Below, in pieces: positions 1-64,000 of a stretch of DNA of 64,000 bases. This stretch comes from Streptomyces sp. NBC_01275 (GTDB taxonomy: Bacteria; Actinomycetota; Actinomycetes; Streptomycetales; Streptomycetaceae), in contig NZ_JAPEOZ010000001.1 in assembly GCF_026340655.1 (NCBI RefSeq), positions 10,292,001-10,356,000 on the forward strand, given 5' to 3'. The translations under genes and the position numbers were made by a program. The notes under the pieces were generated by a model, which was not told the origin of the DNA, made no database searches, and saw nothing but the letters and a program-made list of their open reading frames with translations. The number at the start of each line of letters is the position of its first letter. Position 1 is the stretch's first letter.

Positions 1-980
1 CCATCGCGTTCATCGCCGAGTCGGCGGGGGTGTCCGTCCCCACCGTGTCCAAGGTGATCAACGGAAAGTCCGGGGTCTCCGCGGACACCCGTGCCCGGGT
101 CGAGGCGCTGGTCAACGAGCACGGCTACCGCAAACCCTCCGGGGCCAACAGGAACAACGTCGTGGAGCTCGTGTTCCGCGAGCTCCAGCACATGTGGGCG
201 GTCGAGATCATCCGGGGCGTCGAGCGGGTGGCACGCCGGCACCGGGTCGGCCTCATGGTCTCCGAGTTCGGGCTGCACGACACTGCCGAGCCCACCTGGG
301 ACGACACCGTCTCCAGACGTCCCAACTGCGTCCTGTCCGTGGCCCAGCTCTCCCAGGCCGAGCGCGAGCAGCTGACGGCGAAGGGGATCCCGTTCGTCGT
401 CTTCGGCCCCGCCACGGAACTGCCCGACGACGTCCCGTTCGTGGGCGCCACCAACTGGTCCGGCGGCCGGGCCGCGACCCGCCACCTCACCGACCTCGGA
501 CACCGCCGCATCGCCATGATCAGCGGCCCTGAGGACCAGCTGTACTGCTGCGCCCGGCTGGACGGATACCGCTCCGCGATGCAGGCCGCGGGCCTGCCGG
601 CCGATCCGGAACTCGTCGTGCACGCCCCCCTCGCCCACGAGGACGGCCGCGCGGCGGCCCGTTCCCTGCTCGCCCTGCCCGAGCGCCCGACCGCGATCTT
701 CACCGCCAACGACCTGCAGGCGCTGGGCGTCTACCAGGCGGCACGCGAGGCCGGCCTGCGGATCCCGGACGACCTGAGCGTCGTCGGCTTCGACGACCTG
801 CCGGTCGTGGCCTGGGTGGACCCGCCCCTGACCACCGTCCACCAGCCCCTGACCGAGATGGCCGCGGCCGCCACCGAGCTGGCGCTCACGCTCGGCCGCG
901 GAGAAGCGGCGCCCCAGGTCGGGTTGGAGATCGCGACGACCCTCACGGTCCGGGGCAGCACGGCTCCCCCCAAGGGCTGA
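1..980 (+). CDS. LacI-family regulator of xylan/arabinoxylan genes (5' end outside window)
   Basis: The reading frame is open from position 3 and begins inside the N-terminal helix-turn-helix (VPTVSKVING at about 31-60), so the first dozen or so residues lie upstream. The rest is a complete periplasmic-binding-protein-like effector domain, including the typical FTANDLQALG and VVGFDDLP motifs near the C-terminus. The linker and the segment ELQHMWAVEIIRGVERVAR resemble the Streptomyces BxlR/XylR-type regulators as I remember them. Its neighbours are a secreted arabinofuranosidase-like enzyme and a GH43 xylosidase, and a CGAAA-N-TTTCG palindrome lies between, which is the operator type of those regulators. 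I infer that it represses the two downstream genes in the absence of xylo- or arabino-oligosaccharides. Family call is firm; ligand is inferred. Confidence 0.9.
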   Translation, partial: IAFIAESAGVSVPTVSKVINGKSGVSADTRARVEALVNEHGYRKPSGANRNNVVELVFRELQHMWAVEIIRGVERVARRHRVGLMVSEFGLHDTAEPTWDDTVSRRPNCVLSVAQLSQAEREQLTAKGIPFVVFGPATELPDDVPFVGATNWSGGRAATRHLTDLGHRRIAMISGPEDQLYCCARLDGYRSAMQAAGLPADPELVVHAPLAHEDGRAAARSLLALPERPTAIFTANDLQALGVYQAAREAGLRIPDDLSVVGFDDLPVVAWVDPPLTTVHQPLTEMAAAATELALTLGRGEAAPQVGLEIATTLTVRGSTAPPKG

Positions 981-1025
981 CCCTCACCGGCCACACGCTG
1001 CTCCACCCTTCATCAGATGCACGGA

Positions 1026-1058
1026 CGCCCGCTGCCGACAGCCCGTCGGCAGCGGGCG
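1026..1058. terminator. Hairpin terminator after the LacI gene
   Basis: A perfect inverted repeat with 14-bp arms (1026-1039 and 1045-1058) and a 5-nt loop starts 45 bp after the regulator stop codon. There is no long T-tract, which is normal for Streptomyces terminators. It should separate regulator transcription from the xylan operon. Confidence 0.7.
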
Positions 1059-1161
1059 CCTTGGTGCGCCTGGGGCTTCCCGCGAAGGGGGCGGGCTGCG
1101 CGACCGTTGACCACCGTGGGTCCCCTGGCCAACCTCGGCCAGGAAATCATCTGACCATGGA

Positions 1162-1178
1162 GAGCGAAAGTTTCGCTC
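1162..1178. promoter_or_regulatory. CGAAA-N-TTTCG operator upstream of the xylan genes
   Basis: GAGCGAAAGTTTCGCTC is a perfect 17-bp palindrome centred on 1170, about 90 bp before the start at 1270. Its core CGAAA-G-TTTCG matches the palindrome described for LacI-type control of xylanase and xylosidase genes in Streptomyces. The LacI gene ending at 980 is the obvious ligand-responsive partner. Confidence 0.75.
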
Positions 1179-1269
1179 CTCTCGTGTGGCTGGCAAAAGC
1201 CCGCGACTCGCCGGACCATGAACGCCGTCCCACTCCACCCGCCTCGGTCGCATCCCCTTGGAATAGCTC

Positions 1270-2715
1270 ATGCGGAGGTTGGTCCACAGGTGTCGCGCCC
1301 GACTGACCGGGCTGGCCGCAGCGGTGTCACTGGCTGTGGCCGTCCCGGGCGTGGCTGTCACACCGTCGGCGGCGGCTCCTGCCGCGATCAGCGCCTCGGT
1401 GTCGGTCGACGCGGGTCGTGCGCTGGCGAGAATCCCGGCAACCGGTGTCGGCATGAACGTCGCGGTCTACGACGGCAACATGAACCACCCCGACGTCCCA
1501 GGGCTGCTGAAGGACGCCGGTACCGGGATGGTCCGCTACCCGGGCGGCAGTTACGCCGACGGTTACCACTGGCAGACACACACCGTCGAGGGCGGCTACG
1601 TCGCGCCCGACACGGACTTCGACACCTTCGTGGGCACGGTACGCGCCGCCGGCGCCCAGCCGATCATCACCGCCAACTACGGCTCGGGCACACCCGAGGA
1701 GGCGGCGGCCTGGGTGCGGTACGCCAACGTGACCAAGGGCTACGGGGTGAAGTACTGGGAGATCGGCAACGAGGTCTACGGCAACGGTCTCTACGGCGCC
1801 ACCTGGGAAACCGACCACCACGCCAGTAAGACCGCCACGACGTACGCGGCCAACCTGGTCCAGTACGCCACCGCCATGAAGGCCGTCGACCCGTCCATCA
1901 GGATCGGTGCGGTGCTGACCACCCCGGGGGCCTGGCCGGACGGCATCACGGGACCAGGTGATGCGATGGACTGGAACCACACCGTCCTGTCGATCGCCGG
2001 ATCGAAGATCGACTTCGTGATCGTGCACCACTACCCGATCGGCAACAGCCAGGCCGACCTGCTGAGCAAACCCCAGGCGGAGATCCCCGGCATGGCCGCC
2101 ACCCTGCGCTCACTGATCAACCAGTACGCCGGGAGCAACGCGCCCAACGTCGGCATCGCGGTGACGGAGGCCAACGCCAACGCCTACAAGAACACGTCCC
2201 CCAACGGCCTGTTCGCGCCCGACGAGTATCTGACCTGGATGGAGAACGGCGCGTTCACCGTCGACTGGTGGAATCTGCACAACGGCACGGACTGCACTCA
2301 CGTGACCACGGTCGAAGGCGCCACGGACTACGACGACGGAGGAATTCTGTCCAGCGGCGCCTCCTGCGAGCCGCCCCTCAACACGCCCTTCCCGCCGTAC
2401 CACGGCACCCGGATGATCACCAAGCTGGGTGCGCCCGGCGACACGCTGGTCCGGGCCGCCGGCTCGACCCCCCTGGTCTCCGCGCATGCCGTTCGACGGG
2501 CCAACGGCGACCTCAGCGTCATGCTCATCAACAAGGACCCCGCCAACACCGCGACGGTCACCCTGTCGTACAGCGGGTTCAGCCCGTCCGCTGTCACCCC
2601 GACGGTGTACTCGTACCTGAAGAACGCCACTTCGATCGGCTCCGCGATGACGGGCAGCGCAACCCGCCAGTCGGTACCCGCCTACTCGATCGTGGTCGTC
2701 CAGCTCCGCCGCTGA
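1270..2715 (+). CDS. Secreted alpha-L-arabinofuranosidase-like glycoside hydrolase (clan GH-A)
   Basis: This 481-residue protein starts with a positively charged n-region (MRRLVHRCRAR) and a hydrophobic stretch ending in AAAPAA near residue 38, so it is exported. The body is a TIM-barrel hydrolase resembling GH51-type arabinofuranosidases. YWEIGNEVYG supplies the probable acid/base Glu168 in the GNE motif, and VTEANAN supplies the probable nucleophile Glu300. A C-terminal beta-domain (about residues 390-481) is typical of the clan. It sits under a CGAAA-N-TTTCG operator and is followed 57 bp later by a GH43 gene, so the two probably form an arabinoxylan-degrading unit with an outer and an inner enzyme. 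A GH30- or GH159-like assignment is possible; the fold and catalytic pair are more certain than the substrate. Confidence 0.85.
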   Translation: MRRLVHRCRARLTGLAAAVSLAVAVPGVAVTPSAAAPAAISASVSVDAGRALARIPATGVGMNVAVYDGNMNHPDVPGLLKDAGTGMVRYPGGSYADGYHWQTHTVEGGYVAPDTDFDTFVGTVRAAGAQPIITANYGSGTPEEAAAWVRYANVTKGYGVKYWEIGNEVYGNGLYGATWETDHHASKTATTYAANLVQYATAMKAVDPSIRIGAVLTTPGAWPDGITGPGDAMDWNHTVLSIAGSKIDFVIVHHYPIGNSQADLLSKPQAEIPGMAATLRSLINQYAGSNAPNVGIAVTEANANAYKNTSPNGLFAPDEYLTWMENGAFTVDWWNLHNGTDCTHVTTVEGATDYDDGGILSSGASCEPPLNTPFPPYHGTRMITKLGAPGDTLVRAAGSTPLVSAHAVRRANGDLSVMLINKDPANTATVTLSYSGFSPSAVTPTVYSYLKNATSIGSAMTGSATRQSVPAYSIVVVQLRR

Positions 2716-2772
2716 ACCGACCGTCCCGGCTCCGCCGGCGCCTCCCGCGCGTCACACCAGTGAAAGGACTCG

Positions 2773-4290
2773 ATGAGGGTGTCGAGCAAGCCCGCGAAGG
2801 CCAACACCATCGACAACCCGGTGATCCCCGGCTTCCATCCCGACCCCTCCGTCTGCCGGGTGGGCGAGGACTACTACCTGGCCTGCTCCAGCTTCGAGTA
2901 CTTCCCCGGGGTGCCCGTCTTCCACAGCCGGGACCTGGTGCACTGGGCCCAGATCGGCAACGCGCTCGACCGGCCGAGTCAGCTGCGCCTGCCGCTCGAC
3001 GCGGCGTCCTCGGGAGGCGTCTACGCACCCACCCTCCGCCACCACGACGGCCGCTTCTGGCTGATCGTCACCAATGTGAGCGGGGACGGCAATCTGCTGT
3101 TCACCGCCACCGATCCGGCCGGCCCCTGGTCGGATCCCGTCCGCCTGCCCGGTGTGCAGGGCATCGACCCGGACCTCGCCTGGGACGAGGACGGCAACTG
3201 CTGGTGCACCACCGCCGGAGTCGCACAGATCCGCATCGATCCCCACACCGGGGAGACGTTCGGCCCGTCTCGTCGGCTCTGGTCCGGCGCCCCCGGCGCC
3301 AAGGCGCCTGAAGCACCGCACCTCTATCAGATCGGGGACTACTGGTACCTGCTCATCGCCGAGGGCGGCACCGAGCGGTGCCACGGCGTCTCCATCGCCC
3401 GCGGCCGTACGCCGACGGGCCCGTTCGAGCCGTGTCCGGCCAATCCGATCCTCACTCACCGGGGCACCGACCACCCCGTCCAGAACACCGGCCACGCCGA
3501 CCTCGTGCAGGCGCCGGACGGCTCGTGGTGGATGGTGCTGCTCGGCGTGCGGCCGGGCGGCGGTACCCCGGGGTGGCACGTACTCGGCCGGGAGACGTTC
3601 CTGGCACCGGTCGACTGGGCCGACGGCTGGCCGGTCGTCGGCGAACTGTCGACCTCCCTGCCCGTCCCGAACTGGCCGCTACAACCGCAGGCCGCAGTGC
3701 CGGGCCGGGACGACTTCGACCTGCCCGCGCTGGCCCCGCACTGGATCTCGCTGCGGCACCGACCGCCGGAGGCGTGCACCACGAAGGAGAAGCCCGGCTG
3801 GCTCACTCTGCAGGCACGCGGCGGATCCCTCGATGACACCGACGTGACGTTCGTCGGCCGGCGGCAGCAGCACCTGTCATGCCGGGTGCGCGCCCTGGTC
3901 GACGTCGCGGACGGCCGCGGCGGTCTGGCCGTCCGCCTCGACGAGCAGCATCACTACGACATCGAGGCCTCGCCCGGGGAGGTGCAAGTGCGGGCCCGTA
4001 TCGGCCCGTTGAGCACCGTCGTCACGTCCCGTCCGACGCCCCCCGGGCCTGTGGTCCTCCGCATCGAGGTGGCCGCCGTACACGCGGTGAACGATGCGCG
4101 CACCGGCCCGGACACCGTCACGATCGGCATCGAGGAGCCGGACGGCACCGTCGTCGAGCTTGCCTCACTGGACGGGAAGTACCTGGCCACCGAGGTCGCC
4201 GGCGGCTTCACCGGCCGGGTGATCGGCATGTTCGCCGGTGCCGGCTCCGTCCACTTCGACTGGTTCGAGTACGAGCCGGTCGATCGCTGA
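2773..4290 (+). CDS. GH43 beta-xylosidase/alpha-arabinofuranosidase, cytoplasmic
   Basis: A 505-residue protein without a signal peptide. The N-terminal five-bladed propeller domain carries the GH43 triad: Asp24 in FHPDPS (base), an Asp in GIDPDLAW (132/134, pKa modulator), and Glu180 in PEAPHL (acid). From about residue 315 a beta-sandwich of the concanavalin type follows, as in XynB-like GH43 xylosidases. It lies 57 bp after the secreted arabinofuranosidase-like gene and is likely co-transcribed. The expected role is removal of xylose or arabinose from imported arabinoxylan oligosaccharides. Confidence 0.9.
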   Translation: MRVSSKPAKANTIDNPVIPGFHPDPSVCRVGEDYYLACSSFEYFPGVPVFHSRDLVHWAQIGNALDRPSQLRLPLDAASSGGVYAPTLRHHDGRFWLIVTNVSGDGNLLFTATDPAGPWSDPVRLPGVQGIDPDLAWDEDGNCWCTTAGVAQIRIDPHTGETFGPSRRLWSGAPGAKAPEAPHLYQIGDYWYLLIAEGGTERCHGVSIARGRTPTGPFEPCPANPILTHRGTDHPVQNTGHADLVQAPDGSWWMVLLGVRPGGGTPGWHVLGRETFLAPVDWADGWPVVGELSTSLPVPNWPLQPQAAVPGRDDFDLPALAPHWISLRHRPPEACTTKEKPGWLTLQARGGSLDDTDVTFVGRRQQHLSCRVRALVDVADGRGGLAVRLDEQHHYDIEASPGEVQVRARIGPLSTVVTSRPTPPGPVVLRIEVAAVHAVNDARTGPDTVTIGIEEPDGTVVELASLDGKYLATEVAGGFTGRVIGMFAGAGSVHFDWFEYEPVDR

Positions 4291-4466
4291 CGCGGCCCGC
4301 ACCAGGCCGGTGTTGCACTGTTCCGGGCCCGACAGGCGCGGCGTTCGCCCGTCGGGCCCCGAGCAGTCATGACCGCGGACCGCGCGGCGGACGGTCGGGG
4401 CCGTGGCGCATGCAGTGCGGACGGTCGGCCGCGGCCCCGATGATCGGCCGGCACCAACTTCGCCGC

Positions 4467-5171
4467 TCACCGAGCCGACTGTTCGCCAGGGCCTCCACTC
4501 AGGAGAAGTCGCTCTCCCGACTGCAGGAGTCCGGAAACGGCGACAGCGGATGGGTCAAACGCTCTGGTCGGGTGGCGGGGCCGGTAGAAGATGTCCTCGA
4601 TGGGGCCTTCCTCGACGATCCGACCCCTCTCCATCACGATGGCGCGGTCGCAGGTGTCGGCCACCACTCCCAGGTCGTGGGTGATCAGGATGATCGCCAT
4701 GCCGCGCTCGTCGCGCAGCGACCGGAGCAGATCGAGGATGCCTGCCTGCACGGTGACGTCGAGTGCCGTGGTGGGTTCGTCGGCGATCAGCACCTTCGGA
4801 GAGCCGGCCAGTGCCATGGCGATGACGGCCCGCTGCACCATTCCGCCGGACAGCTCGTGCGGGTGCCTGCGGACGACGTCGTCCGGATCGCGCAGGTGGA
4901 CGCTGGTCAACAGTTCACGGACGCGTCGCCGGACGGCGTCCTTCCCGCCGGTCACCCCGCCGGTGCGCCGGACGACCTCGCAGAGTTGTGAGCCGATGGT
5001 GAAGCCTGCAGCGCATCCGCGGCAGGGAGATCGCCCTGGTGTCCCAGGAGCTTCACGGTGAACGCCGGTGACATCTTCGGTGCTGACGGAGTCGACGACC
5101 GTACGCGGGCCCTGGGCGGTGGCGAAGGCGATGGAGTAGTCGCGCACGGCGAGCACGCCGGCGTCCGGCGC
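4467..5171 (-). pseudogene. Remnant of oligopeptide/dipeptide ABC transporter ATPase (DppD/OppD type)
   Basis: The frame encodes the second half of a peptide-importer ATPase: signature LSGGMVQRAVIAMAL, Walker B VLIADEPTTALD, and the switch histidine in ILITHDLGVVAD. The start of the domain is recognisable (VLAVRDYSIAFATAQGPRTV, about 5156-5100), but the Walker A region is gone. After VVDSVS the frame reads unrelated residues and rejoins at GFTIGSQLCEVVRR. The C-terminus also runs off into unrelated sequence. No permease or binding-protein partner is present. It cannot bind ATP and should be treated as dead. Confidence 0.85.
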
Positions 5172-5183
5172 CGTGTCCGATGT

Positions 5184-5911
5184 GTCGGCGGCGATCTGCC
5201 GGTTGCTCATGCCCTGGCCGCCAGCGCGGCCACCTCCAGCTTCCGACGCGTCAAGGGACTGAGGGCGGTGGCCGGAGCGGTCGGCCCGGCGCCGGCGTCC
5301 AGGGCATGGTCGATGGCGCGGCCGGGCCGTCGTGGCCGCGCCGACCGCGAGTGCCCTCTCGTACGCCCCCGGACCCAGTGCTCGACCGACTCTTCGCACT
5401 GCGTGTGGTACTCGGCCATCAGCGGACCGAACGCTGAAATGTCCGCACCCAGATCGCGCCACAACGTGTGCGCGGAGCCGAGCAGCCGTCCCGCTTGCTC
5501 GTACTCGCCATGGGAAGCGATGATCCAGGCGGGCGTCTTCAGCTCAGCGCGGCACTGAGCGGCTCGTTGAAACAGCGGCTCGTTGAAACCGCGCTCGATC
5601 TCGAGCGCGGCCTGGATCACCGCGAGGGCCTCCTTGCGGTCGCCACGACTCCAGGCGTCGCAGCGCAGCGTCCACATCGCGTGCGCGCGCCCACCGCTCA
5701 TCGTGCGCCTCCGCCAAGGCCACCGCCTGCCGACGGTCTCCGCCACACGCGGATTCCCCAGGTGCATCTGCACCGCGGCCAACTGCAACCGCACGAACAC
5801 CGTCGAGGCCTCCCCCTCGGCTGCCAAGTGAGCGGTGACCGCGTGCTCGAACAAGGGCGCCGCCTCCTCCGACCGTCCCTGGAACGCCGCCGATGAGCCG
5901 CGAAGGCTCAT
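5184..5911 (-). pseudogene. Remnant of a large LuxR-family (LAL-type) regulator, C-terminal part
   Basis: The frame from 5911 encodes TPR-like helical sequence (SEEAAPLFEHAVTAHLA, AELKTPAWIIASHGEYEQ) ending in the start of a LuxR HTH, PLTRRKLEVAALAARA. The next helix, QGMSNRQIAAD (about 5210-5184), is in a different frame, so a frameshift lies within the HTH at about 5210-5220. The recognition helix then runs directly into the start of the neighbouring ABC ATPase fragment. The N-terminal ATPase part of the regulator is missing. Confidence 0.75.
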
Positions 5912-5999
5912 GACGTCCGCCCCCGCCTGGCGGCTGCCGCATCGTGCGCTGTGGATTCCGGATGCCGTCAGTAGACCAGCGCCGACGTCTCGGCGCAGG

Positions 6000-6494
6000 T
6001 CAGGGGAGGCGTGGCAGGACGTCCCGAGCCGAGTGGCTGAGGATGCGCAGGTCCTGCGTGAACCGTTCGAGGTCTTCGGCGGGGAGGGGGGCGACGAAGT
6101 AGCGTTGGATGTTCTCCAGGTGCACCTGAGAGGCGCGTACGGTCGTCTCCTCGCCCTGTGGGGTGAGCCGCACGAGCTTCGCGCGCCGGTCGTCGGGGGA
6201 CTCGGTCCGCGCCACCAGGCCTACAGCCTCCATACGGTCCACCAGGCGGGTGGCGCCGCCTGTGGTCAGGACCTGTTCCTGGGCGATGGTCCGCATCGAA
6301 AGGCCTGGCAGGCCCGCCCGCCCCAGGATCAGCAGTACCTCGTACATCAGATGGCTGATCCCGCACTCCACTTCGAGGGCCCGCCCGAGGATGTACTCCA
6401 GCCGGTTGGCCGCCCCTTGCAGTCGTCCGAACGCCAGGATCAGCTCGTGATCCGCAGCCTCCTTCGCCGTCCTGACCCGCGCCTGCTCGCTCAC
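6000..6494 (-). CDS. MarR-family transcriptional regulator
   Basis: An intact 164-residue winged-helix protein with a GTG start at 6494. Residues 35-110 contain the MarR fold: LMYEVLLILGRAG, the recognition region TTGGATRLVDRMEAVGLV, and the wing RTESPDDRRAKLVRLTPQGEE. The length and charge are typical. Both neighbours are remnants, so its original target is not evident; MarR proteins usually act on an adjacent divergent gene, which is missing here. Confidence 0.9.
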   Translation of the reverse strand: MSEQARVRTAKEAADHELILAFGRLQGAANRLEYILGRALEVECGISHLMYEVLLILGRAGLPGLSMRTIAQEQVLTTGGATRLVDRMEAVGLVARTESPDDRRAKLVRLTPQGEETTVRASQVHLENIQRYFVAPLPAEDLERFTQDLRILSHSARDVLPRLP

Positions 6495-6692
6495 GGCCTC
6501 GCCGCCCCTTTCGCCGTCCCGGGTATCACCGTACCGATCATGCCCGCGGCAAGCAGGGTGACGGCGGACGCTTCCTCTCCTCGTCGCGGAGGACGGAGAT
6601 CTGGACCGGCCGGCTCGCGGGGTCTGGGAACGGTCCGAGCGTCGGACCAGCAGCAGGTGCAGAGGGTCCCAAGCGGTGGCAACGGCCTTCCC

Positions 6693-7156
6693 CTAGTGGA
6701 TGGTGTCGGTCGCCGTGGTGATGGACGGGACAGGCTGGGTGGCCGGATCCTCGAACTCGAACTCTGCCCCGCGCTTGGGCTTGCGCCCACGTTTGTCCGC
6801 AGGCTGCGGCGGGGCGGGAAGCACAGGACACGGTCCGAACGCAGTCGGCCCAGTAGCTCCACCGGAAGGTCCGCGAGCAGGAAAGACAGGCCTCGTATGC
6901 GCATCTGGCCGCAACCAGTTGCTGACATCGACCGCCAGGACCAGCCGCCCCTCCGCCGTACAACGCGCCATGCTCGTGCCGGTGCTCAGGCGCCAGAGAC
7001 AACTCGACCAGCGTCCTCACTGGACCGTCCGTACGCAACAAGGCGTTGCCCGGCTCGGAACGACGTATCGCTCCGCCTGGTCACACAGGTGTGGAACCCC
7101 GTCCGGAAGCATGACAGTTCGGCGAACGCACAGAATCGGACGAAGGCCGCTCTCAT
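6693..7156 (-). pseudogene. N-terminal remnant of a large DDE-type transposase
   Basis: Pieces of a known actinobacterial transposase family appear in order but in different frames. They are an N-terminal MRAAFVRFCAFAEL from 7156, then LRTDGPVRTLVELSLAPEHR (about 7040-6980), then RLVLAVDVSNWLRPDAHT (6950-6890), then KRGRKPKRGAEFEFEDP (about 6790-6740). At least two frameshifts and an internal deletion separate them. The missing C-terminal part of the same family is found at 23.3-23.8 kb on the opposite strand. No inverted repeats were identified. Confidence 0.7.
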
Positions 7157-7178
7157 GTCCGGCACTCGGCCGAAGACA

Positions 7179-8161
7179 TCAGCTCTCCCAGAACAGTCTT
7201 TCGTTCCTGTCAGGATCGGTGACGATCCGGCACCGGGCGTCGAGCCACATCGTGGCACGGTCGGTCAGGGTGTAGGCGGGCCAGTTCGGCACGCCCGCCG
7301 CCGTGGGGCGGCCCGTGTGGGCGAAGCCCGCCCACAGTTCGCTCATGTGCCGTGCGGTCGCCAGCCGTCCCGGCGATTGATCCGCGTTGAGGATGTAGTC
7401 GAGGTTCTTGTCGGTGTTGGCGAACTTGAGGTTGATGTCCGACGCGTGCGGTGAGCCGATGGGGAAGTCGGTGCCGGGCACCAGGGTCGGGCTCGGGTAG
7501 GCGAGCTGGTACATGAACACGGGCGCGGCGTGCTGTGCCCGTTTGGCCTCCGCGATCTTGATCGAGTCGCGCCAGATGGGCGAGGTGGTGATCGCGAAGT
7601 AGAGCTGTGCAGGCGTCGCTCCGGGCCGCGACGCCTGGAACGTCCGGATGATCCGGTCGAGCTCGACGCCCTGATACGTACTGCTCAGCCTGGCGCGCAG
7701 CCCTGCCTCGTCGACGCTGAAGATGTCGCGCGGCCCGAAGAGGCTGAAGAACACCGTCTCGTCACGGCAGGTGCCGCACATCAGCGGCTTGTCTGCCGAG
7801 AAGGGCGCGGCGCCGTCGGCGAAGGGGCGCCGCGGGACGACGGTGCCGTCGACGAAGGCGCCGAAGCCGGGGAGCGCGCCGGGGTCACCCCACGGCGGGG
7901 CACCGTTCGCGGCTTCGGACTGCTGGATCTCGAGCAGCCTCGCTGCCGGAATGTCATGGAGCCGGGGAATGTCCGTCGTGGTCAGTCCCAGTAACTCCAG
8001 CGTGCGTCTGGCCCGAGCGGTGGCACCGTCGCGGGTGGGGAAGCGCAGTGGCGCGGCGCTTTCGATCGAGGCCTTGTGGAACAGTGGCGCGGCGGCCGGC
8101 ATGGTGTAGACAGCCGCGGTCTTGGCGCCGCCGCCACTCTCGCCCCAGACCATGATGTGCT
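7179..8161 (-). pseudogene. Carboxylesterase type B, N-terminally truncated
   Basis: About 327 residues of a para-nitrobenzyl-esterase-like protein are intact, beginning right at the nucleophile elbow (IMVWGESGGGAKT, catalytic serine in GESGG) and running to a normal C-terminus. Everything upstream of that point (the usual first 180 or so residues, with the oxyanion-hole loop) is missing. At about 8160 homology switches abruptly to a sugar permease on the other strand, marking a deletion or inversion junction. The part that remains shows no frameshifts. Confidence 0.85.
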
Positions 8162-8735
8162 GAGGGTGTTCCTGTTCGCCCCGGCCGTGATCACGCCGAT
8201 CGTGACCGCGTACCTCTGGCGCAATCTGCTCGGTCCGGACGGCGCGGTCAACAGCCTGCTCGGGGCGGTGGGGTTGGACGACTGGCGGCAGGACTGGCTG
8301 GGGAGTCCGAGGCTTGCGCTGTGGGCGGTGGTCGGGGTGATCGTCTGGCAGTTCGCGGGCTACTCGATGGTGATCTTCCTGGCCGGGCTGCAGTCGGCGC
8401 CGAGGGAGGTCCACGAGGCGGCGGCCATCGACGGGGCGGGCCCGGGGCGCCGCTTCTGGTCGGTTACCCGGCCGCTGCTGGCCCCGGCCCTCACCATCAA
8501 CCTGATGCTGTCGATCATCGGCGGTATCAAACTCTTCGACCAGGTCTACGCGTTGACGGGCGGCGGGCCGGGACACGCCACCGACACCATCTCGACCCTC
8601 ATCTACAAGGACGCCTTCACGCTCGGCGAGTTCGGCTACAGCATCGCGCTCGCGGTCGTCCTCACGATCATCGTGGCGGTCGTCTCGACCGGACAGTTCG
8701 CTGTGCTGTCCCGCAACGAGAGGGCCGCATCGTGA
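8162..8735 (+). pseudogene. CUT1 sugar ABC transporter permease (MalF type), N-terminally truncated
   Basis: Homology begins at VFLFAPAVITPIVTAYLWRN, just past the esterase junction, and continues through the EAA loop (EVHEAAAIDGAGPGRRFWSV) and GGIKLFDQVYALTGGGPGHAT to the C-terminus. The first two or three membrane helices are missing. Its stop overlaps the start of the second permease, an arrangement kept from the original operon. Non-functional as it stands. Confidence 0.85.
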
Positions 8736-9551
8736 GCCGCTACCGCCCGCGTACCCTCGCGCTGGAACTGGCGGTGATCGCCGCCGCCCTGGTCGTGGGC
8801 TTCCCGGTGTACGTCCTGGTCAACCTCGCCCTGCGGCCGGCGTCGGACACCTCGTCGCCGATCAGCCCGACCACCTCGCCCACCTTCGACAACTTCACAC
8901 AGGCCTGACAACAGGGCTCGCTCGGCGGGGCGTTGGGCAACAGCGTGCTGGACCGCCTGCAGCGTCGTCATCGTGCTGGCCGTCTCGTCGCTCGCGGCGT
9001 ACCCGCTGGCCCGCGTCACGGCCCGCTGGTCCCGCGGTACGTACCTGACGTTCCTCCTGGGCCTCGTCCTGCCCTTCCAGCTGGCCGCGCTGCCGCTGTA
9101 CCAGACCATGCGCGACCTGGGACTCCTCGGCACCCCATGGGCCCTGGTCCTCTTCTACTCCGGCCTTCAGGTGCCGTTCACCGTCTTCCTCTACGTCGGC
9201 TTTCTGCGCGCTCTGCCCCGCGACTTCGAGGACGCGGCACTGATCGACGGCTGCACCCCGCTGCAGGGCTTCCGGTACGTGGTCCTGCCCCTGCTCAAAC
9301 CCGTGACCGTGACCGCCCTCGTACTCAACGCGGTCGCCGTTTGGAACGACTTCTTCACCCCGCTGCTGTACCTCAGCGGCAGCGCCCAGCAGACCATGCC
9401 GGTCGCGATCGCCGGGTTCGTCGGCCAGTACGTCACCGACTGGAACCTCATCTTCGCCGCACTCGTGATCAGCATCCTGCCCGTCCTGCTCGTCTACTTC
9501 CTGCTGCAGCGCAGCATCATCAACGGCTTCGCGGGAGGGCTGCGCGGATGA
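8732..9551 (+). pseudogene. CUT1 sugar permease (MalG type) with nonsense mutation and 2-nt deletion
   Basis: The GTG start at 8732 overlaps the preceding stop. The frame reads to FDNFTQA and stops at TGA 8906-8908, where related permeases have Trp (TGG). After GALGNSVL the codon pair expected to be GTG ACC reads GACC, a loss of two bases near 8950. The rest (VSSLAAYPLARV through the EAA loop DFEDAALIDGCTP to INGFAGGLRG) is perfectly open in the frame that a 2-nt deletion predicts (8973 is 241 nt after 8732). So the gene was intact recently and carries just two lesions. Confidence 0.85.
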
Positions 9552-9579
9552 ACACGTGGCGTTCCCCGAGGGGGGCTTC

Positions 9580-10851
9580 ATGAAGACACGCAAACTCCCG
9601 GTCCTGATCGCGACGTTGACGTCCGTGGCCGTGCTGGCCGCGTGCAGCGGCGGCACCAAGGCAGGCTCCGACGGCGGTTCGGGCGGTTCGAAGACCCTGA
9701 CGATCGCCTCGGTCGACCAAGGCTCGGTCGAAGACGTCGTCAAGGCGTTCGAGAAGGCCAACCCCGGTGTCAAGGTCCGCTACACCACCAGCGGCGCCGA
9801 CCAGTACCAGCAGCAGATCCGGACCCAGCTGTCCTCAAAGACGGCACCTGACGTGATGTCGGTCTGGCCCGGCAACGGCAACCCGGGCGCCACCTACGTC
9901 CTGGCCAAGCCCGGCTATCTGCGCGACCTCTCGGACCAGCCCTGGGCCGCCAAGATGCCCGATGCCATCAAGACCGTCGCCCAGTACGAAGGCAAGACGT
10001 ACAACGCGATCTTCGGGCAGAACGGCATCGGCGCGGTCTACAACCAGCAGGCCATGGCGAAGGCCGGTCTCGCCCCACCCGACACCTGGACCGATCTGCT
10101 GGCCTTCTGCAAGGCCGCGAAGGCCAAGGGAACCCCCGCCTTCGCCCTGGGCAACCAGGACAACTGGGTCACCCAGCTGGTCCTGTACGCGCTGGTCGCC
10201 ACGACCGTCTACGGCCCGGACCGCGACTTCGACCAGAAGATGCAGGCCGGCCAGGCCGCCTTCGCCCAGTCGCCGTGGACCACCGCCCTGGACAAATACC
10301 TGACGATGGAGAAGACCGGCTGCTTCCAGAAGAACCCCCTGGGCACCAACTACGAAGCCAGCCAGCAACTCGCGGCCACCGGCAAGACCTTGGGCATCGT
10401 GCAAGGCAACTGGGTGATCGCCCTGCTCGAGGCGAAGAACCCGAAGGCCACCTTCACCCTCAAGGCGCTGCCCGCCGACGATACTCCGTCCGAGACGCTC
10501 ATTCCGGCGGCAGCGGGCGCCGGCTACGGCGTCAACGCCAAGGCCAAGAACAAGGAACTCGCCCTGAAGTTCGTGAACTTCGTGATGTCCCCCGAGGGCA
10601 TGAACCTCTTCGTCGAGAAGCAGGGCGGCCTGCCTTCCCTCCCCGACGCGGGCTTCAAGGCGGACGCCTCGCTCGCCGAACTCTCCAAGTTCATCGGCTC
10701 GGACCGCACCGTGCCGTTCATGGACCAGCTCTGGCCCAACGCGAAGGTTCAGCAGACCATGCTCAGCGGCCTCCAGGAGATCTTCAGCGGTCAGTCCACG
10801 CCCAGGAAACTCCTCGAAGAGATGGACGCCGACTACAAGGCCGGGAGCTGA
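9580..10851 (+). CDS. Extracellular sugar-binding lipoprotein (family 1 SBP)
   Basis: A 423-residue solute-binding protein. I start it at ATG 9580 because a GAGGGGGG ribosome-binding sequence precedes it and a short charged n-region follows. The lipobox VLAAC places the lipidated cysteine at residue 22, followed by a Gly/Ser linker. The mature domain is typical of CUT1 binding proteins (PGVKVRYTTSGADQYQQQIR, DTWTDLLAFCKAAK). It is the third gene of a permease-permease-SBP operon whose two permeases are broken, and it is followed by a rhamnosidase fragment, so the original substrate may have been a rhamnose-containing oligosaccharide. The gene looks intact but its transporter is not. Confidence 0.9.
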   Translation: MKTRKLPVLIATLTSVAVLAACSGGTKAGSDGGSGGSKTLTIASVDQGSVEDVVKAFEKANPGVKVRYTTSGADQYQQQIRTQLSSKTAPDVMSVWPGNGNPGATYVLAKPGYLRDLSDQPWAAKMPDAIKTVAQYEGKTYNAIFGQNGIGAVYNQQAMAKAGLAPPDTWTDLLAFCKAAKAKGTPAFALGNQDNWVTQLVLYALVATTVYGPDRDFDQKMQAGQAAFAQSPWTTALDKYLTMEKTGCFQKNPLGTNYEASQQLAATGKTLGIVQGNWVIALLEAKNPKATFTLKALPADDTPSETLIPAAAGAGYGVNAKAKNKELALKFVNFVMSPEGMNLFVEKQGGLPSLPDAGFKADASLAELSKFIGSDRTVPFMDQLWPNAKVQQTMLSGLQEIFSGQSTPRKLLEEMDADYKAGS

Positions 10852-10935
10852 GCAAAGCCATCCGGCACATGGGCGAGCGTTCAAATTCTCCAGGCCCTCT
10901 CGAACCAACTCTTCTCGAGTCAACGGAGGTTCGGC

Positions 10936-11230
10936 GTGTCCGGCACAGCGGGCGGAGCGTCCAGTCGTAGACAGGTCGTCGGCACCATGACCGTCTCCGT
11001 GGCAGGGCTGGCGCTGCCCACCGTCCCCGGCCCCGTCACACCGGAGGCCCACGCCGACGGGAACAGCGGCAGACACGGGGCGAAGGTCACCGCTCTCGCG
11101 GTCGACGGCCGCGAGGACAACCCGATCGGCGTCGCACCCACCTCGGCGGACCACAACAACCGTTCCACCGCAAGGCCCAAGGTGGGGCCACTTCGCCTCG
11201 CCACTGCCCCTCGTGCCCCCGAACACCCCT
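10936..11230 (+). pseudogene. N-terminal fragment of a secreted alpha-L-rhamnosidase-like protein
   Basis: The GTG-initiated frame encodes a twin-arginine-type signal (SSRRQVVGTMTVSVAGLALP), then VTALAVDGREDNPIGVAPT. That last segment resembles the first beta-strand of GH78 rhamnosidases (compare the start of the rhamnosidase at 33.3 kb, EPFGIGEPRPRISW). Homology ends near 11220, where IS21-type sequence begins, so the gene was cut by insertion or deletion. It follows the sugar-binding protein by 84 bp and was probably its operon partner. Confidence 0.5.
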
Positions 11231-11237
11231 CGCGCTG

Positions 11238-11768
11238 GGGCCGGTTGGAGTGGATCCGGCAGTCATCCACACCCTGGCGACGTGCGAGTGGGTCAAGAAG
11301 GGCCTGCCACTCTGCCTGATCGGCGACTCCGGCACCGGCAAGTCGCACCTGCTGATCGCGCTGGGCACCGAAGCCGCGATGGTCGGCTGCCGGATCCGCT
11401 ACAGGCTCGCGGCCAAGCTCGTCAACGAACTGGTCGAGGCCGCGGACGAAAAGGTGCTGACCAAGACCATCGCCCGCTACGGCCGAGTCGATCTTTTGTG
11501 CATCGATGAGCTGGGCTATATGGAGCTGGACCGCAGAGGCGCTGAGCTGCTGTTCCAAGTTCTGACGGAACGGCAGGAGAAGAACAGCGTCGCTATTGCC
11601 GCGAACGAGAGTTTCGGCGGCTGGACCAAGACCTTCACCGACCCCCGCCTCTGCGCGGCCATCGTCGAGCGGCTCAGCTTCGGCGGCAATCTGGTCCAGA
11701 CCGGCACCGACTCCTACCGCCTCGCCCTCACCCAGGCCCGAGCCGCAGCTCAGAACGCCGCCAGTTGA
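11238..11768 (+). pseudogene. istB: IstB-like ATPase of an IS21-family element, N-terminally truncated
   Basis: The frame has the complete AAA+ core of IstB: Walker A LIGDSGTGKSHLL, Walker B VDLLCIDELGYM, then RGAELLFQVLTERQEKNS and the IS21 signature ANESFGGWTKTFTDPRLC. The N-terminal 80-90 residues are absent and no istA transposase lies upstream. The C-terminus is normal. A helper protein without its transposase is not mobile. Confidence 0.85.
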
Positions 11769-11792
11769 CCAGGCCGCTGCGGCAGCGCCGCT

Positions 11793-12120
11793 TTACACGC
11801 GAGGCGGACCGGCGTCCACGATCACCATCGCCAGATTCAACGGGTCGAAGTGAATCAGTGACTCAAGCCACCACGTCATGTCGGCGTGGGAGAGTCCCTT
11901 GAGGTCCACGTTCTTGTCTTCCTGCCACGCGGGACTTGCGTTGCCGTGCACTGCGAGGTCGAACGGCCGGCCGGCCGGCAGACCGGCGCGGTGCAACTCC
12001 TGGCGGATCCCGGCGATCTCCTCCGACAGGCGCGGGCAGAGCCTCGCCGAACTCCACTGGCACGCACCCACAGTGCATGCCCACCGGGAAGGGCGCGCGG
12101 AGGTTGAAGAGATCGTTCGG
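11793..12120 (-). pseudogene. C-terminal remnant of an LLM-class (luciferase-like) oxidoreductase
   Basis: The last 80 residues read LSEEIAGIRQELHRAGLPAG, FDLAVHGNAS, then HADMTWWLESLIHFDPLNLA and a normal end. The pattern AxAGATWWxES near the C-terminus is typical of F420- or FMN-dependent LLM oxidoreductases. Nothing upstream matches the barrel. It is adjacent to and in the same direction as the intact NADP-dependent oxidoreductase at 12131-13060. Confidence 0.5.
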
Positions 12121-12130
12121 CCGCCCAGCC

Positions 12131-13060
12131 TCAAGGAATGATGATGATCTTGCCTCGGGTCCGGCCGGTCTCACTGAGGCGGTGGACGTCTGCGAGGTCG
12201 GTCAGCGGGCGTGACTCGCTGATGTCGATGGCGACCGCGCCCGCCTCGACGAGTTCCACAAGTGCCGCCAGATGCGCTACATCGTTTCGGGCGACCATGT
12301 GCATCGCAGTCACCCCGGCATCGGCAGGCGACTCGATCGGGGTCGCGATTGAGACAATACGCCCGCCCGGTCGCACCAGAGGCGCCAGAGCTGCCGCGTC
12401 CGGCGGGCTCAGCGGGACCAGATTGAGCAGAGCGTCCACCGGGCCGTCGAGCGCGGCATGCACCGGCCCTGCGGTGTAGTCGATCACTCGGTCCGCGCCT
12501 TGCCTCCGGACTGCCTCGGTGCTTCGAGTGCCGGCCGTGGCGATCACCTCGGCTCCGGCATACTTCGCGAGCTGTGTCACGAAGCCGCCGATGCCGCCGC
12601 CTGCACCATTGACCAGCACCCGCTGACCAGCGGCTACCTTCCCATGCTCGAAGACCGCCTGCCATGCCGTCAGGCCGGCCAAGGGAAGAGCCGCAGCGTT
12701 GGCGAGAGGGACAGCGTCCGGCGCCGCGACCAGCACGGCGACGGGTGCCGGTACGTACTGCGCGGCCCCTCCGCTGTCGAGCCACCCGATCACGCGGTCG
12801 CCGACGGCAAACCCCTCCGCCCCCGCGCCAATCTCGGCCACGGTGCCGGCGACGTCCCAGCCGAGCGTGTAGGGCAGGTCCACAGGGAGGAACGCCTGCA
12901 GCATTCCGGCGCGCAACGCGGCCTCGGTGGGATTGAACGAGGTCGCGGCGACACGGATGAGCACTTCACCGAAGGCGGGTCGAGGGCGCGGAACAGCGTC
13001 GTAGCGGATCACTGACGCATCGCCGAATTCATGGATACGCGCGGTCTTCATCATCGTCAT
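12131..13060 (-). CDS. NADP-dependent oxidoreductase, quinone-reductase-like MDR family
   Basis: A 309-residue medium-chain reductase without the structural-zinc cysteines. The GroES-like domain contains LPYTLGWDVAGTVAEIG and DRVIGW. The Rossmann domain begins at VLVNGAGGGIGGFVTQLAK (about 145-165), with the dinucleotide motif GAGGGIG. The C-terminal RTRGKIIIIP is typical of the family. It is divergent from an AraC regulator with an 89-bp shared promoter region holding an inverted repeat, so that regulator very likely controls it. The physiological substrate is unknown. Confidence 0.9.
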   Translation of the reverse strand: MTMMKTARIHEFGDASVIRYDAVPRPRPAFGEVLIRVAATSFNPTEAALRAGMLQAFLPVDLPYTLGWDVAGTVAEIGAGAEGFAVGDRVIGWLDSGGAAQYVPAPVAVLVAAPDAVPLANAAALPLAGLTAWQAVFEHGKVAAGQRVLVNGAGGGIGGFVTQLAKYAGAEVIATAGTRSTEAVRRQGADRVIDYTAGPVHAALDGPVDALLNLVPLSPPDAAALAPLVRPGGRIVSIATPIESPADAGVTAMHMVARNDVAHLAALVELVEAGAVAIDISESRPLTDLADVHRLSETGRTRGKIIIIP

Positions 13061-13119
13061 GACGCGAATCTAGGACCGCATACGGAGACGATCCATGCGT
13101 CAGAGTTCCCATTTCATGC

Positions 13120-13142
13120 GCGTACGTCTCGCACACGTACGC
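13120..13142. promoter_or_regulatory. Inverted repeat in the oxidoreductase/AraC divergent promoter
   Basis: GCGTACG (13120-13126) and CGTACGC (13136-13142) are perfect 7-bp arms separated by 9 bp, ending 7 bp before the AraC start. The position suggests autoregulation by the AraC protein, though it could be chance in GC-rich DNA. Confidence 0.4.
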
Positions 13143-13149
13143 TCAGCGC

Positions 13150-14085
13150 ATGGATGTACTCAGCGACGTGGTCGCGGTGACGCGGACTGGCCGCTGCCGG
13201 TCGGCATACGTGCGGTGGCATGCCCCGTGGAGACAGGAGTTCGCCTCCGTCCCCGGGTCGGCGGGCTTCCAGGTGGTCCTGCAGGGTTCCTGCTGGCTGC
13301 TGCCTCCGGAGACGGAGCCCGTCCAACTGGGCGCAGGCGACGTGGTGTTCCTTCCCCACGGCAGGGGGCACACCCTGGCAGACAGCCCCGAAACTCCAGT
13401 GACGGTCCCTGCCTGCAGCCCTGCCGACCACCAGCTGTCCAGCGTCTACGCCTCCGACAGCGTCGACTGGAGCGGAGACGACGGCGCGGTCACCGTAGTG
13501 CTCTGCGGGGCCTACCAACTCGATCTGTCCCGCACTCACCCGCTGTTGCTGACCCTTCCGGATCTGATCCACTTGCCGGCACAAGCAGGCCGCCATCCGG
13601 AGTTGAGCTCGGCCGTCGAGCTACTGGCCGCAGAGGTGGAGAACCCGCGTCTGGGCACCGACGCAGCCGTCCCCGCGCTGCTGGACGCGCTGCTGCTCTA
13701 CATCCTGCGCATTTGGTTCAACGGACGGTCCTCCCTGGGCAATACCACCGGATGGGCTGCCGCACTCAACGACCCCCCGACTGCTGCTGCCCTCCACGCC
13801 ATCCACCGAGACCCGGCTTCGCCGTGGACAGTGGCGAAACTCGCGGCGGAAGCCGGGCTCTCCCGGGCTCCGTTCGCCAGGCGCTTCGCCCTGCTGATCG
13901 GTCAACCGCCTTTCGGCTACCTGACATGGTGGCGGATGACCACGGCGGCGCGCCTGCTGCGGACATCGGACGCACCCTTGAGATCCATCGCCGCCCAAGT
14001 GGGCTACACATCCGAGTTCGCCTTCGCCAACGCGTTCAAACGAACGCACGGAACGGCACCCGGTACGTACCGGCGGAGGAGCTGA
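13150..14085 (+). CDS. AraC-family transcriptional regulator with N-terminal cupin
   Basis: An intact 311-residue protein. Residues 15-190 form the AraC_binding_6-type cupin (FQVVLQGSCWLLPPE, LGAGDVVFLPHGRGHTL). The C-terminal 100 residues hold two HTH motifs: TVAKLAAEAGLSRAPFARRF and LRSIAAQVGYTSEFAFANAF, ending in GTAPGTYRRR. Such proteins usually sense a small aldehyde or quinone and activate a neighbouring reductase. The divergent MDR oxidoreductase is the likely target. Confidence 0.9.
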   Translation: MDVLSDVVAVTRTGRCRSAYVRWHAPWRQEFASVPGSAGFQVVLQGSCWLLPPETEPVQLGAGDVVFLPHGRGHTLADSPETPVTVPACSPADHQLSSVYASDSVDWSGDDGAVTVVLCGAYQLDLSRTHPLLLTLPDLIHLPAQAGRHPELSSAVELLAAEVENPRLGTDAAVPALLDALLLYILRIWFNGRSSLGNTTGWAAALNDPPTAAALHAIHRDPASPWTVAKLAAEAGLSRAPFARRFALLIGQPPFGYLTWWRMTTAARLLRTSDAPLRSIAAQVGYTSEFAFANAFKRTHGTAPGTYRRRS

Positions 14086-14131
14086 ATCCGGTGCGGCGCC
14101 CTGGGCAGTACCCGGTGTCAGTTCTCATCGA

Positions 14132-14381
14132 CAATTACACGGCCTGGGGCTGGATCTGGGTCGCCGTCGGCATGGTGATGGCCCTGGCGGGCGTCGGGGT
14201 GCTCGTGGGCTCGAGGGCGGCGCGGCTGACGGGCGTCTGTCTGGCGGCGTTCTGCCTGGTCGGGCAGATGATCTTCCTTCCGGTCTATCCGTTCTGGTCT
14301 CTGGCCACCATGCTGGTGTCGGTGCTGGTCCTCTACGGGCTGCTGGCCGAGCCGCGGCATGTGCACGGGGCGCGGGTGTAG
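14132..14381 (+). pseudogene. C-terminal fragment of a DUF7144-type membrane protein
   Basis: From NYTAWGWIWVAVGMVM to the stop at 14381 the sequence matches the last 83 residues of the gene at 57111-57545. The first 60 or so residues, including the start and the first membrane helix, are absent, and the join lies 46 bp after the AraC stop. It is therefore a truncated duplicate. Confidence 0.85.
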
Positions 14382-14661
14382 AAGGCCCGGAAGATCCTCC
14401 GGGACTTCGGCGGCGCGGTCCTGCACGGAGGGGCCGTCCTGGACGGAGGGGAGGGATTGGCGGGGGAGGCCGAGGACGCCGTCGGACGCGCCGGTCGGAA
14501 AAGGGCCTCACCGGAGAGTGTCCGCCGATCAGGGGCGCCTGGGAGTGGTGGAGGGCGCGGCGGCAGGAAGGGGCGCCGCGTCATGTCCCGCCGTCCCTCA
14601 CGCCATGGCTGCTGCGTCCCTCGCCGCCGGTGCTGCGGGCTTGGGCGGCTCTGAAGGCGCC
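14132..14661. repeat. Copy A of a ~530-bp direct repeat (copy B at 57296-57881)
   Basis: Reading both copies side by side gives offset 43164. The match is near-perfect from 14132/57296 up to about 14630/57794. I saw two substitutions (ctgcacgg versus ctggacgg near 14423, and aagggcct versus aagcgcct near 14503). Copy B then has about 56 extra bp from a partial internal duplication, and the match resumes to about 14661/57881. Confidence 0.85.
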
Positions 14662-15065
14662 GGAAGCGCCGGGGCCGGCGGCTCTTGACGAGGGCGGTCG
14701 GGGCAGGCCGCTTCCGGGATCCGGCGGCGTCGTGTCCCTGCGCCCGCGCAGAGGCCTTCGGCGTCTCGGTCGAGGGGGAGTCTCTCCTTCTCGTGCAGGG
14801 GGGCGTCGCGGGGTCCGAGGCACGACGATCGCCGGCAGGCGCGTGATCGCCGGACGGTCCGGCCCCGGACGTGCCGCGGATCAGGGGCGTGCGCGGAGCG
14901 TCCCGGCGGGGAAGGGGTCGCTGGGGTCGCTTCGCCGTCTCGTCCCGCCGCGGGGCGGGGACCGTCGGGGAGCGCGTGCTCTGGGCCGCGTCCTCGAGCG
15001 GCGGGCCGTCGCGTCTCGGTGTGTCCCTCGCCCGGGGCGGGCGTCGGCGCTGCTTGAATCGCCGC
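14662..15065. other. No gene recognised; upstream region of glutamate decarboxylase
   Basis: Extremely GC-rich sequence follows the repeat. Frames open on both strands are compositionally biased (long Arg/Pro/Ala runs) and show no domain. The gadB promoter must lie in the last part. I see no clear operator or hairpin. Confidence 0.4.
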
Positions 15066-16430
15066 ATGACCAAGCGTGATGATGCGGCTCTTTTCGGTAA
15101 CCGGTTCCTGACCGTGCCCGCCCCCTCGGAGACCTTCCCCGACGAAGGCATGGCCGCGACGGACGCCATGAGGCTCGTGGACGTGGATCTCGCCATGGAG
15201 GGCGACCCGCAGCGCAACCTCGCCACGTTCGTCACCACGTGGATGGAGCCGGAGGCGCAACGGCTGATCGCCGAGAACCTCCACCGCAATTTCATCGACC
15301 ATGCGGAGTACCCCATTTCCGCCGAGATCGAGCAGCGCTGCGTGCGGATGCTCGCCGATCTCTTCCACGCGCCGGGCAGGACGACCGGATGCCGGACTCA
15401 GGGCTCGTCCGAGGCGATCATGCTCGGTGCGCTGTCGCTGAAGTGGAAGTGGCGCGAGCGCCGCCGGGCGGCCGGCCTGTCGATCGACCGGCCCAACTTG
15501 ATCTTCGGGGGAGACGTCCACGTCGTGTGGGAGAAGTTCTGCCGCTACTTCGACGTCGAGCCGCGGATCGTGCCGCTCGCCGAGGGCAAGTACACGATCG
15601 GCCCGCAGGACGTGGAGCCCCGCCTCGACGAGAACACGATCGGCGTCGTCGCCGTCCTCGGCACCACGTTCACCGGTCACAAGGACGACGTCGCCGGGAT
15701 CGACGGGCTCCTGCGGGACGTCCGCAAGGAGCGGGACCTCGACATCCCGATCCACGTCGACGGCGCCAGCGGCGCATTCGTGTGGCCCTTCCTCTACCCG
15801 GACTCGAAATGGGACTTCCGGCTCGAGCAGGTCCGATCCATCAACGTCTCGGGACACAAGTACGGCCTCGTCTACCCCGGCATCGGATGGCTCGTCTTCC
15901 GCGAGGAGTCCGACCTGGCCGAGGACCTCGTGTTCTACGAGAACTACCTGGGCAAGACCGACGCGACGTTCACGCTGAACTTCTCCACCGGTGCGTCGAT
16001 GGTGCTCGCGCAGTACTACAACTTCGTGAGGCTCGGTCGCCAGGGCTACACCTACGTCATGAGGATGATGCAGGAGAATGCCCGCGCATTGGCGGACAAC
16101 CTGCGCAGCAGCGGCCGCTTCGAAGTGATCGGGAGCGACCTCGAACAGCTGCCGCTGGCCGCTTTCCGTCTCGCCGGCAGCCACGCCTACGACGAGTCCG
16201 ACATCGCCTGGCAGCTCTCGGCCGAGCGGGGCTGGATGGTGCCGGCGTACACGCTCCCGCCCAACGCGCAGCGGGTGAAGATCCTGCGCGCCCTGGTCAA
16301 GGAGACCCTGAGCCGCGAGCAGGTCGACCGCCTGAGCCAGGACATCGCCGACGCGTGTCGCACGCTGGACGACAAGGGCGCGACCCACGGGATCGAGCGG
16401 AGCCGGATCAAGCGCGGCACCGGCTACTGA
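15066..16430 (+). CDS. gadB: Glutamate decarboxylase (PLP-dependent)
   Basis: A 454-residue group II decarboxylase that converts glutamate to 4-aminobutyrate with consumption of a proton. The N-terminal signature MRLVDVDLAMEGDPQRNLAT and FVTTWMEPEA are characteristic. The PLP-binding Lys265 lies in NVSGHKYGLVYPG, preceded by the Asp in IHVDGASGAFVWPF. The start at ATG 15066 fits the normal GadB N-terminus (MTKRDDAALFGNRFL). No GadC antiporter is nearby, so a role in acid resistance or in GABA metabolism cannot be decided here. It is intact and is the only well-conserved gene between two eroded areas. Confidence 0.95.
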   Translation: MTKRDDAALFGNRFLTVPAPSETFPDEGMAATDAMRLVDVDLAMEGDPQRNLATFVTTWMEPEAQRLIAENLHRNFIDHAEYPISAEIEQRCVRMLADLFHAPGRTTGCRTQGSSEAIMLGALSLKWKWRERRRAAGLSIDRPNLIFGGDVHVVWEKFCRYFDVEPRIVPLAEGKYTIGPQDVEPRLDENTIGVVAVLGTTFTGHKDDVAGIDGLLRDVRKERDLDIPIHVDGASGAFVWPFLYPDSKWDFRLEQVRSINVSGHKYGLVYPGIGWLVFREESDLAEDLVFYENYLGKTDATFTLNFSTGASMVLAQYYNFVRLGRQGYTYVMRMMQENARALADNLRSSGRFEVIGSDLEQLPLAAFRLAGSHAYDESDIAWQLSAERGWMVPAYTLPPNAQRVKILRALVKETLSREQVDRLSQDIADACRTLDDKGATHGIERSRIKRGTGY

Positions 16431-16947
16431 CGCACCCGCTACTGACGCACCGTGACGGAGCGGGAGTTCCGGGCGCCGGGCGCCGACCCGCCCAGCCAGC
16501 TCCAGCGCCGTAGCCGTAGCAGTAGCCGCTGCATCATCGGCATTCGCACCCCCCCCATGGGCAGCGGACCCTGGGCTGCGGCCTCGCGGCACACGTCGGA
16601 CCGGTACCGCGCGGACCGCCGTCCTCGCAACGCCGCGCTCTGGGCATGGCCCGATGGCGCAAGGCGATGCGCGTCGCAAGCCTGTACCGGCTCACGTCAG
16701 GCGGCGGCGCCCATAAGGCTCCCACCCGCTGACCGCGCACCTCCTTGCTGCGCCGCTCCCCGCTCGCCTGACGAAGGTCCCGTGAGTTCGTCGGCCATCC
16801 GCAGTATCCGCTCCCCGTTGTTGGGCCTGTGGCCTTGCCGTACTCGTTCGGGTGAAGCGCGATCGAAGGGACGAAGCTGCTTCAGGATTCCTGATTGTCT
16901 CCCGGTGAATCCCGAGGGATCGGGTCATCCAGTGAGCTGGGGGCGGC
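16431..16947. other. 517 bp without a recognisable gene
   Basis: It begins with a short direct repeat (ctactgacgcacc at the gadB stop and again 13 bp on). The rest gives only shadow frames. If the downstream recombinase cassette is a discrete element, its left end should lie here, but I see no convincing terminal repeat. Confidence 0.4.
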
Positions 16948-18018
16948 ATGGGCCTGGCAGCGGTACGGGATCTTCGGCCAGAACTGAGGCTGACGACTCC
17001 CGAGGCGGTCGAGGCGTTCGAACAGGATCTGCTCGCCGAGTTCGTGCTGGCGAGATCGTCCGCCGGCACGGAGGACAAGACGATTCGTACGGACCTGTCG
17101 GCGATCTGCGAGTTGCGGGACTGGTTCGGCAGGCCGTTGTGGGAGATGGCGCCGCAGGACATGGACCGGTTCTTCGGCGGCAAGCACCGATCGGCGATGC
17201 AGACGACGAAGGCCCGGAAAGCTCAAGCGATCGGGATCTTCTTCGAGTTCCTGGAGATGCGGCACCAGGCCGACATCCACGCGGCCACGGGCATCGTGGT
17301 CGAGGCACCGCTGGACGAGCTGAACCGGCCACGGGGCAACGTGCACGCGCGGCTTCGGATCCCGCCGAGCGCGCCCGAGATCGAGCAGATGTTCAGCGGC
17401 TGGCGGGCGGATCTGGGATCGGTCCGCAAGTACGCGCCGAGCGTGCGCAGTTACACCGCGATGCGGCTGGCGAGCCTGTTGGGCCCGCGGGTGTCGGAGC
17501 TGTGCTTGCTCAACATCGACGACATCCACTGGCACATGGGCCGCTTCGGCAAGGTCCTGCTGCGGGGCAAGGGGTCACGCGGGCGGAAGAAGGAACGGCT
17601 CGTCCCGCTGATCAACGGGTCCCGGGAGTTGCTGGAGTGGTGGGTCCAGGGGCCGCGCTGGGAGTTCGACGACCAGGTCAACGCGCCGGGCGCCCCGCTG
17701 GTTCCCTCTGAGCGGCGCAACCCTGACGGCTCCTGCAAGCGGGTCGGGGAAGACACCCTGCGGACCGCGCTGGCGGGCATGGTCGTCGAACACCTCCCCA
17801 AGTTCTCCGGCCGACTGTCCCCGCACCTGCTGCGGCACTTCGCGGCGTCCGATCTCTACCTGTCCGGCATGGACATCGTCGCCCTGCAAGAACTCCTCGG
17901 TCACGAATGGCTGCACACCACGATGATCTACGTCCACGTCACCCGCACCCACGTCGAAGACGCCTGGGTCCAGGCAGGGCAGCGCGCCAGCGACCGCCTC
18001 GGAGGTGGTCTTCGGTGA
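16948..18018 (+). CDS. Tyrosine recombinase/integrase, first gene of a three-gene cassette
   Basis: A 356-residue protein with an N-terminal SAM-like core-binding domain (about 20-125) and a catalytic domain carrying the full set of tyrosine-recombinase residues: Arg181 in LLGPRVSEL, His293 and Arg296 in PHLLRHFAAS, His319 in LLGHEWLHTT, and the nucleophile Tyr328 in MIYVHV. It is followed without a gap by a small HTH gene (GTGA start/stop overlap) and then a second recombinase-like gene, so the three are translationally coupled. It should be catalytically competent. There is no excisionase of the usual phage type and no tRNA next to it. Confidence 0.92.
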   Translation: MGLAAVRDLRPELRLTTPEAVEAFEQDLLAEFVLARSSAGTEDKTIRTDLSAICELRDWFGRPLWEMAPQDMDRFFGGKHRSAMQTTKARKAQAIGIFFEFLEMRHQADIHAATGIVVEAPLDELNRPRGNVHARLRIPPSAPEIEQMFSGWRADLGSVRKYAPSVRSYTAMRLASLLGPRVSELCLLNIDDIHWHMGRFGKVLLRGKGSRGRKKERLVPLINGSRELLEWWVQGPRWEFDDQVNAPGAPLVPSERRNPDGSCKRVGEDTLRTALAGMVVEHLPKFSGRLSPHLLRHFAASDLYLSGMDIVALQELLGHEWLHTTMIYVHVTRTHVEDAWVQAGQRASDRLGGGLR

Positions 18019-18344
18019 AGTGGAACCTGCGCCTGGTCGCCGCTCAGCGCGACATCTGGAAGGCCAGCGAACTGCAGCGCATGCTCGCGGACGCCGGCCT
18101 CACCATCAGCGCCGGGAAGATGTCGGGCCTGTGGTCGGGGCAGCCGGTCACCATCCGGCTGGACGACCTCGACGTGATCTGCGACGTCCTGAACTGCACC
18201 CCGGCCGACCTGCTGATCCCTGAGCCGGACAAGGCCGCAGCCCGCAGACCGGACGCCGATGCCTCCGCCTCCCCGGCCGCCGCCGCGGCGGGCCAGGAAC
18301 CGATCGTCCGCCGCCACGTCGGCCGTCTCCAGCCTCCGAGGTGA
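18015..18344 (+). CDS. Small HTH (Xre/Cro type) protein, second gene of the recombinase cassette
   Basis: A 109-residue protein starting at a GTG that overlaps the integrase stop (GTGA). Residues 1-65 form a Cro/C1-type helix-turn-helix: WKASELQRMLADAGLTIS, then SGLWSGQPVTIRLDDLDVICDVLNCTPADLLIP, the usual end of Xre_3-like domains. The tail (66-109) is Ala/Pro-rich and looks disordered. The tight coupling suggests that it works with the two recombinases, for example as a directionality factor or repressor; this is inference. Confidence 0.85.
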   Translation: MKWNLRLVAAQRDIWKASELQRMLADAGLTISAGKMSGLWSGQPVTIRLDDLDVICDVLNCTPADLLIPEPDKAAARRPDADASASPAAAAAGQEPIVRRHVGRLQPPR

Positions 18345-18351
18345 CCCTTCC

Positions 18352-19899
18352 ATGCCGCGTCCCAAGCGTCCCGCCTCCAGCTGCAAGAGCTGCCTGGCCT
18401 GGGGTGATCATTTCTACACCGACATCTGCCGGGCCTGCGTAGGCTGGAACAGGGTCTATCCCGAGCGGCGCTGCCGCTGCTGCCGACGCCAGGCGGCCTG
18501 CAATGACGGCTACTGCCGCCTCTGCCGCAAGCAGGCCAGCTTCAACCATGACCACCGGTTGAAGACCAAGGTCGATCTGGACACGCCGCAGCGGACCGGC
18601 CAACAGCTCTTCTTCGCCGACCTGGTGCGAGCCGTCCAACTCCCGGAGGAGGGTCCCGCGCCGACGGTCGCCCCGCTGCTTCGGCCGGTGCGTCTCAAGC
18701 CTCGCTACCAGCAATTGATCTGCTGCGATTCCACCCGCGATCTGCGGCGCGTCCCCCTCGTCGGCCTGGAGATCGGGCACCCGGAGTACGTCGACTTCGT
18801 CCTGGCCAGGGCGGAGGCGATCGGGCAGGCCCGTGGCTGGTCCGGCATGGTCAGGATCCGCACCCAACGCGCTCTGACCATCGTCGCCGCCGTCCACGAC
18901 CCGTGGGAGAAGGTCCTGGCCAGCACGGTCGCACAACTCACCGAGCGGCAGCTGCCGGCCTGCCGGGTCATCGACGTCCTCGAAGACCTCCAGCTCCTCG
19001 AGGACGACCGCCCCGACCCGTTGGACGGCTGGCTCGCGGGCATGCTCGCGGAGCTACCCTCCGGCATCAAGCAGGAGACCCTCGTCTGGGTCGATCACAT
19101 GCGCCACGGCGGACAGCGGGCCCGCCCCCGGGCAGCCCAGACCGTGAGGAACAAGCTGCGAGCCGTCCTGTCCTTCCTGCAGCAGGTCGGCGGCGGCTAT
19201 CACACGCTGCGGCAGGTCACCCGCGAGGACTGCAAGACCTGGCTCGACATGGTGACCAAGGACCGCCATCGCGCGATCGTGGCTCTTCGGGCGCTGTTCA
19301 AGACCCTCAAGGCACAGAAGGTGATCTTCGCCGATCCCACCCGCGACATCCGGGGCGGCAAGACCACTGGCACTGTCCCCCAGCCCTTGGCGCCCCACCG
19401 GCTGGCCCAGGCCGTCGAGATGGCCGTGGACGATCCCGCTCTCCGCGTTGTCCTCGCGCTGACCGCGATCCATGCCCTGGGGGCGGAGGAGACCAGACAC
19501 GTCCGGCTCGACGACATCGATCTGCCCGCCGAACGCATCCACCTGCGCGGGATGCACCGGCCACTCGATCCCTTCACCCGCCAAGCAATCACTGACTACC
19601 TGGAAGTTCGCCGATCCACCTGGCCCCGAACCACCAACCCTCACCTGCTGGTCAGCAAGCGCACGGCACACGAGCTTGGACCCACGACACACACCTGGAT
19701 GACCAAGCGGCTCAGGACCATGGGCTTGACCACCACCCAGCTACGGACCGACCGGATCCTCGACGAAGCCGCCGCCACCGCCGGTGACCCCCTGCACCTG
19801 GCCACTGTTTTCGGCATGAGCACGGGAGCGGCCGTTCGATACGCCGACGCTGTCCGGGAGACATCGGCCACCCGACTTACGGGGCGTCTTGACTCCTGA
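18352..19899 (+). CDS. Zinc-knuckle tyrosine-recombinase-like protein lacking most catalytic residues
   Basis: A 515-residue protein, start ATG 18352 with GAGGTG upstream. The N-terminus has CxxC-type pairs at 11/14, 26/29, 41/44 and 55/58, consistent with two zinc ribbons. The middle is helical, like a SAM-like core-binding domain (about 290-345). The C-terminal 180 residues follow a recombinase layout. However, the position of the first catalytic Arg is Gly377 (HALGAEETRHVRLDDID), the His of box II is replaced (TQLRTDRILDEAA keeps Arg465), and the His of box III is Met489 (VFGMSTGAAVRY), while Tyr497 is kept. A decayed homologue at 23.9-24.8 kb shows the same absences. It is probably a DNA-binding partner of the active recombinase. 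Family recognition is moderate; function unknown. Confidence 0.8.
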   Translation: MPRPKRPASSCKSCLAWGDHFYTDICRACVGWNRVYPERRCRCCRRQAACNDGYCRLCRKQASFNHDHRLKTKVDLDTPQRTGQQLFFADLVRAVQLPEEGPAPTVAPLLRPVRLKPRYQQLICCDSTRDLRRVPLVGLEIGHPEYVDFVLARAEAIGQARGWSGMVRIRTQRALTIVAAVHDPWEKVLASTVAQLTERQLPACRVIDVLEDLQLLEDDRPDPLDGWLAGMLAELPSGIKQETLVWVDHMRHGGQRARPRAAQTVRNKLRAVLSFLQQVGGGYHTLRQVTREDCKTWLDMVTKDRHRAIVALRALFKTLKAQKVIFADPTRDIRGGKTTGTVPQPLAPHRLAQAVEMAVDDPALRVVLALTAIHALGAEETRHVRLDDIDLPAERIHLRGMHRPLDPFTRQAITDYLEVRRSTWPRTTNPHLLVSKRTAHELGPTTHTWMTKRLRTMGLTTTQLRTDRILDEAAATAGDPLHLATVFGMSTGAAVRYADAVRETSATRLTGRLDS

Positions 19900-19933
19900 A
19901 CCGACAGGTGTTGGCCACTCAACTCCCGCATAT

Positions 19934-19956
19934 CGGCCGCACCTTGGATGCGGCCG
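19934..19956. terminator. Hairpin after the recombinase cassette
   Basis: CGGCCGCA (19934-19941) and TGCGGCCG (19949-19956) are perfect arms around a 7-nt loop, 35 bp after the last stop of the cassette. It fits a factor-independent terminator for the three-gene operon. Confidence 0.6.
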
Positions 19957-20250
19957 TCCTACACTTGGTTCATCGATGTGTTCTACGCGGTCGCGAGGCA
20001 CACAGCAGGTTCCCAAGCCGCACGCCGACTCCCTACAAGGGCCGGGGCCCATAAAAAAAAATCCCTCGGGCGGCGCGCAGCATACGCGGCTTTCCTCCAC
20101 TTGCAAATCTAGTTGGGTCAAGCAGCCATTTTTGGGCATGGGGTGTCAGGCGTTGAACACCCCTCGCCACACCGTGCATCGCTTCCTGAGGGGTTCTTCC
20201 CAATCGTTGTGGGGCCTGCCAACAGGCTCCGGGAACCTCTGAGGGCTTCG
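19957..20250. other. Intergenic region with an A-tract, no gene seen
   Basis: It contains a run of nine A residues (about 20053-20061), unusual in this genome, embedded in otherwise ordinary sequence, and nothing that looks coding on either strand. It could hold the right boundary of the recombinase cassette. Confidence 0.35.
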
Positions 20251-20502
20251 GTGGACCTGCACATTCCTCCCGTGAACGGGCTGATCGTTGTGATCGGCTG
20301 CCTCGTCGGCTACGCCGTCTTCCGCCACTCCAAAGGCAGCCAGCCTGAGGCGGAAACGAAGGGCGACCCAGCGGCAGCAATTTGTGTCGCGCTGGCTGTC
20401 GCCACGCTGTTGATGTTTCTCTTCGGCGCAGGCGGCGATCTGTCGGAAGGAGGCAGCGAGCCTTCGGGGCACCCATCGCCGTCGGCTACTGCGCCCCGCT
20501 GA
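20251..20502 (+). CDS. Small predicted membrane protein, unknown function
   Basis: An 83-residue frame with a GTG start at 20251 and GAGGG 7 bp upstream. It has two hydrophobic segments: about residues 9-24 (NGLIVVIGCLVGYAVF) and 46-62 (AAAICVALAVATLLMFLFGA), separated by a charged loop (HSKGSQPEAETKGD). The tail is Ser/Pro-rich. I do not recognise the family, but the clear TM pattern and ribosome-binding site argue for a real gene. The hypothetical gene at 20613 follows 110 bp later in the same direction. Confidence 0.55.
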   Translation: MDLHIPPVNGLIVVIGCLVGYAVFRHSKGSQPEAETKGDPAAAICVALAVATLLMFLFGAGGDLSEGGSEPSGHPSPSATAPR

Positions 20503-20612
20503 CCGACTCGAACCCCAGTCTGGGCCTGCCGCCTTAGAGGTCATCTCAATTGGCCCGGCCGCGCGCTTGAATGCGGGTGGCATTGGAGCGGGTTCTGCCG
20601 CATGATCACGCC

Positions 20613-21197
20613 GTGACGAATCCTGCCGCCTTCCGGGACCAGACCAACTGGTCCGATGGCTACTACGAGCTAGCCATAGAGGTCGGATCGAGTGACGATG
20701 CCCGGCTTCAGGCCGTCCTGAGTGCTCTGTGGTCCGCCGCAGACGTTCACGGGTGCTTCGGGCAGAAAGACTGTGAACCTGAGGAGCAGGATCCCGTGCC
20801 GTGCACGGTTGGCTCACTGACCGAGTTCGGCCACCTCCACGGTCAGGTCCGTCTGCCGACGGGCCAACTGGTCGTGTGCGGTTGTGTGGCGATCCGCGGC
20901 GGTGATGAAAGCGGCGACTGGCTGGACTTTTACGTCCCCGTCGGTGCGCTGGATCACGCGGGTCTTACGTACTGGGACGGTCGGCCGTTCTTCAGGTCCG
21001 ACGTGATGGACGAATGGCTGGCTGCCATCGGGACCGAAACCTTCCAGAGCGCCTCCTTCAGCCTAGGGATCATCGGCTTCGAGGTCTCTGGTTGCACCGA
21101 CGCATCGACGCTGGCAGGAAGGTTGCCGCAGACACGGGACATCGGATATCTGCTTCCACAAGGCAACGTCCTGGACTATGGCGCCGCCAACACCTGA
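20613..21197 (+). CDS. Hypothetical protein
   Basis: A 194-residue acidic protein without signal peptide or membrane segment. I start it at GTG 20613 (VTNPAAFRDQTNWSDG) because the upstream in-frame residues look non-coding. The composition is normal for a soluble Streptomyces protein (YYELAIEVGSSDDARLQAVLSALW, DWLDFYVPVGALDHAGL, FFRSDVMDEWLAAIG). It contains scattered Cys and no motif I can name. Its last codons overlap the end of an IS5-type remnant on the other strand, so the natural C-terminus may have been altered. Confidence 0.65.
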   Translation: MTNPAAFRDQTNWSDGYYELAIEVGSSDDARLQAVLSALWSAADVHGCFGQKDCEPEEQDPVPCTVGSLTEFGHLHGQVRLPTGQLVVCGCVAIRGGDESGDWLDFYVPVGALDHAGLTYWDGRPFFRSDVMDEWLAAIGTETFQSASFSLGIIGFEVSGCTDASTLAGRLPQTRDIGYLLPQGNVLDYGAANT

Positions 21198-21850
21198 GCC
21201 TTGCTGCTCCGGGTGGGCACGAGCCTGCGGTAGCAGATGAGGGTGCAGGCGATGCTCGTGAAAGCGAGAAAGTGTTCCGCTTTGCGCTTGTAGCGGCGGT
21301 GGAGGCGTCGGCAGCCGGCGAGCCAGGCTATGGTGCGTTCGATGGTCCAGCGGTGACGGCCCAGCCGGGTCGAGGACTCGATGCCCTTGCGGGCGATGCG
21401 GTGGGTGATGCCACGCTCGCGTAACCATCGCCGCAGGTGGTCGTAGTCGTATCCCTTGTCTGCGTGGAGTTTGCCCGGTCTACGCCGTCGGCGTCCGCGC
21501 CGCGAGCGGATCGGCGGTATCCCCTTCACTAGCGGGATCAGCGCCTGGCTGTCGTGCAGATTCGCCCCGGAGATCCCGACGGACAGGGGCAGACCGGTCC
21601 GCTCGGTGATCAGGTGGATCTTCGAGCCGTACTTGCCTCGATCGACAGGATTCGGGCCTGTCAGCTCCCCCTTTTCAGGGCCCGCATGTTCACCGAGTCG
21701 ATCGCGCAGCGGGACCAGTCCAGCTCGCCGCGGGAGCCGAGTTCGTCGAGGACCAGGCGGTGGAGTTTTGCCCACACGCGAGCCTTCGTCCACTCGGTGA
21801 ATCGTCGGTGGCCGTCGCTCCCGACGGCCCGAATGAGGCAGACGGCAACT
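21176..21850 (-). pseudogene. IS5-family (IS427-type) transposase, 5' truncated
   Basis: Two overlapping frames encode one transposase. The first (from about 21840) reads RRFTEWTKARVWAKLHRLVLDELG to SVNMRALKRGS and stop. The second reads KGELTGPNPVDRGKYGSKIHL, LHADKGYDYDHLRRWL and WTIERTIAWLAGCRRLHRRY, holding the DDE domain with the Tyr-x2-Arg-x3-Glu-like end. The frames join at a run of four A before GGGGG (21672-21675 on the plus strand), the -1 slippage arrangement seen in IS427-type elements. The normal N-terminal 60-70 residues are absent, so the copy is dead even if slippage works. Confidence 0.8.
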
Positions 21851-22155
21851 GCTGCCACGTGCAGCCCGGGCGACGGCCTGTAGAGCACCGGGCCGAAGAC
21901 GGCCTCGCGGCCAGAGAGCCTCGTCGTCCAGCCCGACGCCGTCCACCAGGCTTTGCCCGTCACCGACGCCGTCCACCCAGGCGCGGGCGCTGCCCGTGAC
22001 CGACGCGGAAGCCGCCGACCGGCTCGCCGCTGCCAGGCCACGGACAAGACCGGCCTGCGACGCGCAGCCCCTGCCGTCATCCCAACGGCCAAGACGGTCA
22101 GCCGACCGAAGCCCACCGCGCAGACACTCAGGGACGTCGGTCCGCCACCGGGACG
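21851..22155. other. No gene recognised between the IS5 remnant and the GAP-family gene
   Basis: The minus-strand frame continues open here, but its sequence (Arg/Ala/Trp-rich) matches no transposase N-terminus. It may be scrambled IS sequence. Confidence 0.3.
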
Positions 22156-22180
22156 CCGGTGGGGGCGGGGCCCCCACCGG
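22156..22180. terminator. Terminator of the GAP-family gene
   Basis: CCGGTGGGGGC (22156-22166) and GCCCCCACCGG (22170-22180) are perfect 11-bp arms with a 3-nt loop, immediately downstream of the minus-strand gene that ends at 22192. Confidence 0.65.
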
Positions 22181-22191
22181 AGCCGTCCCCG

Positions 22192-22836
22192 TCAGGCGAC
22201 CAGCTCGGCGATGCTCCGGGCCGTCAGCCACAGGCCGAAGAGCAGGGCGAGCGTGACGATCAGCTGCTCCTGGTGCTGCTCCAGCCGGCTCCGCAGGGCG
22301 TTCAACCGGGCGTTCGCGACCGCCGGCGCCCAGACCACGTACATCTCCATGACGAAGAGACTGAGAGTGGCCAGCAGACAGTAGCCGGTCAGCGCCAGCC
22401 AGCTGGCGAGGCCGGAGAGGTCCGCGTCGACGGCGGTCGCGGCGCCGGCGCCGACCAGCGCCCAGGGCTGCATCAGCCAGGCCAGGCCGGCTGCCGCGAC
22501 CGGGGACGCGTCGTCGATCCGGGCGGCCCAGCGCGGCGGGCCGTGCGGGCGGGGCGGCCGGCGGAACCGGTGCGCGCCGTACAGCACCAGTGCCAGGCCG
22601 ATGGCGAGTTTCGCATCGATCACGGCAGTCGAGGGCACGCTGTGACGGGCCGGGGGCTGACCGCCGGTCAGCAGCACCACACAGGCGATCACCGCAATCA
22701 GGTTGGCCAGCCACGACAGCAGGAACGCCAGACCCTGGCGAACGCCGCGCCGCGAGGAGAGCAGCAGGATGAAGGCGCTGTTGTGCAAAGGCCCCAGGGT
22801 GATGGCCGTACCGATGACGACCAGGTCGAGGACCAT
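22192..22836 (-). CDS. GAP-family (Sap) membrane protein
   Basis: A 214-residue integral membrane protein with six hydrophobic segments. It begins VLDLVVIGTAITLGPLHNSAFILLL and contains GLAFLLSWLANLIAVIACVV and LAIGLALVLYGAHRF. This matches the actinobacterial GAP family (named for the mycobacterial peptidoglycolipid/sulfolipid addressing proteins), thought to assist export of cell-surface lipids. In this family the genes often stand alone, as here. Intact, with its own terminator. Confidence 0.85.
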   Translation of the reverse strand: MVLDLVVIGTAITLGPLHNSAFILLLSSRRGVRQGLAFLLSWLANLIAVIACVVLLTGGQPPARHSVPSTAVIDAKLAIGLALVLYGAHRFRRPPRPHGPPRWAARIDDASPVAAAGLAWLMQPWALVGAGAATAVDADLSGLASWLALTGYCLLATLSLFVMEMYVVWAPAVANARLNALRSRLEQHQEQLIVTLALLFGLWLTARSIAELVA

Positions 22837-22860
22837 CGGATCAGCCGCTCCTGAGTGTCA

Positions 22861-23290
22861 GGGCCGTCTGCCGCCTGCGGACGGGCGGACCGGCCGGCAG
22901 AGTGAGGCGGTGCCGCTGCGGTGCTGCTGCGGTGCCGCATCCCGACTTTGCAGGCGCCGACCCGGCCGGTCAAGCAGGCCACGCCCGCAGGGCGGCAATG
23001 GCTGCCCGGCGGGCTCCCGGGCGGGCACGGCCCGGGCTTGTGGGGCGCCGATCTGGCACGCGAGGGCCTGGCTGGTCGCGGAAGACGAAGCCGGCGCCGC
23101 GAACGAATGCCGTGACACGGTCGGAGGGGACCCGCGCCGCGCACAGGTTCGCCTTCCGGGCCCTCCCGCCGACCGGCCCGGCGCCGGGGCCGTCGAGGGC
23201 CTCCGGCCAGGCGCGCGACTGCTTCCCATGGCACGCCCGACGGCATCCTGTAAGACGCTCTGGCCGCCCGCGCCAGGACGCGATCTGCCG
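22861..23290. other. 430 bp without a recognisable gene
   Basis: Upstream of the GAP gene on its strand, so part must be its promoter. The remainder shows only Arg/Pro/Ala-rich shadow frames. The transposase fragment on the plus strand begins at the right edge. Confidence 0.35.
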
Positions 23291-23815
23291 GTCTCGGGTC
23301 GGCAGCTTTGCCCGCCGGCGGGAACCCGCTGCCACTCTGGCTCTGGTCGTCGGCCACCGGCCTGAGCGGCGAAGACGTCGATCTGCGCTGGCAGGCGTTC
23401 CTCCGCCGGTTCGACCTGGAGCACACCTTCAGAATGATCAAGCAGACGCTAGGCTGGACTCGTCCGAAACTCCGCACGCCCGCGGCAGCGGACCGATCGA
23501 CCTGGCTGGTCATCGCCGCCCACACTCAACTCCGCCTTGCCCGGCCCCTAGCCGAGGACCTCCGCCGCCCCTGGGAACGTTATGCGGAGCCCGGTCGACT
23601 CACCCCCGCCCGCGTCCGCCGCGGGTTCAGGAACCTCCGTCCCCACATGCCATGCCCAGCCCGTGCTCCTTAAACCGAACCGGCCAGGCCCCGGCAGACC
23701 CCTCGGCTCCAAGAACCGACACCCGCCACCCGCTACGACGTGGGCAAGACCGCCAGACGACCCGAGACGATTACCGAACGCAACCAGGCCAGACCATGAA
23801 GCACAAGCTGACTGG
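23290..23815 (+). pseudogene. C-terminal remnant of the same DDE transposase family as at 6.7-7.2 kb
   Basis: The frame reads GGNPLPLWLWSSATGLSGED, then RWQAFLRRFDLEHTFRMIKQ, then LGWTRPKLRTPAAADRSTWL and RRGFRNLRPHMPCPA. It continues after a frameshift with RPGPGRPLGSKNRHP and then, in a third frame, the usual tail residues near 23800. These are the last 150-170 residues of the family. The N-terminal part is missing here but present, on the other strand, at 6693-7156. Confidence 0.75.
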
Positions 23816-23899
23816 CCTCGGTGCCGGCCCGGCTGCGGAGCACGACTGTCGGCGAGCCGCCGCTGACCGCGATCGCCCGCCACTTGGTCGAAGAGTCCG

Positions 23900-24765
23900 T
23901 CCGTGATCGCCCGGGGCAGCGGCCGGACTGCAAGAGAACACCCGCACGCTCACGATCCTGCTGTACTGGCTCGGCGCCGACACCGCGGTCCTTGAGCGCG
24001 ACGTGTACGACCTGGCCCGGATCGACGTGAACCTCGCGGCCAGACCGCCTGGACCACGACCGCTGGCGTGACCTCGCTGAGGGAGATCGCCAAGAGCCAT
24101 GTCGAGGACGTCGTGGACGGGGTGTCCGGATACGCCCGCCGAGGGCTGGCCACAGCCCTGCGCAGCCTCTTCCGCGCGCTCAAACGCGAACGAGTGATCT
24201 TCCGCGGCACCACCCGGGACCTTCCGGTCGGCGACATCAAGAGCACTCCGAAAACCATCCCCTCCGACCTCCTTATGGGGCTGCTCGACCAGGCGACGAC
24301 ACCGCTGGGCCGCCTCGTCGTGGCCTTCGCCGCCGTCCACGCGCTGCCCGGCGAGGAGATCCAGAACCTGCACACCACGGGCCTGGATCTCTCCCGGGGC
24401 GCCCTCGAAGTCCGGCGCGGTCTGCTACGGCACACCCTCTGCATGGAGGAGCTCACCCACCAGCTCGCCGACGACTGGACGACCTGCCGCCACCGCCGCC
24501 GGCAGGCCTCGTCCAATCCCCGCCTGTCGGTCAGCCAGAAGAGCGCGGTCACCCCGACCACCCGGCCGTCAGCACCGGCACCCTGAGCGGAGCCCTTCCC
24601 CACGGGCTGACACTGCGCGGCCTGAGACAAGACCGCATCCTCAACGAAGCAGCCGAAAGCGCCGACCCGCTCCGGCTGATGCGGCTGTCAGGCATCACGG
24701 AGAAGACCGCCATGCGCTACGTCACCGCCGCCCACCCCGAACGAACCGCCAAGCTGCCCCGGTGA
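23900..24765 (+). pseudogene. Decayed second copy of the recombinase-like gene of 18.35-19.9 kb
   Basis: Three blocks match the last gene of the intact cassette: ENTRTLTILLYWLGADTAVL (about 23937-23995), then RGLATALRSLFRALKRERVI with FAAVHALPGEEIQNLHTTG (24150-24390), then RGLRQDRILNEAAESADPL with GITEKTAMRYVTAAHPER (24618-24750). Two frame changes or stops separate them. The first catalytic Arg and both catalytic His are missing here too, while the Arg of box II and the Tyr are kept. No integrase or HTH gene of this copy survives upstream. Confidence 0.7.
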
Positions 24766-24837
24766 GGCGCGTCCGCGCCTGTCGATGAGCGACGATCGCC
24801 AGTTCACAGCCCCCTGGATTCAAGATCGGACTTACGG

Positions 24838-25080
24838 TCACGAGGTGCTGACTGTCGCCTCCGACATCGACGTGCCAGCCCGCTGGCCGCACGCTCGCCG
24901 CCCCGATCCACTGCCGGATCCTGCTCGCCCTCCGCAAGGGGTCGGCCTGTCCCGCGGAACTCGCCGACGCGCTCGGCGTCTCCCGGACCCGACTCCGACC
25001 CGCCGGGGGCCCCGCGCTTCAGCATGCGAAGCGTCGTCGACTCGGCCGCGCATCCCCGGCCGCGCATCCCGGATGTACAG
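24838..25080 (+). pseudogene. ArsR/CmtR-type regulator remnant
   Basis: The start reads YGHEVLTVASDIDVPARW, and after a frame change IHCRILLALRKGSACPAELADALGVSRTRL. These match the N-terminus and HTH of cadmium/lead-sensing CmtR-like ArsR proteins (GHEVLTVASD...ADPIRCRILLALR). The metal-binding cysteines after the HTH are not found, and the frame decays before the TetR promoter. Confidence 0.6.
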
Positions 25081-25136
25081 GAAGGGGCGCTCCGGTCTCC
25101 CATTGTGGTGCGCCGCACCCACATGGTCACCCTTCC

Positions 25137-25177
25137 CATTTGGAGCAGCGCACTAATTTGGTGCGGCACTCCAAATG
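25137..25177. promoter_or_regulatory. Large palindrome, probable TetR operator/promoter
   Basis: CATTTGGAG (25137-25145) and CTCCAAATG (25169-25177) are perfect 9-bp arms. Inside them CGCAC and GTGCG are also paired around an AT-rich centre (TAATTT). The element ends 15 bp before the TetR start at 25193, ideal for autorepression. Confidence 0.7.
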
Positions 25178-25192
25178 TGTCACGATGGTGGC

Positions 25193-25885
25193 ATGGCAAC
25201 GAGAACTCGCCGGCCTCAGCGGCGTAACCAAGTGCTCTCCCGGGAGCAGATCGTCGACACCGCGATCGAGCTGCTCGACGCGGGGGGCGAGGGCGCGCTG
25301 ACCAGTCGCGCGCTGACCGAGCGCCTGGCCACCGGGTCCGGGGCGATCTACTACCACGTGGGGTCCCGGGACGAGTTGCTGGACACAGCGACGGAGACGG
25401 TCGTCGCCGCCGCTTTGGCGGCGAGGCCCGCCGGGGCGGCGGCCACGCCCGGGGACGAGGTCCGCGTCGTCGCGCTGGCGCTGTTCGATGCGATCGCCGA
25501 GCATCCGTGGCTCGCTGCGCGGCTCATCCTGCAGGTCGTGCGGAATCCGGTCGGCCCGGTGACGGTGGAGATCTTCGAGAGGATCGGCCGGCAGGTGGAA
25601 GCCCTGGGTGTGCCGCAGGATTCCTGGTTCGACGCTGCCTCGACGCTTGTGCACTACATCCTCGGGGCTGTCAGTCAGAACGCGCACATCGACGGTGACT
25701 CCTCGGCCGTCGAGCCGGATCGCGCCGAGTTCCTGGACGCGTCGGTGACGGCGTGGCAGGAGCTCGATCCCGAGGACTACCCGTTCATGCACGCCATCGT
25801 CGGCCAACTCGGCGAGCACGATGATCGCGAGCAGTTCCTCACCGGCATCGCCATCGTCCTGGACGGCCTGACCCGTCTGGGCTGA
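25193..25885 (+). CDS. TetR-family regulator (TetR_C_1-like C-terminus)
   Basis: A 230-residue protein. I start it at ATG 25193 (MATRTRRPQRRNQ). The HTH spans about 25-65: REQIVDTAIELLDAGGEGAL, then ERLATGSGAIYYHVGSRDELLD. The C-terminal domain is of the TetR/TetR_C_1 kind found with FAD-monooxygenase genes. A large palindrome overlaps its promoter. The FAD-dependent monooxygenase starts 54 bp downstream in the same direction, so regulator and enzyme form one autoregulated operon, likely induced by an aromatic or polyketide compound. Confidence 0.9.
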   Translation: MATRTRRPQRRNQVLSREQIVDTAIELLDAGGEGALTSRALTERLATGSGAIYYHVGSRDELLDTATETVVAAALAARPAGAAATPGDEVRVVALALFDAIAEHPWLAARLILQVVRNPVGPVTVEIFERIGRQVEALGVPQDSWFDAASTLVHYILGAVSQNAHIDGDSSAVEPDRAEFLDASVTAWQELDPEDYPFMHAIVGQLGEHDDREQFLTGIAIVLDGLTRLG

Positions 25886-25939
25886 CCCGTCCTTGAGGGT
25901 CGGGTTTCTTCGCGCGTGTGTCTCAGAAAGGAATCTCTC

Positions 25940-27469
25940 ATGCAAGACGTAGTGCTCGTGGGCGCCGGCCCGGTGGGCCTGTTCCTGGCCGGCGAGCTCG
26001 CTCTGGGTGGCTGTTCCGTCCTGGTCCTTGAGCGCGACGAGGACGTCACCTCGCCGTGGAAGGCGCTGCCGCTGGGGCTGCGGGGCCTGAACGCCGGGTC
26101 GGCCGAGACGTTCTACCGCCGCGGACTGCTCGAAGCGTTGATCAGCGCTTCGGGTGCCGACGAGAAGAGGGTCGGCGCGGCCCCCGACGCGGTCGAGGCA
26201 CCCGCCCCCCGTGACGTGAGTCATTTCGCGGGCATGGGACTGAACGCGGCCGACATCGATGTCTCCGCGCTCCCGTTCAGGCTTCCCAGCCCGGCGATGG
26301 AGGGGTTCATGACGAGCCTCGAAGCGGTCGGCTCGGTCCTGGCCGAGCGCGCGACCTCGCTCGGCGTCCAGATCGTGCGGGGCGCTGCGGTCACGGCGGT
26401 GACGCAGGACGCCGAGTGCGTCCTCGCGACGGCGGGCGGCAAGGAGTACCGGGCACTCTGGCTTGTGGGGTGCGACGGCGGGCGCAGCACGGTGCGTGCT
26501 CTCACGGGCTTCGACTTCGTGGGTACCGAACCGCTGTTCACCGGCTACGTCGCGCAGGTCGAGTTCACCGACCCCGACCCGGCGAAGCTGCCGTTCGGGT
26601 TCAACCTGACGGCGAACGGCATGTACCTGCGCACGCCCCTCGAGGGGCATCTGGGCATGATGGACTTCGACGGCGGCACGTTCGACCGTTCCCAGCCGCT
26701 CACCCGCGAGCACCTTCAGGAGGTGCTGCGCCGCATCACCGGTACCGACGCGACGCTCACCGGTGTTCTTCGGGCGTCGACCTTCACGGACCGTGCGATG
26801 CAGGTGACGACGTACCGCAAGGGACGCGTGCTGCTGGCGGGCGACGCCGCGCACATCCACTCCCCGCTGGGCGGCCAGGGCCTCAACCTCGGCATCGGTG
26901 GTGCCGTGAACCTCGGCTGGAAGCTCGCGGCGACCGTACACGGCACCGCGCCCGCGGGCCTGCTCGACACCTACACCGGCGAGCGTCACCCCGTCGGTGC
27001 CTCGGTGCTCGACTGGTCACGGGCTCAGGCGGCGACCATGAAGCCGGGCCCCAACGCTCCTGCGCTGCGGCAGCTGGTTCACGACCTGATGAACACCGCC
27101 TCGGGAACCACGCACGTGTACCGGCAGACGACGGGACTGTTCCACCGCTACGACCTGGGCAGCAACCAGCCGCTCGTCGGCCGCACCGCCCCCGACTTCC
27201 GTTTCGGCGACGGCACCCGCCTCGGGGACCTTCTGTGCCAGGGCCAGGGCGTCGTGCTCGACTTCAGCGGCGACCACGTGCTGCGCAGCGCGGCCCAGAG
27301 CTGGGAGGGCCGACTCCATTACGCAGGCGGCCCGGTACGCGAGGACCTCGGATTCGGCGCGCTGCTGATCCGCCCCGACGGCGTCGTCGCCTGGGCCGAG
27401 GGCCACGCCCCCGACCCCGAGGCTTTCCGGCACACCGCCACCCGCTGGTTCGGCACCCCCACCCCCTGA
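25940..27469 (+). CDS. FAD-dependent aromatic monooxygenase (PHBH fold; Rox/TetX-like)
   Basis: A 509-residue class A flavoprotein, ATG 25940 with AAAGGAA upstream. It has the three standard motifs: GxGxxG in VVLVGAGPVGLFLAGEL with the ribose-binding Glu at about 34, the DG motif VGCDGGRSTVR (about 180), and the GD motif AGDAAHIHSPLGGQGLNLGI (about 300). A thioredoxin-like C-terminal domain (about 400-509, VGRTAPDFRFGDGTRLGDLL) places it with rifampicin- and anhydrotetracycline-hydroxylase-like enzymes rather than short PHBH proteins. Substrate unknown; with its TetR partner it may detoxify an aromatic antibiotic. Confidence 0.9.
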   Translation: MQDVVLVGAGPVGLFLAGELALGGCSVLVLERDEDVTSPWKALPLGLRGLNAGSAETFYRRGLLEALISASGADEKRVGAAPDAVEAPAPRDVSHFAGMGLNAADIDVSALPFRLPSPAMEGFMTSLEAVGSVLAERATSLGVQIVRGAAVTAVTQDAECVLATAGGKEYRALWLVGCDGGRSTVRALTGFDFVGTEPLFTGYVAQVEFTDPDPAKLPFGFNLTANGMYLRTPLEGHLGMMDFDGGTFDRSQPLTREHLQEVLRRITGTDATLTGVLRASTFTDRAMQVTTYRKGRVLLAGDAAHIHSPLGGQGLNLGIGGAVNLGWKLAATVHGTAPAGLLDTYTGERHPVGASVLDWSRAQAATMKPGPNAPALRQLVHDLMNTASGTTHVYRQTTGLFHRYDLGSNQPLVGRTAPDFRFGDGTRLGDLLCQGQGVVLDFSGDHVLRSAAQSWEGRLHYAGGPVREDLGFGALLIRPDGVVAWAEGHAPDPEAFRHTATRWFGTPTP

Positions 27470-27474
27470 CCGCA

Positions 27475-27774
27475 CACCGCCCGGCCCGCACGCGGCGCAC
27501 CACCACCGAAGTCGCCGTCTCGACCGCCCACCGGGCCAAGGGCCGCGAATGGGCGCGGGTGAAAATCGCCGACGACTTCACCCCGCCCAAGGACAACGAC
27601 CAACTGGACGACACCGGCCGCGCCGTTCCCGGCCCGATCGACAACGGCGAAGCCCGCCTCGCCTACGTCGCCGTCACCCGCCACCGCCTCGACACCGGAG
27701 GCCTGCCCTGGATCGAGGATCACCCTGCCGCCATCCTGTCACTGTCACCGCGGGCAGGGGGCGGGCACACGTAG
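27475..27774 (+). pseudogene. C-terminal remnant of a UvrD/Rep-type helicase
   Basis: In the frame from about 27480 the residues TTTEVAVSTAHRAKGREWAR and VKIADDFTPPKDNDQLDDTG, then GEARLAYVAVTRHRLDTGGL, match motifs V-VI and the tail of actinobacterial UvrD-like helicases (STAHKAKGREW...LAYVAVTRAR). The motif VI residues after VTR are partly lost. Only about 90 residues remain, directly behind the monooxygenase. Confidence 0.7.
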
Positions 27775-28362
27775 ACCTCGGCTCACGGGGCGAGGCCGAA
27801 CCCCCCCCCGGGACGTGGGGCAAGCGGCATGCCGCTTGCGCCATCACGATCCCTCACGGCGGATTCACCGTCAGGCCCTGCCGTTTTGGCAGCGTACTCG
27901 TGCTGCGATGGCGGCTAAGGAACCGTGCGTTGCAACCTGGCTGCTCCGCAGCTCGGCACCGTGGGTGGCTGGCGGCCTGGACCGTGGTCGCGACGGCATT
28001 GTTCGTGAGGGGCGGGACAGCGGTGTCCGGTGGAGGCGGGGTTGCTGTTCGCGAGGAGCGAGGTGACGTCAGTGGGTGTGCGGAACCTGGATGATCGCAG
28101 ATTCCAGCAAGTGGTTGTGGCCGGCACATTCCCAAGGACAGAAGCCCGGTTCACGATGCGCCATGGACGTGGAGATGCCGGTGCATATTTCCGGCGGCGT
28201 CAGGAGCTGCCCGGAGACGTCCAAGGCCACACCGCTGTTCTGCTCCGTACCCGCGCTGACTGAAGCGGGCGGGCCAGGCCGACCGCAGGACTCATCGCGG
28301 CGCTGGTCGACGGGCATCCTCTTGGCGAATGTGCTGCCCGTCCCAACGACAGCCGCACACGT
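27775..28362. other. 588 bp without a recognisable gene
   Basis: Slightly less GC-rich than its surroundings, with no frame showing a plausible start, ribosome-binding site or motif. It lies between the helicase remnant and the 3' end of a minus-strand hydrolase. Confidence 0.35.
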
Positions 28363-29232
28363 TCAGGACTCGAGGAACCCGAGTGCCCTGGTCACGAATT
28401 CTTCGTGGTACTGGAAGATTCCGCCGTGTCCGGCGTCCAGGTAGAGGGGGACGAGTTCGCTCCGGGGCAGGCGTGCGGCCAGGTCGATTGAGTTGAGGCT
28501 GGGCACCATCCGGTCGTTCTCGCCGTTTGCCACGAGGACCGGTTGGCGAATGCCCGACAGGTCCGACGGCGCCTGGCGGCCCCATCGTTTGACGGCCTTC
28601 AGCTGGGCGCGCAACGACGGCAGCGAGATGTCCTTGTCACGGTCCTGCGTGCGTTCCTCCAGCCGTTGCAGGAAGGCGCGTCCGGCCCGTTGGCCGCCCG
28701 CGGTGTCGGTGAAGAAGAGGGAGAGCTTGGGATCCTGACGGGTCAGGGTGCCCTTGAGGGTGGCCCGGACGGTGAGTGCCGGGACTTTGTCGATGCCGGG
28801 GCCCCCGGCGGGGCCGGTACCCGCGAGGATGACCTTGCGGACGAGGCGCGGTTCTTCCTCCGCGACGACCTGTGCGATGAAGCCGCCCATCGACAGGCCG
28901 AGCAGATCTACCTCGTCGAACCCGAGGGCTCGGATGAACAGCACCGCGTCGCGGGCCATCGCCTCGATCGTGTCCGGCGTGGAGCCGCTCGATCCGCCCA
29001 CCCCGCGGTTGTCGAAGGCGACGACCCGACGACGTGCGGCGAGCCCGTCGACGACGCGAGGGTCCCAGTTGTCCAGGACCCCGGCCAGATGGATCAGAAG
29101 GATCAGCGGCACACCGTCCTCGGGGCCGAGCTCCCGATAGGCGAAGTCCTCGCCGCGAACGGACACGGTTCGGGTCGGCGCGTTCTTGTACGACGATGTC
29201 GAGGGCGAGGGGGAATTCCGCGGCGTGGTCAT
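28363..29232 (-). CDS. Alpha/beta hydrolase
   Basis: A 289-residue hydrolase with the nucleophile elbow LLGLSMGGFIAQ (Ser near 115), oxyanion segment LILLIHLAGVLDNWDPR, and catalytic His in DAGHGGIFQYHEEF. It lacks a signal peptide. Its closest relative in the window is the hydrolase at 47225-48091 (same HLAGxLDNWDPR, DLLGLSMGG versus DVFSFSLGG, GHGGIFQYH). In both places an MDR oxidoreductase gene lies just upstream on the same strand, but here that partner is ruined. The hydrolase itself appears intact. Confidence 0.88.
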   Translation of the reverse strand: MTTPRNSPSPSTSSYKNAPTRTVSVRGEDFAYRELGPEDGVPLILLIHLAGVLDNWDPRVVDGLAARRRVVAFDNRGVGGSSGSTPDTIEAMARDAVLFIRALGFDEVDLLGLSMGGFIAQVVAEEEPRLVRKVILAGTGPAGGPGIDKVPALTVRATLKGTLTRQDPKLSLFFTDTAGGQRAGRAFLQRLEERTQDRDKDISLPSLRAQLKAVKRWGRQAPSDLSGIRQPVLVANGENDRMVPSLNSIDLAARLPRSELVPLYLDAGHGGIFQYHEEFVTRALGFLES

Positions 29233-29337
29233 GTCCGGGTCTTTCTGTAGCGGGTTTCAGGGCTCTTCTCGTTGCCGCAGGCGGTGTCGTTCCGCGCTCG
29301 CGGAGGACCTTGGCCGGTCGGCAGGACTGTTCCCTCA

Positions 29338-29771
29338 CGTCATCGCGCCCAGGTGCTTCGCCAGCTGGACGGCGATGGCGCCCAGGCCGCCGGAGCCCGC
29401 GTGGACGAGGACCTTCTGGCCCGGCCGGATGCGCGCCCGCTCGACCCGCACCTGCCATGAGGTCAGGGCGACCAGGGGCAGGGACGCGGCCTCCTCCATG
29501 GTCAGCGCGTCCGGCTTGATCGCCACGTCGTCCTGGTGCACCGCGATGAGTTCTGCGAACGTGCCGATCCGGTCCTTGTCGGGCCGCGCGAAGGGACCCG
29601 GTACGGCAGGATCGCCTTCATCTCCCCGTCCCGGATCATGCGGTCGAGCGGGTTGATGCTCGCGGCCTGGATCAGGACGAGCACGTCGTCCGCGCCCACC
29701 TACGGGTCCGGCACCTCGCCGGCGCGCACGCCGGTCTTGTCGCCGTAGCGCTCGACCGTGAAGGCCTTCAT
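29338..29771 (-). pseudogene. NADP-dependent oxidoreductase with nonsense codon, deletion and 3' truncation
   Basis: Starts MKAFTVERYGDKTGVRAGEV at 29771. TAG at 29702-29700 interrupts the frame after PDP, and VGADDVLVLIQAASINPLDR continues in the same frame, so it is a simple nonsense mutation. After ILPYR about 30 codons (the LGNDVAGTVV...GDEVY segment of the paralogue at 48141-49139) are missing, and the frame resumes shifted at ARPDKDRIGTFAELIAV. It ends at AVQLAKHLGAMT with the Rossmann domain lost. Confidence 0.85.
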
Positions 29772-30239
29772 CGTCGTCTCCATGTCTCGTCCGCAGGCGG
29801 ACGGGGGTGCTGTTGATCCCGGGCTTCCCCGGCCATTGAACAGAGATTCGTGCCGATAAATTCGTGCCGATATGTCTGGTTTTATGTAAATGGCTTTTCC
29901 GGGAGGCGGGGCCTTTGGTCCCGGCTGCCGACGGAGGGGCGAGTGCCCTCGGTGACGAGTGCGGCTGAGGCGTGCCGGGCGTGGTGACCGGCCTTTTCCC
30001 CGGCCGGAAGAACCTTCCGGGGTTGCCCTGTTCGCGTGTTGTGTGCGCTGGCGCTGGCGCTGGCGCACGGGGAGGGAGGAGAATCCATTGGATTATGATC
30101 GCAATGCTATGTGGTGGGTCGGCGGACCGCAAGTGGGTCCGTTGCTCTCGGGACTGCCGCGGCGTGACGCCCAGGTGCAGCCGGGTGGCCTGCGGTGCGG
30201 ACGTGCGCGTACTGCGGGTGCCTCAGGCGGAGGCTCCTG
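29772..30239. other. Upstream region of the dead oxidoreductase, with a tandem repeat
   Basis: No gene is evident. Around 29846-29872 the 13-mer ATTCGTGCCGATA occurs twice with a 14-bp period, in the promoter position of the oxidoreductase remnant, possibly regulator half-sites. At about 30082-30096 AATCCATTGGATTA appears. A similar CCATTGGATTA lies at 42002, and both are near TetR remnants. Confidence 0.4.
29846..29872. repeat. Two tandem 13-bp direct repeats (14-bp period) in a promoter region
   Basis: ATTCGTGCCGATA at 29846-29858 and again at 29860-29872. It lies about 75 bp upstream of the remnant oxidoreductase start and could be a regulatory half-site pair. Confidence 0.45.
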
Positions 30240-30361
30240 GCGCACTCATCATGCTCGACGCCCAGCAGTGCGAGGGCGTTGCGGATGCCCTGCTTGAGGA
30301 GTTCGTCGGAGAGACGCCTGTCGGAGAGGGCTCGGGAGAGCTGCAGCGTCCCGGCCATCAT
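30240..30361 (-). pseudogene. C-terminal remnant of a TetR-family regulator
   Basis: The minus-strand residues MAGTLQLSRALSDRRLSDEL and LLKQGIRNALALLGVEHDEC match the last helices of TetR proteins (xGTLQLARAxxDxxLSDxxLxxG). There is no HTH. The paralogous locus at 45-50 kb has two intact TetR genes, so this is probably what remains of a regulator of the 28-30 kb locus. Confidence 0.5.
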
Positions 30362-30474
30362 GCCAGCACCTCTCCAACGCCACCCTCGTGCTCTACACCG
30401 GCGCTGGCCACGCGTTCCTCTTCCAGTACGCCAAGGCCTTCAGCAAGCAGGTGGCCGACTTCCTCGCCGCCTGA
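30362..30474 (+). pseudogene. C-terminal remnant of an alpha/beta hydrolase
   Basis: QHLSNATLVLYTGAGHAFLF then QYAKAFSKQVADFLAA and TGA at 30472-30474. The GAGHAFLFQ block is the catalytic-His loop of peroxidase-like alpha/beta hydrolases. The rest of the gene is gone; it abuts the TetR remnant tail to tail. Confidence 0.6.
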
Positions 30475-30719
30475 CCACACCGACCCCATGCGGTTCACCA
30501 GCACCCAGTTCACTCGCGTCAGCTCCCGTACCACGCAGTCGTGCGGCGCTGTGCTGTCTGAGATCAAGCCCCTGTTCTGATCGATACTTGTTGGTCAAGG
30601 GCACTATGAGGGTTGAGCGGTCCGCTCGGGTCGACGGCGGCCCCGAGAGCGGCGATCACCCGGTCCGCGAGCACGAACCTTACGGCCGTGCACTGACCCG
30701 TTCAGTCATGACGGTTGGG

Positions 30720-33320
30720 CTACGTCGGCCGTCCGGTGGGGCGCTTTGGTCGCCAGGTCGTGGTGGTGCCGGTCGGCAGGGTGGTCACGCCTCCATCGGG
30801 CCACTCGATCCGTGCTGTTGTGCCGGTGGGCACCGTCGTGCGCGCCTCGACGCCGGAGGCGTGCAGCTCCCAGCGGATGGCCACGCGGCCGTACGGGGAC
30901 TCGTGGGCGGCGCCGGCCCAGGTGATGCCGCCGCCCGGTTGTGGACGGAAGACGATGTCGCGGTAGCCGGGTGAGGCGGCGGTCAGCCCGGCGACCGTGG
31001 TGTGCAGCCACTGGGCGATCGCACCGAGGGCGTAGTGGTTGAAGGAGGTCATCTCGCCCGGGTTGACGGTGCCGTCGGGCAGCATGCTGTCCCACCGCTC
31101 CCAGATGGTGGTGGCGTCGTGCTTCAGCGCGTACAGCCAGGAGGGGCACTCCTGTTGGAGCAGCAGGGAGTAGGCGGTGTCGACGTGGTGGGTGGCGCTG
31201 AGCGCAGGGGCCACGAGCGGTGTGCCGATGAAGCCGGTCTGGATGGTGTGCCCGCCTGCGGCGACCAGTTCGGTCAGGCGGTCGCCCGCGATGGTCCGGG
31301 CTTCCGGGTCGGGAAGCAGGTCGAACTGGAGGGCGACGGCGTAGGCGGTCTGGGTGTCGCTGGTCATCAGGCCGGAAGGCAGCACGTAGGCGTCGAGAAA
31401 AGCCTGGCGCACCCGGTGCGCGAGCTTCTCGTAGCGTTGACGGTCCTCGTCGAGTCCGAGGACGCCCGCGATCCACGCCGTGTGCCGTGCCGACCAGGCG
31501 TAGTAGGCGGTGGCGATGAGGTGGCGGTCGGTGCGGCCGGCGCCCGGGTCCTCCGGGGGTGCGGACGGGTCGAGCCAGTCGCCGAGCTGGTAGTCGCGGT
31601 TCCACAGGCCTGACGGGTCCGCGCGCTCGGTGATGAGGTCGACCCAGCGGCGTGCGCTGTCGTACTGGGCGGCCAGCAGCCCGGTGTCGCGGGAGTCCCG
31701 GTACAGCGCCCACGGGGTCAGTGTCACGACGTCGCCCCAGCCGGCGCCGGGCCGGGCCGGTGTCCACTGCGGGCCACCGGGGATGGTCGGCACGTACCAG
31801 GGCACGGTTCCGTCGGCGTGTTGTTCGACGGCGACGTCGCGCAGCCAGGACGCGAGCATGCCGTGGCAGTCGTAGAGGAAGGCGGCGGTGGGCGCGAAGA
31901 CCTGGATGTCGCCGGTCCAGCCGAGCCGTTCGTCGCGCTGCGGGCAGTCGGTGGGCAGGTCGACGAAGTTGCCGCGCAGGCTCCACACCACGTTCTCGTG
32001 CAGCCGGTTCACCTGCTCGTTGGAACACTCGAACCAGCCGGTCCTGGCCATGTCGGTGTGGTGGACGCGGGCGGTGATGTCGTGGTGGGGGTCGCCGCCG
32101 CGCCAGCCGGTGATCTCGGCGTAGCGGAAGCCGTGGAGGGTGAAACGCGGTTCCCATGTCTCGCGGCCTTCGCCGCGCAGGACGTACCGGTCGGTGGAGA
32201 TGGCGTCGCGCAAGGGGCGGACGCACAGCTCTCCGCCCTGGAGCACCTCGGCGTGCCGGATGACGACCGTGTGTCCGGCCGGGCCGGCCACGGTGATGCG
32301 GACCCGGCCGACCAGATTCTGTCCGAAGTCGACCAGAAGACGGTCGGCGTCGAGGGCGGTCACCCGGACTGGGGTGATCTCCTCGGTGCAGCGCACCGGC
32401 GGCCCGGTGGGGGCGACCAGCGTCGCCGGATCCCGGGGGACGATGTCGACCGGTGACCAGCTGCTGTCGTCGAATCCGGGGCTGGACCAGCCCGGCCGTT
32501 CGTCCCGGGCGTCATAGGTCTCGCCGTCGAGCAGGCCGGAGGACACGATGGGCCCGTGGGCGGCTCGCCAGGAGGTGTCGGTGCCGATGGTGGTGACGGT
32601 TCCGTCGCGGTGGACGACTTCGAGTTGGGCGATGAGGGCGAGCCGGTCGCCGTAGAGATTGGAGTGGCCGCCGCCGAAGCCCAGCCGTCCCCGGTACCAG
32701 CCGTCGGCCAGCCATGCGCCGATGGCGTTGTCTCCGGCGCGCAGGTGTTCCGTGACGTCGTGGGTCTGGTAGCGGAGCCGGTGGTCGTAGCTGGTCCAGC
32801 CCGGCGCGAGGGCGTGGTCGCCGACCCGTCGGCCGTTGACCTCGATCTCGTACAGCCCGTGGGCGGTGACGTACAGGCGTGCGCTCTCCACTTCCGCGCC
32901 GACGGGGAACTCCTTGCGCAACAACGGTGGGCGCCGTTCGGCGTCCGGCCACCGCGGCGAGATCGCGCACGCCGTCCAGTCCGTCGGCTCCAGCAGCCCC
33001 GACTCCAGGCGCAGGGCCGGGCTCCAGACGCCGGCCGTGCTGTCGGCACCGCGGACCCGGACGCGTATATCGGCGTGTTCCCGCGACTCAAGTGGCCTGG
33101 TGAGCGGCCAGTCGACGAGCACGGAGTCCGCGGAGGCCACCCAGTCGGTGCGGTGCGTCCCGTCGGCCCGCGTGATCTCGAGCTGGTACGCCTGCTGTGT
33201 CCAGCCGGGCGGTGCCGTCGTCCTCCAGGAGATCCGGGGCCTCGGCTCACCGATGCCGAACGGCTCCCGGTGATGTTCCGCGGTCGGCATGGCAACCGCT
33301 GGTGTCGGCTCGTGGGTCAT
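30720..33320 (-). CDS. GH78 alpha-L-rhamnosidase, cytoplasmic
   Basis: An 866-residue enzyme with ATG at 33320 overlapping the upstream permease stop by 4 nt. It has the GH78 order of domains: N-terminal Fn3-like strand (EPFGIGEPRPRISW), lectin-like domains, then an (alpha/alpha)6 barrel with the hallmark CPQRDERLGWTGDIQVF near residue 455, holding catalytic acidic residues, and a C-terminal beta-sandwich (YRDIVFRPQPGGGITWA). No signal peptide is present. It is the last gene of an operon with a sugar-binding lipoprotein and two permeases, so it should hydrolyse imported rhamnosyl oligosaccharides, for example from rhamnogalacturonan. Confidence 0.93.
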   Translation of the reverse strand: MTHEPTPAVAMPTAEHHREPFGIGEPRPRISWRTTAPPGWTQQAYQLEITRADGTHRTDWVASADSVLVDWPLTRPLESREHADIRVRVRGADSTAGVWSPALRLESGLLEPTDWTACAISPRWPDAERRPPLLRKEFPVGAEVESARLYVTAHGLYEIEVNGRRVGDHALAPGWTSYDHRLRYQTHDVTEHLRAGDNAIGAWLADGWYRGRLGFGGGHSNLYGDRLALIAQLEVVHRDGTVTTIGTDTSWRAAHGPIVSSGLLDGETYDARDERPGWSSPGFDDSSWSPVDIVPRDPATLVAPTGPPVRCTEEITPVRVTALDADRLLVDFGQNLVGRVRITVAGPAGHTVVIRHAEVLQGGELCVRPLRDAISTDRYVLRGEGRETWEPRFTLHGFRYAEITGWRGGDPHHDITARVHHTDMARTGWFECSNEQVNRLHENVVWSLRGNFVDLPTDCPQRDERLGWTGDIQVFAPTAAFLYDCHGMLASWLRDVAVEQHADGTVPWYVPTIPGGPQWTPARPGAGWGDVVTLTPWALYRDSRDTGLLAAQYDSARRWVDLITERADPSGLWNRDYQLGDWLDPSAPPEDPGAGRTDRHLIATAYYAWSARHTAWIAGVLGLDEDRQRYEKLAHRVRQAFLDAYVLPSGLMTSDTQTAYAVALQFDLLPDPEARTIAGDRLTELVAAGGHTIQTGFIGTPLVAPALSATHHVDTAYSLLLQQECPSWLYALKHDATTIWERWDSMLPDGTVNPGEMTSFNHYALGAIAQWLHTTVAGLTAASPGYRDIVFRPQPGGGITWAGAAHESPYGRVAIRWELHASGVEARTTVPTGTTARIEWPDGGVTTLPTGTTTTWRPKRPTGRPT

Positions 33321-34213
33321 CCCTTCACCGCCCCGGCGGTCAGGCCCTTGATGATGCGCTGGTTGATCAGCAGGTACAGCACCAGGGCGCCGACGACGTT
33401 GATGCTGATCGCGGCGAACAGCGGTCCATAGGCCGTCTCGCCGTACTGCCCGGTGAAGTTGAGCAGCCCCACCTGGATGGTGCGCAGGTCGTCGTTCGTG
33501 GTGAAGGTGAGCGAGATGAGCAGGTCGTTCCAGATGAAGAAGAACTGCACCAGGCCCACGGTGAAGACGGCGTTGCGGACCATGGGGAAGGCGATCCGCC
33601 AGAAGGCCACGAGGATGCTCGCTCCGTCGAGGGTGGCGGCTTCGAACACCTCGCGCGGGATCGAGCGGAAGAAGGTGGCCATCATGAAGACGGTCAGCGG
33701 GAGGCCGGCCGCGGTGTAGGTGATGATCAGCGGTGCCAGGGTTCCGGAGAGCCCGGTCTGGAAGTACACCCGGAACAACGGCAGCAGGATCATCTGGCTG
33801 GGCACCATGATGCCGACGAGGAAGACGAGCAGGACCTGGTGGCGTCCGCGCCAGACCATCACCTCGAGGGCGAAGCCCGCCGCGACGCCGAGCAGGATGA
33901 TGAGGGCGAGCGAGGGCACGGTGGCCAGCAGGCTGTTGCGGATGTACAGGGCGACGTGCCCGGTCGTCCACGCCTCGGCGTAGTTGTGCAAGCCCCAGCT
34001 CTCGGGAAGCGACCACGCAGGGTCGTTGACGAACTCGGACTGGGTCTTGAAGGAGCTCAGCAGCAGCCACAGCAGCGGCGCCACCTCGATCGCCAGCAGC
34101 AGGGCGACGAGTGCGTTCCGTACCAGACGCCGGGCTTGCCGGCTCGTCCGGCGTGCGGCCGTCGGTGGGCGGGTGAGGAGTTCCCGCGGCGGCGCCGTCA
34201 GGGTGTCGGTCAT
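33317..34213 (-). CDS. CUT1 sugar ABC transporter permease (MalG type)
   Basis: A 298-residue inner-membrane permease with six hydrophobic segments and the EAA-loop PREVFEAATLDGASILVAFW about 90 residues from the C-terminus. The tail INQRIIKGLTAGAVKG is typical. It starts 6 bp after the preceding permease and overlaps the rhamnosidase start by 4 nt, so translation is coupled. It pairs with the permease at 34220-35104 to form the channel. No ATPase is encoded; Streptomyces CUT1 systems usually share MsiK. Confidence 0.92.
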   Translation of the reverse strand: MTDTLTAPPRELLTRPPTAARRTSRQARRLVRNALVALLLAIEVAPLLWLLLSSFKTQSEFVNDPAWSLPESWGLHNYAEAWTTGHVALYIRNSLLATVPSLALIILLGVAAGFALEVMVWRGRHQVLLVFLVGIMVPSQMILLPLFRVYFQTGLSGTLAPLIITYTAAGLPLTVFMMATFFRSIPREVFEAATLDGASILVAFWRIAFPMVRNAVFTVGLVQFFFIWNDLLISLTFTTNDDLRTIQVGLLNFTGQYGETAYGPLFAAISINVVGALVLYLLINQRIIKGLTAGAVKG

Positions 34214-34219
34214 GGGAGT

Positions 34220-35104
34220 TCAGCCCTTGGTCAGGTCGCGTCGCGAGAAGCGGAAGATGATGAGGGAGACGCCCAGGCAGACGACGGTGAGCAGCGAGGC
34301 GATGGTGCTGCCGTAGCCGTAGTCGCCGTAGGAGAACGCGGTGCGGAACATGTACAGCGTCAAGGGCGTGGTGTCGCTGCCGGGTCCGCCGTTGGTCAGG
34401 GCGAGGACCGAGTCGAAGACCTTGAGCGTGCCGTTGATGCTGAACACGGCCGACGACAGCACCACCGGCCAGGACAGCGGCAGGACGATGTGGCGGATCA
34501 GCCGCCATCCCGTGGCGCCGTCCATCCGCGCGGACTCGATGGTCTCGTCGGGGATGTCGAGCAGTCCCGCGTAGATGAGCACGCCGTAGAAGCCCATCGA
34601 GCGCCACACGTCCATCACGACCAGGACGAGGAAGGCTCCGCCGCCGCTGGCGAACCAGTCCCCGTGGTGGATGCCCAGCGCTTCGACGGCGGTGTTGGCC
34701 AGGCCGTTCTGCGGCGCGACGGCGAAGAGCTTCTGGAACATCAGGGCCACGGCGACCGTCGGAAGGATCACCGGGAAGAACACCAGCGTGCGGATGAGCG
34801 CGGACGACTTGCGCAGGACGAACACGTAGAGCAGGGCGAGCAGGTACCCGCAGAGCACCTGCCCGACGCTGACGACGACCCCGTACTTGAAGGTGAACCA
34901 CAGCGCCGAATGCGCCTGCGGATCGTGCCACAGCTTCTCGAAGTTGCCGAACCCGTCGAAGGAGAAGCCCTCGATGACGTTGCCCTTGAAGAAGGTGTAC
35001 CCCAGGGACCAGCCCATCGGCACCAGCATCACCAGTGTGTACACGAGGAGCGCCGGACCCAGCAGGATGGCGAGGGCGCGGCGGTCTCCCAGAACTGAAC
35101 GCAT
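34220..35104 (-). CDS. CUT1 sugar ABC transporter permease (MalF type)
   Basis: A 294-residue permease. I start it at ATG 35104 (MRSVLGDRRALAILLGPALL). It has six membrane segments and the EAA loop DETIESARMDGATGWRLIRH, followed by SINGTLKVFDSVLALTNGGP, the classic MalF/UgpA pattern. It lies 47 bp after the binding protein and immediately before the MalG-type permease. Together they import the ligand captured by the lipoprotein at 35152-36450. Confidence 0.92.
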   Translation of the reverse strand: MRSVLGDRRALAILLGPALLVYTLVMLVPMGWSLGYTFFKGNVIEGFSFDGFGNFEKLWHDPQAHSALWFTFKYGVVVSVGQVLCGYLLALLYVFVLRKSSALIRTLVFFPVILPTVAVALMFQKLFAVAPQNGLANTAVEALGIHHGDWFASGGGAFLVLVVMDVWRSMGFYGVLIYAGLLDIPDETIESARMDGATGWRLIRHIVLPLSWPVVLSSAVFSINGTLKVFDSVLALTNGGPGSDTTPLTLYMFRTAFSYGDYGYGSTIASLLTVVCLGVSLIIFRFSRRDLTKG

Positions 35105-35151
35105 GTCGGCTCTTTCAAGAAGGGGTCGGAACGATTCGCGGGCGGCGGAGG

Positions 35152-36450
35152 TCAGCCGTTGTCCAGGTCCGCCTGGATCTTCTTCATGAAGTCCTGCGCG
35201 GAGAGGGACCCGGTGACCAGCGGTGCTGCGTTCGTCTGGCTGGTCTCGGTCGCCTTCGTGTTGAAAAGCGCCTCGAACCACAGAGTGCTGGTCGTGGTCT
35301 TGGAGATGGTGTCCTGCACCTGCTGGGTGAGCGGCGGCAGCGTGCCGGTGTCGCCGCTGGGCTTGAACCCGGAGATCGTGCCCTGGTCCTTCAGCGAGGC
35401 CGCGCCGTAGTTCTTGGCGGTGCAGGAGAGCCAGTCGCCGACCTTGGAGTCGTACGACTTCGCGGAGACGGCGACCGGGAGACCGACGTTGGCCGGGAGC
35501 TGGTCCGCGGACCCCTTGCCGCCGGACACGGTCGGGAACGGCATGAAGCCTATGTCGTCCGCGCCGACCTGGTTCTTGGTCTTGTCGTTGAAGTCGCCCA
35601 GCGCCCAACTGCCCATGTAGAACATCGCGGCCTTGCCGGTCAGGAACTGCTGCACCCCGGTGTCGTAGTCGATCGACCCGACGCCCTTGCCGAAGTAGCC
35701 CGCCTTGCCCAGGTCGGCGATGGCCTGCGCGGCCTTGACGTACGCGGGGTCGGTCAGCTTCGCCTTGCCGTCCGCGACGGCCTGGAGGGCGTCGGGGCCC
35801 AGCTCCCGGTAGAGGTAGCCGCTGATGAGACGGGTGAGGGGCCATCCCTCCTTGCCCGCCGCGGAGAAGGGGGTCACCCCCGCGCCCTTCAGCTTCGCCG
35901 CGGCCGCGACCAGTTCGTCGTACGTCGTCGGGACGGCGATTCCGTGGGCGGCGAGCAGCTTCTTGTTGTACCAGATGCCCTCGATGTTGAACTGGTAGGG
36001 CATGACGTTGAACTTGCCGTACAGGTTCTGCACCGTCTTGACCGCGGCCGGCTGGATGTCGTCCCACACTCCGAGGTCCTTGAGCGTCTTCTCGAGGTCG
36101 AGGACCTGCCCGGCCTTGTCCAGCGTCTTGGTCAGCTCCGGGGTGCCTCCCGCAGCGAACTGCACGGGCAGCGCGTCCTGCCCGGCGAGCAGTTGCACCT
36201 TCTGGTCGACGTTGCTGATCGGCAGTGTCTGGATCTTCAGCGGCAGCGCCGCGTTCTGCGTCTTGCACGCGCCGGTGCTCAGGGTCTTGAGCTCCTGCTG
36301 CACGATGTGGTTGTCGTCGTTGATGGTGAGGGAGTAGTCCTTGGCGCCGCCGCTCGACGCGTTCGTGCCGCCGCAGCCCGTCAGGACGAGGCCGGCGGTG
36401 GTGGCGGTCGCCAGGACGACGAGGGTGCGGGGCTTGAGGGTGTGGTGCAC
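35152..36450 (-). CDS. Sugar-binding lipoprotein of the rhamnosidase/arabinan operon
   Basis: A 432-residue family 1 solute-binding protein. I choose GTG 36450 as start: GAGGAG lies 8 nt upstream, and the n-region VHHTLKPRTLVVLATATTAG leads to the lipobox VLTGC (Cys about 26). An upstream ATG at 36492 in the same frame would place the start inside the operator palindrome and spoil the signal peptide. The mature part is rich in conserved SBP blocks (GIWYNKKLLAAHGIAVPTTY, KAAMFYMGSWALGDF). First gene of the operon; a perfect 18-bp operator lies 27 bp upstream. Confidence 0.92.
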   Translation of the reverse strand: MHHTLKPRTLVVLATATTAGLVLTGCGGTNASSGGAKDYSLTINDDNHIVQQELKTLSTGACKTQNAALPLKIQTLPISNVDQKVQLLAGQDALPVQFAAGGTPELTKTLDKAGQVLDLEKTLKDLGVWDDIQPAAVKTVQNLYGKFNVMPYQFNIEGIWYNKKLLAAHGIAVPTTYDELVAAAAKLKGAGVTPFSAAGKEGWPLTRLISGYLYRELGPDALQAVADGKAKLTDPAYVKAAQAIADLGKAGYFGKGVGSIDYDTGVQQFLTGKAAMFYMGSWALGDFNDKTKNQVGADDIGFMPFPTVSGGKGSADQLPANVGLPVAVSAKSYDSKVGDWLSCTAKNYGAASLKDQGTISGFKPSGDTGTLPPLTQQVQDTISKTTTSTLWFEALFNTKATETSQTNAAPLVTGSLSAQDFMKKIQADLDNG

Positions 36451-36476
36451 GGGGTTGCTCCTCGCGGTGCACAGCG

Positions 36477-36494
36477 CATTGAAGCGCTTCAATG
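36477..36494. promoter_or_regulatory. LacI-type operator before the transporter operon
   Basis: CATTGAAGCGCTTCAATG, a perfect 18-bp palindrome 27 bp upstream of the binding-protein start. The CG at its centre is typical of LacI/GalR operators. Two variants of the same sequence lie at 37768 and 38012. Confidence 0.85.
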
Positions 36495-36637
36495 TTGCCC
36501 GGAACCTATGCGCCGCTACACGGCCATGTCAAGAATGATTCGTCGATATTTCTGAACCGCGATGTGTGCACAGCAACAGGAATCGGCACGCCAGGAGGGC
36601 AGAGCCCCTCAGGGGGAGACGGGTGCGGGCTCCGTGC

Positions 36638-37681
36638 TCAGCGCGGCGCGCTGGAGCGGATGATCAGCTCCGGCTCGAGCACGACGGTGGCATGCCGATG
36701 CTGCTCACCGGAGGCCACCTCGTCCATCAGCAACCGCATCGCTTCCTGACCCATGGCCCGCCCGGGCAGGTCCACCGCGGTCAGGGGCACCGCCGCGGAA
36801 CCGGCCGTGCGGTTGTTCTCGCAGCCCACGACCGCGACCTGGTCGGGTACACCGATGCCGGCCACGGTGTGCAGTTCGTGGATGATGCCGTTGGCCAGTT
36901 CGTCGGCGACGACGACAAGGCCGTCCGGCAGGTCGCCGGGCTTGCGCTTGGCGAGAGCCTTCCCGACCAGGTGGCCGTGCGCCGTGGTCAGGCCGACGCT
37001 GTCGATCTCCTCCAGCGTCACACGGGCGCCGGCCTCCTCGACCGCCGCGTGTACCCCCCTGCGCCGGTCGCGCACGGGCTGGTAGTCGTCGTGCGCGACC
37101 ACGTAGGCCAGCCTGGTGCGTCCGGTGTCGATGAGGTGGCGTGCCGCGAGATACCCCACGTGCTCGTTGTTGACCAGCACCGAGCAGCAGGTGCCCGGCC
37201 TCGGCGAGAAGTTCAGGAGCACGATCTGGCGTCCGTGCGAGCGCATCCGGGCGATGCCCGCGGTGGAGTCCTCCATCGGGGCCAGCAGCATGCCGGTCAC
37301 CCTGGCCTGGTCGAAGACGTCCAGGTAGTCGTCCTGGAGCCCCATGTCACACGTCGTGTTCGCGAGCAGCAGGTTGAGGCCGGCCGCGCGGGCCGCCTCC
37401 TGTGCGCCGTGCGCCATGTCGATGAACAGCGAGTTCTCGATGTCCGCGAGGACCATCCCGACGCTGTCGTTCGACCCGGACGCCAGCGACCGGGCCGCGT
37501 CGTTGCGCACGAAACCCAGCCGGGCGATGGCTTCGCGCACGCGCTGCGCCGTCACCGGGCTGACCTTGGCCGGATGGTTCAGGACATTGGACACCGTGCC
37601 GAGCGAGACGCCCGCCGCCTTCGCGACGTCCTGCATGCTCGGACCGGCGTGCCCGTTCGCCCGTGGACCTGCGGCTGCCAC
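36638..37681 (-). CDS. LacI-family regulator of the rhamnosyl/arabinosyl oligosaccharide regulon
   Basis: A 347-residue LacI protein. I choose GTG 37681, with GAGGAG 4 nt upstream, over the longer frame to 37783, which would cover the operator. The HTH is at about 18-40 (SMQDVAKAAGVSLGTVSNVL), then the hinge, then the periplasmic-binding-protein domain (GMVLADIENSLFIDMAHGAQ). It is located 187 bp upstream of the transporter operon, and an operator half-matches its own promoter, so it is likely autoregulated. Expected role: repressor released by an imported pectin-derived oligosaccharide. Confidence 0.92.
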   Translation of the reverse strand: MAAAGPRANGHAGPSMQDVAKAAGVSLGTVSNVLNHPAKVSPVTAQRVREAIARLGFVRNDAARSLASGSNDSVGMVLADIENSLFIDMAHGAQEAARAAGLNLLLANTTCDMGLQDDYLDVFDQARVTGMLLAPMEDSTAGIARMRSHGRQIVLLNFSPRPGTCCSVLVNNEHVGYLAARHLIDTGRTRLAYVVAHDDYQPVRDRRRGVHAAVEEAGARVTLEEIDSVGLTTAHGHLVGKALAKRKPGDLPDGLVVVADELANGIIHELHTVAGIGVPDQVAVVGCENNRTAGSAAVPLTAVDLPGRAMGQEAMRLLMDEVASGEQHRHATVVLEPELIIRSSAPR

Positions 37682-37767
37682 GACGCTCCTCGACTTCCGG
37701 TCTCGATCGGCCTGGACACGAATTGACGGGGCCAGGTCGGTTTGGACAGGCGTAGAATACACGCTTT

Positions 37768-37785
37768 CTTTGAAGCGCTCCAATG
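37768..37785. promoter_or_regulatory. Operator in the LacI gene promoter
   Basis: CTTTGAAGCGCTCCAATG matches the perfect palindrome at 36477 in 16 of 18 positions. It lies 87 bp upstream of the chosen GTG start, suggesting autoregulation. Confidence 0.75.
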
Positions 37786-38011
37786 TCTACGTGAGGCCCC
37801 GCTCTTCCAGGTGACCGGAGGGTGGCACGGATGCCGAGGTCACGGTGCCTCACCTCCGGAGCGCACGCGAGTCGCCGCGCTCTCCCGAGGCCACCCGTCG
37901 TCCGACTGCCCGTTCAAGGGAGCGTGGCCCGGTGTGAGAGCTCAGCCAGCGCGATGAGTGCGCGGACTCTTGACGGGCGGCGCGGAGGGTGTCAGCCTCG
38001 CATCGCCAAAA

Positions 38012-38029
38012 GATTGAAGCGCATCAATC
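38012..38029. promoter_or_regulatory. Operator upstream of the secreted propeller enzyme
   Basis: GATTGAAGCGCATCAATC matches the 36477 site in 15 of 18 positions and is itself nearly palindromic. It lies about 165 bp upstream of the start at 38196 and ties that gene to the LacI regulon. Confidence 0.75.
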
Positions 38030-38195
38030 TCGTCCTCCATCACGTGCGCCCCCACCCAGCGATGACGTTTCCGGTGTCGAGCCGGGCCGTGGCTCGACCG
38101 GATCGGTGCTGCCCTTCTGCTTCGGAGCACGCAGCGAGCTCACGCCCGCGCCGTGTTCCCTGCCCTTCTCTCACTGTCGAGGGAGTCACGAATCC

Positions 38196-40196
38196 ATGCA
38201 CAGGAACAGGCGATCATGGGCGAAGGCCGCCGCCATCGGCGCGGTGGCCGCCCTGGTGCCCTTCACGGCACCGGTTGTGTCCGCCCACGCCGTCACCTAC
38301 AGCGGCGGCGTCATGTGGCAGCCGCCGAGCGGAGCCCCCTCCTACGGGTCGCTCTACGCGCACGCCATCCGGCTGGAGCACAGCACCGACGCCAACGGCA
38401 CGCTCCTTGCGTCCTTCGAGCAGTACTCGGGCAACGGCATGCCGGTGTACCGCAGCACCGACTCGGGACACACCTGGACACAGATCTCCACGATCAACGA
38501 CCAGGCCAACTCCTGGAACGACATCCAGCTCGAACCCGTGCTCTACGAACTGCCACAGGCCATCGGCTCGTTCCCGGCAGGGACGATCATCGCCGCGGGC
38601 GACTCCATGCCCACCGACAACTCCAAGACCAAGATCGACATGTATGCCAGCACCGACCACGGCGTCACCTGGTCCTTCGTCAGCTCCATCGCCACCGGCG
38701 GAGACGCCGTGGCCTCCAACGGCCACACCCCCGTGTGGGAGCCGTACTTCATGGTGGCGAACAACAAGCTGATCGCCTGGATCTCGGACCAGCGGGACCC
38801 CGCGCACGGACAGAAACTCGCCCACTTCACCACGACCGACGGCGTCAACTGGTCCTCCGAGGTCGACGACGTCACCTACTCGGACTACAACGCCCGACCC
38901 GGTATGGCGATCGTCACCCGCCTCGGCAACGGGAAGTACATCCTCACCTACGAGTACTGCAACGCGCCGATCTCGGGCTGCCCGATCTACTACAAGATCG
39001 CAGACAACCCCGAGAACTTCGGCTCGGTCACCGGAGTACAGCTCGTCACCACGGACGGTATCCAGCCCAAGGCCAATCCGTATGTCACCTGGCTGCCGAG
39101 CGGCGGCCCCAACGGCACGATCGTCGTGCAGGCGTACAGCGACCAGCAGCTGTACAAGAGCACGGACGACGGCTCGACCTGGGTGCGCATGTTCTCCAAC
39201 ACCGTCTCGGGCTACAGCCGCGGCCTGCTCCCGCTCGCCGACGGCAAGAGCCTTCTGGTCACCCGCGGCGGCGTACTGACCACCAACGGCACCAACAAGG
39301 TCACCTACGGCATCGACGACTACGGCGGCGGCATTTCGACGGGGACCGGCTACAAGATCCAGAACGAGCTGAGCAACGACGTCCTGGGCGTCCCCAACGC
39401 CAACTCCGGATCCCAGGTCGTCCAGGCCGCCGACAACGGGACCGCCGACCACAACTGGCAGTTCCAGCTGCAGAGCAACGGGTACTACCGCATCTACAAC
39501 ACCTTCAGCCAGAAGTACCTCGCCATCCCGGGCGGCTCGCTGTCCTCCGGAACAGGCGCCATCCAGTGGACGTCGACGGGCGGTGCGGAGCAGGACTGGT
39601 CGGTCCGGCCGGCACCGGCCGGCGGATACACCGTCGTCAACCGGCGCAGTGACCTGGCCCTGACCATGGCCACCGACGCGAACGGCCAGACCCAACTGCT
39701 CGAGCAGGCCAGGCAGGCCCCGCTCACGTCCTCGGCGAACCAGCGGTGGAACCTCGTCCAGACGGCGGCGCCCGACTTCACCAGCGGACAGTTCGTGATG
39801 GCCAACGTCAACAGCGGAAAGTACGCGGAGGTGGTCGGAAGCGGTGACGGAACGCAGGCCGACCAGTACCGCGATGTGAACCATCCGGATCAGTACTGGA
39901 CCTTCACGCGGACCGGCTCCTACTACACGATCACGAACACGTTCTCTGGCGACCTCCTCGACTCGGCGGGAGCCACCGCCAGCGGCAGCGCGGTCGTCCA
40001 GAAGCCGGCCTCCGGCGGAACGTCCCAGCAGTGGTCACTTACCGACACCGGTGACGGTAAATACCAGGTGGTCAACCGTGCCAGCCGACTGGCCCTGTCG
40101 GTGGTCGGCGCATCGACCGGCGACGGAGCCCTGCTGGACCAGGAGTCCGTCTCGACCGCATCCGCACAGCGCTGGACGATCACCAAGATCAACTAG
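38196..40196 (+). CDS. Secreted BNR-propeller glycoside hydrolase (GH93-like) with ricin-type lectin domains
   Basis: A 666-residue secreted protein, ATG 38196 with GAGGGAG upstream. The signal peptide ends near SAHA (about residue 32). Residues 40-385 form a six-bladed sialidase-like propeller with Asp-box repeats (STDSGHTWTQ, STDHGVTWSF, STDDGSTWVR). No sialidase Arg triad is apparent, and the start (SYGSLYAHAIRLEHSTDANG) is closer to GH93 exo-arabinanases than to GH33. Two ricin-B-type lectin domains follow (about 385-525 and 530-666, with repeated QW motifs such as NWQFQL, RWNLVQ, QWSLTD). An operator of the LacI regulon lies upstream, and an endo-arabinanase follows. Exo-arabinanase activity is a reasonable inference, not shown. 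Confidence 0.8.
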   Translation: MHRNRRSWAKAAAIGAVAALVPFTAPVVSAHAVTYSGGVMWQPPSGAPSYGSLYAHAIRLEHSTDANGTLLASFEQYSGNGMPVYRSTDSGHTWTQISTINDQANSWNDIQLEPVLYELPQAIGSFPAGTIIAAGDSMPTDNSKTKIDMYASTDHGVTWSFVSSIATGGDAVASNGHTPVWEPYFMVANNKLIAWISDQRDPAHGQKLAHFTTTDGVNWSSEVDDVTYSDYNARPGMAIVTRLGNGKYILTYEYCNAPISGCPIYYKIADNPENFGSVTGVQLVTTDGIQPKANPYVTWLPSGGPNGTIVVQAYSDQQLYKSTDDGSTWVRMFSNTVSGYSRGLLPLADGKSLLVTRGGVLTTNGTNKVTYGIDDYGGGISTGTGYKIQNELSNDVLGVPNANSGSQVVQAADNGTADHNWQFQLQSNGYYRIYNTFSQKYLAIPGGSLSSGTGAIQWTSTGGAEQDWSVRPAPAGGYTVVNRRSDLALTMATDANGQTQLLEQARQAPLTSSANQRWNLVQTAAPDFTSGQFVMANVNSGKYAEVVGSGDGTQADQYRDVNHPDQYWTFTRTGSYYTITNTFSGDLLDSAGATASGSAVVQKPASGGTSQQWSLTDTGDGKYQVVNRASRLALSVVGASTGDGALLDQESVSTASAQRWTITKIN

Positions 40197-40461
40197 CCTT
40201 GCCCTTCCGCAGGCGGACAGCCGGCCATGGCGTCCCACGGCAGAGCCGCCACCGATGATCTCCGCTGCTCAAGCGAGCCGGCAGGCAAACGCCCTCCGGT
40301 CCCGTACACAGTCTCCGTACCAGCCGCCTCCGTCCTCGGCCCGTCTCCCGAGGACTGGGCCGTAGGGCGGGACCGTGCCGGGCGGCGGACCCCCGAGCAG
40401 CCGACGGCCGACCGTCGGCCACTCGGTCGCACCTGCACATCAGCGACACAAAGGAGTTCGC

Positions 40462-41892
40462 ATGACCAGCCAGCGCACCGGAGGTCCACGCGCCGGAATC
40501 CACAGACGGCGCGGTCATCCCGCCCTCGCCGCGATCGTGGCCGCCCTCATGGTCTTCCTCGGTCTGGCCGCCGCCGGTCCGGCGCAGGCCCTCGGCGGTG
40601 ACATCCGTATGCACGACCCCTCCGTGATCAAGGTCGGCGGCTGCTACTACGGGTTCTCCACCGGGTTCGAGCACGACTCGCTCAACCCGAGCGGTTCCAT
40701 CACCGAGCGCAGGACCTGCGACAGCACCCCGGCCACCGGCTGGACCGAGATCGGCAACGTCTGGGATTCGACACCGTCCTGGATCACCGCCAAGCTCGGC
40801 TCGACCCCGCCGAACATCTGGGCCCCCGACATCAAGTACTTCAACGGTACGTACCACCTGTACTACGCGGGCTCGCTCTGGGGCACGAACTATGCGGTGA
40901 TGGGCCTGGCCACGGCCACGAACATCGAGGGCCCGTGGACCGACCAGGGCCTGGTCACGGACGTCAACTACCCGATCGACCCCAATGTCGACTGGGGTCC
41001 GGACGGCCGGCTGTACATCTCCTGGGGTTCCTGGACCGGCAGCGGCACCTACATGCACGTTCTGGACCAGTCCACCGGCAAGCTCTCCACCACCGACAAC
41101 AACCTCTGGCACATCGCCGTCGGCATCGAGAACCCGACGATCATCCTCAACGGCGGCTACTACTACCTCTTCGGCTCGAAGGGGGGCTGCTGCAACGGGG
41201 TCAACAGCACCTACTACACCGTGGTCGGCCGGGCCACCAGCATCACGGGACCGTACCTCGACCAGAACGGCACCGACATGGCCTCCGGCGGCGGGACCAG
41301 CGTCCTCACCGGCGCCTACCCGAGGGTGGCCGCGGGCGGGGCGGACGCCTACGACGACGGCTCGTCGAAGTTCCTCGCCTACCACTACTACGACGGGAAC
41401 AACTCCGGGCAGGAAACCCTCGACATCCGCCAGGTCACCTTCTCCGGCGGCTGGCCCGTCCTCGCCGGCCCCCTGGGGGCTGCGAACAACCACCTGCTGA
41501 ACCGCAACAGCGCCAAGTGCGCGGACGTCTGGTTCCTGAGCACGGCGGACGGCGCGGCCGTGAACGCGGGGAACTGCAACTCCGGGGCCAACCAGCAGTG
41601 GGTGTCGACGGCCGTCGGCTCCAACTATGAGCTGGTCAACGTCAACAGCGGCAAGTGCCTCCAGATCTCCGGCGCCTCCACCGCCGACGGCGCGGTCGCC
41701 GTCCAGTCGACATGCACCGGAGCCGCACAGCAGCTGTGGACGAAGACGGCGGTGATCGGCGGCTACGTGACCTTCGCCAACGTCAACAGCGGCAAGTGCC
41801 TCGAGGTCGCCGGGGGGTCGACCGCCAACGGGGCGGCCTTGGACCAGTCGACCTGCAACACCGGGTACAACCAGCAGTGGCTTGTCGTCTGA
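40462..41892 (+). CDS. Secreted GH43 endo-1,5-alpha-L-arabinanase-like enzyme with ricin-type lectin domain
   Basis: A 476-residue protein, ATG 40462 preceded by AAGGAG. The signal peptide runs to about AQA at residue 43. The GH43 propeller follows: catalytic Asp in MHDPSVIK (about 52), NIWAPDIKYFNGTYHLYYAG, the Asp in YPIDPNVDW, and the acidic residue in GIENPTIIL. This is the arabinanase subgroup of GH43. From about 350 a ricin-B/CBM13-like domain has three repeats ending QQWVST, QLWTKT and QQWLVV. It is downstream of the propeller enzyme in the same direction; the 265-bp gap may contain its own promoter. Confidence 0.88.
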   Translation: MTSQRTGGPRAGIHRRRGHPALAAIVAALMVFLGLAAAGPAQALGGDIRMHDPSVIKVGGCYYGFSTGFEHDSLNPSGSITERRTCDSTPATGWTEIGNVWDSTPSWITAKLGSTPPNIWAPDIKYFNGTYHLYYAGSLWGTNYAVMGLATATNIEGPWTDQGLVTDVNYPIDPNVDWGPDGRLYISWGSWTGSGTYMHVLDQSTGKLSTTDNNLWHIAVGIENPTIILNGGYYYLFGSKGGCCNGVNSTYYTVVGRATSITGPYLDQNGTDMASGGGTSVLTGAYPRVAAGGADAYDDGSSKFLAYHYYDGNNSGQETLDIRQVTFSGGWPVLAGPLGAANNHLLNRNSAKCADVWFLSTADGAAVNAGNCNSGANQQWVSTAVGSNYELVNVNSGKCLQISGASTADGAVAVQSTCTGAAQQLWTKTAVIGGYVTFANVNSGKCLEVAGGSTANGAALDQSTCNTGYNQQWLVV

Positions 41893-42250
41893 CATGCCGG
41901 GCGGCGTGTTCCTGTGACAGGAGACCGCTAGCATGCCCGCCTGTCCAGGGCGGAGGGCGCTGGACAGGCGGGCACGACGGTCGAGCCGACGGCTTGCCAC
42001 TCCATTGGATTACGGTCATACTCTAATCGTCGACGTGATGCTGAGGGGCTCGACCGCTCAGGGTTCCGATGCCTACGCCTTTGGCGTCGACCCCGCAGCT
42101 GCAGCCGCAGTCGGGAGACGTGGGTAACTGCTCTGTGCCCTCCCCGTCCGGAGAGGAGGGGGCGGCGTCGCCGCAGAAACCTCATTCTGAAAGGCGCGAC
42201 CGTGGGTGGCTCACGGGAAGTGCGAGGCGACGTGGTGACGTCGTACAAGA
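41893..42250. other. Intergenic region without a gene
   Basis: Holds the 3' flank of the arabinanase and a CCATTGGATTACGGTC segment (42001-42016) similar to one at 30.08 kb. No coding pattern is seen on either strand. Confidence 0.35.
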
Positions 42251-42259
42251 ACGCGCCGA

Positions 42260-42475
42260 GCGGCCGGGTCGCAGGGTGCCGTACCTCGCGACCTGCGTGT
42301 GCAGTTCTTCGGCCACGACATCGGCGACGAGGTCGTCCTTGGAGGCGACGTGGGCGTAGAAGGCTCCGTTGGTGAGCCCTGTGTCCGACATCAGCGTGGA
42401 GATGCCCGAGCCGTTGATGCCGTCTCCTTGGCGTAGCGCACCACGAGCTTCCTTCATTCGCTCCGTAAGGCAGTT
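42260..42475 (-). pseudogene. N-terminal (HTH) remnant of a TetR-family regulator
   Basis: MKEARGALRQGDGINGSGIS, then TLMSDTGLTNGAFYAHVASK and DDLVADVVAEELHTQVARYG match the DNA-binding half of TetR proteins. The first helix is degraded and the ligand-binding domain is missing. The frame then runs into unrelated sequence. Confidence 0.65.
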
Positions 42476-42484
42476 GCCTCGCAC

Positions 42485-43162
42485 TCAAGACTAATCCATG
42501 ACCTGACACACGTAATATTACGATCGGCAGGTTATTTCGGCTGCTGATCAGTGATCGTACGGACCGGGGTCGATGGCTCATGTGCGGAGGCGGGCGCCAG
42601 GTCCCAGCCGGGCGGTGACTTCCCCGGGAGTGAAGGCTGTGTGCTCCGCGGAGCGCTCGACGGCGACGCGGACCGGGGCGTCGCAGTCGGTGTGACGGAC
42701 GTCCAGCACGGGGCCCTCGGGGCCGAGGGTGTACGTCTCGCCCCACTGGCTCAGCGCTGCATGCTCTTCCCGGTGCCTCCCGCTCAAAGGTGAGCATCGG
42801 CGGCGACCGGTGATGTCGGTGCGACTCGAAGCCGAAACTGAGCTATCCCGCCGGCTCGATCGCCGCGCGCGTCAGTGTGCTGCGCAGCATTGTCCCCGCC
42901 CGGACCTTCGACAAGAGCGTCCGCAAACTCAACCGGATGACCGGCTGACAGCCACGGGGAACTTGCCAGAGGTGCCCAACGCGTAGATCCCGGTGCGCCT
43001 GATGTTGCCCGGTCGGCGGCTCGGATTCCGCTCGAGACTGCCTGCGACCGCGACAGCGGCGCCTACCTGCTGAAATTCGCCTGGGCGAAGATCGTCCGAC
43101 ACCAGATGGTATGTCCTTCGTCTTGCAGAACGCCGTTTGCGGTTGGTGACGATCCTGCTGGC
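42485..43162. other. 678 bp of degraded sequence, possible HxlR-type regulator tail
   Basis: A minus-strand stretch at 42770-42600 (EHAALSQWGETYTLGPEGPV, LDVRHTDCDAPVRVAVE) resembles the C-terminus of winged-helix HxlR-type regulators. Near 42860-42960 a plus-strand stretch (VLRSIVPARTFDKSVRKLNR) resembles the tail of a short-chain dehydrogenase. Both are too short to be sure. Nothing is intact. Confidence 0.3.
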
Positions 43163-43747
43163 CTATTTTGTGCCCGTTGTGGTTTTGTCGGTGGAACCGG
43201 AACCTGACACCACTTGTCGCTCAGCTCCCGAGGCCGACCCGAAGGTCTTCTCCAGGAGGGTGAACGACTTGGGTGCACCGCCCGGTTGCGGCTTGCCTGC
43301 CTTATGGCCGACGACCCGGTAGCCGGCGTTCAGGTAGTAGGCGTTGAGGCGTGTGTTGCCGGCCAGGCAGTCCAGACGCACGAACGCCCGCCCCGCCGCG
43401 GCAACGCGGCGCTCCGCAGCACGCAGCAGAAACCGCCCCGTCCCCGGCTGGGCGGTGCTGCGGTCCACCATCAGCCGATGCACATAGCCGGCCACCGGCG
43501 GCTGCGGTCCCCAGGCGTCCTCGTCTTCCCACCACAGCTCCCATGCCCCGGCCACGCGACCATCGGCCTCGGCGAGCCAGACCTCACCACTCACCATGGT
43601 CTTGCGGAAATGGTCCTCGTCCAGCTGGCCGGGCTGCCACTGGCCGGTGATGCCCTGGGCGAGCATCCAGCGGGCAGCGTCGTCACGCAGACGAACGAGA
43701 GTGGCGAGGTCGGTGTCTTCGGCGAGGCGGAAGTGCAGATCGTTCAC
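43163..43747 (-). CDS. GNAT-family N-acetyltransferase
   Basis: A 194-residue acetyltransferase, GTG start at 43747 (VNDLHFRLAEDTDLATLVRL). The acetyl-CoA-binding region is YVHRLMVDRSTAQPGTGRFL, then RAFVRLDCLAGNTRLNAYYL and NAGYRVVGHK, the typical C-terminal GNAT motif. Substrate cannot be told. It stands alone between two mobile-element remnants; the Ser/Thr-rich C-terminal tail is longer than usual. Confidence 0.85.
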   Translation of the reverse strand: MNDLHFRLAEDTDLATLVRLRDDAARWMLAQGITGQWQPGQLDEDHFRKTMVSGEVWLAEADGRVAGAWELWWEDEDAWGPQPPVAGYVHRLMVDRSTAQPGTGRFLLRAAERRVAAAGRAFVRLDCLAGNTRLNAYYLNAGYRVVGHKAGKPQPGGAPKSFTLLEKTFGSASGAERQVVSGSGSTDKTTTGTK

Positions 43748-43983
43748 GTCGCGATCCTCGCACGGCTCGCACGCGCACTCGAAGCTGTCCCTCCAGTCCC
43801 AGCCGAGCGCCAGCGTTGTCAGTTCCCATCGACATTTTCGAACTGCCCGACCGCTAAGTGCTGCCCGAAACCGTGGACAAACGTTGCTCGCTCTCGCTTA
43901 CGAAACCATCGGTGGGACTGGCGGCTCGTTGTCCCGTAGAGCAGCGGCCGTTTGGGCGTTCCCGGTCGCGGGTGGGGTGTGGG

Positions 43984-45316
43984 ATGCCGATGCAGCCGAG
44001 GCCGTGGCCGCAAGTGCCGGAGCTGACCGCGCAGGTGGCCCGGTCGGTAGCGGCGCAGGGGCCGTATCCCCTGGCGATGCGGGTCCGTGACGAGCTGGGT
44101 GAGCTGTTTGCGGATGCCGAGTTCGCCGAGACGTTCGGGGCGCGGCGGCGGCCTGGCTGGTCACCGGGCCGGCTGGCGCTGGTGACGGTCCTACAGTTCG
44201 CCGAGAACCTCACCGACCGGGCGGCAGCGCATCGGGTGCGGTACGGCATGGACTTCAAATACGCGCTCGGTCTGGATCTGGACGATCCGGGGTTCGACGC
44301 CTCGGCGCTGTCGGAGTTCCGCGCGCGGTCGGTCGAGCAAGGGTTGGAAGAGAAGGCGCTCGACCTGCTGCTGACCGCGCTCAAGGGCCGGGGCCTGGTG
44401 AAGGCGGGCGGCAAGCAGCGCACCGACTCCCCCCGCGTGCTGGCGGCGGTACGGGACCTGAACCGCCTGGAAGTTGGCTGGGGAGACGCTGCGGGCCTCA
44501 CTGGAGACGCTGGCCTGCGCGGCACCGGACTGGCTGGCCAAGGCGGTGCCTGTGCGGGAGTGGGCCGAAGGTTACGGTCCGCGGACCAACTCCTGGCACC
44601 CACCCGCTTCCAAGACCAGGCGCGAGGCCATGGCCCTGGTCTATGGCCGGGACGGGTTCACGTTGCTGGACGCCGTGCACGCGCCTCACGCGCCGGCCTG
44701 GCTGCGCGAACTCCCGACGCTGCAGGTTCTGCGCACGGTATGGCTGCAGAACTACCACCGCACCGTGACCGAGGCCGCGGTGGTGGTCACGCGCTCGCCC
44801 CAGGCACGCGCCGGCGCCGGGTTCGACCGCACCGCGTTCAGCATCGACTGGGACAAGCGGCAGGCCACCTGCCCACGCGGGGACACCAGCACCTGGTGGA
44901 GCCCCGCCAGCCAGCGCGGGACCAAGGCCATCGTCATCAAATCCGACAAGGAGACATGTCGCCCCTGCCCGGTGCGCGACCAGTGCACCCGCTCGAAGAC
45001 CGGCGGCCGGACCCTCTCCCTGGAAGCCCGTGAGCTGCAAGAGGTCCTCGACCGTGCCCGCCTCCAGCAGTCAGACGAGCAGTGGCGAGCCAAGTACGGA
45101 ACCCGCGCGGGCGTCGAGGGAACCATCCACCAGGCCGTCGCGGTCACCGGCATGAGACGCGCCCGCTACCGCGGTCTGCCAAAGACCCGCATCGAGCACG
45201 TCTTCGCCGCTGTCGCACTCAACCTCATACGCCTCGACGCCTGGTGGAAGGGGCATCCTTTGGACCGCACCCGCGTCAGCCACCTCGCCCGGCTCGACCT
45301 CTTCCTCGCCGTGTGA
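43984..45316 (+). pseudogene. IS1182-family transposase with a 1-nt frameshift
   Basis: The N-terminal frame reads MPMQPRPWPQVPELTAQVAR, LAMRVRDELGELFADAEFAE and NLTDRAAAHRVRYGMDFKYA. The other frame holds the zinc-like block CRPCPVRDQCTRSK and the end GTIHQAVAVTGMRRARYRGL with KTRIEHVFAAVALNLIRL, all typical of IS1182. They are separated by one extra base at about 44471 (ctggaagttgg where ctggagttgg restores the frame to LAGETLRASL). Everything else appears complete. Whether the extra A is biological or a sequencing error decides if the element is active. Confidence 0.85.
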
Positions 45317-45378
45317 CCCCGAATAAGCCAGCAGGATCGGTGACACATTCGTCAATGGCACCCGAGCCGGGCCGCGCT

Positions 45379-45981
45379 TCAGCGAGGCAGCAGGACGTCA
45401 ACCTGCCCCCGGATGTCGTCCACGATCTCCTGAACGCTCAAGGTGATGTTCACGCTCGCCGCCATGCTGAGGAACATCACGGCGGACACGATGTGTGCCA
45501 GCGTCGCGGCGTCGCCCTCTGTGACCCGCTCGTCTCGGTGCAGTACGGCGGCGATGGCCTCCTCGGTCTGCGCGACGATGGCGAGCGCTTCGCCGTGCCG
45601 GGGCTCCTCGGGGTTGCCGAAGGCCATCTCTCGCAGGTAGGTGCGTCCGTTGTCGATCTGGGCGCGGTTGCATTCCACGATCGGCCGGACGATTGCCAGC
45701 ACCGCGTCCAGCACGCCTGGGATGGTCTCGGCGTCCGCCCGACCCCGCTCGAGCGCTTCGGCGTACTTGGCGTTCTGCACGAGCAGGAGGAGCTCGCCCT
45801 TGGTCTTGGCGTAAAGGAACAGCGTCCCGGTGCCTATGTCAGCCTCGTCGGCGATCTGCTGGGTCGTGACCTCATCGACGCCGTGTTCGGCGAACAACCC
45901 GCTGGCAGCAGCGATGATGCGGTCGAGCTTGTCCTGCTTGTTCCGCTCGCGCCGTCCGACCGGCTGGGGGGCGACAGGCAT
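45379..45981 (-). CDS. TetR-family regulator
   Basis: A 200-residue protein, ATG 45981 (MPVAPQPVGRRERNKQDKLD). HTH: TTQQIADEADIGTGTLFLYA. It is strikingly similar to the TetR gene at 49293 (RRER...KQDK, AEHGV..VTTQQIAD.AD...GTL..YA..K.ELL..VQN.K), so the two are paralogues bracketing the same operon. It reads in the same direction as the EthD/hydrolase/oxidoreductase genes and ends that group. Confidence 0.9.
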   Translation of the reverse strand: MPVAPQPVGRRERNKQDKLDRIIAAASGLFAEHGVDEVTTQQIADEADIGTGTLFLYAKTKGELLLLVQNAKYAEALERGRADAETIPGVLDAVLAIVRPIVECNRAQIDNGRTYLREMAFGNPEEPRHGEALAIVAQTEEAIAAVLHRDERVTEGDAATLAHIVSAVMFLSMAASVNITLSVQEIVDDIRGQVDVLLPR

Positions 45982-46059
45982 GACGGTATCCTCCGAGGCG
46001 TGCACCGCCGCGGTCGTCGAGCCGCCGACGATATCGGCGGTCGACCCAGCAACAGCCCG

Positions 46060-46330
46060 ATCAGCAGCGCGGCGGCGCGAATGAGGAGCCCGGGCAGGGT
46101 GAGGAAGCGGGCGAACTCGCCGTAGGCGGCGACCAGGTCCGGGTCCGGGGGCAGGGATGCCCGGTTGATCTGGGCTTTGGCTGAGGCGAGTGGGGTGTGG
46201 TCGAAGGACGCGAGCCGGGCGACGACGGTGTCGACGAATGCGTCGAGTTGTCCGTCGGGGAAGGCGCGGATGATCCAGCCCCAGCGTTCGGCGGTGTCGT
46301 GTCGGCGTCGTAGTCGTCGCTGATGAGCAG
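46060..46330 (-). pseudogene. C-terminal remnant of an enoyl-CoA hydratase/isomerase
   Basis: The minus-strand residues read DDYDADTAERWGWIIRAFPD, then QLDAFVDTVVARLASFDHTP, then LASAKAQINRASLPPDPDL and VAAYGEFARFLTLPG. This is the C-terminal third of a crotonase-type protein (xYDAxxAERxGWVxRALPDxEL). The oxyanion-hole part is missing. It lies between the TetR gene and the EthD-like gene. Confidence 0.65.
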
Positions 46331-46361
46331 ATCCGAAGGTCCCGCTTCCCGCCTTCGCTGC

Positions 46362-47135
46362 TCACTCTTCGTAGCGCGGGAGGATGTCGCCGTTCTTGAC
46401 GTAGGTGAGGGCGGCGGTGACGTCGTATGCGTGGATCGCGGAGGCGAACGGTGTCAGCTGGTTGGACAGTTCCTCGATCACGTCACTGGTGAAGAAGGCG
46501 TCCCGTGACGCGGTGTCGTTGAACCCGAGGGCGAGGGAGGCGTGGAAGTGCTGGTCGTCAGGGTTGTCGTGGGCGACGTTCGGGGTGTCCCAGAGCTTTT
46601 CGATCCAGGGCAGGAACGTCTGCGTGCGCAGTTCCTTCAGCACTCCGGTGCCGACGAGTGCGGGAACGAGCTGCGTCTTGACGAACTTCCGGAACTCGCC
46701 GGCGCCGACCCCGTCTCTGCGGCGGAGGTAGACCAGGGCGCGGGCGCCGACCGTCTCTCCCGGGCCTGCGACGTCGTACCAGCGGGACGAGTTCGGCGGG
46801 CCGGCGTAGAGCAGGGTGCGGCGGAACACGTTGATCTCGTCCGCGTAGGCCAGCTGCGTCTGCCTGCGTCCGTGCAGCGGTGCAAGCGCCGACTGGAAGG
46901 TGACTTCCGCGACACCGTCGATCTTCCGGTCGTCGGGGATCGAGGTCTCGACCCCGTCGGTCACCGGCCACAGGCCCGGATTGTGCTCGGCAAGGTGGAT
47001 CTGCCGGTACTCCTCCAGGCCCGGGGTGGCGGAGATGATCCCAGAGTGCGGGCCCTTCCAGTAGTCCAGTCCCTTCTGGCGGGGCTGATCGGTGCGCACC
47101 CACAGCAGGATCGAGGAGGTGAGATGCTTCTTCAC
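46362..47135 (-). CDS. EthD-like (dimeric alpha/beta-barrel) protein
   Basis: A 257-residue protein beginning VKKHLTSSILLWVRTDQPRQ. It has two ferredoxin-like halves: YWKGPHSGIISATPGLEEYR followed by GVAEVTFQS, and a second half around VYLRRRDGVGAGEFRKFVKT. This arrangement is typical of EthD-domain proteins that assist or catalyse small-molecule oxidation or ring changes. It is the third gene of the oxidoreductase-hydrolase operon. The GTG start has no Shine-Dalgarno sequence; a better ribosome-binding site and ATG lie 35 bp upstream but lead to a 12-codon frame that ends on this start codon, so either translational coupling or an early frameshift should be considered. Confidence 0.75.
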   Translation of the reverse strand: MKKHLTSSILLWVRTDQPRQKGLDYWKGPHSGIISATPGLEEYRQIHLAEHNPGLWPVTDGVETSIPDDRKIDGVAEVTFQSALAPLHGRRQTQLAYADEINVFRRTLLYAGPPNSSRWYDVAGPGETVGARALVYLRRRDGVGAGEFRKFVKTQLVPALVGTGVLKELRTQTFLPWIEKLWDTPNVAHDNPDDQHFHASLALGFNDTASRDAFFTSDVIEELSNQLTPFASAIHAYDVTAALTYVKNGDILPRYEE

Positions 47136-47170
47136 CTGCAGTTGCGCGGTAGACGGTGTGACGTGCTCAT
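47132..47170 (-). other. 12-codon leader frame overlapping the EthD-like start
   Basis: ATG 47170, preceded by AGAAGGAGAAGG, reads MSTSHRLPRNCR and stops at a TGA that overlaps the GTG of the EthD-like gene (GTGA). It may be a coupling leader peptide or the original, frameshifted start of that gene. Confidence 0.4.
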
Positions 47171-47224
47171 GGTGTTGCCCTTCTCCTTCTGGTCAGGAAC
47201 GTGCGGTTCCGGTGTTCGGAGCGG

Positions 47225-48091
47225 TCAGCGGGCGAGGAACTCGACCGCTACGGGGGCGAACTCCTGGTGGTACTGGAAGATGCCGCCGTGCCCGGAGTCG
47301 GGGTAGATGATCAGCTCGCTGCCCTTGATGCGCCGGTGCAGGTCCTCCGACAGGACCGAGGGCACCATGCGGTCGTTGTCGCCGTTGGCGATCAGGGTGG
47401 GCTGCGTGATCGTCGACAGGTCGTCGGGGGCGGAGCGCCCCCACTTCTTGATGGCCTTCAGCTGCGTCTGGAACGCCTTGGTCTTGATGTCCGCGTCGCG
47501 GTCGACGGTGCGCTCCTTGAGCCGGTTGACGAACGCGCGTGCGGCGGGCTTACCGGCGGTGTTGCGGTTGAAGAACAGGAACTCCTTGGGGTCCGAACGG
47601 GTCAACGTGGCACGCAGGATGTCCCAGTAGGTGACTCTGGCGACCTTGTCCATGTCCTTGCCGCCCTTCGGCCCGGTGCCGGTGAGGACCAGCTTGCGGA
47701 CGAGCTCGGGGTGCTTCACCATCAGGGCCTGAGCGACCATGCCGCCGAGGGAGAAGGAGAAGACGTCGATCTTGTCGTACCCGAGCGCCTTGATGAAGGT
47801 GTAGGCGTCGTCGGCCATCGCCTCGACGCTGTCCGGCACCTGACCGGTGGATGCCCCGACACCGCGGTTGTCGAAGGTGATGACGTGACGGCCCTTCGCG
47901 ATGGGATCGATGATGCGGGGGTCCCAGTTGTCCAGGGTCGCGGCGAGGTGGACGAAGAAGACGACGGGGATGCCGCCCTTCGGGCCCAGCTCGCGGTAGG
48001 CGTAGGTGACGCCGTCGACGCTGACGGTGCGGGCCGGGGCCTTCGCGTAGGAGGTGATGACGGCTTCGTTCGGGGTGCCGTTGTCGCTCAT
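47225..48091 (-). CDS. Alpha/beta hydrolase
   Basis: A 288-residue hydrolase, ATG 48091 (MSDNGTPNEAVITSYAKAPA) with CAAGGAG upstream. Nucleophile elbow IDVFSFSLGGMVAQ, catalytic His in YPDSGHGGIFQYHQEF. Middle gene of the three-gene operon (49 bp after the oxidoreductase). A close paralogue lies at 28363-29232. Typically such enzymes are esterases or C-C hydrolases; the link with an MDR reductase and EthD protein suggests a small catabolic or detoxifying pathway under TetR control. Confidence 0.9.
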   Translation of the reverse strand: MSDNGTPNEAVITSYAKAPARTVSVDGVTYAYRELGPKGGIPVVFFVHLAATLDNWDPRIIDPIAKGRHVITFDNRGVGASTGQVPDSVEAMADDAYTFIKALGYDKIDVFSFSLGGMVAQALMVKHPELVRKLVLTGTGPKGGKDMDKVARVTYWDILRATLTRSDPKEFLFFNRNTAGKPAARAFVNRLKERTVDRDADIKTKAFQTQLKAIKKWGRSAPDDLSTITQPTLIANGDNDRMVPSVLSEDLHRRIKGSELIIYPDSGHGGIFQYHQEFAPVAVEFLAR

Positions 48092-48140
48092 GATGGTTTC
48101 TCCTTGTGTGGTTCGTGTCACCCGTCGCGGTCGCGGCGGG

Positions 48141-49139
48141 TCAGTTGTTGCCGGTGATGACGGCCTTGCCGCGGATGCCGCCCTGGGACAGGGACTGCAG
48201 CGCCTGCGGGGTCTGGTCGAAGCCGAAGACCTTCCCCACGACCGGGCGCAACGCGCCCTGGTCGACGAGGGCGGTGATCTGGCGAAGCTGGTCGCCGCTG
48301 GCGCGCATGAACAGGAACTCGTACGTCACGCCGAGCTTCTTCGCCTGCTTGCGGATCTTGCGGCTCAGGCCTGCGACCGCCAGGCGCAGCAGCGGGTTCA
48401 GGCCGGCCTCGCGGGCGAACGCGGGGTCCGGGGGACCGGCGATCCCGATGGCCTTGCCGCCGGGCTTGAGCACCCGCAGGGACTTCTCGAGAGTCTCCCC
48501 ACCGAGGCTGTCCAGCACCAGGTCGTAGCCGGTCAGGAGCTGCTCGAAGTCCTGGGTGCGGTAATCGATCACCGTGTCCGCGCCGAGTGCGCGCACGAAG
48601 TCCGCGTTGGAACCGCTGGCGGTCGTGGCGACGCTCGCACCGAGGTGCGCGGCGAGCTGGATCGCGATCGAACCGACCCCGCCGGCGCCGGCGTGGATGA
48701 GAACCTTCTGCCCGGGCCGCACCCTCCCGCGCTCCACCAGCGCCTGCCACGCCGTGAGCGCCGCCAGCGGCAGCGAGCCCGCCTCTTCCATGCTGATCGA
48801 AGCGGGCTTGAGCGCCAGGTCGCCCTCCGCTACGGCGATGCGCTCGGCGAACGTGCCTATGCGGCCGGCGTCGGGCCGGGCGTAGACCTCGTCTCCGGGC
48901 TTGAAGCCGCGAACCGCCGTCCCGACGCGGACGACGGTGCCCGCGACGTCGTTGCCCAGGATCAGCGGCAGCTTGTAGGGCAGGATCTGCTTGAACTCAC
49001 CGGCGCGGATCTTCTCGTCCAGCGGGTTGAGCCCGGCGGCCTCCATCTGCACCAGTACGTCGTGCTCCCCGACGCTGGGCTCGGGAACGTCTGCCACCTG
49101 TAGCGGGGCCTTGTACTTGGTGACGACGAACGCTCTCAT
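48141..49139 (-). CDS. NADP-dependent oxidoreductase, zinc-independent MDR family
   Basis: A 332-residue MDR reductase, ATG 49139 with AAGGAGCGG upstream. N-terminal GroES-like domain with LPLILGNDVAGTVVRVGTAV and PGDEVYARPDAGRIGTFAER. NADP-binding motif in VLIHAGAGGVGSIAIQLAAH (about residue 150). First gene of an operon read divergently from the TetR gene at 49293, which should control it. The ruined gene at 29338-29771 is its paralogue. Confidence 0.92.
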   Translation of the reverse strand: MRAFVVTKYKAPLQVADVPEPSVGEHDVLVQMEAAGLNPLDEKIRAGEFKQILPYKLPLILGNDVAGTVVRVGTAVRGFKPGDEVYARPDAGRIGTFAERIAVAEGDLALKPASISMEEAGSLPLAALTAWQALVERGRVRPGQKVLIHAGAGGVGSIAIQLAAHLGASVATTASGSNADFVRALGADTVIDYRTQDFEQLLTGYDLVLDSLGGETLEKSLRVLKPGGKAIGIAGPPDPAFAREAGLNPLLRLAVAGLSRKIRKQAKKLGVTYEFLFMRASGDQLRQITALVDQGALRPVVGKVFGFDQTPQALQSLSQGGIRGKAVITGNN

Positions 49140-49292
49140 GGGGCGCCGCTCCTTATCTTCATCCTAGTTATCCAGATTTGTAGCCAGATCAGCCAGTTCA
49201 ACGGACCGTTGGGGATCTCGCCTCACCCGGCAAATCCGAGTACGCTCAATTATGAGTCAACTCAGAAGTTTCCGCAAGGGAGGGGATCGTTC

Positions 49293-49919
49293 ATGGGAGG
49301 CGGTCACACGCCGATCGGGCGCCGAGAGCGGGCCAAGAAGGACAAGCGCGAGCGCATCATGACCGCAGCCCGTGAGCAGTTCGCCGAACACGGCGTCAGC
49401 GGGGTCACGACGCAGCAGATCGCCGACCGGGCCGACGTAGCGATCGGCACCCTGTACCGGTACGCGTCCACGAAGGCGGAGTTGCTGATCATGGTGCAGA
49501 ACGAGAAGTTCGCCGCCGCCGTCGACGACGGCCTCGCCGCCGCGAACGCCGCCGTCGGGCAGGGAGGTGTGCTCGAGGGAATCGTCGCTCTCATCGGTCC
49601 CGTGGTGGCGTGCGTGAGGGAGCAGATCGAGAACGGCCGCACGTACCTGCACGAGCTCGTCTTCGGCGACCCGGCCGAGCCCTACCGGCGTGAGGGCCTC
49701 TCCCTTGCCGCCAGCCTCGAGGACGGCATCACCGGCCTGCTCACCCGCGACGCCTGCATCGACGCCGCCGACGCGGCAACGCTGGCGCGGGTGATCACCG
49801 CGGTCATCCACATCAGCACCACAGCCACCGTGTATCTGCACCGCAGCGACGAAGCCGTCCTCGCCGACATCCGCAACCAGATCCGCGCCACCCTGGCGCT
49901 CTACCGCCGCGCCGCATGA
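49293..49919 (+). CDS. TetR-family regulator, divergent from the oxidoreductase operon
   Basis: A 208-residue protein, ATG 49293 with AAGGGAGGGG upstream. HTH: TTQQIADRADVAIGTLYRYA. The helical C-terminal domain differs from its paralogue at 45379. The 153-bp divergent region contains TGAGTcaACTCA (about 49253-49264), a possible operator. Most likely it represses both itself and the oxidoreductase-hydrolase-EthD operon. Confidence 0.9.
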   Translation: MGGGHTPIGRRERAKKDKRERIMTAAREQFAEHGVSGVTTQQIADRADVAIGTLYRYASTKAELLIMVQNEKFAAAVDDGLAAANAAVGQGGVLEGIVALIGPVVACVREQIENGRTYLHELVFGDPAEPYRREGLSLAASLEDGITGLLTRDACIDAADAATLARVITAVIHISTTATVYLHRSDEAVLADIRNQIRATLALYRRAA

Positions 49920-50001
49920 TCACTCGCTCCACGACCAAACCATCGAACCCCCTGGAAAGGGAGCACCTCATGAGCACGCACTACATCGTCGTCCTTACGG
50001 G

Positions 50002-51690
50002 TTGTTCGGGCGGGGCGTTGCGTTGTTCGCGTTCCGGTTCCTGTTGCCGTTGTCGGGGTGTGTGCGGCTGTGTCGGGTGTGGGGGCTGGCTTTGGGCGAG
50101 GTGGCCGGGGTGCTGGACGTAGGGTGGGCGGTGGTGAGGGGCTGGGAGTCTGGGAGGGCCGGGCCGCGGCTCGCGGGGCGCGACGCGTACGCGTGGCTGT
50201 TCGGGCAGTTCGCGGATCTGTGCCCGGTCGGCTTCGGCGCTTTCGTTCCTGCGCTGGACGCGACCGTGCCCGGGGCGTGCGCCGTCGGGGCCGCCCCGGC
50301 GTCGCCCGCGGGGGCGGCATCCGTCGCTGTGCTTGTCGCGACTTCCGGGGGCGCGGCGGCCCGTCATGCCGTCTTCGTTCCGGCCGTGGCGGCGCGGCCG
50401 GCGGCCGGAGCGGGGCGGGGCGGGGGGGTCGGCGTCGCGTCGTCCTGGCGCGGGGAAGGCCGTTCCGGCGGGTGCCGACCCGTGCTTTGGGAACGGTCTG
50501 CTCGCGGTGGTCGACGTCGTCGGCGGCCAGGTTCTCGGGTGCTGCGTCGGCGGCCTGGTCCTGGACGTGCCCGGCAAGTGCCTTCCGTCGCTGGTCGACT
50601 GGACGCTGCGCGAGGCGAAGCCGGGTCAGCCGAGGCTCTCCGGCCCCGGCGAGGCTGCCGGCCCGCTGGTCAGGCTCACCGAGGCCGCATGCGAGCGCTA
50701 CGGCCTGCCGGCCCGCCGTGCCGAGGCGGAACGCCTGGCGGGCCGCCTGGCGGAGGGCCGCAGGGTCGCCGAGGAGTTGGCGCGCGCGGAGTGGCGGCTG
50801 ACCGCGCGCGGTTTCGGGCCGTGGGCGCGGATCTACCGCCCGGCGCAAGGCTGTGAGCGCTCCTGCGGACAGTTGTGCGTGCCGTGGTGGAGCGCGACAG
50901 GTGTGCGTGCCGTGGTGGAACGGGCTCGGCGCCCGGCGCTGGGACGGCGTCGCCCGGCTCGCGCCGGCGGAACTCGCCAGGCTCCTGGGCGTGTACGCGC
51001 CAGGATGGTGGCGCCGCGCGGATCGGCTGCCGTGGCCGGCCTGGAGCTGATGACCGTCTTGCGCCCGCAGTGCCGTGCGAGCGAGCCGGGCGAGGACGGT
51101 GAGCGGCGCAGCGGGCACGACCCCGGCGGCCTGGGCGAGGACCCGGTCGAGTCGGCGCCGTGCGAAGTTCCCGACGGGCGCCTGCTTGTGAGGGATCTGC
51201 CGCGGTTTCACCAGCGTGCCCCGGCGGAGAGGCTGTTCGAGGAAGTGCTGGACTGGGCGCGTCCACTCGCCGACGACGGATGCGCAGAGTGTTGCCTGGC
51301 GGGCGTCGACTCGACATGGCCTTCGCCGCCGGCGCGAACGGTCTGGTCGTCGGGCTCGGTGCGCCGAGGAACGTCGAGGGCCCCGTGTTCGACGCGAAGC
51401 TGTCCGGTTCATGGCTGGTCGGCCTGCCCCCGCGTCGTTTTGTCGAGGGGGATGGTCGGCGTGGAGCGGGCTCAGCTGGACGCCGGTCTGCTGCCCGGCC
51501 CGTTCACGCCGACCGGCGGGCGGCCGACGGGTCCGGCCTGGTACGAGACGCGAACCGTCGCCTGCGCGGTGGAGCTCGGCTAGGCGTCGCGCCGGTCGAG
51601 GCGAACGGGGAGCAGTTCAACGCGCCGGAACTCGACCTCGCCCGCTACATCGAGACCGGCGAGGTCACGCGCAAGGACGCGGGGGAGTGG
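50002..51690 (+). pseudogene. tap: Telomere-associated protein gene tap, heavily degraded
   Basis: Blocks of the Streptomyces Tap protein appear in order in changing frames. They are an N-terminal HTH (LALGEVAGVLDVGWAVVRGW, ESGRAGPRLAGRDAYAWLFG), then GGLVLDVPGKCLPSLVDWTL with RLTARGFGPWARIYRPAQG, then GLELMTVLRPQCRASEP, then LPRFHQRAPAERLFEEVLDW, then MAFAAGANGLVVGLGAP and GPAWYETRTVACAVELG. The central part between that last block and the end (FNAPELDLARYIETGEVT) is missing. Multiple frameshifts and stops make it non-functional. Tap binds telomere 3' overhangs and recruits the terminal protein Tpg; the tpg gene follows directly, as in other Streptomyces. Confidence 0.85.
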
Positions 51691-51696
51691 ACTGCG

Positions 51697-52264
51697 ATGA
51701 GCGTGTTCGGGGACGGTCTGGACAAGGCGACGCAGCGCGCCTTCGCCCGCTCCGTCCCCAAGAGCGCGGGCGCGCAGATGCGGTGCCTGGTCGAGCAGCT
51801 CAAGGGGGGCCGGGGCCGTCGCCGAACTGCTGGGGATGTCTCAGCGGCAGGTGGAGCGCTGCGTCGCCGGCACTGCCCGACACCGCCGCAAAGACCTCGC
51901 CGCGCGCCTGGAGGCCGAGGTCGGGAAGGGGTGGCAGCCGCGGATCCGTGCCAGGGCGCGGCAGAGTGCGGTGACGGCCGGCGGCATCGTCATCGGCGCC
52001 CGGGCCCGGATCGGGTGCACGGCGCCGTTCGGCTCCACCGACGAGGACCGCGTCCGGCGCCTGACCGTCGCGCTGTCGCCGCAGTACGCCGTCCGCCTCT
52101 TCGATGCCCGGGAGCAGGGCGCCGACGGCCGGGGGCTGCGGGAGGTCGCCGCGGAAGCGCTCAGGGAGGTGTACTTCCAGGACGGCGGCCGCCGCGCCGG
52201 CGGCCTGGAGGAGGTGCGCTTCACCGTCATTCGGCGCCTCGACTTCGATGTGTGGGCGTGCCTC
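51697..52264 (+). pseudogene. tpg: Terminal protein gene tpg with a 1-nt frameshift
   Basis: Starts MSVFGDGLDKATQRAFARSV, the diagnostic N-terminus of Streptomyces terminal proteins. In the other frame it continues LLGMSQRQVERCVAGTARHR, RRKDLAARLEAEVGKGWQPR, IRARARQSAVTAGGIVIGAR and ALREVYFQDGGRRAGGLEEV up to RRLDFDV near 52250. The two parts join if one G is removed from a run of six at about 51804-51809, giving KGAGAVAELLGMSQ. The usual stop after the FDx end is also absent (TGG where TGA would fit), so the frame runs to 52333. Tpg is the protein covalently bound to chromosome ends and primes their completion; this copy looks inactive unless the G run is a sequencing error. Confidence 0.85.
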
Positions 52265-52420
52265 CAATCGCCTTGTTGTGGCTGGATGCTTCGGTGGCTG
52301 AGGTTTTCTGGACGAGTTGGTGTGGTGGGGTGACTCGGCTCAGGGGGTCCGGCGAGTCGTGATGAGTTCTGGGGCGTCTGGCGGTCGTAGTGTCGTGCCT
52401 GCTGCCGAGGAGGACGTGTG

Positions 52421-52984
52421 ATGCGCAGGGTGACTTATTCGATGGGCGTCTCGCTTGACGGCTACATCGTCGGGCCGGACGGCGGCTTCGAGTGGACGGT
52501 GCCCGACGAGGAGGTCTTTCGGTTCTGGATCGACGAGATTCGAGGCGTCGGCGTCCACCTGTTGGGACGACGGCTGTACGAGACGATGCTGTACTGGGAG
52601 ACCGCCGACGAGGATCCCTCGCTCGACGACTCGAAGCTCGAGTGGGCCGCGCTCTGGAAGCCGCTGCCGAAGGTGGTGTTCTCCACCACGCTGTCGGCGG
52701 TGCAGGGCACTGCCCGCCTGGCCTCCGGCGGCGTGGCGGAGGAGGTCGAGCGGTTGCGAGCGGAGCCGGGGGAGGGCGACATCGCGATCGGCGGCGCGAC
52801 TCTCGCCGCCGAGGCGGCCGCGTCGGGTCTGATCGACGAGTACCGGGCCGTGGTCTACCCGGTGCTGGTCGGCGGTGGCGTTCCGTTCTTTCCCCGGCGC
52901 GAGCGTCGGGTGGGTCTCGAACTCGTGGAGACCCGCACCTTCGGCTCGGGAGTCGTCTACCTCCGCTACCGCGTGGCGCGTTAG
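52421..52984 (+). CDS. Dihydrofolate-reductase-family (RibD C-terminal-like) reductase
   Basis: A 187-residue protein, ATG 52421 with GAGGAGGAC upstream. The start YSMGVSLDGYIVGPDGGFEW is the hallmark of the standalone RibD_C/DfrA-like family, with LLGRRLYETMLYWE and the NADPH-binding region EGDIAIGGATLAAEAAASGL, then DEYRAVVYPVLVGGGVPFF. These are general NADPH-dependent reductases of unknown substrate. It is intact and isolated between degraded neighbours. Confidence 0.9.
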   Translation: MRRVTYSMGVSLDGYIVGPDGGFEWTVPDEEVFRFWIDEIRGVGVHLLGRRLYETMLYWETADEDPSLDDSKLEWAALWKPLPKVVFSTTLSAVQGTARLASGGVAEEVERLRAEPGEGDIAIGGATLAAEAAASGLIDEYRAVVYPVLVGGGVPFFPRRERRVGLELVETRTFGSGVVYLRYRVAR

Positions 52985-53226
52985 CCGGTCCGTCCGCCGA
53001 GCCGTGGGAAGGACGGGCCGGCACGGTGGCGTTCTGTCTGGGAGACGGCCTGTGCGAAGTGGTGTGAGCCATGGCCTGGCGAGGGCGAGTCGGGCGGAGC
53101 GCACCCGACCGCAGACGCACGCAGAGCCCCTGGCACGACGGGTCTCACCACGAGGTCATGTCCGCGACTGCCAGAGGCTTCACGTGGGTCTCCTAGGTCG
53201 CCGCGCTCGGCGTCCCGCGTCACGTC

Positions 53227-53790
53227 GTGGACCACCTCTCGCGCTTGCCGGCCGCACGGCGGCGGCGGATCGGCGCTTCGCGCGGCGGCCGGGCGCCCGG
53301 CCCGTTCGGCCAGGCCGTCCTGGTCCTGCGCTGGTTTTGCGGACGCGGCTGCGTGCACTGTCTGGCGCGCGGTGCCGGCGTCTCCCAGGCCGCCGGCTGC
53401 CGCTGCCTCCACGAGGGCGTCGGCATCCTCGGCGGCCGGGTTCCGGACCTGCACGAGGCCGTGGGCCGGTGCCGACGCGAGGTTATGACTCAGGTGATCC
53501 TGGACGGCGTCCTGATCGAGTCCGACCGTCTCGCCGGCGTCCGCGACAGCGGCGTCGGCCTGTGGTTCGGCCTGAAGCACGAGGCGTTCGGCGGCGACGT
53601 GCAGTTCCTGGCCGTACCCGACGGCGCCCCGCTGCGGGTCTCCGACGTCGAGCCCGGCTCCGCCCCCGACGTCGCCGCCGCCCGTGTCCACGCACTTCCC
53701 GTGCTGTGCAGCGCAGCGGCCGATGGGGTGCCCACTCTGGCCGACAAGGGTTGCATCGGCGCCGGAATCGGCATCCCCGTACCGTCCCGT
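53227..53790 (+). pseudogene. IS5-type (DDE_Tnp_4) transposase, C-terminally truncated
   Basis: From VDHLSRLPAARRRRIGASRG through QAVLVLRWFCGRGCVHCLAR to VGILGGRVPDLHEAVG the N-terminal HTH half matches actinobacterial transposases of the DDE_Tnp_4 group. The catalytic half is present up to ILDGVLIESDRLAGVRDSG, WFGLKHEAFGGDVQFLAVPD, EPGSAPDVAAARVHALPVL, and LADKGCIGAGIGIPVP. After that the sequence is unrelated. The third acidic residue region and the C-terminus are missing. Frame is otherwise open. Confidence 0.7.
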
Positions 53791-54508
53791 CTCGGCGGGG
53801 CTCGGCGGGGCTCGGGTGGTGTGCGGTGCCGGTTTTGCCGTTCTGGGGAAGGCGCTCGCGCCCCGGGGCGGTGTGCTGCATCCGCCGCGGGCGGCGTGGA
53901 CGGGGTGACGTTCGCCGGGGAGAGACGGTCGAGCCTGGTGGTGATGGGCCTGATGCGGGTGCATCGCCGGCGGGCCGGCGTTCTGGGCCGGCTGTGCGTG
54001 GACGGGCGGCTCGACCGCGGGCCGCAGGCCGCTGGCCGTCTGCACGGCGGGCGTCGAGGCGGCGGACCTGCCCGGGCTGGCGTCGGGCGGGACGCTTCTC
54101 TTCCCGGCCGAGCGCTCCACCGGCGCCGAGGTGCAGGGCCGGACCGTGGATCGGCTGCCCGGGATCGGTTCCCGGTAGAGGCGGGCGGCCGCTTCGGGCC
54201 GCTCGTCGTGTCGTTTCCTCTGATGAGGCGTGCAAAGACGGCCGTCGGCTGTGTTGGACAGGACGGCCCTCGGCTGCGCTGCGTGTGAGGGGCAGGACTG
54301 GGCTCGTGCTGACTGTGTTCGACACGGACCCGGTTCGGGCCCCGTCTTTGCCGGTCTCGTGTGCTGTCCGTTCGAGTCCGGGGGGGGCGACTCGGTCGTG
54401 TCTTCTTGTGGTGGTGGGAGGGCCTGTTGGGGTCCGGCGTGTGGATGGGGCTCTGGCTGGTGTTGTCCGTCAGTCCGGCTGGGGGTGCGTTCGTGTGTTG
54501 GCGCCGTG

Positions 54509-54556
54509 GTCGGGACTGCGGTCGGGATTGTGGTCGGGATTGTGGTCGGGATTGTG
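54509..54556. repeat. Four tandem copies of a 12-bp unit (GTCGGGATTGTG)
   Basis: Units at 54509 (variant GTCGGGACTGCG), 54521, 54533 and 54545. On the minus strand the unit reads as a four-residue repeat of the type HNPD. Confidence 0.85.
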
Positions 54557-54631
54557 GTCTGCGGGTGCTGGTGGGGTTGTTCGAGGGCTGGGGATGGGGC
54601 TGTGCACGCTTGTGGTCGGGCTTGTGGCCGG

Positions 54632-54679
54632 GTTTGTGCCTGTGTTTGTGCTTGTGTTTGTGCTTGTGTTTGTGTTTGT
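54632..54679. repeat. Four tandem copies of a 12-bp unit (GTTTGTGCTTGT)
   Basis: Units at 54632 (GTTTGTGCCTGT), 54644, 54656 and 54668 (GTTTGTGTTTGT). Same 12-bp period and copy number as the array 75 bp upstream but a different sequence. On the minus strand it encodes a Thr/Asn/Ser repeat in the same frame. Confidence 0.85.
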
Positions 54680-54869
54680 GGCTGGGCTTCGCGGGCCGGA
54701 GCGGGCCGTCTGCCTGCCTGTGTTCTGCCTGCGTTTCGTGCCGCGCGGGCCGGGCCGGGCTGGGGCAGGTCCGGACCCGGCACGGGCTCCGGGGACGGGC
54801 GTGGCGTCCTCGGAGCCCGGTGCGTGTTCTGGTCTCATGCGCTCCTGTTGAGGGCGGTTCGGCGGGGGG

Positions 54870-56138
54870 TCATGCTTCCTGGAGTCTGTCGAGGATCCAC
54901 TGGCCGAGTTCTTCGGTCATGACGGTGTGTCCCTCGTTGGCGGTGGCGCAGGCGAAGTCGTGGAGGTCGCTGCTGTCGCGGTCGACCTTGCTGTAGAGGT
55001 TGTTGCGGTCGTCGATGTCGGCCGATGCCACGGCGCTTACGGTGGGGACGAAGGTGGAGGCGTTGTAGGTCAGCTCGGCCGGGGTCTGGTCGACGAGTCC
55101 GGCCAGCATGGCGGCCATCCCGAAGTTGGCGGCGCCGTCCAGGAGGGGAGCTTCGGGGAACAGGCCGCCGGGAGCGCCGTCGATGTCGGGAAGGTCGCGG
55201 GTGCGGACCGGGACCGGGTCCGCACCGGTCTTGGCCAGCTCGGCGACGGTCTGCTGTCCCTTGTCCTGGGTGTCGAGGCGGGTGCCGCCCAGCTGCGGAC
55301 CGGAGCTGACGACGGCGGGTGCGCCGGCGGGGATGTCGTTCCCGGCGCCGGTGGCCGTTCCGTTGGCGACGCCGAGCAGGCGGGGGCGCATGGGCCAGCC
55401 GCCCACCTGCTCGAGCGCTTCCAGGAAGTCGGTGCGTGCCTGGTCCTGTCCGGCGGAGACGTCGAGGGGGACGTCGGCGGCGGCGTCGGCGGTCTCGACG
55501 TGCCAGCGCAGCAGCTGGCGGGCGGCGTCGCTGTTGACCATGATGGAGAAGCGGCTCAGGAGCGGGCCGATTCCGGGGGTGCTTCCCCAGTGTTCCTTCA
55601 CGAAGTGCGCGAAGGCCTGGACGGCGATGGGCAGCCACGCGCCGCGGTGCGGGGTGTCGTAGGAGAGGTAGGTGGAGGTCTCGTGGTCCTCCATCTGGCT
55701 CTCCATCTTGGCCAGGGCGTAGCGGGTGACCAGTCCTCCCATGCTGAAGCCGCCCACCGTCAGCGGGGCCGGGCCTTCGCGGTCGGCGATCGCCCTGCGG
55801 ATGCACTCGACGGCCACGTCGGCGTTGTCGAGGATGGACGCGGAGCGCTCGTCGAAGCCCAGGAGAACGACGTCGAAGCCGTTCTCGCGCAGCTTGGAGA
55901 TGAACGGGTACTGCCCGTTCTCCAGGCCCGCGTACAGCGCGTGGGGTTCGCTGGGTCCGATGGAGAAGCCGTCGGCGAGGATCACCGGCCGTTTGACGTG
56001 CGTCTGGCCGGGTGAGCTGTGGAACACCCAGGCGGTTCCGCCCCTGAGCGGCCACGTGGTGTTCCACGGGTCCGCTTGCGGGGCTGCGGGCCGGGCTCCC
56101 GGAGGGGCGCCCCAGATACTGACGACAGGCGTGGACAT
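54870..56138 (-). CDS. Lipase/esterase-like alpha/beta hydrolase
   Basis: A 422-residue protein, ATG 56138 with AAGGGAGC upstream. After a short N-terminal segment it has WVFHSSPGQTHVKRPVILAD and GFSIGPSEPHALY, then the nucleophile elbow LTVGGFSMGGLVTRYALAKM (Ser near 140). STYLSYDTPHRGAWLPIAVQ is typical of DUF676/PGAP1-like lipases, and the catalytic His is probably in CATANEGHTVMTEELGQWIL near the end. No signal peptide is obvious. It appears intact. Upstream 960 bp are empty, so it is transcribed alone. Confidence 0.85.
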   Translation of the reverse strand: MSTPVVSIWGAPPGARPAAPQADPWNTTWPLRGGTAWVFHSSPGQTHVKRPVILADGFSIGPSEPHALYAGLENGQYPFISKLRENGFDVVLLGFDERSASILDNADVAVECIRRAIADREGPAPLTVGGFSMGGLVTRYALAKMESQMEDHETSTYLSYDTPHRGAWLPIAVQAFAHFVKEHWGSTPGIGPLLSRFSIMVNSDAARQLLRWHVETADAAADVPLDVSAGQDQARTDFLEALEQVGGWPMRPRLLGVANGTATGAGNDIPAGAPAVVSSGPQLGGTRLDTQDKGQQTVAELAKTGADPVPVRTRDLPDIDGAPGGLFPEAPLLDGAANFGMAAMLAGLVDQTPAELTYNASTFVPTVSAVASADIDDRNNLYSKVDRDSSDLHDFACATANEGHTVMTEELGQWILDRLQEA

Positions 56139-57101
56139 GCTTCGACGGCTCCCTTGGTGTCGCGGCTGGTCGTGCAGAACACGGTTATCGTCCCCACGCG
56201 GGCGTCCGAGCCTCTCCCCGAACCGGGCGACGTCACTCTCACGGGGGCCGAACCGCTCTTGAACGCCCCTTCACGCGCCCCGCGTACGCGGGGCGCGCCC
56301 TCGGGCCCGAGGCCGCCACGGTGACTGCTCGGCTCGGGCGTCGGGGCGGGTCGCATGGCTGCACGCGGAAGGGGCCGCGACCCGGCCACCGCAGTCACGG
56401 CCCCACGCTCACCCGTACGCGGCGGCGTCGGGCCGCCCGCTCGTGCGGGCGCCGGGCTCGTGGGTCTGCGGGACGGGCGGGTCCGCGATTCCTTCGCCGG
56501 CGTGCAGAGGGAGTTTCTCGCGGCGGGCGGCGGGGTGTGCGCGGACCGTCCGGCGGGAGGCGTCGGCTGCGTCGTGCTCGTGCGGCGACCGGTCGTGGAT
56601 GTGCTTGAGGGGGTGTCGCCGTTTCCGCGGCGCTGTCGGATCCGGCGTGAGGACGGCGTCGACGGCCGGCTTGCAGGGGCCCGGCCGCGTCTCCCGCGCC
56701 CGCGTCTTGTCCTGCGGTGGTGTTGTCTTCCGTGGTTGCGGTCATGCGGGGATCGGGGCCCTGTGCGCGGTCTCGTAGCCCGCGTGGTGCGTCCGTGTCG
56801 GCGCCTGCAGCGTCTCGCCGGTCCTGGCGGTGTGGCGGTTTTGGCGGATTGCGGTGTGCGGGCCGGTCCTGGTCTTCGGCGGCGGCCGGGCGCCTCTGCC
56901 GTGGAGGGCGTGGCCGTGGTGTGGGAGCGGGCGGCGAGGCGTTCTGGGAACTCGGCGACGTCCGCTCTCGCGCTCATGTGGAGCCAGGCGATCCCGGCGT
57001 TGAGCGGCAGACGTTCTCAGGACTCCGTCTGCGGGGCCGCGGTCTGCGGGGCCGACACGAACGGGTCCTGCCGATTGCGGTCTGCCGTGGTGCTGCGTCT
57101 C
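56139..57101. other. About 960 bp without a convincing gene
   Basis: Contains the lipase promoter at the left and the DUF7144 promoter at the right. All long frames are Arg/Pro/Gly-rich and lack motifs. An inverted repeat CGCGCCCCGCG...CGCGGGGCGCG lies near 56275-56300 (cacgcgccccgcgtacgcggggcgcgcc) and could be a terminator-like hairpin. Confidence 0.4.
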
Positions 57102-57110
57102 ATGGATCTC

Positions 57111-57545
57111 ATGCAGCAACGTGTCTCTTCGCCAGAGGACGCCGTTCCTCCGATGGAGCGTTCGCGCTGGGTGGCCTTCGCGGGGATCCTGTTGTTGGTC
57201 GGCGCTCTGTTCAACCTGCTCAACGGGTTCGTGGCGGTCTTCAATCATGGCTACTACTCGACCGTCTACTCCCAGGGCAACCGTCTGCTCGTCCTCAATT
57301 ACACGGCCTGGGGCTGGATCTGGGTCGCCGTCGGCATGGTGATGGCCCTGGCGGGCGTCGGGGTGCTCGTGGGCTCGAGGGCGGCGCGGCTGACGGGCGT
57401 CTGTCTGGCGGCGTTCTGCCTGGTCGGGCAGATGATCTTCCTTCCGGTCTATCCGTTCTGGTCTCTGGCCACCATGCTGGTGTCGGTGCTGGTCCTCTAC
57501 GGGCTGCTGGCCGAGCCGCGGCATGTGCACGGGGCGCGGGTGTAG
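57111..57545 (+). CDS. DUF7144-type four-helix membrane protein
   Basis: A 144-residue membrane protein; ATG 57111, 57102 and 57153 are all possible starts (the last, MERSRWVAFAGILLLVGALF, is closest to the family norm). Four hydrophobic helices: WVAFAGILLLVGALFNLLNG, GWIWVAVGMVMALAGVGVLV, TGVCLAAFCLVGQMIFLPVY and ATMLVSVLVLYGLLA. The family is common in Streptomyces and its function is unknown. The last 83 codons and about 340 bp beyond are repeated at 14132. Confidence 0.8.
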   Translation: MQQRVSSPEDAVPPMERSRWVAFAGILLLVGALFNLLNGFVAVFNHGYYSTVYSQGNRLLVLNYTAWGWIWVAVGMVMALAGVGVLVGSRAARLTGVCLAAFCLVGQMIFLPVYPFWSLATMLVSVLVLYGLLAEPRHVHGARV

Positions 57546-57881
57546 AAGGCCCGGAAGATCCTCCGGGACTTCGGCGGCGCGGTCCTGGACGGAGGGGCCG
57601 TCCTGGACGGAGGGGAGGGATTGGCGGGGGAGGCCGAGGACGCCGTCGGACGCGCCGGTCGGAAAAGCGCCTCACCGGAGAGTGTCCGCCGATCAGGGGC
57701 GCCTGGGAGTGGTGGAGGGCGCGGCGGCAGGAAGGGGCGCCGCGTCATGTCCCGCCGTCCCTCACGCCATGGCTGCTGCGTCCCTCGCCGCCGGTGCTCT
57801 GTCCCTCACGCCACGGCTCACGCCATGGCTGCTGCGTCCCTCGCCGCCGCTGTTGCGGGCTTGGGCGGCTCTGAAGGCGCC
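57296..57881. repeat. Copy B of the ~530-bp repeat, with a 56-bp internal duplication
   Basis: Matches 14132-14661 except for a couple of substitutions and 56 additional bp. The extra DNA comes from a second occurrence of ATGGCTGCTGCGTCCCTCG (57770 and again about 57826). Copy B carries the complete membrane-protein gene, so it is the likely source of copy A. Confidence 0.85.
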
Positions 57882-58019
57882 CAAAGCGCAGGCCGCGCCG
57901 GCGCGGGCCGGGGCGGGCCGGGGCGGGCCGGGGCGGTGCTGCCGTCCGCCGCCTCTGCGGCTTTGAGCGCGTCGGTCCGCCTCGAGCGGCGGAGCTGCGT
58001 CCTCGAGCGGCGGAGCGGC

Positions 58020-58320
58020 GTCCTCGATCCCTTCGGCCCGCGCGGCTGCGGCCGGGGAATCCAGGGTCCACCCAGGTGGCCCGGACTCGTTGAAGGCCCA
58101 CGGCTCCCCGACGGGCTCCCAGCTCGGCCGTCCAGGCGGCACGGTGTTGACCGGGGCGATGATCCTGGAGCGTTCCTCTTCGGCGATCCGTCGTTTGCAG
58201 CTCTGCCCGCCCAGATCGTCCGGCCCCTGCAGTCCCAAACGGTTGAAGCGATGCAACCGGCGCCGGACCTGCAGTCCAGGCGTGTTTGAGGAGCCGGCAC
58301 GGCACGCGGCGGCATTGGCC
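58020..58320 (-). pseudogene. IS630-family transposase, N-terminal remnant
   Basis: The minus-strand residues LQVRRRLHRFNRLGLQGPDD, then RRIAEEERSRIIAPVNTVPP and ESGPPGWTLDSPAAAARAEG match the HTH half of IS630-type transposases (VRxWLHRFNxxGLxGLxD, ITEEERxxIIxLVxxxPPGR, WTLDxLAxAAxxxGI). The DDE half is missing, replaced by simple GC-rich sequence. Confidence 0.65.
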
Positions 58321-58399
58321 AGGCGCCGCTGACGCGGGCCGTGGCCCGGGATGAGGGGACGGGCAGTCCGACGCGGCAGCTCGCTGCCTCCGGTGGCAG

Positions 58400-59080
58400 G
58401 CCTGTTGGGAGCCGTCAGCGTGGGAGTCCAGTGGTCGCCACTGGTTGTCTTTCGGTCTTGCCGGCGGGAGAGCGCGTTCGGTGTGCCACGGGGCTGCGAT
58501 CTCTCCTGAGGCGGCCCACCCGTAGCGTTCGAGTCGTTCTGCATCCCTGGTGCGCCCCGTTTCCCGGAGGCTGACGATGGCTGGGTGGGCGGAGAGTTCG
58601 CTTCCTGCCGCGACCGCGCGTTTGCGCCACGAGAGGGATGCGGCCCAATGTCCTTGGTCCGCCAGGAGCTGGGCGGCCCGGTGCAGCGCAGCGGTCTCTC
58701 CTTGCTCGGCGGCCTGTTCGGCTGCCGCGAACGCGTGTTGCAGGTCGCCTTGGTCCGCCCGCCTTCTGGCCTCGGCCGTGGGCAGCGTTTCTTGCCTGGC
58801 GGCGGCTCGCGCCGCCCAGGCGGACAGTTTCCCCGAGCGGGCGCGGGGACGCGACGGTGTCCTCGGCTGAGAGATGGGTGGTGCCGTCCAGCGGTTCGGC
58901 ATGCCATGCGGCGGGCGCCGGGAGGCCCGTGACCGGGCTGCTGCCTGTCGGCTGCTCCCACACCAGGCCGACGTTTCGGCCGTGGCCGGCGGCCTCGGCT
59001 CGTCGTGCCCAGACCTGTGCCTGGTCGATGTGCGCGGCGTCCGTCAGCCGTCCGGCCGCCGTTTCGTGCGCCTCGCTCAC
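58400..59080 (-). pseudogene. Sel1/TPR-type repeat protein, frameshifted remnant
   Basis: Two minus-strand frames contribute helical repeats. The first has AAGRLTDAAHIDQAQVWARR with AEAAGHGRNVGLVW; the second has RADQGDLQHAFAAAEQAAEQ, GETAALHRAAQLLADQGHWA and SLRETGRTRDAERLERYGWA. The pattern of about 35-residue repeats beginning GDxxxAxxxAxxAAxxG is that of Sel1/TPR-like proteins found in Streptomyces arms. The frame change lies near 58890. No start or upstream domain is evident. Confidence 0.5.
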
Positions 59081-59164
59081 ACCGGCTGCTGCGGTCCGTT
59101 CGCACCAGGAGGGGGCTTCAGCCAGGCGTCCGTGGTCTGCTGGGGCGTGTATCGAATGTGCTGG

Positions 59165-60045
59165 TCACAACCACTCGTTGATGGCCGCGACAAGGACGGT
59201 CGCCTCGTAGCGGACCGCGAGCTTGTCGTGTCTCGTGGCGAGGGCACGGCGCCTTCTGAGGCGGTTGATGCCACGCTCGACCGCGTGCCGGGCCTTGCGG
59301 TCCTCGGCATCGAACGTGGGTGGCCGGCCGCCGGCCGGACCGCGCTTCTTGCGGTCGCGGGCCTGGTCGGCCTTGTCCGGGATGGTGCGGCGGATGCCGC
59401 GTCGGCGCAGGCAGGCGCGGTTCTTGCGGGACGCGTACGCCCTGTCGGCGCGGACCCGGTCGGGCCGGGTCCGCGGACGCCCCGAACCTTGGCGGGGGGA
59501 CGCGGACCTTGTTCAGGACGGGCTCGAACTGCGGGGAGTCGCCTCGCTGTCCGGCAGTGATCACGATGGACATGGGCCGCTGGCCCTGCTCGACGGCGAG
59601 GTGGAGCCTGGTGGTCAGGCCGCCGCGCGACCGTCCGAGGCCGTGGCCGTCCGGCTCGGCGGTGGTGCCGCCGGGCGGCTCTTTCCGCAGGTCCCCTTTT
59701 TCCGCGCTCCGGCGGCATGCTGGCGGGCCCGGCAGACAGCGGAGTCGATGCCGAGGTCCCAGAAGATGAGCTCCTTGGCCTCGGCCTGGGCCTGCAGCTC
59801 GGCGAGGACCCGCTGCCAGATGCCGTCCCGCTGCCGGCGGCGGAACAGGTCGTACGACCTGGCCCAGGGCCCGTACCGCTCCGGTACGTCCCGCCAGGGG
59901 ACGCCGGTGCGGGTGCGGAACCAATGGCCGTCGATCAGTTGCCGCCTGGTCCATGTCACCGGACGGCCCGGCTTCTTGCCCCTTGGGCAACAGCGGCTCC
60001 AGGCGCGCCCACTGTGCATCCGTCAGATCGCCACGTGCCGCGAGG
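59165..60045 (-). pseudogene. IS5-family (IS427-type) transposase with several frameshifts
   Basis: Reading from about 60045: LTDAQWARLEPLLPKG, then (after 1 extra base near 59985) KKPGRPVTWTRRQLIDGHWF, RTRTGVPWRDVPERYGPWAR and LGIDSAVCRARQHAAGARKK. A -1 change at the AAAAAGGGG run (59694-59701) leads to KGDLRKEPPGGTTAEPDGHG, LTTRLHLAVEQGQRPMSIVI and GDSPQFEPVLNKVRVP. Another shift near 59465 gives RADRAYASRKN through YEATVLVAAINEWL and stop at 59165. The -1 site may be programmed, the other two are lesions. The DDE motif regions are all present but not in one readable product. Confidence 0.8.
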
Positions 60046-60055
60046 CGAGATCATC

Positions 60056-61276
60056 TCACTTCGTGCGGCTCCGTCGGGAACGATGCCGGCGAGCAGGGGG
60101 CCGGGCCGCCAACCGATGAGTCAGGAGACCGGTCATGGCGCGCACGCCGTGGCCGATCGCGCGCTCGTCGGCCGCGAACTCAGGAGAGTGCGGCGCACCG
60201 TTGATCCCCGAATCGGCGTCTGCGACGCCGAGGTAGAGCTGCGCGCCTGGAGCCTCGTCGAGGAACAGCGCGAAGTCCTCACAGTTGTAGGGCCACGATG
60301 CACGGGCCCACAGGACGGACTGCGGCCCCATCGCCGTGCTCAGGTAGTCGCCGGCCGCCGTGCTGAGCTCCGCAGAGTTCACCAGGGCGGGGAACGGGAC
60401 GTCCTGGAACTCGGCGTGTCCGCCGGCGGCCGCCGCAAGCTGCTCGACCTGCGCGCGTACTTCCGGCAGTCGTTCCTGCGGCCAGACGCGCAGCAGGACG
60501 CCGGCGGCCGGCTGCCCGCCAGGACCTGGCTCGATCCACGTGGCGACGGACACGGATTCCTGGTTGGATGCGGCCACTTCGGGGTCCAGCAGGGCATGGA
60601 AGCCTGAGTGGTACTCGGCGAGGTTCTGCGGGAAGCCGGCCGTGCCGAGTTCCGCGACCTCGGCTGCGACGGCGGCCGCCGCGTCCTCGCCGCCCGGAAG
60701 TAGGATCCGGATCTGGTCGAGCCCGGGCAGCCCGTAGCCCGGGGACACCGCGATGGCGCCGGTGGGGAACGGGCTGCAGTGCAGCGCGTAGAACTCGCGC
60801 GGCGCGAGCCGCTGCACCAGTCCCGTGTCCAGCATCGCGCGTGCGCCCTGCAGGGGCTCCTCGGCCGGCTGGAACACGAACGCCAGCCGCCCACGTACCT
60901 GCTCGGAGCACTGGGCCATCTTCCTCGCCACGCCGACACCGATCGCGGTGTGCAGGTCGTGCCCGCACAGGTGCGCGACACCAGGGACGCGCGAGGCGAA
61001 GCCCTCGTCGTGCACCCGGCCCGAGAGCGGGAACGGCAGAACATCCCTCGTCGCGTCCACGGCGTCCATGTCCGCCCGGTACGCCACCGTCGGGCCGTTT
61101 GCAGAACCGTCGAGCACGGCGACGACCCCGTGCCCGCCGACGCCGGTCGTCACCTCCAGCCCCGCCGCACGCAACTGCTCCGCAACCAGCCCGGCTGTCT
61201 CCCGCTCCTCGCCCGCGAGTTCGGGTCGGCGATGGATCTCCCGGCGGAGCTCGATCAGTTCCTCGTCCAATGACAT
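60056..61276 (-). CDS. M20-family amidohydrolase (N-acyl-amino-acid hydrolase type)
   Basis: A 406-residue dizinc peptidase-like enzyme, ATG 61276 (MSLDEELIELRREIHRRPEL). Metal-site motifs: CGHDLHTAIGVGVAR (Cys/His ligands near 105), FQPAEEPLQGARAML (Glu general base near 138), ALHCSPFPTGAIAV, and the C-terminal His in NGAPHSPEFAADE. The order is that of HipO/AmaA-like amidohydrolases, which remove acyl groups from amino acids or cleave indole-amide conjugates. ATG 61276 lacks a clear ribosome-binding site, so the N-terminus may differ slightly. Intact, between an IS5 remnant and a tRNA gene. Confidence 0.9.
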   Translation of the reverse strand: MSLDEELIELRREIHRRPELAGEERETAGLVAEQLRAAGLEVTTGVGGHGVVAVLDGSANGPTVAYRADMDAVDATRDVLPFPLSGRVHDEGFASRVPGVAHLCGHDLHTAIGVGVARKMAQCSEQVRGRLAFVFQPAEEPLQGARAMLDTGLVQRLAPREFYALHCSPFPTGAIAVSPGYGLPGLDQIRILLPGGEDAAAAVAAEVAELGTAGFPQNLAEYHSGFHALLDPEVAASNQESVSVATWIEPGPGGQPAAGVLLRVWPQERLPEVRAQVEQLAAAAGGHAEFQDVPFPALVNSAELSTAAGDYLSTAMGPQSVLWARASWPYNCEDFALFLDEAPGAQLYLGVADADSGINGAPHSPEFAADERAIGHGVRAMTGLLTHRLAARPPARRHRSRRSRTK

Positions 61277-61547
61277 GAAGGAAAGATCGCGAAGCTGAGC
61301 ACCGGCACGCAACCGAATTGTCGGAGCGCAGTCGCGGGAGGACACCAGCGACCGCCGAAGTCGGGCGGGGGCTCGTTGGACGTCGATGATGTCGCTCGCG
61401 GAGCCGGTATCGACGGGCCGTTCCATGCACGGCGATTTCGATGCGCGCCCTCGTGGGGGAGTGCCATGGCGGGTGCTTCCGCAGGCCGTGTACCGGCCCG
61501 GCAAGTTCACGGCCGGCTGCCCGCGCTGTGTAGAGTGGCACTACCGA

Positions 61548-61621
61548 CGCGGGGTGGAGCAGCTCGGTAGCTCGCTGGGCTCATAACCCAGAGGTCGCAG
61601 GTTCAAATCCTGTCCCCGCTA
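61548..61621 (+). tRNA. Initiator tRNA-fMet (CAT)
   Basis: A 74-nt cloverleaf: acceptor CGCGGGG/CCCCGC, D arm GAGCAGCTCGGTAGCTC, anticodon loop CTCATAA between GGG and CCC (the three G-C pairs diagnostic of initiator tRNA), T arm GCAGGTTCAAATCCTGT. Position 1 is unpaired (C opposite T), another initiator feature. No CCA is encoded. A strong hairpin terminator follows 9 bp later. The 3' end could serve as an attachment site, but no integrase is adjacent. Confidence 0.95.
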
Positions 61622-61630
61622 CGAGACGAA

Positions 61631-61652
61631 GGGTCCGGCGTACGCCGGACCC
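61631..61652. terminator. Terminator of the tRNA gene
   Basis: A perfect 22-bp self-complementary sequence, GGGTCCGGCG-TA-CGCCGGACCC, 9 bp after the tRNA, followed by a short T/C tract. Typical tRNA terminator. Confidence 0.85.
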
Positions 61653-61767
61653 TTCCGCGTTCTCCGAACGCCCCACGCGGCTCGAACACCGTCTCGTCAC
61701 TCGGCATGCGCGCCCCGCAGAATCTGAGCCAGAGCCCGAAGCACCCACACGGCCACGGGCACTCGGT

Positions 61768-62094
61768 TCAGGTTGCAGCCGCAGCTGCGGTGACCGTCCG
61801 GGTCAGTGGATGACTGGCTCCCAGCGCGCGGAGGCAGTCGTCCTTCAGAGCGGCCAGCATGGCCGCTGCTGCTTGCGGGCCCTGTGTCCGGCGGGCGACC
61901 AGGAACTGGTCGTACCGGGTCGCCAGCGTGCGGGGACGGGCGGGGCCGTGGAATTGCTCCTGGTCACGGAGTGCCTCCGACAGGGCTTGCAGGGCTCTTT
62001 CAGGGTCACCGGTCTCTGCCAGGAGCCTGCCGAGCTGGTGGCGGGTGCTCAGGGTGCGTGAATGCAGGCCGAGAATCCGTTCCTGGTCGCTCAA
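61768..62094 (-). pseudogene. Tetratricopeptide-repeat protein, C-terminal remnant
   Basis: The 108-residue minus-strand frame reads LGLHSRTLSTRHQLGRLLAE, GDPERALQALSEALRDQEQF, TLATRYDQFLVARRTQGPQA. These are TPR units with the HPxTLxTRxxLA signature of large Streptomyces NB-ARC/TPR proteins. Only the last two or three repeats remain, and the TTG start at 62094 is arbitrary. Related in kind, not in sequence, to the remnant at 58.4-59.1 kb. Confidence 0.5.
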
Positions 62095-62615
62095 GGCCGA
62101 GTGCGCCGCACACCCTCGTCAGCCCCTCCATCCGTACGATCGCGCCCGCCCGGCTCGGACAGGACGGCCGGGGCACGCGGTCCCGTGCCTGTTCGCACGC
62201 CGCACGGGACTGCGATCAGCGTCCACGGACCCGTCCGCATCCCGTTCCGCCCGTCTCCGTCCTCTTTCCGCGGCTTCACGGCGACAAATCTGGGAATGGC
62301 TGATTCCGCCGTCCTCCGCCTCAGCGGACGTGTCGTCACACCATCAGGGCTCCGGTGGACGCCCCGGAGACACCGGTGACCGGCCTGCCCAGGCGAAACC
62401 GCCGCCCGCACCGGCCCACGGCTGCCACACCGCCGACCGCTGCTCCTCCCCAAGCCGCGGCCGCAGAGAAATCCGAAAGGTTCCGGACTGGTGTGCGGCA
62501 TGGCCCGAACTCGCCTTCAATCGATGCCAGTTGAGCCCATCCGGCTGATCGGCTGTCAGTGCCGGGCGTCAACATGACTGCGACGCCGGGAACCCACCAC
62601 CAGCTGGAGGACCAC
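62095..62615. other. About 520 bp without a recognisable gene
   Basis: Pro/Ala/Arg-rich frames only. The promoter of the small secreted-type protein at 62616 should be in the right part. I see no operator-like symmetry. Confidence 0.35.
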
Positions 62616-62963
62616 ATGCCCTTCGTCCGTTCGTACGTGCGCTCCGACGGGACGCCGGTACGCGGACACTCCCGATGGGCGCCGGGCGCGCGCCGGGAGA
62701 TGACCATCGTCGCCGCAGTCGGCCTGGCCGTGCTCGGCTACGGCAACGCCCACACCGCCGACGGCTCGGACAACACGCAGCCCACGCCGTCGGTCACCTA
62801 CCCCATCCGCTTCGGCCACACCGACAGCAAGCCGCGGGCGGCCGTGCCGAGCCCGGCTGTCTCCTACCCGATCCGGTTCGACACGCCGACCGCCAAGCGA
62901 GCCAAGCCCACACCGAGCGTGTCGTACCCGATCGACCTCTCCGCCCTGGCCGGTGGGCGGTGA
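62616..62963 (+). CDS. Small protein with one hydrophobic segment and three YPI repeats, unknown function
   Basis: A 115-residue protein, ATG 62616 with GGAGGAC upstream. One hydrophobic segment (about 34-46, MTIVAAVGLAVLGY) follows a basic N-terminus, so it is probably membrane-anchored or exported. The rest carries three copies of a 17-25-residue unit: PTPSVTYPIRFGH, PSPAVSYPIRFDT and PTPSVSYPIDLSA. I know no function for this family. Its stop overlaps the start of the nuclease gene at 62960 (GTGA), so the two products are made together. Confidence 0.7.
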   Translation: MPFVRSYVRSDGTPVRGHSRWAPGARREMTIVAAVGLAVLGYGNAHTADGSDNTQPTPSVTYPIRFGHTDSKPRAAVPSPAVSYPIRFDTPTAKRAKPTPSVSYPIDLSALAGGR

Positions 62964-63661
62964 CCCGGCGCCCACCGGCCCGGCGGCGCCCTGCACGGCG
63001 CCCCAGCCGGCGCCGCCAACCACAGCAGACACCGTTCGCCGGCCTGTGCGTGACCGCAGCCGTGACCCTCTGGCTCGTGGCGAAAGCGGTCGACTGGCTT
63101 CTCGCGCACTGGTGGCTGCTGCTGGTCGCGGCCGTCATCGCCGTTCTGGCAGGCATCGGATGGTGGCAGCAGCGGGCTCAGCGCGCCCAGTGGGAGCAGG
63201 CCCAGGCGCGTGCCCTGCGCTACGGACTGCCGCAGCTGGACACACTGCCCCACCGGCAGTTCGAGTACGCGGTCCGGGACCTGATGCGCCGGGACGGCTG
63301 CGCCGACGCCGTCCAGGTCGGCGGACAGGGCGACCTCGGGGCGGACGTGAAGGCGACCGACCCGCTGGGACGCCGCTGGGTGATCCAGTGCAAGCACCGC
63401 CGTCACGGCGAGCACGGCGCAGCCGTGGGCACACCGGAACTGCAGGCGCTGAACGGCACCGGACGCCCGGTCCACCAGGCGGACGTGGTCGTGATGGTCA
63501 CCAACGGAAGGATCACCCAGCCCGGCCAGGTCTTCGCCCGGCAGCAGCGCCTGCACCTCGTGGACCGCACACTGCTCGGCGCCTGGGCATCCGGGGTGCG
63601 ACCGCTGTGGGAGCTACTGCCCGCACTGCCTCCGCCTCGCAGGCCGTCTGCACGGTCCTGA
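62960..63661 (+). CDS. Membrane-anchored restriction endonuclease-like (Mrr_cat) protein
   Basis: A 233-residue protein, GTG 62960 overlapping the previous stop. After a very basic N-terminus there are two hydrophobic helices (TPFAGLCVTAAVTLWLVAKAV and LLLVAAVIAVLAGIGWW, about 25-70), then a PD-(D/E)xK nuclease domain. That domain includes LDTLPHRQFEYAVRDLMRRD, then DLGADVKATDPLGRRWVIQC with the catalytic Asp and the QCK motif (Gln-Cys-Lys near 150), and VVMVTNGRITQPGQVFARQQ. This is the Mrr_cat family, usually a modification-dependent nuclease or DNA-end sensor. The membrane anchor and coupling to the YPI-repeat protein are the unusual points. Confidence 0.85.
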   Translation: MTRRPPARRRPARRPSRRRQPQQTPFAGLCVTAAVTLWLVAKAVDWLLAHWWLLLVAAVIAVLAGIGWWQQRAQRAQWEQAQARALRYGLPQLDTLPHRQFEYAVRDLMRRDGCADAVQVGGQGDLGADVKATDPLGRRWVIQCKHRRHGEHGAAVGTPELQALNGTGRPVHQADVVVMVTNGRITQPGQVFARQQRLHLVDRTLLGAWASGVRPLWELLPALPPPRRPSARS

Positions 63662-63685
63662 CCGTCCGCGCCGTCATGCAGGGCG

Positions 63686-63744
63686 CCTCACCCGGCGTCT
63701 GCCCGGCCGCCCGCCCAGGACGGCCGGGCAGACGCCGGGTGAGG
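63686..63744. terminator. Very large perfect hairpin after the Mrr gene
   Basis: Arms of 24 bp (63686-63709 and 63721-63744) are perfectly complementary around an 11-nt loop (cccgcccagga), starting 24 bp after the nuclease stop. It is long for a simple terminator and would work on both strands. Confidence 0.8.
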
Positions 63745-63856
63745 GCCTGCCCGTGAGCGTCGATCGACGGGGGCAACGCCCGCAGCCATTACGGCGTCGT
63801 CTGGCGCCCGGACAAGCTGGCGGCCCTGACGGCCACGGCGGCTGGGCCCGACGGCC

Positions 63857-64000
63857 TCAGCGGCGCCTGTCGGCCCCGTGAACGCTCTGCCAGTGCTCAA
63901 GAGCGGGAAGCGTGTGCTTGCCGACCGCCGACTCGGCACGGCGCGGATCAAGCCGGCGCATTGCATGCACGACGTCGACGAAGGGCGAGTCGAACAACGC
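63857..64000 (-). CDS. C-terminal end of an unidentified protein (continues beyond the window)
   Basis: The minus-strand frame from the window edge reads ALFDSPFVDVVHAMRRLDPR then RAESAVGKHTLPALEHWQSV, HGADRRR and stop at 63857. Composition is coding-like (alternating hydrophobic and charged residues). I do not recognise the family from 47 residues. It is convergent with the Mrr gene, with the large hairpin between them. Confidence 0.45.
   Translation of the reverse strand, partial: ALFDSPFVDVVHAMRRLDPRRAESAVGKHTLPALEHWQSVHGADRRR

Follow-up and report, generated by a model that had tools for sequence, protein, structure and literature searches.

Three adjacent genes in the window (the whole 64,000-nucleotide stretch of Streptomyces DNA that was analysed, C1:10292001-10356000) very probably constitute the core of a small site-specific transposon resembling the Tsy elements, with the roles proposed below, and the window copy is most likely stranded. 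This recombinase trio lies on the + strand about 104 kb from the end of a 10,413,473-bp contig (10.4-Mb genome), and is thus subtelomeric. It encodes a predicted canonical tyrosine recombinase (TR or YRec; 356 aa, 16948-18018, +; PF00589, E 7e-21), a Cro/C1-type helix-turn-helix (HTH) protein (109 aa, 18015-18344, +; PF13443 (HTH_26), E 7e-15) and a TnsF-like partner with zinc and TR-fold regions (515 aa, 18352-19899, +), recognised by its CxxC pairs, a weak XerC match and relatives in other genomes. All three reading frames are intact. The HTH start overlaps the TR stop by 4 nt and 7 bp separate the HTH and partner genes, and this tight packing, reported in the initial annotation, is seen in the list of open reading frames. 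The same annotation named a canonical recombinase and an Xre-type middle protein, and both assignments agree with the Pfam matches; all six catalytic positions of the TR (R181, K208, H293, R296, H319 and Y328) are kept in 35 of 35 aligned full-length TRs. A terminator said to end the trio was not recovered, since a consensus scan downstream found none (shuffled sequences average 1.4), a GC hairpin at 19934-19956 lacks a T-run, and the fold of 19900-19985 gives a z of -0.73. Five annotated records label the trio genes as integrase, HTH regulator and hypothetical protein, and because of such labels the elements and their cargo go unseen.

The partner carries four CxxC pairs and is laid out as a zinc region (residues ~1-70), a helical bundle (144-231; a candidate core-binding domain) and Xer-type core-binding and catalytic folds (~232-515). 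Its match to the NCBIfam XerC model is weak (E 3e-9, far under the cut-off of that model) and that to Pfam is sub-threshold only, findings that bear out its earlier description as a zinc-type, recombinase-like protein. Each of the eight cysteines is conserved in 45-49 of 52 sequences, with the CxxC clusters arranged in several layouts. The partner had also been called degenerate, which is correct for the first Arg and both His, lost in the window copy, but not for the second Arg and the Tyr, which are retained there. Of 177 relatives, 172 retain the Tyr and 170 the second Arg. Conservation does not extend to the His positions. A search with the partner from Nocardioides JS614 returned 560 relatives, and among the 120 of these that are listed, 114 have Arg at the first-Arg position. 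In the window-type set only 14 of 57 proteins do; in the window partner and in the relatives that align closest to it, this position is taken by Gly, Thr, Asn or Ser.

All three genes are matched, on the same strand and in the same order, at 48 of 58 loci (L039-L096), although at some of these one gene is present as a fragment only. The 58 loci were picked mostly for partner matches and include three duplicate pairs and two loci chosen as fragments; ten (L042, L051, L052, L053, L055, L075, L084, L087, L088 and L090) are without one or more of the trio genes. The conserved order across actinobacteria that the initial annotation had asked about is therefore found, beyond what chance would give, in loci chosen mostly by partner match. 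Relatives of the partner are patchy within the genus (117 of 295 genomes) and rare in an even sample of the phylum (7 of 396 genomes at a strict cut-off of 1e-20). They occur in 109 of 72,556 plasmid records, 76 of them from Streptomyces and the others from Rhodococcus, Arthrobacter, Nocardia, Mycobacterium, Nocardioides and other hosts, and in none of 50,697 phage records at 1e-5. Overall, the family is spread through soil actinobacteria. The window partner shares 84-88% identity with four database proteins, over 72-98% of its length. No DNA relative of the window trio exceeds 73% identity across the trio in 150 relatives or 392 genomes of the genus, and no close relative was found in viral contigs or, with the partner as query, in genome_contigs. 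The only match from a TR scan for close relatives, one unrelated Clostridium locus, was set aside.

Aligning the flanks of many copies, as had been suggested, located motifs at both ends of the family elements. The left-end motif, which is TCCCGYGRGTTC or close to it, is situated ~140-235 bp upstream of the TR. With at most two substitutions it occurs at 28 of 50 other loci (-142 to -232) and in the window. The right-end motif, CTTCAG...GAACYCRCGGG, lies downstream of the partner and is recognised at 30 of the 50; both counts exclude L051, L052, L084, L087 and L088 (fragments or loci with no TR) and the duplicates L045, L047 and L049. A weight matrix for the right end scores 15.7-37.6 bits in leave-one-out trials, compared with a best score of 9.8 in the upstream flanks of 29 loci. 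For nine held-out loci outside the matrix, the sequence downstream of the TR-HTH match was scored as a test: L152 reaches 0.7 and the other eight reach 16.4-34.9. The left motif is present within one substitution at four of the nine (-222 to -459 of the match) and at none of the other five. In 22 two-ended elements the left and right arms are inverted repeats of each other, and the distance between the motifs is 3.0-4.5 kb in 18 distinct elements.

Comparisons between copies place the limits of the element in the same regions. Genome G019 holds two copies of a 4,205-bp segment, 99.95% identical, in unrelated flanks, and in many near pairs the similar stretch begins 140-300 bp upstream of the TR and stops close to the partner or slightly downstream of it. 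Ends are also seen in group-1 elements (L058, L063, L096 and others), whose similarity extends ~45 bp beyond the right motif, so the exact right terminus varies by subfamily. Two further pairs, L046/L047 and L048/L049, were considered as transposition copies and rejected as longer duplicated segments. An imperfect palindrome of ~48 bp was observed at the right ends of L058, L059, L060, L062, L091 and L096, with a further arm 74 bp earlier in L060, L062, L091 and L096; these palindromes and extra arms are possible arm-type binding sites. The genome that contains the window has a second element, at L043 (~5200-9260 of that locus; G000:C1 near 8.987-8.991 Mb). It carries the left and right motifs and a cargo ORF of the APH type, but its TR match spans only ~800 bp.

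Passenger ORFs usually lie between the partner and the right end. Of 29 elements measured (L065 and duplicates left out, and with some of the longest gaps resting on weaker right-end matches), 6 have 38-70 bp between the partner stop and the right end and 23 have 338-2655 bp, and the earlier statement that there is no cargo does not hold for most of them. Ten cargo ORFs were scanned against Pfam; five match (an APH-type phosphotransferase, an S1-domain protein, a SnoaL-like protein, a HEAT-repeat protein and a GNAT acetyltransferase), five have no match, and no GIY-YIG nuclease was found among the ten. Cargo of the window copy cannot be bounded, because no right end is recognised there.

Insertion targets were read at two groups of loci. 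The elements at L039, L040, L041 and L050 are all inserted at the same codon of istA, a gene of an insertion sequence (IS21), between the last codon of AFRSHY and the following Gly codon; the site reads AFRSHF in L041, where the following codon is Asn, and TFRAHY in L040. Joining the flanks of these four copies restores the IstA reading across the junction, with other stops within the joined stretch in L039 and L040. Plasmids contain the joined L041 sequence without interruption. At least 80% of it is covered in each of 29 records, and the alignments at the five top-listed places pair 691 bp with 691 bp; two intact istA alleles read CACTTCGGCATCGA, with nothing between. In the second group (L044, L045, L074 and L077), the elements interrupt a gene that encodes a zinc-binding protein with an RRQRL motif, following its first codons (TLP type); this gene adjoins spdB on a small plasmid. 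Removal of the element by hand yields an in-frame start of this gene in three of the four, and L074 fits less clearly. One plasmid (L146) matches the joined L044 query in one piece, with 92% coverage and 645 query bases aligned to 663 with small gaps. Thus, the empty sites that had been proposed as a check exist in plasmids as intact istA alleles and as one single-piece RRQRL match. No target duplication was seen in either group, and both target genes are parts of other mobile elements. We conclude with high confidence that the family is a site-specific transposon. The proposal of a compact self-mobilising module is upheld for the family by the co-occurrence of the trio, its discrete ends, duplicate copies, clean insertion and empty sites, but not for the window copy, which has no recognisable right end. 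The other suggestion of the initial annotation, a genome-rearrangement system, finds no support here.

The left-end motif of the window copy, TCCCGTGAGTTC, is at 16778-16789 (+), 170 bp before the TR start. Beside it, at 16540-16758 (-), tblastn and DNA matches identify the remnant of a decayed helicase gene, into which the element probably inserted. Residues 269-341 of an 800-aa ORF (L174) that matches Pfam DEAD, Helicase_C and HA align to the remnant with 36% identity (E 3.8e-5), and the left flank shares 79-86% DNA identity over 42-65 bp with four genomes. The other half of the helicase gene was not found within the 64-kb window, and helicase sequence abuts the left end in none of 53 other loci scanned. 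A glutamate decarboxylase-like gene, assigned by eye, was observed just upstream of the remnant (14871-16430, +).

A right end was recognised on neither strand of the 64 kb by fuzzy motif search or weight matrix, and the best matrix score in the whole window is 6.9 bits, against 15.7-37.6 in the leave-one-out trials. A candidate at 19885, the best within 19700-21000, was rejected with a score of -0.9 (20th on the + strand). A recognised right end is also absent at 20 of the 50 other loci, and it is possible that the window copy has one that has diverged. However, all six loci near the window by TR carry a recognised right end: L039, L040, L041 and L054, with 65-68% TR protein identity to the window, and L050 and L149, with 72-73% DNA identity. 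The gene in the right flank (20571-21197) also occurs in genome G033 (91% identity over 20531-21198), which has no relative of the partner. The window copy is likely one-ended; in the simplest reading it inserted into the helicase gene and later lost its right side. It is probably not self-mobile, because its right end is not recognisable, and its proteins may still act in trans. Also observed in the window were a relic of a second partner gene (24014-24756, +; 31% identity to the first over part, one internal stop) with no TR or HTH match beside it, fragmented reading frames that by eye resemble an IS5-type transposase (21176-22714, -), and a tRNA-Sec gene (44223-44313, +).

By analogy with Tsy and from the protein folds, the canonical recombinase would bind the inverted arms at both ends, join them into a circle and re-insert the circle. 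The zinc and Xer-like partner would bind the target gene and so act as target selector. It would also pair with the recombinase, contributing its Tyr as a half-active subunit or serving for DNA binding only. The HTH protein would be a regulator or an architectural factor. Assigning target selection to the partner is reasoning by analogy, and there is some, though lesser, chance that the partner is mainly a still-active second recombinase, forming a heterotypic pair as in Tn554. The conserved Tyr and second Arg point in that direction, as do the first Arg of the listed JS614-type proteins and the need for TnsF catalysis in Tsy according to the available text (PMC10293859). The replaced first Arg in the window partner and its closest aligned relatives and the unconserved His positions argue against an active partner.

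Readings in which the trio is not a transposon core, or not this one, fare worse. A lone integrase plus a regulator is typical of ICEs, and many copies are carried on plasmids, as might be expected if the trio were left over from the integration module of a larger ICE, phage or plasmid. This origin, already disfavoured, is extremely unlikely given the discrete ends near the trio, the two near-identical 4.2-kb copies and the clean empty sites. In 29 relatives the partner and the right motif downstream of it are 38-2655 bp apart, too short a distance to accommodate a conjugation module. The outcomes that the initial annotation had named as telling against its proposal, a trio not conserved together or a known parent phage or ICE, did not occur. 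Domestication of the window copy as a recombinase that serves its host close to the chromosome end is also very unlikely; the subtelomeric position of the copy and its intact frames despite the missing right end fit such a role, but the family is patchy and just four proteins reach 84-88% identity. Finally, the actinobacterial Tn554-like class of Van Houdt et al. 2012 (PMC3414803) pairs a short with a long recombinase-like protein and includes plasmid pNOCA01 in its table. That the trio belongs to this class is highly unlikely: in the available text its long proteins have 611-828 aa and the catalytic motif, and no TnpC partner is listed. One of the three PF00589 matches on pNOCA01 is the TR of the trio (trio at 24.4-27.6 kb); the other two form a separate pair at 110.5-113.1 kb that includes an 805-aa frame and, by our own assignment, fits the Van Houdt entry. 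This pair (L097 and L099; NC_008697 110500-113081) was noted as fitting the Famint36/41 entry for pNOCA01. Most likely, the Tn554-like class is a different element from the trio.

A broader reading, which we offer tentatively and hold to be somewhat doubtful, is that the trio represents a large undescribed actinobacterial Tsy-like branch that parasitises other mobile elements, with a modular selector that loses catalysis stepwise and subfamilies that have been re-aimed. If so, the zinc modules of partners would be single, contiguous double or separate double, and each subfamily would have its own conserved codon stretch as target, in genes of mobile elements or of the chromosome ends. The family has recognisable ends and empty sites, uses at least two unrelated target genes, and so offers a test-bed for how a recombinase fold becomes a target selector, and precise insertion at new codon targets is of interest for site-specific integration tools in Streptomyces.

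Several known systems share parts of this plan, as far as the available text of their descriptions goes. Tn554 likewise has two recombinase-fold proteins and a small protein and is site-specific (PMC3414803), but it combines two canonical recombinases with TnpC, whereas the middle protein here is of the HTH_26 type, is not a recognised TnpC, and stands beside a non-canonical partner. Multi-recombinase modules are also found in SE, GInt and RIT elements (PMC10214605, PMC5385486), in which RHRY is missing from Tfp and partly missing from GinC. RIT has three canonical recombinases in a row, and SE and GInt have two plus Tfp/GinC and Srap/GinD; the trio has one canonical recombinase and a zinc partner. 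In Tn6022, TnsF joins a zinc region to an inactivated tyrosine-recombinase fold and acts as target selector (PMC10293859). Tn6022 is Tn7-like, with TnsABC and TniQ, none of which is in the trio, and its TnsF has lost the catalytic chamber, whereas the family partner retains the Tyr and Arg II.

No published description of the actinobacterial trio was found in open-licence literature, and the supplementary tree of Faure et al. may include actinobacterial members. The trio had been regarded as lacking a standard element name, but its gene order is that of Tsy and its protein plan is similar. As described in the available text of Faure et al. 2023 (PMC10293859), Tsy consists of YRec, HTH and TnsF, and one branch has an additional, non-essential GIY-YIG gene downstream. 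Its TnsF has N-terminal zinc fingers and an Xer-like part, with tandem core-binding domains ahead of a catalytic domain, and binds comM DNA, both recombinase activities are required, and a circular intermediate was observed. The name refers to the components, and comM insertion is a property of the described members. The family differs in its targets (istA, the RRQRL gene and, in the window, probably a helicase gene, rather than comM), in its inverted-repeat ends, which the authors of that work did not detect in Tsy, in a partner without the full catalytic set, and in being actinobacterial. It agrees with Tsy in the operon order YRec, small HTH and TnsF-like gene (the 48 loci and the window), in a partner that has several zinc motifs near its N-terminus and resembles Xer in its C-terminal half, in the use of a coding gene as target, and in downstream cargo, present in some Tsy. 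We therefore call the family Tsy-like, not Tsy, a comparison made by gene order, protein plan and insertion behaviour and not by sequences, and regard Tsy as the closest known kind.
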